41,935 nucleotides of DNA from a virus. A model generated the notes under the pieces. That model was not told where the DNA came from. It saw nothing but the letters and a program-made list of their open reading frames with translations, and did no database searches. Location: IMG/VR virus record IMGVR_UViG_3300025671_000144, positions 1 to 41,935 of that record. One strand, written 5' to 3'. This document shows positions 1-41,935 of the stretch, piece by piece; the stretch's first letter is position 1, and each line of letters opens with the position of its first letter. Both the position numbers and the translations under genes were made by a program.

Positions 1-1
1 A

Positions 2-115
2 GCTACGCCTACAGGCTATTCATCTCTCAACACGCTAACGCAACACTGTCTCACAGACAAGGGGGCTTCTACGTTCGCTAAGATTGAATCAGAGCTTGAT
101 AAAATCAATCAATAA
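2..115 (+). CDS. C-terminal end of an unknown phage protein (5' part outside window)
   Basis: An open frame enters at the left edge and ends with TAA at 113-115, leaving 37 residues that finish in the charged helix KIESELDKINQ. It is the only frame that stays open up to the following terminator, and its codon style matches the genes to the right. Function cannot be told from this fragment. Because it lies directly before the virion block it may be a structural or head protein, but that is inference from position only. Confidence 0.5.
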   Translation, partial: ATPTGYSSLNTLTQHCLTDKGASTFAKIESELDKINQ

Positions 116-196
116 ATTCATTATATTCGCATTGTAAGAATAATTGATTACTGGGGAGTAGAACTTTGGACGGCTTCTCCCTTTTTATTAGTCTCT

Positions 197-223
197 AAAG
201 CCCTCATAATGAGGGCTTTTTTA
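197..223 (+). terminator. Rho-independent terminator
   Basis: A 9-bp perfect stem (AAAGCCCTC / GAGGGCTTT) with a 5-base loop runs straight into a T-run. It would end the transcript of the gene finishing at 115 and separate it from the virion unit starting at 255. A weaker bulged hairpin with T5 lies just upstream at about 153-187. Confidence 0.85.
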
Positions 224-228
224 TTTGG

Positions 229-236
229 TATCTTTG
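229..236 (+). promoter_or_regulatory. Bacteroidota-type -7 element (TATCTTTG)
   Basis: TATCTTTG followed by C matches the Bacteroidetes primary sigma -7 consensus TAnnTTTG. It lies 19 bases before the ATG at 255 and just after a terminator, where a new promoter is expected. No TTG was found at the normal 19-21 base spacing upstream, because the terminator hairpin occupies that place. Confidence 0.6.
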
Positions 237-254
237 CAATAATAAAGGAATTCC

Positions 255-983
255 ATGACATCAGCATCCATCGTCACCGTATACAACACCCTGATTGATT
301 TGGTTAATAAAGACCAGCGAGGGATGGTGACTCCGAGTATATTTAATTCGTTCGCTCAGTTGGCTCAGGTAAAGGTTTTTAACAAGATGTTTGACAATCT
401 TGTAAAAGGCAAAAACTTGAGGCTAAGAGGTCTTGATCCTGGGGACGACAAGAGTATGGTGAAGAGGATAAAGGAGGACTTGTCATACTTCATTAAGACA
501 TCTGACATTACAAAGGCAAACAGTGTTTTCAGCAAGCCCACAGACCTCGCCCGAACGGTGAGTTTGTCTACAAAGGGTGTGTTTGCATTCAACACAGCAA
601 CGGAGATTCCTATTGAAATCATTTACGACAAGGACAAGCTGAGAAGGATACTTAGGAGTCCTGTTGTTGCGCCAAAGGAAAACTACCCCATCGCTATGGT
701 GGAGGAGGACATCACGGTGTATCCAGACTCTGTAAACAAAATCACTCTGACATACTACAAGATTCCGCAGTCAAGGAACACCACCACGGACGCAAGGGAG
801 GCTTTCCCACCATCAATATCTTTCATCTCTACAACGGGTGTGGCAGATGAAGCAAATAGCAAAAACTTTGAATTGCCGGAACACTACACAGACGAGCTGG
901 TGTTTGAGATAGGGAGCATGATAGGATTGAATTTGAGAGACTCTGACGTATTCAACTATTCACAAGTTAAGGAGAAAGAATAA
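255..983 (+). CDS. Probable virion ring/adaptor (head-tail connector) protein
   Basis: A 242-residue protein without signal peptide or membrane segment. The C-terminal part (about 205-238) has the pattern LPEHYTDELVFEIG followed by a short helix and a final Ser-Gln-x-Lys. In adaptor and tail-tube-A proteins of short-tailed phages this pattern closes a helical domain. It is the first gene after a terminator and promoter, and its stop overlaps the next start as TAATG, so it is translationally linked to another ring-like protein. In crAss-like phages ring proteins sit beside the muzzle gene in this way. The role is inferred from order and the C-terminal motif; specific ring identity is not determined. 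Confidence 0.5.
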   Translation: MTSASIVTVYNTLIDLVNKDQRGMVTPSIFNSFAQLAQVKVFNKMFDNLVKGKNLRLRGLDPGDDKSMVKRIKEDLSYFIKTSDITKANSVFSKPTDLARTVSLSTKGVFAFNTATEIPIEIIYDKDKLRRILRSPVVAPKENYPIAMVEEDITVYPDSVNKITLTYYKIPQSRNTTTDAREAFPPSISFISTTGVADEANSKNFELPEHYTDELVFEIGSMIGLNLRDSDVFNYSQVKEKE

Positions 984-1795
984 TGGCAAGGAACACGATA
1001 AGCATAGATGATGTAGTGAATGAATTCATCCTGCTCAACGATGAGGATGGATACGTTAGCCATGCCACAGAGAGCGTCATCAGGAACTTTGCCCTGCGTG
1101 GTGTACGGGAGATGGGCTTTGACATTATGAAGCGCATCAAGTCACTCCTGCTCACGCCAAATCAGACACTCGGAACTGTCGAGCTTCCAGACGACTTTGT
1201 GGACTGGACGAAGATAGGTGTGATTGGTAGTGACGGGTTGATGTATGTGTTTGGAGAGAATAAGTACATCACAGACACGATGAAGTACAAGCTAGACTCC
1301 AATGACAACCCAATCGATTCGGACGGTGATGGGGTGAACGACAGGGTGGATGCTAAGGTGGTGGGAGACGGAGATTCCATCTTCAAGGGCTACCAGAGCT
1401 ACATCTACAGAAACTACCTCTACGAGTCCACGGAGGGCGGGATTTATGGCATTGGAGGTGGACGATACTCTGGTGAGTTTAAGGTAAACTACGAGCAGAA
1501 CAGGATTGACCTTGCCATCAATGACAGCGTTAGCGAGGTGGCTATTGAGTACATCGCTGACGAGGCACGATCTTCCAACCCATCCGTACACATCTACGCT
1601 GAGAATGCCTTGCAGAGTTACATATACTACAGGCTCATTGAGCGTAAGGCAGGCGTTCCTATGGTGGAGAAGCAACGTGCAAGACAAGAGTATTACAACG
1701 AGCGCAGACTCGCCAACTCACGCATGAAGAGCTTCACTAAGGAGGAGGCTATGAAGACGATCAACAAGAACTTCAAAAGCACTGTGAAGACTTAA
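983..1795 (+). CDS. Ring/adaptor protein (tail tubular protein A-like)
   Basis: A 270-residue protein. Residues 60-80 read QTLGTVELPDDFVDWTKIGV, the turn typical of gp11/adaptor-type connectors (LP.dfvd..kvgv). The last third is a long helical region with many Arg and Glu residues. An insert at 105-125 contains DSDGDGVND, a DxDxDGxxD calcium-loop signature as in thrombospondin type 3 or dockerin repeats. Its position between another ring-like gene and the muzzle-like gene fits a dodecameric ring below the portal. The start overlaps the previous stop by one base. Family assignment is by remembered motif and gene order. Confidence 0.55.
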   Translation: MARNTISIDDVVNEFILLNDEDGYVSHATESVIRNFALRGVREMGFDIMKRIKSLLLTPNQTLGTVELPDDFVDWTKIGVIGSDGLMYVFGENKYITDTMKYKLDSNDNPIDSDGDGVNDRVDAKVVGDGDSIFKGYQSYIYRNYLYESTEGGIYGIGGGRYSGEFKVNYEQNRIDLAINDSVSEVAIEYIADEARSSNPSVHIYAENALQSYIYYRLIERKAGVPMVEKQRARQEYYNERRLANSRMKSFTKEEAMKTINKNFKSTVKT

Positions 1796-1796
1796 T

Positions 1797-4700
1797 ATGG
1801 CTATAGATAAGCTAACACCACGATACCTCAACTTTGAAGACGATGAGAGACTCGTAAAGAGGATTGAGATGACAGATGCCGTAAACATCAGGATTGACTC
1901 TGATGATGACGGGGATGCTGGTGTGATTAAGAATGTCGTAGGGAATACACAGGTGGGGTTGCTTGGTGACCCGCTACCTAGTGGTGACAACAAGGTGATA
2001 GGAAGTGTGCATAACAATGTGAAGGGAGAAATACTGTTCTTCGTTCACAATTCTGACAACAACCACAGGATATACAAGTACGATGATAACCTGGAGAAGG
2101 TTTTCACCGTGTACAAGAATGAGGCTACAGGGACTGTGGCTTCAGCAAGTGCAGACACTTTGGGTTTCAAGGCTACGGACTATGTAGATGCTGCTGTGCT
2201 TGTAGATAAGGATGGGGACACCCTCCTATACTTCACAAACGGAAGAGGAGAGCCTAAGAAGATAAATGTAGACAAAGCTATCAGGGGAGACTATCCTGAC
2301 GGCTACGAAGGCGTGGAGGCGTACATTTCGCTTATTAAGAAGCCTCCGTTAGAGCCGCCTACATTTGAGTTTGAGTCAAGACCTGAGTTAGGAGCAAATA
2401 GGTTATTGGGTAAGCAGTTTCAGTTCGCTTGTCAGTATGTGTATGATGATGGTGAGGTGAGTGCAATATCCCCTATTTCCAAGATTACAAAACCAGCATC
2501 ACATATAAATTTAGGTTTTTTCAACAACTTAGATTTAGTAGATATAGACAACTTAGTCAAGGTTTCGTGTAAAAGAATAAATTCTGATATAAAGAAGATA
2601 AGATTCCTTGCGAGAGAGGGGAACTCTGGTGTATTTTTTATAATTGAAGATGTAGATACAAGCTTCTCGTCTAGCGGTCTTGATGAGATTACCATAGAGT
2701 TTTCAAATGAAAAGGCTTACACTCCCATTTCAAACAACGAAAATAATAAGCTGTTTGATGCTGTTGGAATGGATGTCAGATCAATATCCATATCAGGAAA
2801 TCGTATTTTTCTCGGAAACTACACTGAAGGGTTTGACTTAGATAGTAGTGTAAAGGAAAATTGCACCGTATTACCAAACTATCATCCCAAATCATCAGAT
2901 GAGGATGTTTCTCACCCAGAAGATGATTCAGGTGTTATAGAGGGCGGTATGTTTATCAACCATTCTACACCAATAAGCTTTCCTATAAACACTGGTCTTA
3001 GGGATGAGTATTTAAGTCATTTTACTAAAATAGATTTATCATCTATAACGAGCAAAGATTTCAACTCATTTGTCAAGTTTAACTTGAGTTTTAATTTTAC
3101 AAATCTATTTGCAACTTACTATAAGAATGGTAGGATTAAAAACACAGGTGTAATTGGTGATGATTTTGTGACATTGTTTCGACATGAGCTTGGAAATTTA
3201 GGGGACATTGTTCAAGTAAATCTCTCTCAGAATTACGCAAATAAAGAAGCTTTTGTTGATGACATTGTTTCGTCAATAAATAACTTGCCAGAATTTTCTG
3301 TTCTAACATCAGCTAGGAGTGGACCAGGCGGGGTGGTGAATGCTGCTGCGGCAGCTTCGAGTCGACATGGTGTTGAGTATACTGGAACAATGAAAATAAA
3401 GGTTGTAGCTCAAAGGAATTTCACTGGTTTCAGTGGGGCATTGGCTGGGGATTCAGTAGTCACTTTATTTCTAAAGCCTATTTCTGTTTCCGCTCAACCG
3501 ACAAATAACAATTTTGATTTAACAGGTTTGGTGAATGTAGAGGAGACATTTTCTTCTCCCACAATACAAAATGCAGACAATATTTTTAATGGATTGCAGC
3601 TATTTACCCCAAGCCAAGGAGCATCAGTTCCAAGGACATCAGGTACAAGCAGTTCTGCCTCTGAAGTCTGTATTTTTACTGGCGGCAATTTTCATGCTAA
3701 CGGACTTTTCGAAGTTGAGGCAAGTAAAGTTTCTTCATTCAAGGCTGGGGCTTCTCATGCTTTTGGTATTGTGTATGAAGATGAGAATGGTAGGCTGTCA
3801 ACTGTAGCTCCCTTGCCAGATGCCCATGTGGATTGGTTTGATTCCGAGGCAAGACTTGGGAAGAAGGGGCGATCAAGTATGGTTATCAGGATACCAGAAA
3901 CGGTAAAGCCTCCTGAAAACGCTGTCAAGTGGTTTCCAGTTTATTCGGGTAATACAACAGTGGGCAACTTCTTGCAATATACTGTGAATGATTCTTTTAA
4001 CTTCAGTCCACAATCTACGTTGCAAGTTCCTCATACGGGAAACTTAAACAATAGACAGTATGTTTCGTTTAGGGGGTTCTCAGGAAAAGAAACTTCTTAC
4101 TCTTCAACTTACAACCCAGAGATATCTTATTCATTTGCTTCGGGAGATGTTATGAAAATTGTTTCTGTCGGTGAACAGAGAAATGTAAATACTGAGTTTC
4201 CAATATTAGATTTCACAACGCTCACCTCAGATGAAAATCCACTTGGAACAATAAATGTAGCTTCAGCAGATAGTGGTTTTGAAAAGACGGGTGATTTTTT
4301 TATAATAAGATCAGAGGATAATGAAAATAAGTTTATAGCTCAAGGAGATTCCTCTGCCGCTTCTGGAAACGCTTGGAGAGACAAGTGTCTTGTTGAAGTT
4401 AGAACACCTAAATTTTCATCTGATAATTTGGTTTACCATCAAATAGGAGATTGTTTTGACATCGAGAATGCTGGAGCTTCTGACAGAAAACATTCTGGTC
4501 AAAGAACGGCAACATCTTTTACAGGGATAACCGTCTCCACCCTTGGAAACACTTGTATTATATTCAGCTCAGAAAAGATTTTTGTTGGCGATAAAATTTC
4601 TGTTAACTTATTTCCTACAGAAATAGTTGATATAAAACAAGTAACAGAAAATACTAATGAGTTTATTGCTATTGGAAAGACAATTGGATCATTAAGTTTG

Positions 4701-5816
4701 AGGTTAAATGCTGCGGCTACGGCTGAGTTGTCGGCATCTCAATCTAATGAGGCAGTGGTAGAGTTGTATGATGGGGATGTTTATTTTAGAAAACGAATAC
4801 TCAACTATGGGTATTACGATGGAAACTCCAATAGATTAGATTCTTACATAGATGATGTAGAGGATTATAAGTTTCACGACTTCATAAAAAACAGCTCAAA
4901 TGATTTTGGTAAGCCTAATGCTTATTCAGAAGATGAAATTAGAGTGAAGAGGAATTCGTCTATAACATACAGCGATGCGTATGTCATGGATAGCGACAGA
5001 CTCTCTCTTTCCTCATTCAACAACAGCCTTGCAAACTTCTTTGACATAAAGAATAAGTATGGTGCTATACAGAGGCTAATCGATATAGAAGATGCTTTTT
5101 ATGCTGTACAAGAACATAAAGTGAGTTTGTATCCCGTTAACAGAAACATCATTCAAAATCTTAATGAGGGAGGTCAGCTTGTTACGGGGGATAGTGTTGT
5201 AAACGAGAAGTCTGGAAAAGCTATGTCTGGAGATTACGGATGTGGTAACGATCCAGAGGCTGTGGTGTACTATGAGGGTGTACTTTACTTCGTGGACAGA
5301 AAGGCGAACAAAGTGTTTTCCGTTTCGTCTTCCGGCATAAAGGAAATCTCTGACATCTTCGCAGATTCGTATATAGCAGACAAGCTGGAGAAGGCAGACA
5401 AGGGAGGAGAGTATAACATCTACAGCGGGATTGACCCCAACAACGATGAGTATTTGCTATCCACCCGCACGATTGTAAACAAAACGATAGACGTTGACCA
5501 AGGAAACTTGTATGTTCTCCCAGCGAACAGCGGAGTGGGACAGGCAGACTTCACGCCTCACTCTGTAAACTCAACAACATTCGGAAACTTCAATCTACTG
5601 AACTTCAACTTTGAAGATGTGGATGTAAACTTCGAGGACATGGGTAACGGTGTGTTGTATGTAGACGATGGGTTCTCAGACAACGCCATGCAGCTTGACA
5701 CGCCCGTAGACAACCTCACGAGTGGCACATCAAACATCGTGTACACAGACAAGGACAACACATTCCTTGGAGTAGCCCAAGTAGACAACACAAACAAGTT
5801 TGTTACAATAGTATAA
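1797..5816 (+). CDS. Large muzzle / tail stabilisation-like protein
   Basis: A 1339-residue, beta-rich protein. The N-terminus (1-55) carries PRYLNFEDDERLVKRIEMTD followed by AVNI, an Asp-rich turn and KNVVGN, the opening I recognise from muzzle/stabilisation proteins of crAss-like phages, related in place to T7 gp12 and P22 gp10. Blocks at about 60-95 and 1110-1180 resemble beta-propeller blades (IYKYD, YYEGVLYFVDRKANKVFSVS). It would form the distal tail nozzle. It follows the ring genes by one base. Codons from about 2480 to 4960 look clearly richer in A and T than both ends, suggesting a mosaic middle part. Confidence 0.6.
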   Translation: MAIDKLTPRYLNFEDDERLVKRIEMTDAVNIRIDSDDDGDAGVIKNVVGNTQVGLLGDPLPSGDNKVIGSVHNNVKGEILFFVHNSDNNHRIYKYDDNLEKVFTVYKNEATGTVASASADTLGFKATDYVDAAVLVDKDGDTLLYFTNGRGEPKKINVDKAIRGDYPDGYEGVEAYISLIKKPPLEPPTFEFESRPELGANRLLGKQFQFACQYVYDDGEVSAISPISKITKPASHINLGFFNNLDLVDIDNLVKVSCKRINSDIKKIRFLAREGNSGVFFIIEDVDTSFSSSGLDEITIEFSNEKAYTPISNNENNKLFDAVGMDVRSISISGNRIFLGNYTEGFDLDSSVKENCTVLPNYHPKSSDEDVSHPEDDSGVIEGGMFINHSTPISFPINTGLRDEYLSHFTKIDLSSITSKDFNSFVKFNLSFNFTNLFATYYKNGRIKNTGVIGDDFVTLFRHELGNLGDIVQVNLSQNYANKEAFVDDIVSSINNLPEFSVLTSARSGPGGVVNAAAAASSRHGVEYTGTMKIKVVAQRNFTGFSGALAGDSVVTLFLKPISVSAQPTNNNFDLTGLVNVEETFSSPTIQNADNIFNGLQLFTPSQGASVPRTSGTSSSASEVCIFTGGNFHANGLFEVEASKVSSFKAGASHAFGIVYEDENGRLSTVAPLPDAHVDWFDSEARLGKKGRSSMVIRIPETVKPPENAVKWFPVYSGNTTVGNFLQYTVNDSFNFSPQSTLQVPHTGNLNNRQYVSFRGFSGKETSYSSTYNPEISYSFASGDVMKIVSVGEQRNVNTEFPILDFTTLTSDENPLGTINVASADSGFEKTGDFFIIRSEDNENKFIAQGDSSAASGNAWRDKCLVEVRTPKFSSDNLVYHQIGDCFDIENAGASDRKHSGQRTATSFTGITVSTLGNTCIIFSSEKIFVGDKISVNLFPTEIVDIKQVTENTNEFIAIGKTIGSLSLRLNAAATAELSASQSNEAVVELYDGDVYFRKRILNYGYYDGNSNRLDSYIDDVEDYKFHDFIKNSSNDFGKPNAYSEDEIRVKRNSSITYSDAYVMDSDRLSLSSFNNSLANFFDIKNKYGAIQRLIDIEDAFYAVQEHKVSLYPVNRNIIQNLNEGGQLVTGDSVVNEKSGKAMSGDYGCGNDPEAVVYYEGVLYFVDRKANKVFSVSSSGIKEISDIFADSYIADKLEKADKGGEYNIYSGIDPNNDEYLLSTRTIVNKTIDVDQGNLYVLPANSGVGQADFTPHSVNSTTFGNFNLLNFNFEDVDVNFEDMGNGVLYVDDGFSDNAMQLDTPVDNLTSGTSNIVYTDKDNTFLGVAQVDNTNKFVTIV

Positions 5817-5817
5817 T

Positions 5818-6660
5818 ATGCCTACAGCAACTTCAACAGTGACAGCAACATCAGAGGTGTTGACAGGCTTCAACATCGCCTTTGACACTCAAGGACAGAA
5901 GTGGGTGACACGCTACTCATACGTTCCAGAGGGAATGGAGCGTCTCAAGAACAGGTTTTTTTCGTTCAAGGATGGGAGCATATACATCCACGACAAGGGG
6001 ACGAATAACACATTCTATGGCTCTGCCTCACCCTCTCTGATAAAAATCATCAGCAACTTCAATCCATCGTTGGTGAAGACGTTTGATGCCATTTCTATCG
6101 AGGGGAATGACACATGGAGTGCTACGTTCAGCAACACAGACCAGAACAGCACCTTGGCTACAGGCGACTACGCAGAGAAGGAGAGAAGCTACTACGCAGA
6201 CATTCCAAGGGACACAGCCACATCGATAACGACCAATACAACGAATATAACAGCTCTTGGAACGAATGCTACCGGAAGCACGAACACCATCACGTTTCCT
6301 AATAGAATCAACAGGCAACCCATTCCGTTGGGACTGTCGGCAAGGGTGTACAAGGTGGACTCTGGTGGCAATGCGTCTGACGCTGCCTCCGCTGCCGCCT
6401 ACGCATCTTCTGTAACATCAACCACGCTAACGCTACAGGATGCTACAGGAGGGGCTATAAACGCAGACATAGCTTCAGGAGATACGATAATTATACAAAC
6501 CACTCCTAAGTTTGATGGAGACCAACTCAGAGACCACTACTTGGTGGTGGAGATGCAGAACGACAACTACTCTCAAGATGTGGAGCTGTATGCTGTAAAC
6601 CTAAAGTACAAGGGCAGCAAGCTGGATGATAGTCTCGGAAATCAGGCTCAGATTCAATAA
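5818..6660 (+). CDS. Muzzle-associated tail protein
   Basis: A 280-residue protein beginning one base after the muzzle-like stop. Residues 28-110 (WVTRYSYVPEGMERLKNRFF, YIHDKGTNNTFYG, then SIEGNDTW) follow a pattern I associate with the C-terminal part of muzzle proteins in related phages; here it is a separate gene. The middle is Thr/Ser/Asn/Ala-rich low complexity (145-215), and the end returns to beta strands (VELYAVNLKYKG). No signal peptide or membrane segment. It probably completes the tail tip, perhaps as the part contacting the cell surface. Confidence 0.45.
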   Translation: MPTATSTVTATSEVLTGFNIAFDTQGQKWVTRYSYVPEGMERLKNRFFSFKDGSIYIHDKGTNNTFYGSASPSLIKIISNFNPSLVKTFDAISIEGNDTWSATFSNTDQNSTLATGDYAEKERSYYADIPRDTATSITTNTTNITALGTNATGSTNTITFPNRINRQPIPLGLSARVYKVDSGGNASDAASAAAYASSVTSTTLTLQDATGGAINADIASGDTIIIQTTPKFDGDQLRDHYLVVEMQNDNYSQDVELYAVNLKYKGSKLDDSLGNQAQIQ

Positions 6661-6665
6661 ATTTG
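6658..6665 (+). promoter_or_regulatory. -7-like element TAAATTTG before the cargo genes
   Basis: TAAATTTG followed by CAAC overlaps the stop codon of the preceding gene and ends only 5 bases before the ATG at 6671. It matches TAnnTTTG, but no TTG lies 19-21 bases upstream, and a start here would give an almost leaderless message. It may be a weak internal promoter or chance. Confidence 0.3.
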
Positions 6666-6670
6666 CAACT

Positions 6671-7771
6671 ATGAAAATTAAGTCCTATAAAGACGGAAAT
6701 CAAGTAAAGAAGTACGTCAGCTCAGGTGAAGAAAAAAAAGCTATTGCAGGCACTGCAATTATGGCGGGACTTCAAGGTGCTGCTAGTCTCGGATCTGGTC
6801 TAAGGGATTATTTTGTTGGTAAAAAAGAGGCAGATGTAAGGTCTGAGGAAATAAATCGCCTTAAAGCAACTGCACCTTCTCTTGAAACCCCCGCTGCTTT
6901 CAGACAAGCGGTAAAAGATGCATATGATAGAAGCTTGTTTGAGGCGCAGCAAAGAGAAATCACAAGGCAACTCGGAACGTCTGTGGGAGCTTTGCAACAA
7001 GCTGGAGGTAGAGCATTGTTAGGTGGTATTGGAGCTGCTACACAGCAAGCCGCATTGTCGGGAGAACGTGCTGCACAAGCACAAGCGCAAACACAACTCA
7101 GTGCATTGACTCGACTTGGACAAGCAGAGCTTCAGACTCAAGGCATGAGGGAAAGAAGATTCCAAAGAGAACTTGCAGCACAGCGTGAGCTTAGAGCGCA
7201 AGCGGAACGAGGGGCAGGAGCTGGGCTTGGCAGTGCTATTGGCGGAGGAATTCAAGCGGGACTCGTTGGTGCTGGATTTAAAGGTCTGTTAGGAGAGGAT
7301 ATAAAGGAAGCTTTGAAGGAAGATTACACTAAGAAGGACGATACTGATAAGCAAGAGAAGACAACGACTGATCAAAATATCATACCTATTCCAGAGGTTA
7401 AAATTCCAAAGACTGAAGAAACACCTACAGTTGAAGATGGAGTTCCTAGTGAGGTGAAGGCTTACTTGGAGAAATTGCTGAAGGGCATAAATCCTTTTGC
7501 TGGAAGAAAAATGAAGAAGGGGGGTGTGATGAAAACCAAAGGTGAGTTCTCACACAAAAAGAATCCCATCGACTTGGTCCAGGATGGACGGAAAGTAGGA
7601 GAGGCTACGGGAGGAGAATACATATTCAATCCCGAACAAGCAGCTAAGATGTATGAGCTTGCTGAGGCAGCTACAGGGGGAGGCTCTAAAGAAGACAAGT
7701 CCAAGGCTATGGAAAGCTTGGCAAAGTTCGTTAAAACCACCCTTGAACGCTTTGAAAAAGACTTAGACTAA
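6671..7771 (+). CDS. Cargo/ejection-type virion protein
   Basis: A 366-residue protein. The reading frame is open to an ATG at 6626, but MKIKSYKDGN at 6671 avoids a 35-base overlap and is chosen. Residues about 25-60 are a small-residue, Gly/Ala-rich segment; 75-190 is a long Ala/Gln/Arg-rich helix that could be coiled coil; 195-215 is a second Gly/Ala hydrophobic stretch. The C-terminal part has KTKGEFSHKKNPIDLV then KVGEATGGEYIFNPEQAAKM, which I recognise from internal/cargo proteins of Bacteroidetes phages. It likely lies inside the head or tail and is ejected with DNA. Stop and next start overlap as TAATG. Confidence 0.55.
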   Translation: MKIKSYKDGNQVKKYVSSGEEKKAIAGTAIMAGLQGAASLGSGLRDYFVGKKEADVRSEEINRLKATAPSLETPAAFRQAVKDAYDRSLFEAQQREITRQLGTSVGALQQAGGRALLGGIGAATQQAALSGERAAQAQAQTQLSALTRLGQAELQTQGMRERRFQRELAAQRELRAQAERGAGAGLGSAIGGGIQAGLVGAGFKGLLGEDIKEALKEDYTKKDDTDKQEKTTTDQNIIPIPEVKIPKTEETPTVEDGVPSEVKAYLEKLLKGINPFAGRKMKKGGVMKTKGEFSHKKNPIDLVQDGRKVGEATGGEYIFNPEQAAKMYELAEAATGGGSKEDKSKAMESLAKFVKTTLERFEKDLD

Positions 7772-9075
7772 TGGCTATATTCATAGGAGATAGACCCGCC
7801 CAAGCAATCAAGGAGACGGGTCAAATAATAAATCAGATTCAAAATCAGTACGAGAACGAGAAGCTGAGGAGAGAAGCATACACAGATCAGTTTGATGCTG
7901 CGGAGGCTGATTACGCTTCTTTAAACAGCAAGTTTAAGCCCATACTAAACGGATTTGTTTCTGACATCTTAAAGGCTCAAGTTGATGTTGAGGAAAATAA
8001 CACTCCCGAAGCGAGGGAGAGATTGAGGTCTTTGTCTAGGGAGTATGAATCTGTAAAAGCTATAGCAGAAGCTCAGAGCGAAATGATTGCAAAGGGTTTT
8101 GTTGATGCTAGGAACAATCTGTATGTAGAAGATGTGGACAGCCTAAAAGAGCAAGTGAATCAAAATCTCTCTGGCTTAGAGGGAATGTCACACAGAGACT
8201 TTCTAAAGAGCAAGTTTGCTGATTCTAACTTTTTGGCTTTTCAAGCCACACCATACGACAAGTCTATCGAGGGGATGAACATACAATCCCATGTGAATGA
8301 CTTGCTAAAAATATACGATAATAGAAGGGCGGATTTGTATGATAATGCTGGAAGACTCAAAATGGACGAGCTTTCTAATATCAACGACAAGTTTGTTGAT
8401 ATGCTTTTCAAGGCACAGCCACAGCTATTGAAGTCAGCAGCCACAAGGTATGCTAACAAGCAGTATGGCAAGGTGGATCAATCAACTGTAAACGAAATAC
8501 TATCAGATGAATCACTTCTTAGTGAGGCAAGGAATGAGTTTGCAAGAGACATTATTGAGACAGCCGGAACAAATGTTTCTAGCAGAATAATCTTGAAGAA
8601 AGAGAAGGGAAAAACCGAGAAACCCAACAAATACATTGTAAGGGAGAAAGGATTCTCTTACGAGGGTGATGATGGTGGAGATGTTAAGATTCCAGGCAAA
8701 TACATAAGGGTAGATGACAAGGGAATCATATCTCTTGAAACGGGATTGGCTTATGCTGGGGATTTGGTTACTCCAGTTTCAATAGTCAATTTTATACAGT
8801 CTCTTGATGACAAAGAACTTACCAAGCTGAAGAATACAATAGACTTAGACAAGCTTCTTGCTGCTATTTCAGAAACAACGGATGAGGATGGTAGACGGCA
8901 ATCTGACCCTCAGTCTTTCGTCACTGATGATATGGATGGTAAGATTGTTAAATACGACATTAGTGGCAAGCCTATAGTTATTGATGAAGAAGTAGAAGAA
9001 GTTCCAATACGAAAGGGAAATTTGCCAACCCTTGAATCTCTAGAAGATATTTTACCAACACCAGTAGAAGAATAA
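7771..9075 (+). CDS. Internal virion (cargo-like) helical protein
   Basis: A 434-residue soluble protein. The first 200 residues are charged, helical and probably coiled coil (IKETGQIINQIQNQYENEKL, EARERLRSLSREYESVKAI). A beta-containing segment follows (about 275-325: NKYIVREKGFSYEGDD...), and an acidic tail. It lies between a cargo-like protein and the giant ejection protein and shares single-base junctions with both, so all three are probably made in fixed amounts and packed together. I recognise no specific family; the role is inferred from position and composition. Confidence 0.45.
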   Translation: MAIFIGDRPAQAIKETGQIINQIQNQYENEKLRREAYTDQFDAAEADYASLNSKFKPILNGFVSDILKAQVDVEENNTPEARERLRSLSREYESVKAIAEAQSEMIAKGFVDARNNLYVEDVDSLKEQVNQNLSGLEGMSHRDFLKSKFADSNFLAFQATPYDKSIEGMNIQSHVNDLLKIYDNRRADLYDNAGRLKMDELSNINDKFVDMLFKAQPQLLKSAATRYANKQYGKVDQSTVNEILSDESLLSEARNEFARDIIETAGTNVSSRIILKKEKGKTEKPNKYIVREKGFSYEGDDGGDVKIPGKYIRVDDKGIISLETGLAYAGDLVTPVSIVNFIQSLDDKELTKLKNTIDLDKLLAAISETTDEDGRRQSDPQSFVTDDMDGKIVKYDISGKPIVIDEEVEEVPIRKGNLPTLESLEDILPTPVEE

Positions 9076-12000
9076 ATGGAGGACGAAGTATACATCTATG
9101 AAGGGAACGAATATTCCCGCAAAGAGCTTGAGGATGAGTATGGTGATAGGATTGGCGAAGCCATAGAAAAATTTGGCTTTAAAAAAAAAGACGAAACTAT
9201 TTCGCAAGATTCTACAGAGCCTTCCACGACTCTTTCAGAAGATATAGATGAGGAGGAGTTCTCAAGGAATAGGGCTGCTAGGGACATAATAAATTCGATT
9301 GAGAAGTCGTATGACAGATCTGAAAACTACTCCAATTTTGTAAAAGATTTTGGTGTACAAAACAAAGAGTCTGTAAAAGACTTTGACTACAATGAGTCTG
9401 ACTTCTTTGGTCTTTCTCCAGCGGATGTTTCTATTGCTAAAAGAAATAAAATTTTGGCTGATGAGACATTGAAGTATGGAGACAATATAGACTTGTACGT
9501 TAACACAGATATTTATCGTCAGTCAGACAAGATAAACAAGCTATATAAATTCGCTTCTGAATCTGAAGAAGATCTCATCAATATTGATGAACCCAACAAA
9601 ACATTCACTTTTGACATAGATAGATTCTCAAAGGTTCTTGCTAAAACAGATAAGTTTGATAAGCAAGTAAAAAAGATTGAGGATCAAGAACGGGAACTCA
9701 TTGAAAGTATGCCCGATTGGATTGACGATACTGTTGCAAGGGTGAGAGAGACGGGTCGTTCAACAATGGACTTAGGAAGAAACTTCTTAGCTTATCTTGA
9801 GCCAGAATATGTTTCTGACAGCCAAATAAAGCATTCATTCCAAACTATTGGAGCTAAGAAAGGTGTTGGATTGACACAAGAGCAGATAGACAAGGGCTAC
9901 ACTCAGCTCTTGGAGGAAGGTGACTTAGAGGGTGCTTATAAATCTTTTACGATAGATGCTGCTGGTCAAATTCCTCAATTAGCTTTAGCTATTGGCGTAA
10001 GTGCTGCAACGAGAAACCCACAAATGGGCAGGAAGCTCGCAGCTAGGCTGCTTGGACTGAATGCTGCTGGAGCTAAATATGCTGAGATGTATTCTGATCC
10101 CACCATGTCTGAGGGCATGAAGATTTTTACATCGGCTGCTGTTGGTGCAGTGGAAGGATCATTAGAAGGGCTGTTGGCATCAGATATTACTGCTGGAGTA
10201 AATCTGTTGAAGAGAATGGGTGCGGAGGGTGTGAAGAAGAATTTAAGTACCATGAGAGGCACTCTCGCTAAGGCTAGGAATTACGGATTACCCCTTGCAA
10301 AGGGAGTGGGAGAAGAGGCTTTGGAGGAAGGACTCGCTTCATCTTTTGAGGCATTCGTTGTAGACCATTTGATTCGTGATGAAGAGTTTAATCCATACAA
10401 CATAGCTGATGCAGCCATCATGGGAGCGGCTATGGGCGGTGGGGTGACAAGCCTCACACTGCTTCCCTCATACATCGGATCTACAAAGACGATGAAGAGA
10501 CGGGCTGAAATCGCCAAAAAGATTAAAGACAAGAGGCAGCAGATCCAGTCCGGCAATCTTTCGGAGCAAGAGATTAGCATGGCTAATGATCAGATATTTA
10601 AGTTACGAAAGGAGGCGAGTGTTCTCAGAAACGAGGACGCTGATATGTACAAGGACTACAGTGATGAGGATGTAAATGAGATAATCAACATCAACAGAAG
10701 GGTTTCTCTTAATAGGGATAGGGCGATTGATTCTAAAACTGAAGAGGGAAAAGAAATCATCAATGAAAAGATAGAGGAGGATTTAGCAAGAAAAAAAGAA
10801 ATAGAGCAGAATTATGATAGTAAAAAGGAACAACAAGTACCAAGTACTGAGCCTGAAGGGGAGTCCCCTGTCGAAGCCGAACCTGACGCTGAAGCAAGCG
10901 AAGAAAAGGCTGAAGCAGATAGAGATGTTCAAGAGGATAAGCAACAAGCAGTAGAAAAATCAAAAGAATCTTTATCAAAGAAACTCAAGGGCGATAAGTT
11001 ACTTAACGCTCAAGACACTGTTGATGAACTTGCAGACAATAATGCAGAGATAAATGATGATGGTACTGTAACAGTTTATCATAGAACCACGAGGGAGAAG
11101 GCAGATGAAATATTGTCTAAGGGGCAAATGTTTGGTCTTGAAGATGGAATTTTCTTTTCAACCTCAGTGAAAGGTCAAGCTGAGGGATTTGGTGATGTTG
11201 TTATAAAGATGTCTGTTCCAGTCGAGATGATTGAGATTGACGATGTTTTTGGAAATGAGGCTCATGTAAGAATACCAACAAAAAAACCTAATCAAAAAGT
11301 TTCTGTCAAAAAATATATGGCGGAAGAAGTTTCTAAAGAACCGACAAAAAAGACAGAACCTACCGAAGAAACCACAGAAGAGACAGCAGAGGAAGCAACA
11401 CAAGAGGCAACCGAGGAAACAGAAGAAGAAGCCACACAAGAAACAACACAAGAAAAACCTCCTAAGAAAGGAAAGGTTAGAAGTGTGTTTGCTCAAGAAA
11501 AAAAGCCTCTTTCTTTGGGTATCCGTGAGGGTCTGAAGAAAGTGTATGACAAGCTGTTTGACAGGCAAGGTGTTGTAAGGAGGCTGATACAAAATTCTGG
11601 AAACAAAATATTGGAAGCTGCTCTTTCTGTTAGAGCTGGATCTTCTGCCTCTGCAAAAAACATATTCGAAAAAGCCAACGAAAAAATATTCAAGGGAGTT
11701 TTTGGAGATGACTTCGACATCCTCAATGACATAATAGTTCTTAGAAGGATAATCTCAATTGAGAAGAGCAGACCTATCCGTATCAAGAAGTTGGAGGATA
11801 TGCTGGAGAAGGAAAGTGATGAGAAGAAGATAAAGAACTTAAAAAAGAAGATTAAGGATTTAAAGGAATTCAAACATCCTAAAGACTTGAATCAAGAGAC
11901 AGCACAAGCGGAGCTTGATAGACTGAGGAATGAGCTTGATGAAGACAAGTTTAATGACTTAAATGAGAGGGCTAACAACTTCTTTCAAGCCACCAAAGAT

Positions 12001-14310
12001 ATTCTTGACAGAAAATTGAAGGAGGGTCTTATCAATCAAGAAACATATGACATCCTTTCCAAGTATGAATATGCGCCAAGGGTGTTCATGGATGTAATGT
12101 TTGACATCACTGACGGAAATTTCAAGAAAGAGGAGGACAGATTTAGGAAGACGGGTGGTCTTTCTGAGGCTGAATTTAAGAAGCTTGAAGGCGGAAGCAC
12201 AGAAGATTTGTTTACAGACAATGAGTTCCTTCTTCAGATGCTGATAAGTGCTAATGAAGAAAGGGTTTTCTCAAACAGGCTGTTTAAGATATTGGGAAAA
12301 CATGATGCTGATTGGGTAAGCAAGAAAGCTCAGAAAGGGTTTAGGCTTCTTAAATACAAGGAGGAGGGGAAAGTTAAAGGTATTTATGTTAGAAATGACA
12401 TTGCCAATCAAATTGAATTTCCAGATGATGGAATGATTGATAGCAAGGTGTTCAATTTCTTCTCCACATTTTTAGGGACAAAAATCTTGAGGGGTATGGC
12501 TACGGGTTACAACCCATTGTTTGCTATATCAAACATACCTATGGATTTCTTCAACATAGTTATGTTCACAGATGTCTACGACAAGAAGATGAGAGACGGA
12601 AAGCCTCAAAGCAGAAATGTTTTCGCTGCAATGTTTGATTTGGGAACTAGCTTTCTCTCAAACTTCACTGGATTGCAGACTAAAAATAGTGAGACAATGT
12701 CTGTTTTAGAAGAAGCAATTGAAGCGGGGATGGGCATGGATTTCTTGACTAGCCAGGGTCGCATGAAATTCATGGGTAGATCTAGTGGAAGGATTGAAGC
12801 TGGCTTCAAGGGATTCTTCAACGCCTTATCACATTTTTCTGAAACATCTGAACTCGGAATGAGACTTTCTGTGTATCAAAAGGTGAAGGAAGAGTCTATG
12901 AAGCAAGGTATGAGTGAGCAAGAGGCAAGGGTATATGCTGCCTTCAAAGCTCGTGCTACAATTGACTTCTCACAAGGAGGTGTTTATGTTAAAAACTTAG
13001 ACAAGCTTTCCCCATATCTGAATGCATCATTCCAAGGTATGCGTGTTGCCGGAACATACATAGGTAAAAACCCAAAGAAGTTTACCAGTAAGTTTGCTCA
13101 GTCGGGTATTGCTGTCACCATGTTGGCGTTAGCCGCTAAAACCGCTGCTGAAACATTCGGATGGGATGAGGAGGATGAGAAGGCTGTACCCAACTTCCAT
13201 AAGAGAAACTACTTCATCATTCCAACGGGGCTTACTATCGATGGAAACAAGGCTTACATAAAGATAAGGAAAAACCCCACTTTTGCTCCTTTCATTGGAT
13301 TTTGGGAAGGTGTTGCTGACTACGTTCATGCGTCAATGAATGGTGCTTCAGACAAGGAATTGGATGATATGCACACTAAGAGGTACGCATCTGTAATCCA
13401 ACAAGTATTGGATGCAACAGTTGTTGGAGACTTGTTTGTATCGATTGACGATCAGACTGGAGAGGTGAAGGGTAGAATATCTGCCACACAGTACTTACCC
13501 CCAGTGATGAAAGCCATAAGCCAATATGAAAGTAACTATGATTTCTTCAGAGAAAAGAATGTTAGTTACGACAAGCTTTACACCCCTGACATTTCACCAA
13601 GCTTAGAAGGTAAGTTTGACGACAATGTAGAAGACTTTTACAAGGTGGTGGGAGAAGCGTTAGAGCTGAGTCCAAAGAGAGCTAAGAATGCGGCTGAGGT
13701 AGTGGTAACATCTCCATCAACAAACCTACTTGTGGGTGCGTCATATGCCTTCTTAGAGTCAATCATCTCACTTGGACAAGGGGAGGTTAAAGAAGCTGGT
13801 GAGGCAGCCAAGGGGATTCCAAATTCTGCTGTAAAGTCTATGCTCAAGAGGATAGGAGGGGTAGCAGATAAGAGGTACATACCCAAAACCCGGATTAAAG
13901 ATCTTGACGAAGCCATCCAATCCTACAAAGACAATCAGTTTACCATAAGGAAAGAGCTTACCAATATGGTTTATGAGGACAAGGCAAGCAAGAGTGAGGT
14001 GAGGAATTACATAGAGCAGATAGAAGATGCGAAGCTGAAGAAATATGCTGAGGACAAGTACAAGAAGCTTCAAAGGAAAAGCAAGTTTGACGACTTGGTG
14101 ATTCCAGGAAAATCAACTTACTATGATTTAGACGACTACTTGTCAACGAATCCAAAGCTTGCAGCTCAGTATTTGTATGTAACCCAAGGGAGTCTAACTA
14201 ACGCTGAATTGAAAGAAATTAGAGGATACATATCTATGATAAGGGGGTCTCAATCGTTCTCATATCCCCCTGCTTTTATAAAAGAATACAGAAGGCTACA
14301 GACACAATGA
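9076..14310 (+). CDS. Giant internal virion/ejection protein, polyvalent type (ART-like and LPD38-like regions)
   Basis: A 1744-residue protein, the largest in the window. Residues about 300-480 hold Gly/Ala-rich segments able to insert in membranes. Residues about 660-745 read VTVYHRTTREKADEIL, then GIFFSTS and an acidic end, the order of an R-S-E type ADP-ribosyltransferase fold. A Thr/Glu repeat linker spans about 755-795. The region about 1290-1330 has ARATIDFSQGGVYVKNLDKL followed by SPYLNASFQG, matching the LPD38 domain of phage polyvalent proteins. The protein likely enters the cell with the DNA to form a conduit and carry effector activity. No lysozyme or transglycosylase signature was seen. 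Confidence 0.6.
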   Translation: MEDEVYIYEGNEYSRKELEDEYGDRIGEAIEKFGFKKKDETISQDSTEPSTTLSEDIDEEEFSRNRAARDIINSIEKSYDRSENYSNFVKDFGVQNKESVKDFDYNESDFFGLSPADVSIAKRNKILADETLKYGDNIDLYVNTDIYRQSDKINKLYKFASESEEDLINIDEPNKTFTFDIDRFSKVLAKTDKFDKQVKKIEDQERELIESMPDWIDDTVARVRETGRSTMDLGRNFLAYLEPEYVSDSQIKHSFQTIGAKKGVGLTQEQIDKGYTQLLEEGDLEGAYKSFTIDAAGQIPQLALAIGVSAATRNPQMGRKLAARLLGLNAAGAKYAEMYSDPTMSEGMKIFTSAAVGAVEGSLEGLLASDITAGVNLLKRMGAEGVKKNLSTMRGTLAKARNYGLPLAKGVGEEALEEGLASSFEAFVVDHLIRDEEFNPYNIADAAIMGAAMGGGVTSLTLLPSYIGSTKTMKRRAEIAKKIKDKRQQIQSGNLSEQEISMANDQIFKLRKEASVLRNEDADMYKDYSDEDVNEIININRRVSLNRDRAIDSKTEEGKEIINEKIEEDLARKKEIEQNYDSKKEQQVPSTEPEGESPVEAEPDAEASEEKAEADRDVQEDKQQAVEKSKESLSKKLKGDKLLNAQDTVDELADNNAEINDDGTVTVYHRTTREKADEILSKGQMFGLEDGIFFSTSVKGQAEGFGDVVIKMSVPVEMIEIDDVFGNEAHVRIPTKKPNQKVSVKKYMAEEVSKEPTKKTEPTEETTEETAEEATQEATEETEEEATQETTQEKPPKKGKVRSVFAQEKKPLSLGIREGLKKVYDKLFDRQGVVRRLIQNSGNKILEAALSVRAGSSASAKNIFEKANEKIFKGVFGDDFDILNDIIVLRRIISIEKSRPIRIKKLEDMLEKESDEKKIKNLKKKIKDLKEFKHPKDLNQETAQAELDRLRNELDEDKFNDLNERANNFFQATKDILDRKLKEGLINQETYDILSKYEYAPRVFMDVMFDITDGNFKKEEDRFRKTGGLSEAEFKKLEGGSTEDLFTDNEFLLQMLISANEERVFSNRLFKILGKHDADWVSKKAQKGFRLLKYKEEGKVKGIYVRNDIANQIEFPDDGMIDSKVFNFFSTFLGTKILRGMATGYNPLFAISNIPMDFFNIVMFTDVYDKKMRDGKPQSRNVFAAMFDLGTSFLSNFTGLQTKNSETMSVLEEAIEAGMGMDFLTSQGRMKFMGRSSGRIEAGFKGFFNALSHFSETSELGMRLSVYQKVKEESMKQGMSEQEARVYAAFKARATIDFSQGGVYVKNLDKLSPYLNASFQGMRVAGTYIGKNPKKFTSKFAQSGIAVTMLALAAKTAAETFGWDEEDEKAVPNFHKRNYFIIPTGLTIDGNKAYIKIRKNPTFAPFIGFWEGVADYVHASMNGASDKELDDMHTKRYASVIQQVLDATVVGDLFVSIDDQTGEVKGRISATQYLPPVMKAISQYESNYDFFREKNVSYDKLYTPDISPSLEGKFDDNVEDFYKVVGEALELSPKRAKNAAEVVVTSPSTNLLVGASYAFLESIISLGQGEVKEAGEAAKGIPNSAVKSMLKRIGGVADKRYIPKTRIKDLDEAIQSYKDNQFTIRKELTNMVYEDKASKSEVRNYIEQIEDAKLKKYAEDKYKKLQRKSKFDDLVIPGKSTYYDLDDYLSTNPKLAAQYLYVTQGSLTNAELKEIRGYISMIRGSQSFSYPPAFIKEYRRLQTQ

Positions 14311-14756
14311 AGAGAAAAGTAGACCCCATAGTTCTGTTCTTGATAATGATGCTCATGGCTATTATTCAGTCATGCTCTGCGGGGTGGCATCTGAGAAAGG
14401 CAATCTCCAAAGACCCAAACATCCTCATGCAGCGAGACACTGTCGTAGAAACTGAGGTGGTAGTGCAAGAGAAAACCGTTACAGAAAAGCTGATAGTGAA
14501 TCAAATCGACACGGTGGTACTCATGTCTCCCGATGGTGTTCAAGTACGCTTAGAACGCATCTATGACACTGTGATGGTGGATGTGATATGCCCACCCGAA
14601 ACGGTGATGGTGGAGACTATTGTAGAGCTGCCACCAGTAGTAGAATATAAGGAATCTGAATCAAAAAATAAGTACCAAGAGTGGGCTTTAGCTTTGCTTG
14701 GTTTCTTCATCGTCCTGATGTTTGTCAGGAAGTTGTTGGACAAAGTATTAGGCTAA
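14307..14756 (+). CDS. Probable unimolecular spanin (outer-membrane lipoprotein with C-terminal TM)
   Basis: A 149-residue protein with the two ends expected of a u-spanin. The N-terminus is a lipoprotein signal (basic MKRK, hydrophobic VLFLIMMLMAII, then QSC with Cys23). The C-terminus has one membrane helix (about 126-140, WALALLGFFIVLMFV) followed by basic residues. Between them is a beta-rich, Val/Glu/Thr periplasmic stretch. Such a protein bridges outer and inner membranes and fuses them at the last step of lysis. It overlaps the end of the ejection gene as ATGA. No holin or endolysin was recognised next to it. Gln at lipobox -2 is unusual. Confidence 0.6.
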   Translation: MKRKVDPIVLFLIMMLMAIIQSCSAGWHLRKAISKDPNILMQRDTVVETEVVVQEKTVTEKLIVNQIDTVVLMSPDGVQVRLERIYDTVMVDVICPPETVMVETIVELPPVVEYKESESKNKYQEWALALLGFFIVLMFVRKLLDKVLG

Positions 14757-14765
14757 CACCTACTT

Positions 14766-14903
14766 ATGGCAGAACGGAAGAGGGATGTGGTGTGGTGCGC
14801 CATCGCACCAAGGGAGTGTTCAAAGCACTGCACAAGGAGTAATCAATGCGAGAACTCTGGGAAGGGAAAGAAGAATGAGAACGAGATGTGGAGGGAGAGT
14901 TAA
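14766..14903 (+). CDS. Small Cys-rich protein, unknown
   Basis: A 45-residue frame 9 bases after the spanin stop. It begins MAERKRDVVWCAIAPRECSK and has cysteines at 11, 18, 22 and 28, a spacing that could bind one zinc ion, then a strongly charged Lys/Glu/Asn tail. It ends 4 bases inside the convergent gene at 14900, so both strands are coded up to the junction. It is the last gene of the plus-strand virion unit. Function unknown; coding potential is judged from codon style, packing and the Cys pattern. Confidence 0.55.
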   Translation: MAERKRDVVWCAIAPRECSKHCTRSNQCENSGKGKKNENEMWRES

Positions 14904-15361
14904 AACTTATGCAATCTGTTTCTACTCAAAAAATATCCTTTCCCATGACCCAAATCTTTTATGTTCTTGTCAGATATTAACTCTGATTTTTTAGCCCAAC
15001 CAATAAAGTCAACAACATTTTCACACACATAGGATAGGATATATATATCAACATCTGGATTTACTTTTAATGTACTAAGTAAGTTCCCATTTTTATGATG
15101 CGTAGATTTTATATCATATCTACTTCCAGACTTCGTAACACCATCGTAGCTACCACTCCTTGGACTTAAACCAAAGTCAGGGAATATATTTCTCCATTTA
15201 GCAAAAGCATACTCTGCCTTGAAGCCTTGTATGTCAGCCGCAACACCATTATGATTCCCAATTTTGGCATCAACAACATTGTTCTGTCGAGCTATTTTAG
15301 ACCTTTTTGCACCAATGAATTCACATAGCTCAACCTCCATTTTATCCAATTCTATCTTCAT
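14900..15361 (-). CDS. PD-(D/E)XK-like nuclease, putative
   Basis: A 153-residue protein with the layout of small PD-(D/E)XK enzymes: Glu50 in a helix (GFKAEYAFAKW), Asp73, then the strand SRYDIKST with Asp83 and Lys85, and a later strand VDIYILSYV. The last part (IGWAKKSELI ... YFLSRNRL) is the usual hydrophobic closing strand set. It probably cuts DNA, for host DNA breakdown or recombination. It follows the strong terminator after the reductase, so it needs read-through or an unseen promoter. Its leader ACACCAAAGAGAGATGA is shared with the gene at 26804. No substrate can be inferred. Confidence 0.5.
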   Translation of the reverse strand: MKIELDKMEVELCEFIGAKRSKIARQNNVVDAKIGNHNGVAADIQGFKAEYAFAKWRNIFPDFGLSPRSGSYDGVTKSGSRYDIKSTHHKNGNLLSTLKVNPDVDIYILSYVCENVVDFIGWAKKSELISDKNIKDLGHGKGYFLSRNRLHKF

Positions 15362-15391
15362 CTCTCTTTGGTGTTTAGGTTGCTAACATAC

Positions 15392-15427
15392 AAAAAAAAC
15401 TCCCCCATCACCAAAGTGATAGAGGAG
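15392..15427 (-). terminator. Strong Rho-independent terminator after the reductase gene
   Basis: Read on the minus strand, a 12-bp stem (CTCCTCTATCAC / GTGATGGGGGAG, with two G-T pairs) closes a TTTG loop and runs into eight T residues. It lies 26 bases past the reductase stop and would end the leftward replication transcript. Confidence 0.9.
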
Positions 15428-15453
15428 CTGTATCCAGTCTTCATGTATCGGAA

Positions 15454-17352
15454 TCATCGAATCGGGCAAGCCCCTGAATCACATTCAGCAATGTCGATGT
15501 CATCCATGTTCAAGCTACTCAGAGACGTAATCGGCACTACCTTAGCCTTCATCTCCTCGTACTGCTCCTTGGTGATTTCCTCCAACGGTGCTTGGTCAAA
15601 GCCATGCTCATTGTGAAGCAAGAAGGAAACAGACTTCACGTTGACGTAGTTCTCACCGAGCCACTTCTTGATGTCGTCAAGCTCTTCCTTGCGGTAGTAG
15701 ATGGTGACAGACACGGAGTTGTCCGACCACTCAGCCTGTAGTCTCTTTATCACTTCAAGCTGGTCTACGGCACTCATGTCGTTGGCAAGGCGTGTACCCT
15801 CAGGGAACTCACATGGGAACGACACAACAACTGTGGAGTGGTCTTCAGTGCCATCGAAGTTTCGGACGTACTCAACGTGGTAGCCATTGTCACGACACAC
15901 CTTCACAAGCTCAGATTCTGTCGCCATTCGGATACGTCTGATGTAGTGCTGTGAGTATGCGGGGTGTGCGCCCGCAGTTACGCCAGCAAGCAGACTCAGT
16001 GTTCCAGATGGCTTCACTGTTGTCAGCTTGATAGACTCAGGGAATCCCTTCAGAGAGGAGTATTCCTTGTCGTAGGCACGGATGTAGGTGTACGCATCAG
16101 AGAGCCAACCCTGCTGCTCCTCTGAAGCCTGAAGGTATCCTGTCACACCGATGCCCATACGCATATTCTTATGTACGATGTCCTCTGTCTCCTTGATGGC
16201 ACATGGGATGGCGAGGCTGTGCTTGTTGATTCTGTAGAGAAGCCTCAGAACGAGCTTCAGCTCTGCATACGTCTCGATGTTGGGCAAGTACACCTCAGCC
16301 AAGCAGCAGGTCTCGAAGTTGGCGAGGCTCTGCTCCGCACATGGGTTGTATCCCTGCACATCGGGGTCGGGGTACTCGGTTTCAAATGTCCTCCCCATCT
16401 TGCGTGAAGACTCAAGGTTGATGAGTCCGTAAGGCTCTCCATTGCCCTTGTAGCCCTCCCAGAACTCCTCTGGAAGTTTTGTGACATCGTCACACACCAC
16501 CGAGTTGTTGGACATAGCCCTCCAGTTTGGAATACCGCCCAAGTCCCATCTCTTAGCTTGCAGATACTCGATGTCATCCACATCACCGAGAGCAATCTGA
16601 GCTGAACGCCTGACGTTGCCAGCCACCACAATCTTACCGATGATGTTCATAATGTCAAGACAGTCTACAGAAGACAGCCTCTTGCCTGAACGGGAGTTGA
16701 GAATCTTGTTGATTTCAAGCATCCCCCACACCAAGTCCTCAGAGCCTGATGCCGTACCTCCAAACCCTTTGATGGGAGAGCCAGCAGGACGGATCAGATG
16801 TGTGGCGAAAGAGAAGCCCTCTCCTGTAACGAAGGAAGCCTCCAACACTCTCTTGAGTAGTTCCACCCATCCCTCTCTTGAGTCGGGGACGATGAAGTCT
16901 GCATCGTTTACATCCTTGCGTTCCACCTTCACCTTGCGCCTCACCTTGGGGAGTTGGTATACGTTCTCACGTTGAATGTTGTATCCTACACCAGAGCCGA
17001 GCATCAACATCTCGAACGCCCATGTGAACGGACGAATCGGGTGGTCTACCACAGTGAACGCACAGTTCTGTAGTGAGGGTAGTCCGAGCTTATCCACCGT
17101 CTTAGTTCCGAGCTGCCAGAGAAAACGTCCAGCCACAGTACCCTTCAGGTTCATCATCATGGCACGGACATTCTCTTGCTCCATCTCTGTGAAGCCACAT
17201 CCGAGCTGTTTGTTACAGGCTTCTACGACACGCTCTACGGTGTCATGCCATTCCTCTGTTGCGTTGCCTTTCTTACGGGCATAGGTACGTTTGAACGTAG
17301 GATATCCTACCTCACCCCACGGGACGGGGTGACTGGAGAAGTCTTTTCTCAT
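15454..17352 (-). CDS. nrdJ: Adenosylcobalamin-dependent ribonucleoside-triphosphate reductase (class II)
   Basis: A 632-residue monomeric class II reductase. It reduces ribonucleoside triphosphates to deoxynucleotides using vitamin B12 coenzyme and a cysteine radical. Key residues keep the spacing of the Lactobacillus leichmannii enzyme: Cys97 in LQNCAFT, Cys338 in NPCAEQ with Asn336 and Glu340, Cys349 eleven residues later, and the C-terminal redox pair Cys624/Cys629 in CDSGAC. The motif TVKPSGTLSLLAG is present. At 632 residues it is somewhat shorter than the bacterial enzyme (about 740). It has its own -7 promoter element (17385-17392) and a strong terminator, so it may be expressed alone. 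It supplies DNA precursors during phage replication and works without an oxygen-dependent partner subunit. Confidence 0.93.
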   Translation of the reverse strand: MRKDFSSHPVPWGEVGYPTFKRTYARKKGNATEEWHDTVERVVEACNKQLGCGFTEMEQENVRAMMMNLKGTVAGRFLWQLGTKTVDKLGLPSLQNCAFTVVDHPIRPFTWAFEMLMLGSGVGYNIQRENVYQLPKVRRKVKVERKDVNDADFIVPDSREGWVELLKRVLEASFVTGEGFSFATHLIRPAGSPIKGFGGTASGSEDLVWGMLEINKILNSRSGKRLSSVDCLDIMNIIGKIVVAGNVRRSAQIALGDVDDIEYLQAKRWDLGGIPNWRAMSNNSVVCDDVTKLPEEFWEGYKGNGEPYGLINLESSRKMGRTFETEYPDPDVQGYNPCAEQSLANFETCCLAEVYLPNIETYAELKLVLRLLYRINKHSLAIPCAIKETEDIVHKNMRMGIGVTGYLQASEEQQGWLSDAYTYIRAYDKEYSSLKGFPESIKLTTVKPSGTLSLLAGVTAGAHPAYSQHYIRRIRMATESELVKVCRDNGYHVEYVRNFDGTEDHSTVVVSFPCEFPEGTRLANDMSAVDQLEVIKRLQAEWSDNSVSVTIYYRKEELDDIKKWLGENYVNVKSVSFLLHNEHGFDQAPLEEITKEQYEEMKAKVVPITSLSSLNMDDIDIAECDSGACPIR

Positions 17353-17384
17353 TGGTTTATGTTTTAGAAATTAAAAAAGGGTTG

Positions 17385-17392
17385 CAAAGATA
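17385..17392 (-). promoter_or_regulatory. -7 element TATCTTTG for the reductase gene
   Basis: On the minus strand TATCTTTGC lies 33 bases before the reductase ATG, in the short gap after the preceding gene. It is a perfect Bacteroidetes -7 element. The sequence about 20 bases upstream is TTTA rather than TTTG, so the -33 box is imperfect. Confidence 0.65.
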
Positions 17393-17396
17393 AGAC

Positions 17397-17906
17397 TTAC
17401 AAGTCTCTTTCGTAAACGCAACACTTAGTTTTTCTTAGGTGGATGAGTACAGGCTCACTAATCTCCACCTCCATTATATTAGACTCGTACATATAGCTTC
17501 CATTGTCGGATATGACAACGAAGCAAATCTTATCCTCGCAATTGGGGGCTTCAAACAAGGGGTCAAACTTTTGGAACATCCAACTATTGGGATACTTAGA
17601 GCTGTCGAGGCATGACTTTACATGAACGGGACTCCCATTCACCTCTAGGTCTGCATCAAATGATTTCTTTTTAACTGAGTATATGTTCACATCAACGCTG
17701 CTCAGTGTCCTGGCACTGTCCAGGAAATGATTCCACACCATGAACTCAGCATACTTACCCCAATAGATATCGTCTTTGAGCTTGTCTATGTCGGAGGATC
17801 CCCTCCTACTATACTCATCCTTATTGGTATCTACAACAAACTCAGAGAACAGTTGGCACTGTAGGTTTTGATATTTACTCGGATTCTTGAGATGGATTTT
17901 TTTCAT
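17397..17906 (-). CDS. PD-(D/E)XK-like nuclease, putative
   Basis: A 169-residue protein with a nuclease-like core: Glu54 in GKYAEFMVW, Asp84 in FDADLEVNG, and the strand PVHVKS with His95 and Lys97. The last gives HxK in place of the usual ExK, so activity is not certain. Later strands KICFVVIS and VLIHLRK complete a possible alpha-beta core. A cutting role, or binding without cutting, is inferred from the fold pattern. Its start lies 32 bases inside the preceding gene's end. With the protein at 14900 it frames the reductase. Confidence 0.45.
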   Translation of the reverse strand: MKKIHLKNPSKYQNLQCQLFSEFVVDTNKDEYSRRGSSDIDKLKDDIYWGKYAEFMVWNHFLDSARTLSSVDVNIYSVKKKSFDADLEVNGSPVHVKSCLDSSKYPNSWMFQKFDPLFEAPNCEDKICFVVISDNGSYMYESNIMEVEISEPVLIHLRKTKCCVYERDL

Positions 17907-18153
17907 AAGCTTTGCCTAGGTCTTTGCACTTGTGCTTTAGTTTTATAGATGGATTCTGAATGTCCTCTAGATTTTTCTCTCCAGTGAACTTAACGAGTCG
18001 TTGAGGTTCTCTTCTGAAATGTGCCATGGCTGCTTCATCAGACTCCTCGTCTCCAACAAACATCACCCATGTCACCTTCCTCATCTTCTGAGGTTTCTTT
18101 CGGACGATCTTGATGTAACTTATCTCAGCCTTATCGCAGAAGTAAATGTTCAT
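17875..18153 (-). CDS. Hypothetical protein
   Basis: A 92-residue, basic protein of unknown function (starts MNIYFCDKAEISYIKIVRKK; ends with a Lys-rich helix). No cysteine motif, membrane segment or known fold is visible. It overlaps the methyltransferase stop by 23 bases and the next gene's start by 32 bases, as in a tightly packed operon. The long overlap at the 3' end leaves some doubt about the next start. Confidence 0.5.
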   Translation of the reverse strand: MNIYFCDKAEISYIKIVRKKPQKMRKVTWVMFVGDEESDEAAMAHFRREPQRLVKFTGEKNLEDIQNPSIKLKHKCKDLGKAYEKNPSQESE

Positions 18154-18790
18154 GTGGATATTTTCTTTTGTTAAAGTATTTCTGTTCCTCTTTCGTTTGC
18201 TTCCTTATGATGATGGTGTTGCCACATACACGGAAGGAAGAGACAGGTGTTTTCCTGTTCTCAATATGCTTGAGGGTCATGTGATTGGTGAGCTTCATCA
18301 AATCAGACATAAACTCTGAGGAGAACAGATTGAATGGGCTTATCTTGTATCCGTACAGCGTAGCTTCTGGATGCCAGAACGATGTCTCTATGTCCTCGAT
18401 GATGTATACACCACCGTACTCCAGCTTTGGGAACAGGGCGTAGAATGACATCACCTGATGGTGTGGGATGTGACTCCCATCGTCAATAATGAATCTGTAC
18501 TTCTTATTCCTTGCAAACTTCTTGAGCTTGCTTTCGTCTGACTGGTCTACACAAAACACCTCGCCCCTATCCACCTTCTGCACGTTCTCTGGTGAGATGT
18601 CTATGCAGTCTACATTTGCCTTCGGGAAGTATTCAAGCCAAGCAGGAAAGGACTCACCGTTTCCATATCCTATCTCCAGCATATTGAACTCATCGTCCCT
18701 CATGTGCTTCAGCTCATCATCATAGAATAGATGGTAGGCGTGGTGATGCACCTTGTCAGACTCTTTGAATATCTCTTCAAAACTATTCAT
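18131..18790 (-). CDS. Class I SAM-dependent methyltransferase
   Basis: A 219-residue protein. The frame is open further upstream, but the ATG at 18790 overlaps the glycosyltransferase stop as ATGA and is preferred. Motif I is LEIGYGNGES (38-47), the acidic ribose-binding residue is in DCIDIS (61-66), and IDDGSHIPHHQ (102-112) and IIEDIETS (130-137) follow. The DDGSH-plus-EDIE arrangement is that of MycE/CmcI-like O-methyltransferases acting on sugars or small molecules, rather than DNA methylases. Paired with a glycosyltransferase, it may methylate a sugar added to phage or host material. Target unknown. Confidence 0.7.
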   Translation of the reverse strand: MNSFEEIFKESDKVHHHAYHLFYDDELKHMRDDEFNMLEIGYGNGESFPAWLEYFPKANVDCIDISPENVQKVDRGEVFCVDQSDESKLKKFARNKKYRFIIDDGSHIPHHQVMSFYALFPKLEYGGVYIIEDIETSFWHPEATLYGYKISPFNLFSSEFMSDLMKLTNHMTLKHIENRKTPVSSFRVCGNTIIIRKQTKEEQKYFNKRKYPHEHLLLR

Positions 18791-19827
18791 AGCACTTGCT
18801 TTCTGATTTCGTTTTGCGTGTCGATATGGAAGAACTCCTTCCACTTGTCCTTTGATGCCTCAACCAAGTCCTCTATCATAGAGGGGTTGTCGTGCAGCAT
18901 CTTCACCTTCTTCCGCCAGTCTAGATGGTGTCTGCATAACAATCCTGTCTTGCCATCTTCGATGAACTCTCTATAGGGAGTGGCGTCCGTAGCAATGACA
19001 GCCGTGTCTGTGTAGACAGCTTCCGCCACCTTCAATGGGCTTTTGCATCGTGTGAATATGTTACTCTTCACGGGACATAATGATACGTTAAAGTTTTTGT
19101 ACTGCACCCCATACTCGAAGATGTTTTCCACGGGCATTGTGGATTTTGCCTTCAGTATCTCAGGATACCCTCCCAAGTCCACCACACTAAGGTTGTAGGG
19201 AGTCCAATCCACGCCCATAGTTTTCAGATCTTTCTTGTGACCGAGCGCACCGACATACCCAAACCTCGCCTCGCTGAAGTCTTTATCTCCCTCATTCCAG
19301 TTCCAGTTCTCATGCTCTGGGTTGACAGCGTTGTGTACAACAACAAACTCAGCGTTAGTGCGTAGCTTGCTCATCTTGTCTCGGAGATATTCAGAGGGCG
19401 TTGTCACCACATCGGCTATCTCTATGCAAGCCATGATATTGGGAGCAGCGACTTTCTTGTAATATTCTTGGGCGGGGTTGTCGTTCTCAAGCTCCCAGAA
19501 GTCATCGTTATCCACTATGAGTCTAACGCCCCTCTCTGTGAGCCACTCCTTAAATCTCTTATGGTTGGTGAGCTGTGCAAACCTACCTATAACAAGGCTC
19601 TTTACGTTGCTGAGGTCAAACTGCTTCAGCATCTCGTACCCAAGGGAGTTTCCATCCTCGTCCTTCTCCCACCCGAAGAACTGCACCCTCTCTCCTTGCT
19701 CTATCATCCTTTTGTAGGGGACGTACAGTCTGTGGTAGTCAACACCACCAATAGACTGCTGCATAGAGCCGTCAGGTTGCCTTTCCTCCTTTATCTTTAA
19801 GTGGACGAGGGTTACATCCCTACTCAC
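18787..19827 (-). CDS. GT-B glycosyltransferase (GT4-like)
   Basis: A 346-residue protein starting at GTG, 8 bases inside the previous gene's end. The N-terminal Rossmann half has VDYHRLYVPYKRMIEQG and IVDNDDFWEL (104-113). The C-terminal half has CKSPLKVAEAV (261-271) and ATPYREFIEDGKTGLL (282-297), the donor-sugar binding loop of family 1/4 transferases. It transfers an activated sugar, but the acceptor is not shown by the sequence: modified phage DNA, a virion protein or a host surface glycan are all possible. Its coupled neighbour is a methyltransferase. Confidence 0.75.
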   Translation of the reverse strand: MSRDVTLVHLKIKEERQPDGSMQQSIGGVDYHRLYVPYKRMIEQGERVQFFGWEKDEDGNSLGYEMLKQFDLSNVKSLVIGRFAQLTNHKRFKEWLTERGVRLIVDNDDFWELENDNPAQEYYKKVAAPNIMACIEIADVVTTPSEYLRDKMSKLRTNAEFVVVHNAVNPEHENWNWNEGDKDFSEARFGYVGALGHKKDLKTMGVDWTPYNLSVVDLGGYPEILKAKSTMPVENIFEYGVQYKNFNVSLCPVKSNIFTRCKSPLKVAEAVYTDTAVIATDATPYREFIEDGKTGLLCRHHLDWRKKVKMLHDNPSMIEDLVEASKDKWKEFFHIDTQNEIRKQVL

Positions 19828-20035
19828 CGTTGAAGTCCTTTAGGGACTCTCGGATGAAGTCAGCTTCATATCTGATTTTTGTAAGACATCTACTCAGTTC
19901 CTTTTCAACTTCCTCTTGCTTCAACCTAACATCACCCGTGCGGTCAAAAAGGTTTTCGTAGAGAGATGTAATTACATCGTGCATACGACAGCACCCCTCG
20001 CTGTACGCTGCTCCTAATTGAGTTTTAGTTGACAT
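19820..20035 (-). CDS. Small helical protein, unknown
   Basis: A 71-residue protein starting MSTKTQLGAAYSEGCCRMHD. The ATG at 20035 is chosen because the upstream extension depends on a TTG. It is mostly helical and charged (KQEEVEKELSRCLTKIRYEA), possibly a short coiled coil. It lies between a hairpin after the HNH gene and the glycosyltransferase, which starts inside its last codons. Function unknown; perhaps an accessory of the sugar-modifying pair. Confidence 0.5.
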   Translation of the reverse strand: MSTKTQLGAAYSEGCCRMHDVITSLYENLFDRTGDVRLKQEEVEKELSRCLTKIRYEADFIRESLKDFNGE

Positions 20036-20073
20036 TGAATTAAATTTTGTATAAAAATACAAAATCTATATAG

Positions 20074-20090
20074 CCTACATAACTTGTAGG
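20074..20090. terminator. Hairpin after the HNH gene, possible terminator
   Basis: CCTACA and TGTAGG pair across a 5-base loop and the stem can extend by A-T and G-T pairs on both sides. On the minus strand it begins at the HNH stop codon and is followed by an A/T-rich run with TTTT. On the plus strand it is followed by T7, but no plus-strand gene ends here. It may work as a weak terminator or mRNA-stabilising hairpin. Confidence 0.4.
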
Positions 20091-20435
20091 TTATTTTTTT
20101 GTCAACATTTTCTGACGATTTGTTTCCTCTCTGTGACATGGTTTACACATAACAGAGTAACCATCGGGGTCTTCACAGAAAAGCCTATCGCAAAAGCCAG
20201 GCAGATCAGTGAAAGACTTTAGAGAGCCAGCGGGAATCTTGTGATTCACCTCCACTTCTTTACTCTTGAAATACTTCTTGCAAGCGGAACACTTATACTC
20301 AAACTTATGCCTCTTCCCACGAACAGTTTTCTTAACTCTGTTCTTGGCTTCCACACGAGGCTTGTAGTAACTCCATATTCGCCTTAGGGCAGAGCGTATC
20401 CTAGACATCAGCATAGCTTCTGTCCAAGTACCCAT
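20091..20435 (-). CDS. HNH endonuclease
   Basis: A 114-residue nuclease. The zinc ligands are CSAC (49-52) and CKPCH (97-101), with the catalytic VNHKIPAG (63-70) between them, the usual order of small phage HNH enzymes. The N-terminal third is basic and helical for DNA contact. A GTG 30 bases upstream could also start the frame, overlapping the primase-helicase stop, but the ATG at 20435 gives a normal 14-base gap. It may be a homing-type enzyme or a nicking enzyme in replication or packaging. Confidence 0.75.
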   Translation of the reverse strand: MGTWTEAMLMSRIRSALRRIWSYYKPRVEAKNRVKKTVRGKRHKFEYKCSACKKYFKSKEVEVNHKIPAGSLKSFTDLPGFCDRLFCEDPDGYSVMCKPCHREETNRQKMLTKK

Positions 20436-20449
20436 ATTGCGTGTTCTCT

Positions 20450-22237
20450 CTACCCTTCTTCCCACATTTCAGATTGTTCCTCCTTTATGTCGAGAGGCTC
20501 GAACAAAGGAGACCCAAATGTATCGATAAACCTCGTTCCATCTAGTGTCATCCTCCACATGAGTGGATGCAAATCGCTTGTTGGCTCACCTCCGGTCTCT
20601 GTCTCCCGTATCTTACGCACATGGAACTCCATCGTCCGCTTCATGTTCGGCTCGTCATGGTTCACCTTGCGGTGGAATGTGAGGAAGTTATCTGCTCTGT
20701 TCACAAACTTGCCTCCTCCTTCAGTATCTGGAGCTTGTGGTGCTACAACATACCCATCATCACCCATACGCCTCTGAGCCTCCGTAAAGGCGTGTACATT
20801 GAGCCATAGAGCCTTATCATTACCGTTGCTGAACGTCAACATCTCTGATGCACTCTCATAGTGATATTCGTGTGTGGAAAGGCTACTGCCATGAGCCATC
20901 TCAATCTTGAGGGCATTGTAGGGGTCGATGAAGAAACCATCGAAGTTCATGTTGTTTGCCATAAGCCTCTCGGAGTAGACTAGCAAGTCTGTATATGACA
21001 CCACCTCTTTGTTGGTGATGACAATGAAGTGCTTTCCTATCCACTTCATCCCCTCTCGCATTTCTCCGGCAGTCATCTTGTTGATAGATCTACCCAGGGC
21101 AAACTGAAGAAGCTTCATCTTGATGGAGGCTGTCTTGTTCTCGGCAGAGTATATCAGCCATCTCCATCCGTGTCGAACAGCGGAGTTTACAATCATGTAG
21201 AGGGCGAACGATGTCTTACCTACATTGGATATGCCGTTGATGATTGTGAAGTCACGCTTGTAAACGAAGTGCTTATCCATCTCATCGCTCCCCGTAGTTA
21301 GTCCCACTTGTATCCTTCCGGCAGCAAAGTCAGCCATCCATTGCAAGTCATCCTCGTCTGAAGAGATGAAGGACAAGTCCCCATTCTCCACCATCTGCTC
21401 CCTCCTTATCTTCTTCTCGTCAGCAATGGTTTCTGTCAACGGGAAGCTCATCCCCTCGTTTATGCCATCTTTGATTGTGAGAGATGGGTTGTATTCGGTG
21501 TCGTAGTCTCTCCTAGAAAACTCTCTGAGGAGTACAGACTCCACCACTTCACGCTCCATCCTACCCGCAGAGATGTATCCACCGCAAAGCCTGGAGGCAC
21601 GGAGAAGCTTGTCATGTCTCTCCCCATCCTTCGCTTCCCTCACCATAGTGGCAGCGATGTTGAGCTTCATGTAGTCTGTCATCTCCCCAAGGGTTACGAC
21701 AGATTGATTGTTGCTCTTCTCGGAGAGCATAGCCCCAAACTTCTTGCAATCCTTATTGATTACAATGCTTGGGTCATAGGACTCGTAGCAAGCCCGTGAG
21801 GTGTTCTTTCCCGTGGAGTCAATCTCCAATCCATACGCCTTGTCATAGTACTTCTCCAAGGCTCTGAAGTGACTCTCGTGATGCTCAGGGTTTGTCACCC
21901 TCACCAACACCTTCACTCCATTACCGGAAGGACTGATCCATGTGGCGTAGCTGTGTTCATCTGTTGCTAGCTTTGTCTTGGCATATTCTACATCCGTTAG
22001 ATTGTCGAAGTCCAACACAATAAAACCAGAATGTTTCTTGAGGCTAGAGTCTTTTCTCTGCTCAAACATTCCAGAGAACAGTACAACTGGCAATTGCTTC
22101 TTAGCATCTTTCTTACCGCTTCTCACCTCTTCCACTCTATCCTTAGAGTTTCCGTTCTTGATGCGCTCTAGGGCTTTGTCAACCCCTATCTCATGTATCT
22201 TACTATCAAATAAGCTTGCAGCTATACTGACTCTCAT
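20450..22237 (-). CDS. Primase-helicase (VirE-N/PrimPol-like N-terminus, DnaB-like helicase)
   Basis: A 595-residue replication protein. The N-terminal third matches VirE-N/BT4734-type primase-related domains: SGFIVLDFDNLTDVEYAKTK (70-89) and TWISPSGNGVKVLVRV (99-114) hold the acidic and loop residues of that fold. The C-terminal half is a RecA-like ATPase with Walker A GISNVGKTS (335-343) and Walker B FDGFFIDPYNAL (432-443). It probably primes and unwinds DNA at the phage fork. The start overlaps the stop of a membrane mini-protein as TGATG; GTG one codon upstream is an alternative. No zinc-binding primase motif is visible. Confidence 0.75.
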   Translation of the reverse strand: MRVSIAASLFDSKIHEIGVDKALERIKNGNSKDRVEEVRSGKKDAKKQLPVVLFSGMFEQRKDSSLKKHSGFIVLDFDNLTDVEYAKTKLATDEHSYATWISPSGNGVKVLVRVTNPEHHESHFRALEKYYDKAYGLEIDSTGKNTSRACYESYDPSIVINKDCKKFGAMLSEKSNNQSVVTLGEMTDYMKLNIAATMVREAKDGERHDKLLRASRLCGGYISAGRMEREVVESVLLREFSRRDYDTEYNPSLTIKDGINEGMSFPLTETIADEKKIRREQMVENGDLSFISSDEDDLQWMADFAAGRIQVGLTTGSDEMDKHFVYKRDFTIINGISNVGKTSFALYMIVNSAVRHGWRWLIYSAENKTASIKMKLLQFALGRSINKMTAGEMREGMKWIGKHFIVITNKEVVSYTDLLVYSERLMANNMNFDGFFIDPYNALKIEMAHGSSLSTHEYHYESASEMLTFSNGNDKALWLNVHAFTEAQRRMGDDGYVVAPQAPDTEGGGKFVNRADNFLTFHRKVNHDEPNMKRTMEFHVRKIRETETGGEPTSDLHPLMWRMTLDGTRFIDTFGSPLFEPLDIKEEQSEMWEEG

Positions 22238-22377
22238 CACCTCCAGAAATTAACCACCCAAGCAATGAATACTAATACGGCAACTCCAAGGGAGAATGCA
22301 AGTAAAACCAAAGCCAACGCTTCAGCCATAGCTTTCTCATGTTCATTTAATAATCTTTTCTCGTCTTCCTCTTTCAT
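22237..22377 (-). CDS. Single-pass membrane mini-protein
   Basis: A 46-residue protein. A charged N-terminal helix (MKEEDEKRLLNEHEKAMAEA) is followed by one hydrophobic helix (LALVLLAFSLGVAVLVFIAW) and a short end. Start and stop overlap both neighbours (ATGA with the MazG-like gene upstream and TGATG with the primase-helicase downstream), which supports real translation. Function unknown; anchoring the replication complex to the membrane would be speculation. Confidence 0.6.
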   Translation of the reverse strand: MKEEDEKRLLNEHEKAMAEALALVLLAFSLGVAVLVFIAWVVNFWR

Positions 22378-22646
22378 TGCTCTTTGTTTTTAAGGATACT
22401 GTATATTACTATGTATCCGACAAGGTCAATGAGTGTATCGTCTAGTGTCTCATCAACCATCAGATCTTTGCTCTGTAGTCTCTTCAGCTTATCGCTCATG
22501 CGGGACAGACAGGCATCAATAGCTGGTATCTTCCTCCCCATCACCTCGATGTCTTCGAATGCTGAGTTTCCGTAGTCCTCGTTCTTGGCGATTTGTTTAT
22601 CGCACATAGACTTGTACTGCGCTTCAATCAGTGGTTTGAAATTCAT
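22374..22646 (-). CDS. MazG-like / DUF1599 (nucleotide modification associated domain 1) protein
   Basis: A 90-residue all-helical protein. KNEDYGNSAFED (22-33), LSRMSDKLKRL (47-57) and DDTLIDLVGYIVIY (68-81) follow the pattern of the DUF1599/Nmad1 family: YGNS, a K..RL helix and a conserved D-x-x-x-D-L-x-x-Y. The family is related to MazG-like nucleotide pyrophosphohydrolases and is common in phages with altered nucleotide pools. It may hydrolyse or bind NTPs. The metal-binding ExxE motif of true MazG is not obvious, so catalysis is uncertain. Confidence 0.55.
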   Translation of the reverse strand: MNFKPLIEAQYKSMCDKQIAKNEDYGNSAFEDIEVMGRKIPAIDACLSRMSDKLKRLQSKDLMVDETLDDTLIDLVGYIVIYSILKNKEQ

Positions 22647-22842
22647 CTTTGCTTTCTTTTTTAAGTGGAAACTCTTCTTTGAAGTAGAAGAATCCGTAGT
22701 CTCTCCACCCGAAGTTAATAATAATTAGCCTTGTTCCGCTAGCTGTTGGCATAATTTCTTTGTGTTCGTGCCAGAAGCCGTGCCAACTATAAGGATACCA
22801 AGCGGTTCTACTGAAGAACCATTCAACTTTTTTTCTTGCCAT
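22624..22842 (-). CDS. Hypothetical aromatic-rich protein
   Basis: A 72-residue protein unusually rich in Trp, Phe, Tyr and His (VEWFFSRTAWYPYSWHGFWH). It then has a short beta region (RLIIINFGWRDYGFFYF) and a Lys/Glu tail. No family recognised. It starts just after the terminator at 22879 and overlaps the MazG-like gene by 23 bases. A membrane segment is not evident despite the aromatic content. Confidence 0.5.
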   Translation of the reverse strand: MARKKVEWFFSRTAWYPYSWHGFWHEHKEIMPTASGTRLIIINFGWRDYGFFYFKEEFPLKKESKDEFQTTD

Positions 22843-22856
22843 AACTTTAGTGTAAA

Positions 22857-22879
22857 AGAAAGGGGGCGTAAAGCCCCCT
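22857..22879 (-). terminator. Terminator after the SSB-tail protein gene
   Basis: On the minus strand AGGGGGC and GCCCCCT form a perfect 7-bp stem around a TTTAC loop, followed by TTCTTTT. It lies about 54 bases past the stop of the gene at 22933 and divides the recombination genes from the primase-helicase group. It could attenuate rather than fully stop the transcript, since no clear promoter follows. Confidence 0.75.
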
Positions 22880-22932
22880 CCCCTTGCAACAAATGAACCC
22901 TCGTCTTTCCGAGGTGTCAGAGCATACCTCCC

Positions 22933-23196
22933 TTAAAATGGAAGATCGTCAGCAGTTTGTTTTGCTCCCTCTTCAACGGGGTTGGGCTTGTTGATTTGCA
23001 CCACCCAGGCACCAGCCTTGGTCTTGCGCAACCCACCATTCAGCCACCCACGGTCGTTAACCATTGTCAACATCTCTTTGAGTTGCTCTTGTGGAATTCC
23101 AAAAGGAATGAGCCACGGAGTGCCATCATCGTTAAGCTTTGCATCGTTGCACTTACCAACGAGGATTGAGCTGTATTCTCTTTTCACTTCTGCCAT
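22933..23196 (-). CDS. Small protein with SSB-like acidic C-terminal tip
   Basis: An 87-residue protein whose last six residues are ADDLPF, close to the DDDIPF tip by which bacterial SSB proteins recruit replication and repair enzymes. The body has short strands (YSSILVGKCNDAKL, WLNGGLRK, AWVVQINKPNP) and could be a small beta barrel, but it is shorter than a normal OB-fold SSB (about 110 residues to the end of the core). It lies beside a RecE-like nuclease and an annealing protein. It is likely a single-strand DNA binding protein or an SSB mimic. Confidence 0.5.
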   Translation of the reverse strand: MAEVKREYSSILVGKCNDAKLNDDGTPWLIPFGIPQEQLKEMLTMVNDRGWLNGGLRKTKAGAWVVQINKPNPVEEGAKQTADDLPF

Positions 23197-23241
23197 CTTT
23201 ATCTGTTTTTTAAAATTTAAAGGCTCTACTAAAGTAGATTA

Positions 23242-23988
23242 TTAAAGTTCTCCAAGGTGTAAATAGTCCGAAGAATATCCACCACTTATGAACAGTTCTT
23301 TGTACATATCAATTGCAAAGTTTAGCTTGTGTGAGCCGTTACTTATGAAGCTGTCTGAACAAGTGAATATACCTAAGCTCCTGGTCTCCTTGTTAGCAAC
23401 TAAGAATACAAACTCATCTGCTCCCGTTAGTTCGAGATACATTGCTGCTTGTCTGTCGTAGTCAAAAGACCGGGCGGATCGGGCGAACTGAGACACAGGC
23501 TTACCCGTAGTCTTGAGGTCGATGATTACTTTCTTTCCGTCAATCTCCGTCACGGCATCCACCTTACCCTTGCAGTCAACACCATTGATGGACTTGGTGA
23601 AAGGAACTTCTGTCTGAGCAAACACAAGCATTTCTGATAGCTTGTCGTTGTTCTCGATGTTCTGCTTGATTTCTTGAGCCATGAGGTGTTCGGGTTCTGT
23701 CACCACCCAGTCGTATCCATGCTCTTCGACAGCATCCTTGTATCCCTTAGATCGTCTGTCCTTTACAGCCACCACTTTGAAGTCTGTATACTTCTCAGGC
23801 TCAAGCACAGCGGTGTGTACCAGTCTCCCAACAACGAAGTTAGGGTTGGCGGGGTATTCATACTCACCATCCATATACTTCTTAAAGGTGTGTACGTCCT
23901 CCATCATCCTCCCGATATTGGAGTTGGACAGGTACTTGGTGTCAGCGTAGTACTGACTGTCATCCTTAAATCTTTCTACGTCTGTCAT
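23242..23988 (-). CDS. RecE/exonuclease VIII-like PD-(D/E)XK nuclease
   Basis: A 248-residue exonuclease of the RecE C-terminal/DUF3799 type. Seen in order: GRLVHT (54-59), Glu127 in AQTEVPF, the metal site GKVDAV (Asp144) and IIDLKTT (Asp157, Lys159), and YDRQAAMYLE (177-186), the QxxxY motif of this nuclease class. Such enzymes resect double-stranded ends to expose single strands for an annealing partner. That partner is encoded two genes upstream, with a 55-residue protein overlapping as ATGA in between. Together they form a two-component recombination module. Confidence 0.8.
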   Translation of the reverse strand: MTDVERFKDDSQYYADTKYLSNSNIGRMMEDVHTFKKYMDGEYEYPANPNFVVGRLVHTAVLEPEKYTDFKVVAVKDRRSKGYKDAVEEHGYDWVVTEPEHLMAQEIKQNIENNDKLSEMLVFAQTEVPFTKSINGVDCKGKVDAVTEIDGKKVIIDLKTTGKPVSQFARSARSFDYDRQAAMYLELTGADEFVFLVANKETRSLGIFTCSDSFISNGSHKLNFAIDMYKELFISGGYSSDYLHLGEL

Positions 23989-24152
23989 TGTGATAGGTTC
24001 ATTAGCAAGTTCTTCTGTGTGTCTGTCACCTCATACACCTCAACGCTTCCATCCTTGAAGACGAATGTGATTTTGTCCTCTCCGTTTGGTCTGAACGACT
24101 TCACGTTATCGAGGTTGATGTGCCAGTTCTCTACTCTTACAAACTTTGCCAT
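23985..24152 (-). CDS. Small protein between annealing protein and nuclease
   Basis: A 55-residue frame starting MAKFVRVENWHINLDNVKSF, with four or five predicted strands (KITFVFKDGSVEVYEVTD) and a short final helix. It begins just past the annealing protein's stop and its own stop overlaps the nuclease ATG as ATGA. The pattern resembles tiny KTSC- or SH3-like barrels often found in phages, but no family is certain. It may be an accessory of the recombination pair. Confidence 0.6.
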   Translation of the reverse strand: MAKFVRVENWHINLDNVKSFRPNGEDKITFVFKDGSVEVYEVTDTQKNLLMNLSQ

Positions 24153-24153
24153 C

Positions 24154-24708
24154 TTACTTCTTATTTACGATGTCACCAAGCATAGCTGCTTGTTGCAAAC
24201 TAAACTCACCATCGTACTTCTTCAGCACCTTGGCGAGGTTGTCTTGTGTTGGATTCTTCTTTAGGAAGTCTTCTGCACGGCTGAACAGGACAGTGATGTC
24301 TGTTGACTTCTTCTCTGCTTTCTTAGAAGCAACCTTATTTTGTGTACCCTCTTGCTTTGCGATAGCCATGCTCACCTCATTCGAGGAGGCGATGGATGTC
24401 TCGATGCCAATGCCCAGCATAGCCAAGGCTCTGCCCACAGCAGATGTCTCGCAGTTCTCGATGTAGCTTGTCTTGTTGATGTAGCTACTGCTCTTGTCCT
24501 CTTGAGCTGTACCTTGGGCGATTACCCTACCCTCGTTGTCGCTGATGGTTGTCTGTGCCACGCATGACTCGGAGTCAAGCGCAAGGAAGTCTGTTGTAAT
24601 AGACCACCCATCATACTTGCTCTCGTTACGGAAATACAATAGACGCTGGTTGACCTCAACGTACTGCTTCCCTTTGATGTTTGTTGTTTTGAACTTGTGT
24701 GTTCCCAT
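24154..24708 (-). CDS. Single-strand annealing protein (ERF/Sak-like)
   Basis: A 184-residue protein. The central signature SYIENCETSAVGRALAMLG (81-99), followed by IASSNEV, is that of ERF-superfamily phage annealing proteins, where the ETSAxGRAL helix is the most conserved part. The N-terminal half is beta-rich (QYVEVNQRLLYF, GWSITTDFLAL). The C-terminal part is Lys-rich and helical. It would coat and anneal single strands produced by the RecE-like nuclease. Its ATG directly abuts the stop of the preceding 51-residue gene. Confidence 0.65.
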   Translation of the reverse strand: MGTHKFKTTNIKGKQYVEVNQRLLYFRNESKYDGWSITTDFLALDSESCVAQTTISDNEGRVIAQGTAQEDKSSSYINKTSYIENCETSAVGRALAMLGIGIETSIASSNEVSMAIAKQEGTQNKVASKKAEKKSTDITVLFSRAEDFLKKNPTQDNLAKVLKKYDGEFSLQQAAMLGDIVNKK

Positions 24709-24864
24709 TTATCTGTTGTTTTGATTGTTATCTTTTTTGCGTTTGCCAATATAGTTCATCGGTTGGTGTTGTGCAATTTTTCTTTTGTTTTCTTCGTAGC
24801 ACTTCCAAGCTTCAGTAGGAGAGCAGTCGCATCCGCGCAGAAGCCATTCACATCCATTTTTCAC
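24709..24864 (-). CDS. Small Cys-rich protein, GTG start
   Basis: A 51-residue frame beginning at GTG with MKNGCEWLLRGCDCSPTEAW. Four cysteines lie at 5, 12, 14 and 22, then a Lys/Asn/Gln-rich helix. Its TAA stop directly abuts the annealing protein's ATG. The frame is open upstream without an ATG, so GTG is the best start, although an ATT start is possible. Zinc binding is plausible but not shown. Function unknown. Confidence 0.5.
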   Translation of the reverse strand: MKNGCEWLLRGCDCSPTEAWKCYEENKRKIAQHQPMNYIGKRKKDNNQNNR

Positions 24865-24866
24865 AT

Positions 24867-24995
24867 CTAAGATTTTAATATGTTGGCGATTAGCTTTACG
24901 GGTATTAGTAGGGCTTCAATGAAGCACCAGGCTACAATGAATACCCACCCAAATACACATATGAAAAGTGCTTTTACTAAATCTATTATAATCAT
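24867..24995 (-). CDS. Single-pass membrane mini-protein
   Basis: A 42-residue protein that is almost entirely one long hydrophobic helix (LFICVFGWVFIVAWCFIEAL) with few charges. It starts 3 bases after the DnaA-like gene's stop. Two such mini-membrane proteins lie in this replication block (the other at 22237-22377). Function unknown. Confidence 0.5.
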   Translation of the reverse strand: MIIIDLVKALFICVFGWVFIVAWCFIEALLIPVKLIANILKS

Positions 24996-24998
24996 GAC

Positions 24999-25568
24999 TC
25001 AGCTACAGTTATAGTTTTTTCTGCCGAACCCATTCATCATTCTGTATATATACTTGTATGCCTCATCCTCTTTCCCTTGAGGAACTCTCTGCTCAAGCAT
25101 ATCACACAAATCTTTTATCCTACTATCCTTTCTAACAGCTTTATCTAAGCTGTCGAGAAGCTCTTCCTCTCTCTTCTTTAACTTGCGAATCGTTTGTTTG
25201 AGAGCTTTATTCTGATCAGCATACTCCATGTACTTTTCAATTTCCTCTTCATGCACTGGCTTTACAAGGATATTGTCATCGTATGCCATGACAGACTTGA
25301 ATCTATCCCCCACCCTCTTCACACGCTCTCTGAACTCAACATTAGTTTTTAGCTCATGTTCAATGTTGTCCATGTAATGGACGATGGTGGAGTGGTTCTT
25401 GTCAAGAAACCTACCAATCCTAGAAAAAGGCTGTTTGTAATCTCTCAACACAAGCGAGAAAGCTTTCTTTGCACTAACTATATCCCTGCACCTACTCTTG
25501 TCATCAACATTCACGCAGAATTCATCGTTGACAATTGTTTTCAAGGCATTCACTTTCGACTGTTGCAT
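24999..25568 (-). CDS. DnaA domain IV-like DNA-binding protein with C-terminal coiled coil
   Basis: A 189-residue protein. Residues 23-75 copy the layout of the DnaA C-terminal helix-turn-helix: RCRDIVSAKKAFSLVLRDY, then FSRIGRFLDKNHSTIVHY. NHSTIVHY (58-65) stands for the DHTTVxHA signature that reads the DnaA box. The ATPase domain of DnaA is absent. Residues 105-150 are a charged coiled coil suitable for pairing (DQNKALKQTIRKLKKREEEL). It probably binds a specific DNA site, perhaps in the repeat hub at 34.7-35.4 kb, as initiator helper or regulator. That link is inference. Confidence 0.65.
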   Translation of the reverse strand: MQQSKVNALKTIVNDEFCVNVDDKSRCRDIVSAKKAFSLVLRDYKQPFSRIGRFLDKNHSTIVHYMDNIEHELKTNVEFRERVKRVGDRFKSVMAYDDNILVKPVHEEEIEKYMEYADQNKALKQTIRKLKKREEELLDSLDKAVRKDSRIKDLCDMLEQRVPQGKEDEAYKYIYRMMNGFGRKNYNCS

Positions 25569-25818
25569 ATTTGTCTTTTATCAAATTTACTTCATTGTAG
25601 GTTTCTATCCAAACTTTTGCACCACAACTTAGTGGGTTGTCAGGTCTGTATATCACCCTCGCACATTCATTACCATCTTTATCTAAGATGATAGCTTCAT
25701 GGGCATAGTTGTTCTCTTTTCTATGCTTACAAGTGAGTACCGGATGTCGCTCATCATTCTTGCTATTAGACTTAATGATGTGCTGATTCACATGGATGAT
25801 TGTTTTAGCTTTTCTCAT
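25522..25818 (-). CDS. Conserved hypothetical phage protein
   Basis: A 98-residue protein starting MRKAKTIIHVNQHIIKSNSK, with PVLTCKHRKENNYAHEAIIL and RPDNPLSCGAKVWIET. This combination (HVNQHxI near the start and PLSCGAxVWIET near the end) is one I remember from unrelated phages, where it has no assigned function. A compact beta domain is likely. It overlaps the DnaA-like gene by 47 bases, longer than elsewhere, but its C-terminal residues follow the remembered pattern. Confidence 0.6.
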   Translation of the reverse strand: MRKAKTIIHVNQHIIKSNSKNDERHPVLTCKHRKENNYAHEAIILDKDGNECARVIYRPDNPLSCGAKVWIETYNEVNLIKDKYATVESECLENNCQR

Positions 25819-25960
25819 CGCTCTCTATTTTACTATACAATTCATTCAGTACCCTATCCATCTTTGCATGGTAGTGGTGTGCATTCACCAGGTTTCTGTC
25901 CAAAGATGCCTTGATGATTTGACAAGCAAAATGCTGTATCATTTCAAATTTCTCATTCAT
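25805..25960 (-). CDS. Small helical protein, unknown
   Basis: A 51-residue frame starting MNEKFEMIQHFACQIIKASL. It is predicted all-helical with a His-rich middle (NAHHYHAKMD) and a Lys/Glu tail. It begins behind the standard leader (AACAACAAACAATG) and overlaps the next gene by 14 bases. The family is not recognised. Confidence 0.55.
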   Translation of the reverse strand: MNEKFEMIQHFACQIIKASLDRNLVNAHHYHAKMDRVLNELYSKIESDEKS

Positions 25961-26260
25961 TGTTTGTTGTTTTTAGATTAAACCAAACTCCAGATTGGAG
26001 TGTAGATTGGAGAGGAGCCACCAAGTTTAGCCAAAACCTACTAAAAGCTAAACAAGGTGACATCCAAACTCCGAGTTGTCGGTGAGTTGTCGATGCACTA
26101 ACGAACCAAGTTGCCAGTCCGATCTCATCTTTCTATCGATGAGTTGACAGCCCCCTTTCAGCAAGGGAGCAGTTGCCTGATCCAACCACCATCCAACTTT
26201 GTTAGGGAGTAGAAGTTTCGTAATGCTCTCGCATTACTTTGCAACACTACAAAGAAATTC
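25961..26260 (-). promoter_or_regulatory. Intergenic region with several short phased and inverted repeats
   Basis: No convincing gene lies in these 300 bases. They hold AGATTGGAG twice 12 bases apart (25992, 26004), GAGTTGTCG twice 11 bases apart (26073, 26084), the 7-bp inverted pair GTTTAGC/GCTAAAC (26025-26031, 26047-26053), and a perfect GTAATGC-TCTC-GCATTAC hairpin (26220-26237). The helical spacing suggests protein binding upstream of the recombination operon, whose first gene starts at 25960. No clear TTG-N20-TAnnTTTG was found inside it. Confidence 0.45.
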
Positions 26261-26356
26261 TCAACTATGCAAACCGAGAGCCAAACAAACTGCACACACA
26301 ATGCTGATAGTGGACAGCACTATGATTGCTTCGATGTTCTTTTTGATGAGGGTCAT
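26261..26356 (-). CDS. 31-residue membrane peptide
   Basis: A very short frame: a basic start (MTLIKKN), one hydrophobic helix (IEAIIVLSTISIVCAVCLAL) and a short end. Its ATG lies 20 bases downstream of the best promoter in this block (26376-26406), and the repeat-rich intergenic region follows it. The promoter makes translation plausible in spite of the small size. It may be a leader peptide, a small toxin or a membrane-active early protein; nothing in the sequence decides. Confidence 0.45.
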   Translation of the reverse strand: MTLIKKNIEAIIVLSTISIVCAVCLALGLHS

Positions 26357-26375
26357 AGCTTTGTTTTTGGCGGTG

Positions 26376-26406
26376 CAAATGTAATATTATCAGTCATACC
26401 ATTCAA
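26376..26406 (-). promoter_or_regulatory. Strong Bacteroidota promoter, TTG-N20-TACATTTG
   Basis: On the minus strand TTG (26406-26404), 20 spacer bases and TACATTTG (26383-26376) match both consensus boxes at the ideal distance. It overlaps the end of the gene at 26390 and points to the 31-residue peptide and the recombination/replication genes further left. A start site near 26370 is expected. Confidence 0.75.
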
Positions 26407-26557
26407 CCACCCGACAAGGCTCTCCACACTCCTCGCATATGGTTACATCGCAGTCTTCTTCCTCACTATACTCCTCGTAGTATTCACTGCTACGGCAGCA
26501 ATCTGTCACCTCTGTTGATTCTGGCGGTGAAGCCAACTTCCATTCATCGTAGTTCAT
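26390..26557 (-). CDS. Small acidic Cys protein, possible zinc ribbon half
   Basis: A 55-residue frame starting MNYDEWKLASPPESTEVTDC. It is very acidic, with a Cys pair at 20-21 and CEECGEPC near residues 41-48, a knuckle-like arrangement that could hold zinc. Its end contains the promoter for the next gene. Function unknown. Confidence 0.55.
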   Translation of the reverse strand: MNYDEWKLASPPESTEVTDCCRSSEYYEEYSEEEDCDVTICEECGEPCRVVEWYD

Positions 26558-26570
26558 TGCTTATTTGTGT

Positions 26571-26804
26571 TTAATCAATACAGTACACTTCAAACCTACT
26601 ACCTCCATTCCAACCACATACTTCAATCTCTTCTATTAGGTACTTCTTGCCGTCTTTAATACCTATTTTCTTTGATTCGTACATACCTTGGTAAAGAGTT
26701 TTAACTATCTCAAAGTCTCCAAGTTTCTTGTTTGGCTTTGGTGTCCCATCTTTTTTAAGTGGGTTGTCATAGTTTCTTTCAAATACTTCTTCAATTTCAC
26801 TCAT
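26571..26804 (-). CDS. Hypothetical protein
   Basis: A 77-residue protein: a charged N-terminal helix (SEIEEVFERNYDNPLKKDG), a middle helix (IVKTLYQGMYESKKIGI) and two closing strands (KYLIEEIEVCG, RFEVYCID). It is small and soluble. The start overlaps the previous stop as ATGA and the leader CACCAAAGAGAGATG repeats that of the gene at 15361. No family recognised. Confidence 0.55.
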   Translation of the reverse strand: MSEIEEVFERNYDNPLKKDGTPKPNKKLGDFEIVKTLYQGMYESKKIGIKDGKKYLIEEIEVCGWNGGSRFEVYCID

Positions 26805-27082
26805 CTCTCTTTGGTGTTTAGTTTACTGAGTTTCCTATCTAACTGATACTTGCGTTGCACCTCTGCCCACAACTCTTCCGTACCCGACTTGATACGGAGG
26901 TATCTCCCATCGTATTCTGTGTCTTCAGACATGAAGTCATCGATAGCCATTGCGTTTGTCGTGAGGCAAGATTTAATCACCTTCTGATTGACAGGTGATG
27001 CGGACAAGATGGATATTCTCCAATGTCCATAGCCTTCCTTTGTCAACACCATTCGCCTTCTCTGTTCTTTCCAGTTGCTCAT
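26801..27082 (-). CDS. Hypothetical protein
   Basis: A 93-residue, basic protein with a strand-rich N-terminal half (MVLTKEGYGHWRISILSASP) and a helical, Lys/Arg-rich C-terminus (LWAEVQRKYQLDRKLSKLN). It follows the repeated leader TAAAACAAAGCAACAATG. Its positive charge is unlike most neighbours, so a nucleic-acid contact is possible but unproven. Confidence 0.55.
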   Translation of the reverse strand: MSNWKEQRRRMVLTKEGYGHWRISILSASPVNQKVIKSCLTTNAMAIDDFMSEDTEYDGRYLRIKSGTEELWAEVQRKYQLDRKLSKLNTKER

Positions 27083-27094
27083 TGTTGCTTTGTT

Positions 27095-27277
27095 TTAGTC
27101 TTCATACTTATTTCCATCAAGGTCTGTCTTTCCTTCGATATAGAGGAGGAACTCATCACATAATTGCTTGGGTGATTTGTTGTCGTTTAACCACTCAGCT
27201 CTCCATCCATAGGCACGCACAAGTCTTCGGAGGAAATCAATTCCATTCACCTCCATATCTTCTCTCTCTTTACTCAT
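27095..27277 (-). CDS. Hypothetical protein
   Basis: A 60-residue, mainly helical protein (DFLRRLVRAYGWRAEWLNDN then QLCDEFLLYIEGK). Its ATG overlaps the preceding stop as ATGA. Unknown function; no motif beyond the helical pattern. Confidence 0.5.
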   Translation of the reverse strand: MSKEREDMEVNGIDFLRRLVRAYGWRAEWLNDNKSPKQLCDEFLLYIEGKTDLDGNKYED

Positions 27278-27486
27278 TGTTGCTTTGATTTAGATTCCAT
27301 CCATTTTCTGAATCCAAATACCACCAAGTCTTCGATGTGAAAGAACTCTTTGAATTCCGAGCCGTCAGCCTTTATATACTCATAAACGAAATCGGCTATC
27401 TCGTCAAAGTTTGATGGCGTTTCCATATTCATTCTATCGAAATTGTCAATTAGCAATTCGATGATTTCTTTTTTCTTCTCACTCAT
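27274..27486 (-). CDS. Hypothetical protein
   Basis: A 70-residue acidic helical protein (KEIIELLIDNFDRMN, EIADFVYEYIK, DLVVFGFRKWMES). It is preceded by the leader TAAATCAAAGCAACAATG, nearly the same as those of the genes at 27277 and 27082. Family and function are unknown. Confidence 0.5.
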   Translation of the reverse strand: MSEKKKEIIELLIDNFDRMNMETPSNFDEIADFVYEYIKADGSEFKEFFHIEDLVVFGFRKWMESKSKQQ

Positions 27487-27498
27487 TGTTGCTTTGAT

Positions 27499-27855
27499 TT
27501 AGTATTCTCCCCATCCTTGATTAGGGTCGCTTTCAGGGGCTTCGTCTATCCACTCCCATTGTCTACATCTTGTTAGGTTGGGTGATATGAACTTTTCACC
27601 ACTGAAAGCAAGGTCAATGCCTATATCTCTGTCGTGGTATGTATCTCCTGTCAACCCTTCGCATTCATTCATCTCAGCGAGTAACTGGTAGAAGTCTTTG
27701 CCTCCAAACTCACCATACCCTTCATATCTTTTCTCCTCCCACACATTGCCTTTGTCATCGTGTAGATATGCGGTTGTTTGTTCTTCGAAATCGCATCCGA
27801 AACACTCTCTGATAGCCTCGTCTGTGTCTTGTGTAATCCAACTAAATTGTCCCAT
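27499..27855 (-). CDS. Conserved phage protein of the MGQFSW type
   Basis: A 118-residue very acidic protein starting MGQFSWITQDTDEAI. It continues with YLHDDKGNVWEEKRYEGYGE, then FGGKDFYQLLAEMN and DIGIDLAFSG. I recall this arrangement (MGQFSW, xxYEGYGxFGGKDxYxLLaxMN) from phage and plasmid proteins of unknown function, where it appears as a small single-domain protein. The strong negative charge would suit a DNA mimic or host-takeover factor; that is inference only. Confidence 0.6.
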   Translation of the reverse strand: MGQFSWITQDTDEAIRECFGCDFEEQTTAYLHDDKGNVWEEKRYEGYGEFGGKDFYQLLAEMNECEGLTGDTYHDRDIGIDLAFSGEKFISPNLTRCRQWEWIDEAPESDPNQGWGEY

Positions 27856-28021
27856 TGTTCTTTGTTTTAAGTTGTTTCTTTTTTATTTGCACTCTCTTTA
27901 CTTCGGATTGGATGCCGTGCAGATACTCTTGTTCTGCCCAATGAATCTCATCTTCGAGATGCTGTATCAAAGGATTCATCTGCTCCATCAGCTTACCGAA
28001 CTCTCGTTTGCTATATCCCAT
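27842..28021 (-). CDS. Small helical protein, unknown
   Basis: A 59-residue frame starting MGYSKREFGKLMEQMNPLIQ. It is a continuous amphipathic helix ending in a Lys-rich stretch (KRVQIKKKQLKTKNN), so a coiled coil is likely. It overlaps the next gene by 14 bases. Codon use and the normal leader AACAAACATG support it. Function unknown. Confidence 0.55.
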   Translation of the reverse strand: MGYSKREFGKLMEQMNPLIQHLEDEIHWAEQEYLHGIQSEVKRVQIKKKQLKTKNNGTI

Positions 28022-28031
28022 GTTTGTTGTT

Positions 28032-28667
28032 TTATGTCCACTGATCAGCCATTGCCTTGGCTATACCTTCGAATGTCTTACTGCGTAATGTTCTGCGCTC
28101 CTCTGGTGTCTTAGCCTTGAGCAGAGCCTCGTAGTACCAAGTGGCTTGTCGCTTCTTCCTTCCGGTCTTTGAGCATACCCACTCCTTGTACTCGCCCTTC
28201 TCCACGATGTCTGTAGGGGTTAGCAGAGGTAGGTTCTTGAGCCATAAGCAAGTTGACTTACTCGCCTTGTCACCAAACATATATGGATGTACTATCTGAT
28301 CGGGCTTCCGTATATGTGTACTTATTACACTTATAGGGTTCTCGATGGCTATCTTATCTATCGGAGCATCCATCAGCTTACGGACGAAATCCAAGGCTTC
28401 CGCCTGGTTTTTCCATCGCTCCTCATTCTTTGAGCCATCCTTGTTGTACAACCACCTCGCTCCACTCACCGCAAGGTATGTGCATGGGGGATGGGCAATC
28501 ATCATGTCCCACCCCATGTCAATGACATCCCACACACTCTTTTGGAAGTGCCATTCGGGATGCCCTCCACTACAAGGCAGTAGGTCACAAGAGAATGCCT
28601 CGTGACCCTTTGCTCGTAGTTGTTTCGTTACTGCTTGGCTTTCCTCACAAGCTACAAGTATCTTCAT
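28032..28667 (-). CDS. C5-cytosine methyltransferase-like phage protein
   Basis: A 211-residue protein. It has the N-terminal SAM-type strand MKILVACEESQAVTKQLRAK, the phrase WDMMIAHPPCTYLAVSG (53-69) with the Pro-Cys of C5 cytosine methyltransferases, IENPIS (about 110-115), and PDQIVHPYMFG with CLWLKNLP. I know this family from many phages, where it is called a DNA methylase-like or hypothetical protein. The target-recognition part of a full C5 enzyme is missing, so activity and specificity are open. It may protect phage DNA or modify nucleotides. Confidence 0.65.
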   Translation of the reverse strand: MKILVACEESQAVTKQLRAKGHEAFSCDLLPCSGGHPEWHFQKSVWDVIDMGWDMMIAHPPCTYLAVSGARWLYNKDGSKNEERWKNQAEALDFVRKLMDAPIDKIAIENPISVISTHIRKPDQIVHPYMFGDKASKSTCLWLKNLPLLTPTDIVEKGEYKEWVCSKTGRKKRQATWYYEALLKAKTPEERRTLRSKTFEGIAKAMADQWT

Positions 28668-28963
28668 TGTACTTCTATGTCTTCGTTAGGTTTGTATGCA
28701 ATTTCACATATGTAGTGTTCGAGTCTGTTCACCCTTCGGTATCCGCTGAGGACAACAGTATCATTACCATTGTCCACGCTTACGAGTGTCCACACCTTAC
28801 ACTCTTTGACAAGCTTCTTGAATTCATCGAACGAGATGGTGTCTTGGCAGTTCGGATCCATGTCCTTGGGTCTGCACCACTCATCCTCTAGAGGCTTGTA
28901 CTTGTCTATCCAATCCTCGTATTGCATCGCTCGATATATGTACTTCGGTTTTGTAGGCTTCAT
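28664..28963 (-). CDS. Hypothetical protein
   Basis: A 99-residue mixed protein starting MKPTKPKYIYRAMQYEDWID. It has a helix (FDEFKKLVKEC), beta strands (WTLVSVDNGNDTVVLSGY) and a beta end (LEHYICEIAY). It overlaps the methyltransferase-like gene as ATGA. No family recognised. Confidence 0.55.
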   Translation of the reverse strand: MKPTKPKYIYRAMQYEDWIDKYKPLEDEWCRPKDMDPNCQDTISFDEFKKLVKECKVWTLVSVDNGNDTVVLSGYRRVNRLEHYICEIAYKPNEDIEVQ

Positions 28964-28964
28964 T

Positions 28965-29297
28965 CTATGTTAGTTTACTTGAGTTGAACCTAGAGAAGCT
29001 AATCTTAGCCCTCTCATATTGCATCTTACCATTGTGGTAGTATGCTTTCCAGATGTCACCCTCCTCCTCACCATGTCCCGTGACAATGAATAAGGTGTCG
29101 GGGTGCTTTGCGGAGTAGTGTTTCATATCACGGTCGCAATCGTACCACTTCTGGACATCACCCCATAGGTAGCCTTGTGGGTATTCCGAATACGATTCTA
29201 TAGCCCTTTCGTGGCGTTCGGAGTCCATCTCATTGCCCACGGGTTTGCCGTCCTTCATCTTGCGAACTTGCAAGGTATGTTGTGTGTAGTATCCCAT
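28965..29297 (-). CDS. Hypothetical protein of the MGYYT type
   Basis: A 110-residue protein starting MGYYTQHTLQVRKMKDGKPV, then a Trp/Tyr-rich centre (GYLWGDVQKWYDCDRDMKHY) and TLFIVTGHGEEEGDIWKAYY. The alternation of strand and acidic loop, with a centre resembling proteins that start MGYYTxxxL in other phages and plasmids, suggests a small alpha-beta domain. Function unknown. Confidence 0.55.
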   Translation of the reverse strand: MGYYTQHTLQVRKMKDGKPVGNEMDSERHERAIESYSEYPQGYLWGDVQKWYDCDRDMKHYSAKHPDTLFIVTGHGEEEGDIWKAYYHNGKMQYERAKISFSRFNSSKLT

Positions 29298-29309
29298 TAG
29301 TCTTCGTTT

Positions 29310-29666
29310 TTAGCGAACGTATAATCCCGATTCTCTGTGAGGCAGTGTGTAGTCAGCATCAAGGTCATCCCAATCGATAAGCTCCCACACCTCTTCGTCA
29401 AACTCAATGGTTGAGTCATCGTAGTCTCCATTTCTGAGGTTATGCTCAATCATGGATATGAAGTCGTACTCATCTCTGTAGATGCCACCCTCACAACCAA
29501 GGTGGATTTCGTAGCGTCCTTTTGACTTGTTCCACATCTCATCACCCTCACGCACATACATCTCATAGCCATCCTCTGACTCATCAGATCTGAACTGCGT
29601 GTTGCCCGACCAACTGCATGGTTGAACGGTGATGTTTCTCTTCTTTAGAAAGATTCCTTCATTCAT
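29310..29666 (-). CDS. Acidic hypothetical protein
   Basis: A 118-residue protein with a beta-rich first part (NITVQPCSWSGNTQF, GRYEIHLG) and a very acidic C-terminal half (DEEVWELIDWDDLDADY). Its start lies 8 bases inside the preceding frame. Net charge is strongly negative. No family recognised. Confidence 0.55.
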   Translation of the reverse strand: MNEGIFLKKRNITVQPCSWSGNTQFRSDESEDGYEMYVREGDEMWNKSKGRYEIHLGCEGGIYRDEYDFISMIEHNLRNGDYDDSTIEFDEEVWELIDWDDLDADYTLPHRESGLYVR

Positions 29667-29922
29667 TTGTTTGTTGTTTTAAGATTACTACTTCTACCCA
29701 CCCCTTCTCGGAGTATTCAGGCTCTGCTATTGTTCCCTTTGGATGAGGATGGCATTCGCCATTCCCTAGCTTTTGACATAGCAGACCCGCAGCTCTCCAA
29801 AGCCCAGGCTCCGGCATTGGGTCGTGTTCGTCATCGTAATACACCTCACCACGACATTCGTACATATTGTTGTCCTCATCGTACTTGAAGGTGTAGCCAT
29901 TTACTCTTTGCACCATACTCAT
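29659..29922 (-). CDS. Hypothetical protein
   Basis: An 87-residue protein starting MSMVQRVNGYTFKYDEDNNM; an ATG two codons later is also possible. It has a beta hairpin (YECRGEVYYDDEH), a helix (LWRAAGLLCQKLG) and Cys/His residues (CHPHPKG). The His/Cys set could bind a metal, but spacing is not that of a known finger. Confidence 0.5.
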   Translation of the reverse strand: MSMVQRVNGYTFKYDEDNNMYECRGEVYYDDEHDPMPEPGLWRAAGLLCQKLGNGECHPHPKGTIAEPEYSEKGWVEVVILKQQTNE

Positions 29923-30197
29923 TTGTTTTTTCTTATTACATATCCTCGGTCTGACATCGCTGACTTGAGAAGAGTTTCTAGTCGTTGCACCTTGATGTGC
30001 AGACTCTCGTTCTCCTCACGAAGCCTCTCTTCAGACCTTGAGAAATCCAACTTGAACTGCTCCAACTTCTCGTCTATCAGCTTCCCTTTGTAGTTGCTGA
30101 TGTCATACGGAAAGTTGACATGAGTTGAGTATTTCGAACTCGCATACACATGGGCGAAGCCCTTGACAGACTTGTCTGTCCATTCAAATTTTGCCAT
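29919..30197 (-). CDS. Hypothetical coiled-coil protein
   Basis: A 92-residue protein. The first 35 residues look globular (FEWTDKSVKGFAHVYASSKY); the rest is a long heptad-like helix (LEQFKLDFSRSEERLREENE then SLHIKVQRLETLLKSAM). It likely oligomerises. It overlaps the next gene as ATGA. Unknown function. Confidence 0.55.
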   Translation of the reverse strand: MAKFEWTDKSVKGFAHVYASSKYSTHVNFPYDISNYKGKLIDEKLEQFKLDFSRSEERLREENESLHIKVQRLETLLKSAMSDRGYVIRKNK

Positions 30198-30221
30198 TGT
30201 TGTTTGTTTTTGGCGGTTAAA

Positions 30222-30491
30222 CTATCGTGTGAAGAGTATCTTTGAGTCACCCTCCCAATCTATCAATTCCATTGCTCCCCCATCGTTACCCTCGTCATCT
30301 CTCATCGGAATGAGGGATGCTCCGTTGTCTAGGCGGATTATAACTGGGTTGCTGTACCAACCGAAATTATCCATCTCGTCTTTTGTCATCCTTCGGATTT
30401 GGATAATCTTTCTGCCGACCAAGTCATCCTTGAACTGATCAGCACCCTTCAATGCATCCAACATTTGGGGCGTATGTTTAATCTCACTCAT
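30222..30491 (-). CDS. Hypothetical protein
   Basis: An 89-residue acidic protein starting MSEIKHTPQMLDALKGADQF. It then has strands (RKIIQIRRMT, PVIIRLDNGASLIPMRDDEG). The order of helix then paired strands with a charged loop suggests a compact domain. I do not recognise the family. Confidence 0.55.
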   Translation of the reverse strand: MSEIKHTPQMLDALKGADQFKDDLVGRKIIQIRRMTKDEMDNFGWYSNPVIIRLDNGASLIPMRDDEGNDGGAMELIDWEGDSKILFTR

Positions 30492-30508
30492 TTGTTGTTG
30501 TTTTTGGT

Positions 30509-31237
30509 TTACACTTCTATTACAAATCCGTTGTCAATACCTTGTTGCATAGATGTCTTACTGCCTTTGAATCGCAGTCCAATCACATACGCACCCTTGT
30601 TGTCTATCATAAGGTCATCCGATGTATCACCATCCAACACCTTGTATCCGTTCCACATCTTCGGAAGATTGCCCTTCTTCTGAACACCAAACACCACGCT
30701 AACTGGCGCACCAATCTTGAGTGCAGACATGGCATCGTCATGGTTGTCCTCTGCTCTGCTGAAGGTGATTCTGTACCTATCAGACCTATCGATATACTTG
30801 CGCACCTTGCCCACAATCTTTGTGTAATCGTAGAACACAAGGTGTGGGAACTCATCCAACACATCGACACCGAGTCTTCTGTTGATGATGCCAATGAAAT
30901 CAAGATCGGATGTTCCGTTGAGTCGTACGGCTATCTGTTCACCTTTCTTCTCTGCCTTGCGGTTGAGCTTGATGAGTTCTGCATACAAATCCTCAGCAAA
31001 CTTTTGCTTGTCTGAAAGGAATCGTTCTGTCTTTTTTATCCGTGCTGTCTGTACGCTGTTGAACGCACCACGCCCAGCCTTGTATAGACAAGCCAACGCA
31101 CACCCTTCCGATGCCTTCGGGCAGATGTTTATGCCTTTGCTGTTCTGAATATGTGGGGCAAGGTACATGATGGCACTCGCCCTACTATTCTTCGCAGTCT
31201 TTGCATTCGTTGTGCCTACTGCTAATAGTTTTCCCAT
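30509..31237 (-). CDS. Gp88-like phage protein
   Basis: A 242-residue protein resembling the phage Gene 88 family as I remember it. It has NICPKASEGCALACLYKAGR (37-56) with three cysteines as C-x6-C-x3-C, IAVRLNGTSDLDF (102-114), LVFYDYTK (132-139) and YRITFSRAED (152-161), plus GYKVLDGDTSDDLM near the end. The family lacks a settled function; the Cys cluster could hold a metal or iron-sulfur centre and the body resembles a barrel of repeated strand-helix units. It is the largest protein in a run of small early genes. Confidence 0.65.
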   Translation of the reverse strand: MGKLLAVGTTNAKTAKNSRASAIMYLAPHIQNSKGINICPKASEGCALACLYKAGRGAFNSVQTARIKKTERFLSDKQKFAEDLYAELIKLNRKAEKKGEQIAVRLNGTSDLDFIGIINRRLGVDVLDEFPHLVFYDYTKIVGKVRKYIDRSDRYRITFSRAEDNHDDAMSALKIGAPVSVVFGVQKKGNLPKMWNGYKVLDGDTSDDLMIDNKGAYVIGLRFKGSKTSMQQGIDNGFVIEV

Positions 31238-31241
31238 GTGT

Positions 31242-31523
31242 TCAGTGTTTCCAAATCATTATAGTTCCAGGGTCGTTCCATTCCCAATAGTATCCGTTGT
31301 CATCAGCTAACTTCTCCAAAGAATCATCAACTCCACGTCCATAGTAGTCGAAGAATGGGAAGTCGTAACATTCATCGGCAGCTATCCACAATCCGCTGTC
31401 ATTTTCCATGTTGTCATCCTCCCATCGGTCGGAATCTCCATAGAACTCTTCTGCCGTTCCACAAACCTTGATGCCTTTCTTCTCTAAAAGTTCTGACATC
31501 TTACGAAGCGTTATCTGTTTCAT
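31242..31523 (-). CDS. Acidic hypothetical protein
   Basis: A 93-residue protein. A basic helix (MKQITLRKMSELLEKKGIKV) is followed by an acidic, aromatic-rich region (DRWEDDNMENDSGLWIAADE then YDFPFFDYYGRGVDD) and a Trp-rich end. Strong negative charge apart from the start. The start overlaps the preceding stop as ATGA. Function unknown. Confidence 0.55.
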   Translation of the reverse strand: MKQITLRKMSELLEKKGIKVCGTAEEFYGDSDRWEDDNMENDSGLWIAADECYDFPFFDYYGRGVDDSLEKLADDNGYYWEWNDPGTIMIWKH

Positions 31524-31783
31524 TTGTTTGGGTATATAGGGTGGGGAATTTCAAATACATTGTTCCAAGCGTACATCCATTCGCTCAATGCCTCTTGACA
31601 TTGGTTGAGGATGTCAACTTCCAGTTCGTACATCGCTCGTTCGCCTATAGCATTCGCATCCATGTGATCGTGCAGTTCTTCGAACGAATGACAATGGGAC
31701 AAACCGTTGTCTTTGATTTCCTTCCACATCTCTTTCAAGATGGGAGCCATATCGATGGTGATTTCTGTATTTACTTTTGCCAT
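31520..31783 (-). CDS. Hypothetical helical protein
   Basis: An 87-residue acidic helical protein (APILKEMWKEIKDNGLSHCH; VDILNQCQEALSEWMYAWNN). Preceded by the leader AAAAACCAGAGCATG, which is also found before the gene at 32141. No family recognised. Confidence 0.55.
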   Translation of the reverse strand: MAKVNTEITIDMAPILKEMWKEIKDNGLSHCHSFEELHDHMDANAIGERAMYELEVDILNQCQEALSEWMYAWNNVFEIPHPIYPNK

Positions 31784-31793
31784 GCTCTGGTTT

Positions 31794-32141
31794 TTATGGA
31801 TTGATTAATTGTAATGCTCTTTCATTGTCCAAGAAATCTTGCACACTCTTTGAATCTTGCACGATTGGTATCAGTCTGCCCACTACATCTGCGCTCACCC
31901 ATCCAAATTGATTTGTGCTGTCGATTGTTTCCCCATCCTTCTCTTGCCAAATCATTACTTCAGCATCGGGAGAGTGAACTCCATCTGCGAAATCGTACTG
32001 CCTCTTTATTGACACACCATTCTTATTGCGTCTATTCGTGCAATAATGCATCGAAGAGAACTGAACGGAAATCGTCATTCCGTTTTCGAATCGCATTGTG
32101 AAACCCGTACCCGTGTTCGATGTTAGCTGTGAATTTACCAT
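31794..32141 (-). CDS. Hypothetical protein
   Basis: A 115-residue beta-rich protein (FTMRFENGMTISVQFSSMHY), followed by AEVMIWQEKDGETI and a short helical end. The sequence of strands with a Trp-containing turn resembles small beta-sandwich phage proteins, but no specific family is clear. It shares the AAAAACCAGAGCATG leader with the following gene. Confidence 0.55.
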   Translation of the reverse strand: MVNSQLTSNTGTGFTMRFENGMTISVQFSSMHYCTNRRNKNGVSIKRQYDFADGVHSPDAEVMIWQEKDGETIDSTNQFGWVSADVVGRLIPIVQDSKSVQDFLDNERALQLINP

Positions 32142-32151
32142 GCTCTGGTTT

Positions 32152-32427
32152 TTATTTGTTTAGCTGATTCTCAATTTCCTCGATACGAGGCGCATTGTAG
32201 TCGCTCCTATCTTCCATTTGCTTCAACTCCAATTTCAACTGTACGCAAGTGAGAAGCGTACTCAAATACTCTAATGCCTCGCCCTCCTCTCCATCAGCAT
32301 AAGGCAGTACATCCTCGGTGATGGTCTTGGCGAATATTTGCAAACATTTGTGTTCGCCTTGCGTTTCGTATATCTCAACGAAATCTTGAACCTCTTCTTT
32401 TAGGTTCGGGTATTTATTCGGATCCAT
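32152..32427 (-). CDS. Acidic helical hypothetical protein
   Basis: A 91-residue protein, helical throughout (LKEEVQDFVEIYETQGEHKC; EALEYLSTLLTCVQLKLELK) and strongly acidic. The last 30 residues could be coiled coil. Function unknown. Confidence 0.55.
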   Translation of the reverse strand: MDPNKYPNLKEEVQDFVEIYETQGEHKCLQIFAKTITEDVLPYADGEEGEALEYLSTLLTCVQLKLELKQMEDRSDYNAPRIEEIENQLNK

Positions 32428-32442
32428 GTTCTTGGATTTTGG

Positions 32443-32787
32443 TTACACACTAATTGAATGTCTGTCAAGCTTTGGCGGTTCGTAAAACCATCCGCACCCA
32501 TTGTCACCACAGACAACGAGTTCCCATCCAACACGATACTCGTTTGTCGGATTCAGGCGCATGGAGAAACCTTCGTGCAGTTCGCATTCTTCATAAAAAT
32601 CTGGCAGTTTCATTCTGAAGAAACGATCTACCTCCCATTCCAAATCCTTCAACGCATCTGCTTTCATGTCATCGCAATCATCAAGAAATGACACATCAAT
32701 ACGCAATATCATGTTGGGATGCTTTGTCCTCGATTCGGGCAGAAGGAATTCAACCCATTTCTTTTTCATTCTTTTTTCACGAATCAT
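32443..32787 (-). CDS. Hypothetical protein
   Basis: A 114-residue protein with a basic start (MIREKRMKKKWVEFLLPESR), a strand (NMILRIDVSFL), an acidic helix and a C-terminal beta part with Cys and Trp (WELVVCGDNGCGWFYEPPK). CGDNGC could be a metal-binding turn, but two cysteines alone are not decisive. An internal ATG at codon 7 is an alternative start. Confidence 0.5.
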   Translation of the reverse strand: MIREKRMKKKWVEFLLPESRTKHPNMILRIDVSFLDDCDDMKADALKDLEWEVDRFFRMKLPDFYEECELHEGFSMRLNPTNEYRVGWELVVCGDNGCGWFYEPPKLDRHSISV

Positions 32788-32799
32788 ATTTCCTGGATT

Positions 32800-33174
32800 T
32801 TAGAATTCTTTTTCCCATAATTCTATTGCACTATCTTCCTTTCGCCTCTGTTCAAGTCGAGCATCCGAGCAGATGCTTTGAAACCAATCGATAGATGCAT
32901 CCATCTCTTTCTCATCTACTCCCCATCTATACGCATGGACACCATCAATTTCGACATAGTACACATAGGTGAATGGATTGGTGGTTCGTCCATTGCCTTG
33001 CAGATGCCTACCTACAACTACCTTGCGTTTGCCATGCCACGGAAGATTTATCCATCCTTCAACCCTCTGGGCATAGTCATCTATGAAATCGTCATCGCTG
33101 ATCCACTTTACATCTTTCAGCTTTGATGCGAATCCCTTTTTGAATTCGCTATCATCGAATGATACTTGATTCAT
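32800..33174 (-). CDS. Hypothetical protein
   Basis: A 124-residue protein starting MNQVSFDDSEFKKGFASKLK. The frame is open for 45 codons upstream, but that part reads through the tRNA-like element, so the ATG at 33174 is chosen. The middle is beta-rich (FTYVYYVEIDGVHAYRWG) and the end helical with Arg and Glu. Function unknown. It is the first gene left of the tRNA-like element. Confidence 0.55.
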   Translation of the reverse strand: MNQVSFDDSEFKKGFASKLKDVKWISDDDFIDDYAQRVEGWINLPWHGKRKVVVGRHLQGNGRTTNPFTYVYYVEIDGVHAYRWGVDEKEMDASIDWFQSICSDARLEQRRKEDSAIELWEKEF

Positions 33175-33195
33175 GTTTATTCGGTTTTGATTAGT

Positions 33196-33313
33196 TCGTG
33201 TCGGGGGAATCGAACCCCCAAATGACAAGGACACCGCTGATTGGCGTATGCCCCTTTTGCACTCCTTAGAGCGAACCGATTCGGTTATTCTGTCATCGTA
33301 ACCATACACACGA
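33196..33313 (-). ncRNA. tRNA-like element with a perfect T-arm, longer than a normal tRNA
   Basis: On the minus strand GGGGG-TTCGATT-CCCCC is a perfect T-arm with a canonical 7-base T-loop, directly followed by GACACGA. Its partner TCGTGT lies 118 bases upstream. Between them are a second paired segment (ATGACA with TGTCAT) and a small hairpin AACCG-AAT-CGGTT. A normal tRNA has about 75-90 bases, and no convincing anticodon arm was found, so this is either a tRNA carrying an insertion, a degenerate tRNA, or a tRNA-like structure. No encoded CCA is seen. Confidence 0.4.
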
Positions 33314-33337
33314 CCATTGGCAACGCTACATTATTGT

Positions 33338-33384
33338 GGCGTACTCTCAAGATGTCAATAGACATCCTTTCAAGAGCGTACCGA
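33338..33384. other. Long imperfect hairpin in a 315-base stretch without a gene
   Basis: GATGTC-AATA-GACATC forms a perfect inner hairpin. It is flanked by GTACTCT on the left and AGAGCGTAC on the right, which pair with a small bulge. No T-run follows directly, so it is not a standard terminator. The rest of 33314-33564 holds nothing recognisable. Confidence 0.45.
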
Positions 33385-33564
33385 TTTTAGATATGCGCTA
33401 CCAAAATTGGGATGTGCTTTTTTGTTGTGTTGTGTGTTGCCCACAAATGCGTCCGTCTTTCGTTAACCCAAAACCGTTGTTCGTATTTCGTCAAACCGAA
33501 CGGACATAGTAGTGGGTGCGGAACTTTGCATCTGTGTTGATGTGGCGGTGTTTTGCACATTCCC

Positions 33565-33595
33565 AATAAAAAGCCCCACACAATTTGCATGGGGC
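33565..33595 (-). terminator. Terminator after the gene at 33616
   Basis: On the minus strand GCCCCA and TGGGGC form a 6-bp stem around an 11-base loop, followed by TTTTTATT. It lies 20 bases beyond the stop of the leftward gene, so that gene may be its own unit, separated from the small-gene operon. Confidence 0.75.
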
Positions 33596-33615
33596 GAGGA
33601 TCACTGGTTTTTTTT

Positions 33616-34017
33616 TTACTCGTCAGTATCGAGCGTTGCGAACTCAGCCATCACGCCAAGCGCACAGAGGATGATTTCTTTCATCTCTGTTTTGGTGGGC
33701 AATTTCTTGCCCGACTTCGCCTTGATGAAGAATCCAATCTGACGAGCGAGGAAGTCGTTACACTTGACCACTTGTTCGCCATTATTGTACTCAAAGTAGA
33801 GAGCCTTGGAAGGCGAGAAACTCATGCGCTTCCCTACTTTTTCGAGCCGCTCGCACCAAGTACGCAATCTCAACAGCTTGTTGGCTGTCATCGCTGCGAA
33901 CTTTTCGGAGTCGAACTCGGATAGTGTTGTGCCGTCACCGATAGCGTACTGCACATTGAATGTATCGACAATCTCACCTTGTGATTTGCCGATTTGATAG
34001 AACCGAATTGATGCCAT
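33616..34017 (-). CDS. Hypothetical early protein
   Basis: A 133-residue protein starting MASIRFYQIGKSQGEIVDTF. It has a helical basic centre (ANKLLRLRTWCERLEKVGKR), then a beta hairpin and an alpha end (PTKTEMKEIILCALGVMAEF). It is the first protein gene of the leftward side, directly after the hub, and has its own terminator, so it may be an immediate-early protein. No known DNA-binding motif is clear. Family not recognised. Confidence 0.55.
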   Translation of the reverse strand: MASIRFYQIGKSQGEIVDTFNVQYAIGDGTTLSEFDSEKFAAMTANKLLRLRTWCERLEKVGKRMSFSPSKALYFEYNNGEQVVKCNDFLARQIGFFIKAKSGKKLPTKTEMKEIILCALGVMAEFATLDTDE

Positions 34018-34058
34018 GATTTTTCTTTTTAGGCGTTAGACTTCGGGTTAAAGGTTCG

Positions 34059-34113
34059 TTATTATGAAGGGATTCGAACCCTCGTAATGGCGCACCATAG
34101 CACCTCATAATAA
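34059..34113 (-). ncRNA. Minimal tRNA-like element (acceptor stem + one arm + T-arm)
   Basis: On the minus strand TTATTATG and CATAATAA form an 8-bp acceptor-like stem. Directly next to the 3' strand is a canonical T-arm GAGGG-TTCGAAT-CCCTT. Only 22 bases remain for the rest; they form one 5-bp hairpin, GGTGC-TATGGT-GCGCC. The D-arm is missing and total length is 55 bases, shorter than any normal bacterial tRNA. Pairing of both stems is unlikely by chance. It may be a tRNA mimic, a decayed tRNA gene or an RNA element used by the phage. Confidence 0.5.
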
Positions 34114-34139
34114 AAAAGGGGGTACGGATTCGCACCCCC
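34112..34139 (-). terminator. Strong terminator upstream of the minimal tRNA-like element
   Basis: On the minus strand GGGGGT-(10 bases)-ACCCCC is followed by six T residues. The loop holds GCGAATCC, itself similar to a T-loop, so this may be a converted tRNA 3' end. It would stop leftward transcription coming out of the repeat hub, or attenuate it before the gene at 34017. Confidence 0.7.
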
Positions 34140-34689
34140 TTGGATTTGCCTTTTTATAGATGTATTGCCCTACCTATTCGCTAACGTGATTTCCCTTACT
34201 GAATTTTGTCCGCTCTATGGCGCAGTGAAGGATTCTGACCGCTTGGAAATTCACGCATTGAATTGAATCTCTTTGAAAGATTCCCGCAGTGGGTATTTTC
34301 GTCCGACAAGCTATGGCTATCAATCAGACGTACTTTTCCCCCATCTTTGGGTTTCGATTTTTGACCGATGGGACGAATCAGAACGCACGTTCCTATCGCA
34401 GTCCCATTACTCGGGTTGATTCGCACCCATCCTATGGTGGATGGTATACGCTGCTTACACTAACGCCGATAGCAGACATCGACACGGGTATATATCGTCT
34501 TCCCCGCACCCCGCAGCCAACACATAGGAATGTTATGTCTTCCCATGAACCATGCGCATACTATTACCTTCAGCGCATTCGTTGACCGATTCAGCACTCA
34601 CCTTCTTAAGGGATATGTGCCTTGCTTATATGTGTTGTTCCGTTACTCTTATACGTTCATCATTTTCAACAGTACAAACATCCGACACG
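34140..34689. other. Non-coding stretch with tRNA-like fragments
   Basis: No reading frame here has normal phage codon style or a recognisable product. Short motifs recur: CTATGG at 34213, 34309 and 34432 (also at 34093 on the other strand), and GATTC-type T-loop pieces near 34230, 34418 and 34590. No complete tRNA cloverleaf was found by eye. The stretch may hold decayed tRNA genes or structured RNA. Confidence 0.4.
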
Positions 34690-34729
34690 AATGTTAACTG
34701 AACGTTAAGCCAATGTTACCAAATTGTTA
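34690..34729 (+). repeat. Four helically phased AAYGTTA-type heptamers
   Basis: AATGTTA (34690), AACGTTA (34701), AATGTTA (34712) and ATTGTTA (34723) are exactly 11 bases apart, so they lie on the same face of the helix. Such phased short sites are typical of binding sites for an initiator or regulator. Confidence 0.6.
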
Positions 34730-34740
34730 AGTTTGTAAAA

Positions 34741-34797
34741 GCCTGGGTTTCAAGCACTTACGCCTAACTGCCTGAAAATCAAGCATTTAGCCTTATA
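34741..34797 (+). repeat. Imperfect 29-bp tandem repeat
   Basis: Two copies start at 34741 and 34770. Both begin GCCTG and share TCAAGCA and TTA-GCCT in the same order. They lie directly between the phased heptamers and the first 20-bp palindrome, and are followed by a TATATATAATGG A/T-rich stretch. Confidence 0.55.
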
Positions 34798-34842
34798 TAT
34801 ATAATGGATGTTAATAAAATCAAATTTTTGACATATGCAAGT

Positions 34843-34862
34843 TTGTAAGAATATTCCCACAA
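34843..34862 (+). repeat. Isolated copy of the 20-bp palindrome
   Basis: TTGTAAGAATATTCCCACAA matches the array consensus except for one C in the right half-site. It lies 226 bases left of the main array and next to the tandem repeat and A/T-rich stretch. Confidence 0.7.
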
Positions 34863-35068
34863 TCGTAACTACTTGATTCTCAGCGACTTCCGTTCTGGCG
34901 GCATATCTTTTTTTTTGAATACCCCACCACCATAGAAAGCCAAAAGCGCAGCAAATCGCATCCTATGGAGTCATGTCACAGCGATGACATACGCAACATT
35001 TGAAATGTTAAAATCTGGTTTTTTATGTTAAAGTTTATCCATGAAGGGAAAATCTGACAAAAAATAAT

Positions 35069-35360
35069 TTGTAGGACATCTCTTACAAAATACTTGGGTG
35101 GGATTGTTGTAGTACTTTTCCTACAAACCACCAACGACAAAAAAATGTAAGAAAATTCCTACACCCAGAAATTTGTAGTATTTTTCCTACACAAATAAAA
35201 TTGTCAGACAATTCCTACAAAAGCTTTCGATGTGAAAATTGTAGGAATATTCCTACGATCTCAGGCTTGTAATACTTTTCCTACAAATCAAAACGCTAAA
35301 AGTTTGTAAGAAAATTCCTACAAAAGCAAGGGCATGGGTTTTGTAATACAATTCCTACAT
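35069..35360 (+). repeat. Array of nine 20-bp palindromes (iteron-like)
   Basis: Nine 20-base units start at 35069, 35107, 35145, 35173, 35201, 35239, 35267, 35304 and 35341. The ideal form is TTGTAGGAATATTCCTACAA (unit at 35239 differs by one base); the right half TTCCTACA is the most conserved and the left half TTGTA varies after five bases. Steps are 38, 38, 28, 28, 38, 28, 37 and 37 bases, that is 28 or about one helical turn more. Spacers of 8 or 17-18 bases differ in sequence. The array lies in the hub between leftward and rightward genes and is a candidate replication origin, operator set or partition site. Confidence 0.85.
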
Positions 35361-35684
35361 CGATTTTTGGGCGGCGGCTAAATATATAATCCCACCCCTT
35401 CACATTTCTCACTCCTTCATATGTTGTAGAAAAACCAAAAGCAAGATTTTGGCTTAAAAAGAGTCTGTACAAAGCCCCAGGGAGTTTGAAAGCTTACAGA
35501 TTCCCCATAAACAAAGAGAATTTACCGCAAAAAAAAGAATATAAGCCCTCCAAATCCTCACTTTGCACCCAATGCGAGCAATACTTTTGAATGATAATCT
35601 TGCGGAGGGGGAATGTAGACCCCTTGCAACACGATAGACACTCGATATGTGGAGGTAATGCTTAGTGCATTCAGATTACTTGGG
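35361..35684. other. Non-coding spacer right of the array
   Basis: No plausible gene was found. It is A/T-rich near the array (AAATATATAAT at about 35380) and holds several A-runs. On the minus strand it would be the first transcribed part from the promoter at 35685-35715. Confidence 0.4.
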
Positions 35685-35715
35685 CAAAGGTAGGGGTTAT
35701 TTATGAGAAAGTCAA
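35685..35715 (-). promoter_or_regulatory. Strong leftward promoter, TTG-N20-TACCTTTG
   Basis: On the minus strand TTG (35715-35713), 20 spacer bases and TACCTTTGC (35692-35684) match both Bacteroidetes boxes with ideal spacing. It reads leftward through the palindrome array towards the early genes. The first protein gene in that direction starts only at 34017, so the transcript has a leader of more than 1.6 kb unless it is processed or stopped at 34139. Confidence 0.75.
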
Positions 35716-35743
35716 GGGGGAGGTGTAGAAATCATTGATTTAG

Positions 35744-35751
35744 TATTTTTG
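35744..35751 (+). promoter_or_regulatory. -7-like element TATTTTTG for the rightward unit
   Basis: TATTTTTG fits TAnnTTTG and ends 18 bases before the ATG at 35770. No TTG lies 19-21 bases upstream, so strength is doubtful. It is back-to-back with the leftward promoter at 35685-35715. Confidence 0.45.
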
Positions 35752-35769
35752 TGGCTGTAAATAACTCTA

Positions 35770-36201
35770 ATGCAGGGGCGTTACCCAAACAACATGATTG
35801 TAAGCCTTAACCGATGGGACTTCTTCGATGAGCAGACGATTGGCAGTTTGATGATGGATGGAGAGATATTCTGCTACACGCTGGAGCTTCCTTGGAGAGA
35901 GAACAGGAAAAACATAAGCTGTATTCCTATTGGTGAGTATGAAGTGGAGAGGCGTACAAGTGAGAAGTATGGGGAGCATTTCCACATATTAGATGTGCCT
36001 GACAGGAGCTATATTCTGATACATTCGGGTAATTTTCACAACCAGATACGGGGGTGTGTGCTTGTAGGGGAGGAGTTGGCTGACATTAACAAAGATGGAT
36101 TGCCAGATGTAACGAACAGTAAGAAGACAATGAAGATGTTGCTGGACAGATTACCAGAGACGTTCACGCTTCGTATTAGGGAATTTAAAGAGAGAGGGTG
36201 A
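35770..36201 (+). CDS. DUF5675 family protein
   Basis: A 143-residue protein. The sequence runs TIGSLMMDGEIFCYTLELPW (23-42), then CIPIGEYEVERR (51-62), HILDVPDRSYILIHSGN (72-88) and RGCVLVGEELAD (94-105), the order of the phage DUF5675 family (cysteine in CYTLE, IPxGxY, ILIHxGN, GCxLVG). It looks like an L,D-transpeptidase-type beta fold, and the HxGN...GC pair could be catalytic, but the family has no proven activity known to me. It may act on the cell wall at lysis or entry. An ATG 8 codons downstream is an alternative start. Confidence 0.7.
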   Translation: MQGRYPNNMIVSLNRWDFFDEQTIGSLMMDGEIFCYTLELPWRENRKNISCIPIGEYEVERRTSEKYGEHFHILDVPDRSYILIHSGNFHNQIRGCVLVGEELADINKDGLPDVTNSKKTMKMLLDRLPETFTLRIREFKERG

Positions 36202-36428
36202 TGGCAAGCAGAAGCAAACAATACTACGACAAGAATCCAAAGGCAAAAAAGAAGAAGCTGAAATACGATTCCGAGTATCAGGACAATGACGAGCGTAGGG
36301 CATATCAAAGAGAACTGAAAAGGAAGAGGTATAGAGCTGCCAAGAGGGGGATGAAGATAGAGGGGCTTGACTACGACCACGCAACAAGGAGGTTTATTCC
36401 CCAATCACTTAACAGAGCTAAGAAATGA
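36201..36428 (+). CDS. Small basic protein, unknown
   Basis: A 75-residue Lys/Arg-rich protein (SKQYYDKNPKAKKKKLKYDS; RELKRKRYRAAKRG) ending DYDHATRRFIPQSLNRAKK. I recall similar short proteins with a final DYDHxTxxFxxxSxNR from other phages, without known function. The very basic helix suggests binding to nucleic acid. The start overlaps the preceding stop as TGATG (GTG one codon upstream is an alternative) and its stop overlaps the fibre start as ATGA. Confidence 0.55.
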   Translation: MASRSKQYYDKNPKAKKKKLKYDSEYQDNDERRAYQRELKRKRYRAAKRGMKIEGLDYDHATRRFIPQSLNRAKK

Positions 36429-39400
36429 AATTAGGACTTGGACTTGATGTAAGAAAGGCATCAGCACCAGCTTTCAAGGGACTCCTTGATAAATTCACGG
36501 GAGCTGTAGCAGCATATTCCACAAGGAAGCTGACAGCCTCTCAGCCAAACACCCTCCCTGCTGACTACGGGGATGGAGCTGCTGCCGCCTATTCATTGAG
36601 GAAAGTGAAGGCTTCGTATTCAGGAAACTGCATTGACGTAAGGAGAAGCTCAGACGACACAACGTCCTCTATAGGATTCTCAGGGAATGAGCTTGACACC
36701 ACGGCTCTGACCACTTTTGTTGGGGCGCAGAATCTTATCTACCCAAGTGAAGACTTTGGTGGTGCATCGTGGACGAAGCAAACGGGCATAACGGCAACCT
36801 CTAACACTTCGGAAACAACTGACCCGTTTGGGGGGAGTGGTGCAGCTAAAATTGTCAGCACCGATGCAACAAAGGGCTTTTACATTGGTGGATTGATTTT
36901 CCCCACTTCGAGCGATTTGATTCGTTCCATCTACCTCAAAGGGGCAGTCGGTGGAGAAACTGTAACCCTTAAAGACCCTTCGGGATATGGAGACTCTACT
37001 GTCGTGACATTAACAACTGAATGGCAGAGATTTACCCACTCAACAAGTGCGGGAATTACTGACGCCCAAGGCATTTTTGTGGATAACATACCTGTGGGGA
37101 CGATTTACGCATTTGGGGCGCAATGTAACGAAGGCACAACTGCCGCAACTTACAACAAGACAACCACGGGCATCGGAGGAGACGGATTCGTCACCAAGTG
37201 GTATGACCAGTCAGGGAATGAGAATGATGCTACGCAAGGCACTGACAACGACCAACCTCAGATTGTTGATGCTGGCTCTACCATCCTTGAGAATGGGAAG
37301 CCTGCTATTCAGTTTGATGGGGTGGATGATTACTTTACGGGAGCAGCAAAGACTACGATAAACAACACGGCTATTTTTGCCGTTATTAAATCCGACTCCA
37401 ATACACAAGATGCAACATTTATTCAAAACACGTTAGATGGCAGCAACCTTGTTGCTCTTGGGCTTGGTGGTCTTGGGACAAACAATGAAATCGGCTCGCG
37501 ATTGAATGTAGGTGGCTCAACTATTGACAATCCAGGAGATAGCACATTCACGGCAACAGACCAAACGCTTGTGTCCTTCCTTGCAGACAATACCGCAGCG
37601 CAAATGTTTGTCGATGGAACAGAAGAAACAGATTCGGTAAGCTGCCGAGCTTCTAATTTAGGAACAGCCATAGGAGCGAGGGGAGACGGTTTATTTCCAT
37701 TTGACGGAGCAATTCAAGAAATCATTCTCTACGATTCCGACCAATCAGACAACCGCCAAGACATTGAGTGGAACATAAACAACCACTACAACATTTACAC
37801 AGACTCTTGGGACAAGCAGTCTGCCATGGAGGTGAGGAGAGCCATAGACAACGAGACAACGAACATTGGCTTTGTTGGAAAGGACTTGGACACAACAGCC
37901 CTTGAGACATTTGCTACAGAGTCCTCTCCAGTTCTTGATGACTACACAGGAGCAGCAGCAGCTTATTCTCTAAGAAAAGTACGGAGTGCATACACGGGCA
38001 GTGCTGTTAGGGTGCGGAGGTCTTCAGACGATGAGCTTCAAGACATTGGCTTCGATGCTAACGGGGACTTGGACACCACGGCTCTGACCACTTTTGTGAA
38101 TGAGGATGTGAACACCTACTCTTCTGATTTTTCATCAGGCATTGATGGGTTGATTGAATCACGAGTAACCGCATCGAGTGTGGATGGTATAAGTGACGGG
38201 ACAACCTCAAAAGATGATGTGCTTCAATCAGTTCTGACAAGTGGTTCAAATACTCATTATATATATAAAAACGGAACTTTTGACCTTTCCAATACTTACG
38301 ATGTTTCCTTTGAGTACTACATACCAAGTGTAAGACCTGACGGAGTAACACCCCAAACAATAGATGGAATTGTAGTTCGGACAGGAACGGGGTCAGATGG
38401 TGCATATCCATTTAGTGTTCTTGATAGTTGGGAATCTGAAACAATTCAGAATTGGAGTCCAAGCACAAGCAATTTACTTTTGTTTGCAGCAGCCGTAGGT
38501 GAATTTATTGGCAGTATTGATGCCGATGGAGATGTGTATTACCTCAAAAACATTGTAGTCACCCAAACAACCGCAGACGGAGCGGTTACAACTTGGTACG
38601 ACCAAAGCGGCAACGGCAACGATGCGACCAACTCCACCGAATCCGAGCAGCCTCTGATTGTGGACGGGGGGACATTGGTAGAGGAGAACGGCAAAGCGGC
38701 TATTGATTTCGATTACAACTCTTCCAATAATTTAAGCGCATCGCCTACGGATTGGAGCTTTGTAACAAGCTCGAACACTTCCATTTTTATGGTGATGAAT
38801 TTGAACCAATACAATACCCCTCGTTCTGTTCTTTACAATATCTCAGGCGATGAGGTAAGTAGCGGACAAGGGGACAGCTTAGTGAGTATGGCGCGAAGCA
38901 ACCAGTTGAGAATTGGATATTACGACAAGAGTGCTGGCAGTTGGACACCTACCCCAGATGGCTTTGGGGTCGGAATAGATGGATTTGCAGCTCAACAGAA
39001 TTTAATTAGTTCTATTTACAACTCTTCGGGTGCTTTGGATAGCTATGCAAACAACACTATTTCAGGCAGCATTACTTCAAACCCCGAAGGTTCTATAACT
39101 GCAAACAAGTTCTTCATCGGCTCAAATTCGTCAGGCACGAACCCTATGGACGGCAACTTGCAGGAGTTCATAATTTTCAACTCTGACGAAACGAGCAACC
39201 GCACGGGCATCGAGGGGAACATCGGGCGTTACTACAACATTGATGGTTTTAGAGATGTGTTTGTCACCAAGTGGTATGACCAATCTGGAAACTTCAACCA
39301 TGCCGAAAACAGCACCGACACACAGCAGCCTCAGATTGTGGACGGGGGCAGTGTGATTACAGAGGGAACAACGCCAAAGGCGGCTCTTGACTTTGATGGG

Positions 39401-39898
39401 GTGGATGATTTACTCGACATTGGGCAGTCAATTGACCTTTATAGCTTGGCTTCCGAGTGGTCTATTTTTATGGATACTAAAATTCAAGACTATTCATTAC
39501 AATCATTCCAAAACGCAATAACAAACGATAGTTCTAATTCAAGTCCAGACGTACCTATGCGTATAATGTTTAGAGATGACAATAACTTATACTTTACAGT
39601 AAATGGTACAACTACGACAGAAACACTTGCTTCAGCAACACAAAGAAGTTTAATTGGTTGTATCAAAAGAAGTAGTGATGTAGTTATAAGTATCAACGGC
39701 TCATCTACGACTGGCACAAAAGGTTCAATAGATTTTACGAGTGGGTTAGAAAACACAGTTATTGGGAATTCTCCAAATGGCACATCTCGTCCAGCTAAAC
39801 TTAAAACTGCTGAATTAATAATCTACGATTCCGACCAAAGCACCAACCGAACGGACATAGAAAGCAACATAAACAAACACTTCAAAATCTACGAATAA
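36425..39898 (+). CDS. Modular tail fibre / receptor-binding protein with LamG-like domains
   Basis: A 1157-residue protein made of repeated blocks. The helper block AAAYSLRKV + VRRSSDD + LDTTALTTFV occurs at about 55-100 and again at 515-560, with partial copies at 20-40 and 465-500. The block WYDQSGN + Q-rich turn + FDGVDD occurs three times, near 258, 721 and 948, each followed by a concanavalin-like beta sandwich ending in IIYDSDQSxNR. Such lectin-like sandwiches bind glycans, so this is probably the fibre that finds the host. Identical DNA at 36694-36719 and 38072-38097 shows recent duplication. Stretches near 38.1-38.55 kb and 39.4-39.85 kb are more A/T-rich, as if exchanged. Confidence 0.75.
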   Translation: MKLGLGLDVRKASAPAFKGLLDKFTGAVAAYSTRKLTASQPNTLPADYGDGAAAAYSLRKVKASYSGNCIDVRRSSDDTTSSIGFSGNELDTTALTTFVGAQNLIYPSEDFGGASWTKQTGITATSNTSETTDPFGGSGAAKIVSTDATKGFYIGGLIFPTSSDLIRSIYLKGAVGGETVTLKDPSGYGDSTVVTLTTEWQRFTHSTSAGITDAQGIFVDNIPVGTIYAFGAQCNEGTTAATYNKTTTGIGGDGFVTKWYDQSGNENDATQGTDNDQPQIVDAGSTILENGKPAIQFDGVDDYFTGAAKTTINNTAIFAVIKSDSNTQDATFIQNTLDGSNLVALGLGGLGTNNEIGSRLNVGGSTIDNPGDSTFTATDQTLVSFLADNTAAQMFVDGTEETDSVSCRASNLGTAIGARGDGLFPFDGAIQEIILYDSDQSDNRQDIEWNINNHYNIYTDSWDKQSAMEVRRAIDNETTNIGFVGKDLDTTALETFATESSPVLDDYTGAAAAYSLRKVRSAYTGSAVRVRRSSDDELQDIGFDANGDLDTTALTTFVNEDVNTYSSDFSSGIDGLIESRVTASSVDGISDGTTSKDDVLQSVLTSGSNTHYIYKNGTFDLSNTYDVSFEYYIPSVRPDGVTPQTIDGIVVRTGTGSDGAYPFSVLDSWESETIQNWSPSTSNLLLFAAAVGEFIGSIDADGDVYYLKNIVVTQTTADGAVTTWYDQSGNGNDATNSTESEQPLIVDGGTLVEENGKAAIDFDYNSSNNLSASPTDWSFVTSSNTSIFMVMNLNQYNTPRSVLYNISGDEVSSGQGDSLVSMARSNQLRIGYYDKSAGSWTPTPDGFGVGIDGFAAQQNLISSIYNSSGALDSYANNTISGSITSNPEGSITANKFFIGSNSSGTNPMDGNLQEFIIFNSDETSNRTGIEGNIGRYYNIDGFRDVFVTKWYDQSGNFNHAENSTDTQQPQIVDGGSVITEGTTPKAALDFDGVDDLLDIGQSIDLYSLASEWSIFMDTKIQDYSLQSFQNAITNDSSNSSPDVPMRIMFRDDNNLYFTVNGTTTTETLASATQRSLIGCIKRSSDVVISINGSSTTGTKGSIDFTSGLENTVIGNSPNGTSRPAKLKTAELIIYDSDQSTNRTDIESNINKHFKIYE

Positions 39899-40140
39899 TG
39901 AGAACACGCACATACTACATCGGCACAGAGGAAGAGTGCATCGCATACGACCAGAAGGTGACAGCCACCAAGAACTATGACGGGGTGTCAACGAAAAACT
40001 GGGCAAACCCAAAGCCACACCCTACGGACGAATACTTTGCCATCGTAGCCTGTGGGGGTGTAGAGCCTGACGAGGAGAGCAGCCTTCAGTTTGTTGAGGC
40101 ACTCGGAGAGGACTGGTTTGCTACTGAGGAGCTTCCGTAG
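39898..40140 (+). CDS. Small fibre-associated protein
   Basis: An 80-residue protein starting MRTRTYYIGTEEECIAYDQK. It has TATKNYDG, WANPKPHPTDEYFAIVAC and an acidic C-terminus. It follows the fibre by a one-base overlap (TAATG). Small proteins of this form are common right after glycan-binding fibres in Bacteroidetes phages, as far as I remember, and could be fibre tips or folding helpers. Its last 20 bases overlap the convergent gene ending at 40121. Confidence 0.55.
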   Translation: MRTRTYYIGTEEECIAYDQKVTATKNYDGVSTKNWANPKPHPTDEYFAIVACGGVEPDEESSLQFVEALGEDWFATEELP

Positions 40141-40570
40141 CCACTCCGTACTTCCTGTTCAAACTCTGTAGCACGTTGTAGTAGTCCTGCACGAGCTGCC
40201 TCGCCCGTGCCGTTATCATAAACCTACGGTTGCGGAAGTTTTCTTTGAAGAAGTGGCGTTCTTCGTCATCTCCTCTTTCAACGATTTGGATATACTGCTT
40301 CTCAAGGAGGGGTTCAATATACTTCTCCATGTATGAGGTGCGCCTCACCCCTTGTGACATCAGCACCTCCGCTATGTATGGGAGGTAGAAAAACTGTAGG
40401 TCGTAGACAAGGAGAAGGAATGCAAGCTGGTACTTTGTGATGTCATACCTGTCCAGTATTACGTCCTCTGCCAATATTCCACACTTCATGTAGTTGTCCT
40501 TGAGCCAGTATGTCTTCTGGTGGAGGTGTGTTCTCCCCAGCTTGGTTTTGGGTATCCTTTTCTTAGGCAT
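40121..40570 (-). CDS. Winged-helix-like regulator, putative
   Basis: A 149-residue protein, basic at the N-terminus (MPKKRIPKTKLGRTHLHQKT). The centre reads ITKYQLAFLLLVYDLQFFYL and YIAEVLMSQGVRRTSYMEKY, then IEPLLEKQYIQIVERGD and RRFMITARARQLVQDYY. Helices followed by a charged hairpin and a final helix match the winged-helix (MarR/PadR-like) plan. It is the only minus-strand gene in the rightward fibre block and its -7 element faces that of the next plus-strand gene. It may control appendage genes. Family placement is tentative. Confidence 0.5.
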   Translation of the reverse strand: MPKKRIPKTKLGRTHLHQKTYWLKDNYMKCGILAEDVILDRYDITKYQLAFLLLVYDLQFFYLPYIAEVLMSQGVRRTSYMEKYIEPLLEKQYIQIVERGDDEERHFFKENFRNRRFMITARARQLVQDYYNVLQSLNRKYGVATEAPQ

Positions 40571-40578
40571 AGATAGAT

Positions 40579-40603
40579 TAAATTTGCACTTACCACAAAT
40601 TTA
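40579..40603. promoter_or_regulatory. Face-to-face -7 elements in an inverted repeat
   Basis: TAAATTTG at 40579-40586 (plus) and TAAATTTG at 40603-40596 (minus) form a perfect 8-bp inverted pair with a 9-base centre. Each is followed by a start codon on its own strand at the right distance: ATG at 40609 on plus (22 bases on) and 40570 on minus (25 bases on). The two transcripts would start toward each other inside 39 bases. Neither has TTG 20 bases upstream. The palindrome could also be an operator for the regulator at 40121. Confidence 0.6.
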
Positions 40604-40608
40604 GTGAA

Positions 40609-41673
40609 ATGGCAACATTAGCTGGAACAAAAGTAAAGGATAAGTACGGAAACCTCCTACAAGTAAACGGAGGTGTGGACGGCACTCTCAAAACAGTTGA
40701 GGGTGGTGATGGTGCTTCTACAGCCTTGAAACTTTCCTCTACAGAAGTGGAGCTTCCTTCCACAGGCACTAAGTTTAGTGGTGCGCCAGCAGGGTCTTCC
40801 ACCGAGCTTACGATGCTTATGCTGAATGGCAGTAATCAGGTGGTGAGACGGGAGCTTGACTCATCTCTCTCTGGAGACATAAACTTTGACTCAGGCTGGC
40901 AAGACTTTCAGATAAACGCAAGCACAGGGACGGCAAGCACATACTACGGACTGAATTACGCCACTGCTGCTGGCATCAACAACGACCTCCAGTATAGGGT
41001 GATAAACAGAACTGTTCACCTGAAGGGCGACCTTTACATACCTCTTGATGCAGACGGCACGTCTGGAACAGGAGCTTTAGCCACCACCGTTGCTGACAAT
41101 CAACTATACAACAGGGGTACGGTACACACTGCAAGTGGATGGACAGCATCTGGGGGCGAGGTGGTGAGTCCTCATATATTTAACGAAGACACCCTCTCCC
41201 TGAACATGACCGAGCAGGACTTGAGGATGTGGATTCCATACCAAAGGACAATAACCGAAACCAGTGACGCAACGGGTGACACCATCGGTTACTGTACATT
41301 CGGGTGCATCACCATAGACTCAGACTTCAAGCTCAGGCTAAGGAGCTTCTACTACTATTCCTCTGGAGATGCTCACGTTATAAACCCCATAGTTGAGCTT
41401 CTGCCGAGATTTAGGAGTGGTGCGCCATTTTTAAGCTACGACAACTATTATACAGATGCTTCTGGTGGTTCTGATGAGAGGACAGTGGAGGTTCACGATG
41501 TAAATGCCGCCATCAACTTCGATGGAAGGGGCGTGAGTGATGCAACGCACACTGGGGCTGGAAATGGTGTGAAGGGATGGGGTGGACTCCGTGTCACTCT
41601 TGACGGACTGCAATTTCAATTAGATTCATCAAACACGATTGATGCGATAAGCAGTGTGCTTTCGTCTCAATAA
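40609..41673 (+). CDS. Second appendage / fibre protein
   Basis: A 354-residue beta-rich protein starting MATLAGTKVKDKYGNLLQVN, with GTLKTVEGGDGASTALKLSS. This opening, a stretch ending in a short strand and D-G-x-x-T-x-L-x-L-S, is used by several phage head and tail fibres as an attachment segment. The rest is strands with Tyr-rich loops (FYYYSSGDAHVINPIVELLP). It is likely trimeric. It starts downstream of the -7 element at 40579. Confidence 0.5.
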   Translation: MATLAGTKVKDKYGNLLQVNGGVDGTLKTVEGGDGASTALKLSSTEVELPSTGTKFSGAPAGSSTELTMLMLNGSNQVVRRELDSSLSGDINFDSGWQDFQINASTGTASTYYGLNYATAAGINNDLQYRVINRTVHLKGDLYIPLDADGTSGTGALATTVADNQLYNRGTVHTASGWTASGGEVVSPHIFNEDTLSLNMTEQDLRMWIPYQRTITETSDATGDTIGYCTFGCITIDSDFKLRLRSFYYYSSGDAHVINPIVELLPRFRSGAPFLSYDNYYTDASGGSDERTVEVHDVNAAINFDGRGVSDATHTGAGNGVKGWGGLRVTLDGLQFQLDSSNTIDAISSVLSSQ

Positions 41674-41688
41674 ATTAAATTCAAATAC

Positions 41689-41935
41689 ATGGACGAAGAA
41701 ACAGTAAAGGGGATACAAACCCACATGAGGGCTATTGAGGAGATAGTAAGCGAGAAATGCCCAGAGGCTCAGTATATGTTCACCGTCCAGATGGACAGTG
41801 AAAAGCAGGACGAGTCGATGGACGTATTCTACGGAGTGAGAGCAGACACCACATCCGACCTCATCGAAATGTTTGAGAACATCTTCGAGCTTGTGTGTGC
41901 AGAAAATCCAAACCCAGAGAAGTTCAAGAGCTTCC
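41689..41935 (+). CDS. Unknown protein, 3' end outside the window
   Basis: An ATG at 41689 opens a frame that runs off the window after 82 codons (MDEETVKGIQTHMRAIEEIV ... YMFTVQMDSEKQDESMDVFYG). It is acidic and helical with two central strands. It follows the second appendage gene by 15 bases. No family recognised. Confidence 0.55.
   Translation, partial: MDEETVKGIQTHMRAIEEIVSEKCPEAQYMFTVQMDSEKQDESMDVFYGVRADTTSDLIEMFENIFELVCAENPNPEKFKSF

Follow-up and report, generated by a model that had tools for sequence, protein, structure and literature searches.

Facing promoters between a predicted MarR-fold regulator gene and a phage packaging operon: a probable divergent control point in marine Bacteroidota phages

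Introduction

What is controlled at a junction where two promoters face each other, one aimed at a single opposite-strand gene and the other at structural genes? The question arises near the right end of the IMG/VR record IMGVR_UViG_3300025671_000144, a linear virus fragment, of which we analysed positions 1 to 41,935 (41,935 nucleotides, hereafter the window). To our knowledge, late-gene timing in Bacteroidota phages has hardly been studied. A search of open-licence papers returned none on MarR-like late regulators in flavobacterial phages.

Results

Two facing boxes in a 38-bp intergenic region

The whole distance between the ATGs of the regulator gene and of the fibre-like gene is 38 bp. 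The window reads TAAATTTG-CACTTACCA-CAAATTTA at 40579-40603: two TAAATTTG boxes on opposite strands, 9 nt apart, form a perfect 8-bp inverted repeat, and each is aimed at the start codon on the far side of the other, just as the original prediction had described (Table 1). A single TAAATTTG is not rare, with 4 in the window for 2.4 expected by chance. The paired pattern is unique in the window, even allowing three mismatches; the 25-bp element has one copy in the record, and the arm length seen in the window's lineage is reached in 0.5% of shuffles.

Bacteroidota sigma-A recognizes a -7 box, TAHHTTTG, located at -12 to -5 (PMC6847099, PMC9723704), and the -33 element is weak in Flavobacterium, including F. 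johnsoniae (PMC6847099). Both boxes match the -7 consensus. The forward box has no -33 TTTG at about 17-23 nt on its 5' side; the reverse box has a TTTG with a 24-nt spacer, outside that range. Similar boxes lie at similar distances before other operon starts of the window (229, 35744, 17392 and 25589), and are therefore the ordinary promoter type of this phage. Near the site, E. coli-type sigma-70 promoters and terminators are no more frequent than chance, and no structured RNA was matched in Rfam.

Counted from either box, the first base of both transcripts is predicted to be the same, which would give leaders of 18 nt rightward and 21 nt leftward and would place each box within the first transcribed bases of the opposite unit. 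From such a shared start the transcripts would move apart. The word "collision", used when the site was first noticed, is thus misplaced: the conflict would be one of occupancy, without any head-on encounter, RNA polymerase being predicted to occupy only one of the two promoters at a time.

Table 1 Features at the junction, in window coordinates
Feature	Position	Strand	Remarks
80-aa ORF	39898..40140	+	Tail-to-tail overlap with the 3' end of the regulator gene; from the ORF list
Winged-helix protein of 149 aa with a modelled MarR fold; probably regulates the packaging operon and itself	40121..40570	-	Members at 287 loci
-7 box TAAATTTG	40579..40586	+	Reads right into the fibre gene and packaging operon; 22 nt 5' of ATG 40609; TAHHTTTG here in 21/23 lineages
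Perfect 8-9-8 inverted repeat formed by both boxes	40579..40603		Identical in three close relatives; palindromy not retained in other lineages
Predicted transcription start, both directions (dyad centre)	40591		Inferred from the -7 box at -12..-5 in Flavobacterium
-7 box TAAATTTG	40596..40603	-	Reads left into the regulator gene; 25 nt 5' of ATG 40570; kept in 13/23 lineages
Fibre-like protein of 354 aa; its gene opens the operon in the window phage	40609..41673	+	N-terminus conserved, rest variable; ORF and relatives
Second gene of the operon (95 aa in L004)	41689..41934	+	Cut by the window end; relatives continue with 77-aa, GroES-like, TerS-like, TerL and portal genes

The divergent neighbour is a packaging operon

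In wider searches, members of the 149-aa family turned up at 287 loci (156 unique). Grouping the loci that have a divergent neighbour at 70% amino-acid identity gave 26 lineages. In all 26, the same head/packaging operon diverges from the regulator gene. Its genes encode, in order, a protein of 77 aa, one that is GroES-like (Cpn10 scoring above the Pfam cut-off), a 98-aa TerS-like protein, so named by position only, and the terminase large subunit, present in 24 of the 26 lineages and unmatched in the DNA available for the other two. Ten lineages, that of the window among them, have a fibre-like gene inserted ahead of this series; the promoter pair does not differ between operons with and without this insertion. 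We therefore assign the control region to the head/packaging operon.

In the close relative L002, whose regulator protein is identical, the fibre gene keeps only ~73% DNA identity after its N-terminus, which we read as variation of the fibre tip between phages by sequence exchange. For L009, a related contig, the relatives of its terminase belong to phages of Flavobacterium, Cellulophaga and Tenacibaculum; this kinship makes a marine Bacteroidota host most likely.

Two non-coding regions elsewhere in the window were recorded. At 35069-35364, eight imperfect 24-nt palindrome-like repeats of the TTGTAGGAATATTCCTACAA type, spaced 28-66 nt, sit between the replication genes (minus strand) and the structural genes (plus strand); they are a candidate origin or operator array. 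At 34020-34650, several words resemble tRNA T-arms in reverse-complement sense (e.g. ggattcgaaccc); ARAGORN found no tRNA there, and Rfam gave no match.

The facing boxes are conserved, the palindrome is not

Boxes were counted in the 23 lineages with a gap of at least 25 nt between the regulator and the divergent gene; these are not fully independent of one another, so the counts are not probabilities. The forward box occurs in 21 of the 23, for 0.8 in shuffles. The facing box occurs in 13 (shuffle mean 0.5, maximum 4), and in every one of these both boxes stand together, face to face (0.02 in shuffles). This lends support to the earlier proposal of two mutually interfering promoters. Ten lineages lack the strict facing box; with a relaxed TANNTTT, the total reaches 19 of 23, for 5.4 in shuffles (maximum 13). 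Among lineages, the forward box hardly changes; the facing one is weaker and varies more.

A scan of 357 other gene starts from these loci served as a control: 53 carry a forward box and 7 (2%) a reverse box. The facing box is therefore special to the regulator/operon junction, and its origin in general leader composition was rejected.

The spacing between the boxes is 2, 3, 7, 8, 9 or 10 nt in the family, which places the predicted starts of the two directions within ~7 bp of each other, and on the same base in the window. The two middle letters of the boxes show no co-variation between arms, and the palindrome sum over all lineages hardly exceeds that of shuffles (125 versus 112, sd 4.8). 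Varying spacing, absent co-variation and a frequency of perfect palindromes close to that in shuffles together argue that selection acts on two facing promoters. The perfect palindrome of the window would then largely be a by-product of its two boxes. Comparison among relatives thus retains the facing pair, but not the palindrome as the natural operator it had been taken for. In the window's own lineage, it may possibly serve as an operator.

The close relatives L002-L004 keep the promoter region, with the spacer identical too. In L003, all 38 of the 38 intergenic positions are identical, next to adjoining coding DNA at 88-92%. L114 and L171 have lost most of the gap, of which about 10 nt at most are left. 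In at least 11 of 13 sequences, their forward box lies within the regulator gene, 61-68 nt upstream of the ATG, a location where it is rare among lineages whose gap is normal. Its retention after loss of the gap argues that the box is functional.

Other arrangements were seen in single lineages. In that of L020 (3471-4001) and L036 (887-1417), the regulator follows a 176-aa gene of its own strand; the forward box is relocated upstream of this two-gene unit. In L044 and L290 (regulator starts 4001 and 3001), different palindromes stand by the forward box, upstream of the regulator: GTATATT-TGT-AATATAC and TTAAGTAC-ATAA-GTACTTAA. These are possibly lineage-specific operators.

The regulator is modelled with a MarR fold

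The AlphaFold model of the regulator, based on an alignment of 82 family members, has a mean pLDDT of 77, with 53 residues at 90 or above. Its top 50 fold matches in the PDB are nearly all MarR-family proteins (probability 0.98-1.00, TM up to 0.61, best E 2.7e-3). According to this model, the protein is of the MarR-type winged-helix fold, which bears out the winged helix suspected from the letters. Basic residues are conserved in two places: 77, 78 and 83 where the recognition helix begins, and 109, 114, 116 and 124 in the wing.

At the sequence level, the 149-aa protein matched no Pfam or PHROG family meaningfully and no PDB entry, and the MarR Pfam profile matched none of the 82 members. No isolate phage was matched by tblastn with the members from the window, L043, L044 and L121. 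Host genome contigs contained no homologue in two scans, the second of which used one conserved peptide and was not exhaustive. The gene is on the same strand as the replication genes.

Comparing L004 (4649-5098) with the window (40121-40570), we observed that the core of the regulator gene has been exchanged (62-72% DNA identity) between nearly identical ends, and that the intergenic DNA is unchanged at 37 of 38 positions. The pattern is that expected of an exchange of regulator alleles.

A remote homologue is UOF82529.1 of the uncultured phage MW202828 (L010; hhalign 93.5%, E 2e-7), annotated "repressor protein", a function known from that annotation only. Like the window's gene, it diverges from a structural operon that reaches terminase and portal. 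There, in contrast, the two -7 boxes are back to back, within a palindrome with 9-bp arms. This palindrome, TGTCACAAA-N10-TTTGTGACA, at 13184-13229 between the "repressor protein" and an HNH gene, is a better candidate operator than any in the window's lineage.

Discussion

We propose that the head/packaging operon is controlled from the 38 bp between the two divergent genes, where two promoters of the host sigma-A type would face each other: the forward one would serve the fibre gene, the small genes and those of the GroES-like and TerS-like proteins, terminase and portal; the facing one, the single opposite-strand gene of the MarR-fold regulator. Their mutual exclusion would sharpen the choice between regulator and packaging proteins. 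The regulator most likely binds in or beside the short intergenic region and would control both directions, repressing the packaging operon early in infection and limiting its own level, until the operon is released later in infection. The promoter pair is well supported by comparison, from which its conservation, the identity of the operon and the fold are also drawn; the binding of the regulator, the sign of the regulation and its timing we infer. On balance, an autoregulated divergent control point of the packaging operon, with a repressing regulator, is probably what these marine Bacteroidota phages carry. The ten lineages without a strict facing box, the missing Pfam and PHROG matches and the fold scores (best E 2.7e-3, mean pLDDT 77) weigh against it.

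Two observations count against a locally acting regulator. No operator motif is common to the lineages and the box spacing varies, unlike what the operator of one conserved dimer would show; and the constancy of the L004 intergenic DNA beside an exchanged core is unexpected if that core reads this DNA. The missing common operator and the L004 case would suit mutual exclusion acting by itself, where the stronger forward promoter dominates, the weak facing one lets the regulator trickle, and the protein acts elsewhere, on another operator or a host gene. The near-invariant forward box and the weaker, more variable facing box would suit it as well. However, to be the conserved divergent neighbour of the same operon in 26 of 26 lineages is the usual mark of a local regulator, and the spacer is also identical in close relatives. 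We consider exclusion without local regulation rather unlikely.

It is less likely still that the regulator is an activator, made first to turn on the forward promoter, its own promoter then being shut by occlusion. A forward box without a -33 TTTG at the usual spacing is what an activator-dependent promoter might look like, and the regulator shares its strand with replication genes. Yet MarR proteins are mostly repressors, and almost every lineage has a forward box that matches TAHHTTTG perfectly. Moreover, the -33 element is weak in Flavobacterium generally (PMC6847099).

That the forward box is the sole promoter, the facing one being a by-product of an AT-rich leader and the regulator being expressed from elsewhere, would agree with the ten of 23 lineages without a strict facing box. 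This is quite improbable given 13 lineages with that box against 0.5 expected, its 2% frequency at other starts, and the relaxed box in most of the remaining lineages (19 of 23 in total). Finally, the switch between appendages that was first imagined, prompted by a fibre-like first gene and by another large structural gene on the other side of the regulator, can hardly be right: the fibre gene is present in only ten of the 26 lineages that share the control region, and the two flanking structural genes are on one strand, so the pair does not choose between them.

The favoured reading, a repressing, autoregulated control point, has several known counterparts. MarR, OhrR and MexR are MarR-family regulators encoded divergently from their target operons. 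The resemblance lies in a winged-helix protein of ~140-150 aa and in the divergent orientation of a small regulator gene and the operon beside it; the window's family differs by the missing Pfam MarR match, the packaging operon as neighbour and a palindromic operator that is not conserved. In E. coli, the divergent promoters of tetR/tetA and of bioA/bioB overlap and share an operator. Overlapping divergent promoters are also reported for the conjugation switch of plasmid pLS20 (PMC4207663). All three resemble the present site in that regulator and target promoters overlap and one bound protein or polymerase affects both; here, by contrast, the boxes are of the Bacteroidota sigma-A type, the targets are phage late genes and the operator is only putative.

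In P2/186-type switches, two phage promoters likewise stand face to face, but 40-60 bp apart and with convergent transcripts (PMC7498355); in our family, the boxes are 2-10 bp apart and the transcripts would diverge from nearly one base. In those switches, a small DNA-binding protein represses and promoter interference is part of the control; repression is what we would expect here too. They decide between lysis and lysogeny, whereas the partner operon here is that of packaging, and their Apl/Cox proteins are not MarR proteins, unlike the modelled fold of the window's regulator. The principle is shared with known overlapping or facing promoters; geometry, target and protein family differ.

We would suggest, tentatively, that this is an undescribed lineage-wide device of uncultured marine Bacteroidota phages, in which host promoters that exclude each other give a MarR-fold regulator and the packaging operon a common start: an either/or timer of late genes that requires no dedicated phage polymerase or sigma factor. 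As the promoter pair and its regulator show conservation over 26 lineages (287 loci) and the target operon is known, they offer a concrete and cheap test system, reduced to a 38-bp fragment and one 149-aa protein. They may also serve as a marker for the packaging operon in genomes of uncultured marine phages, and they give a likely role to a protein family that is now without a name.
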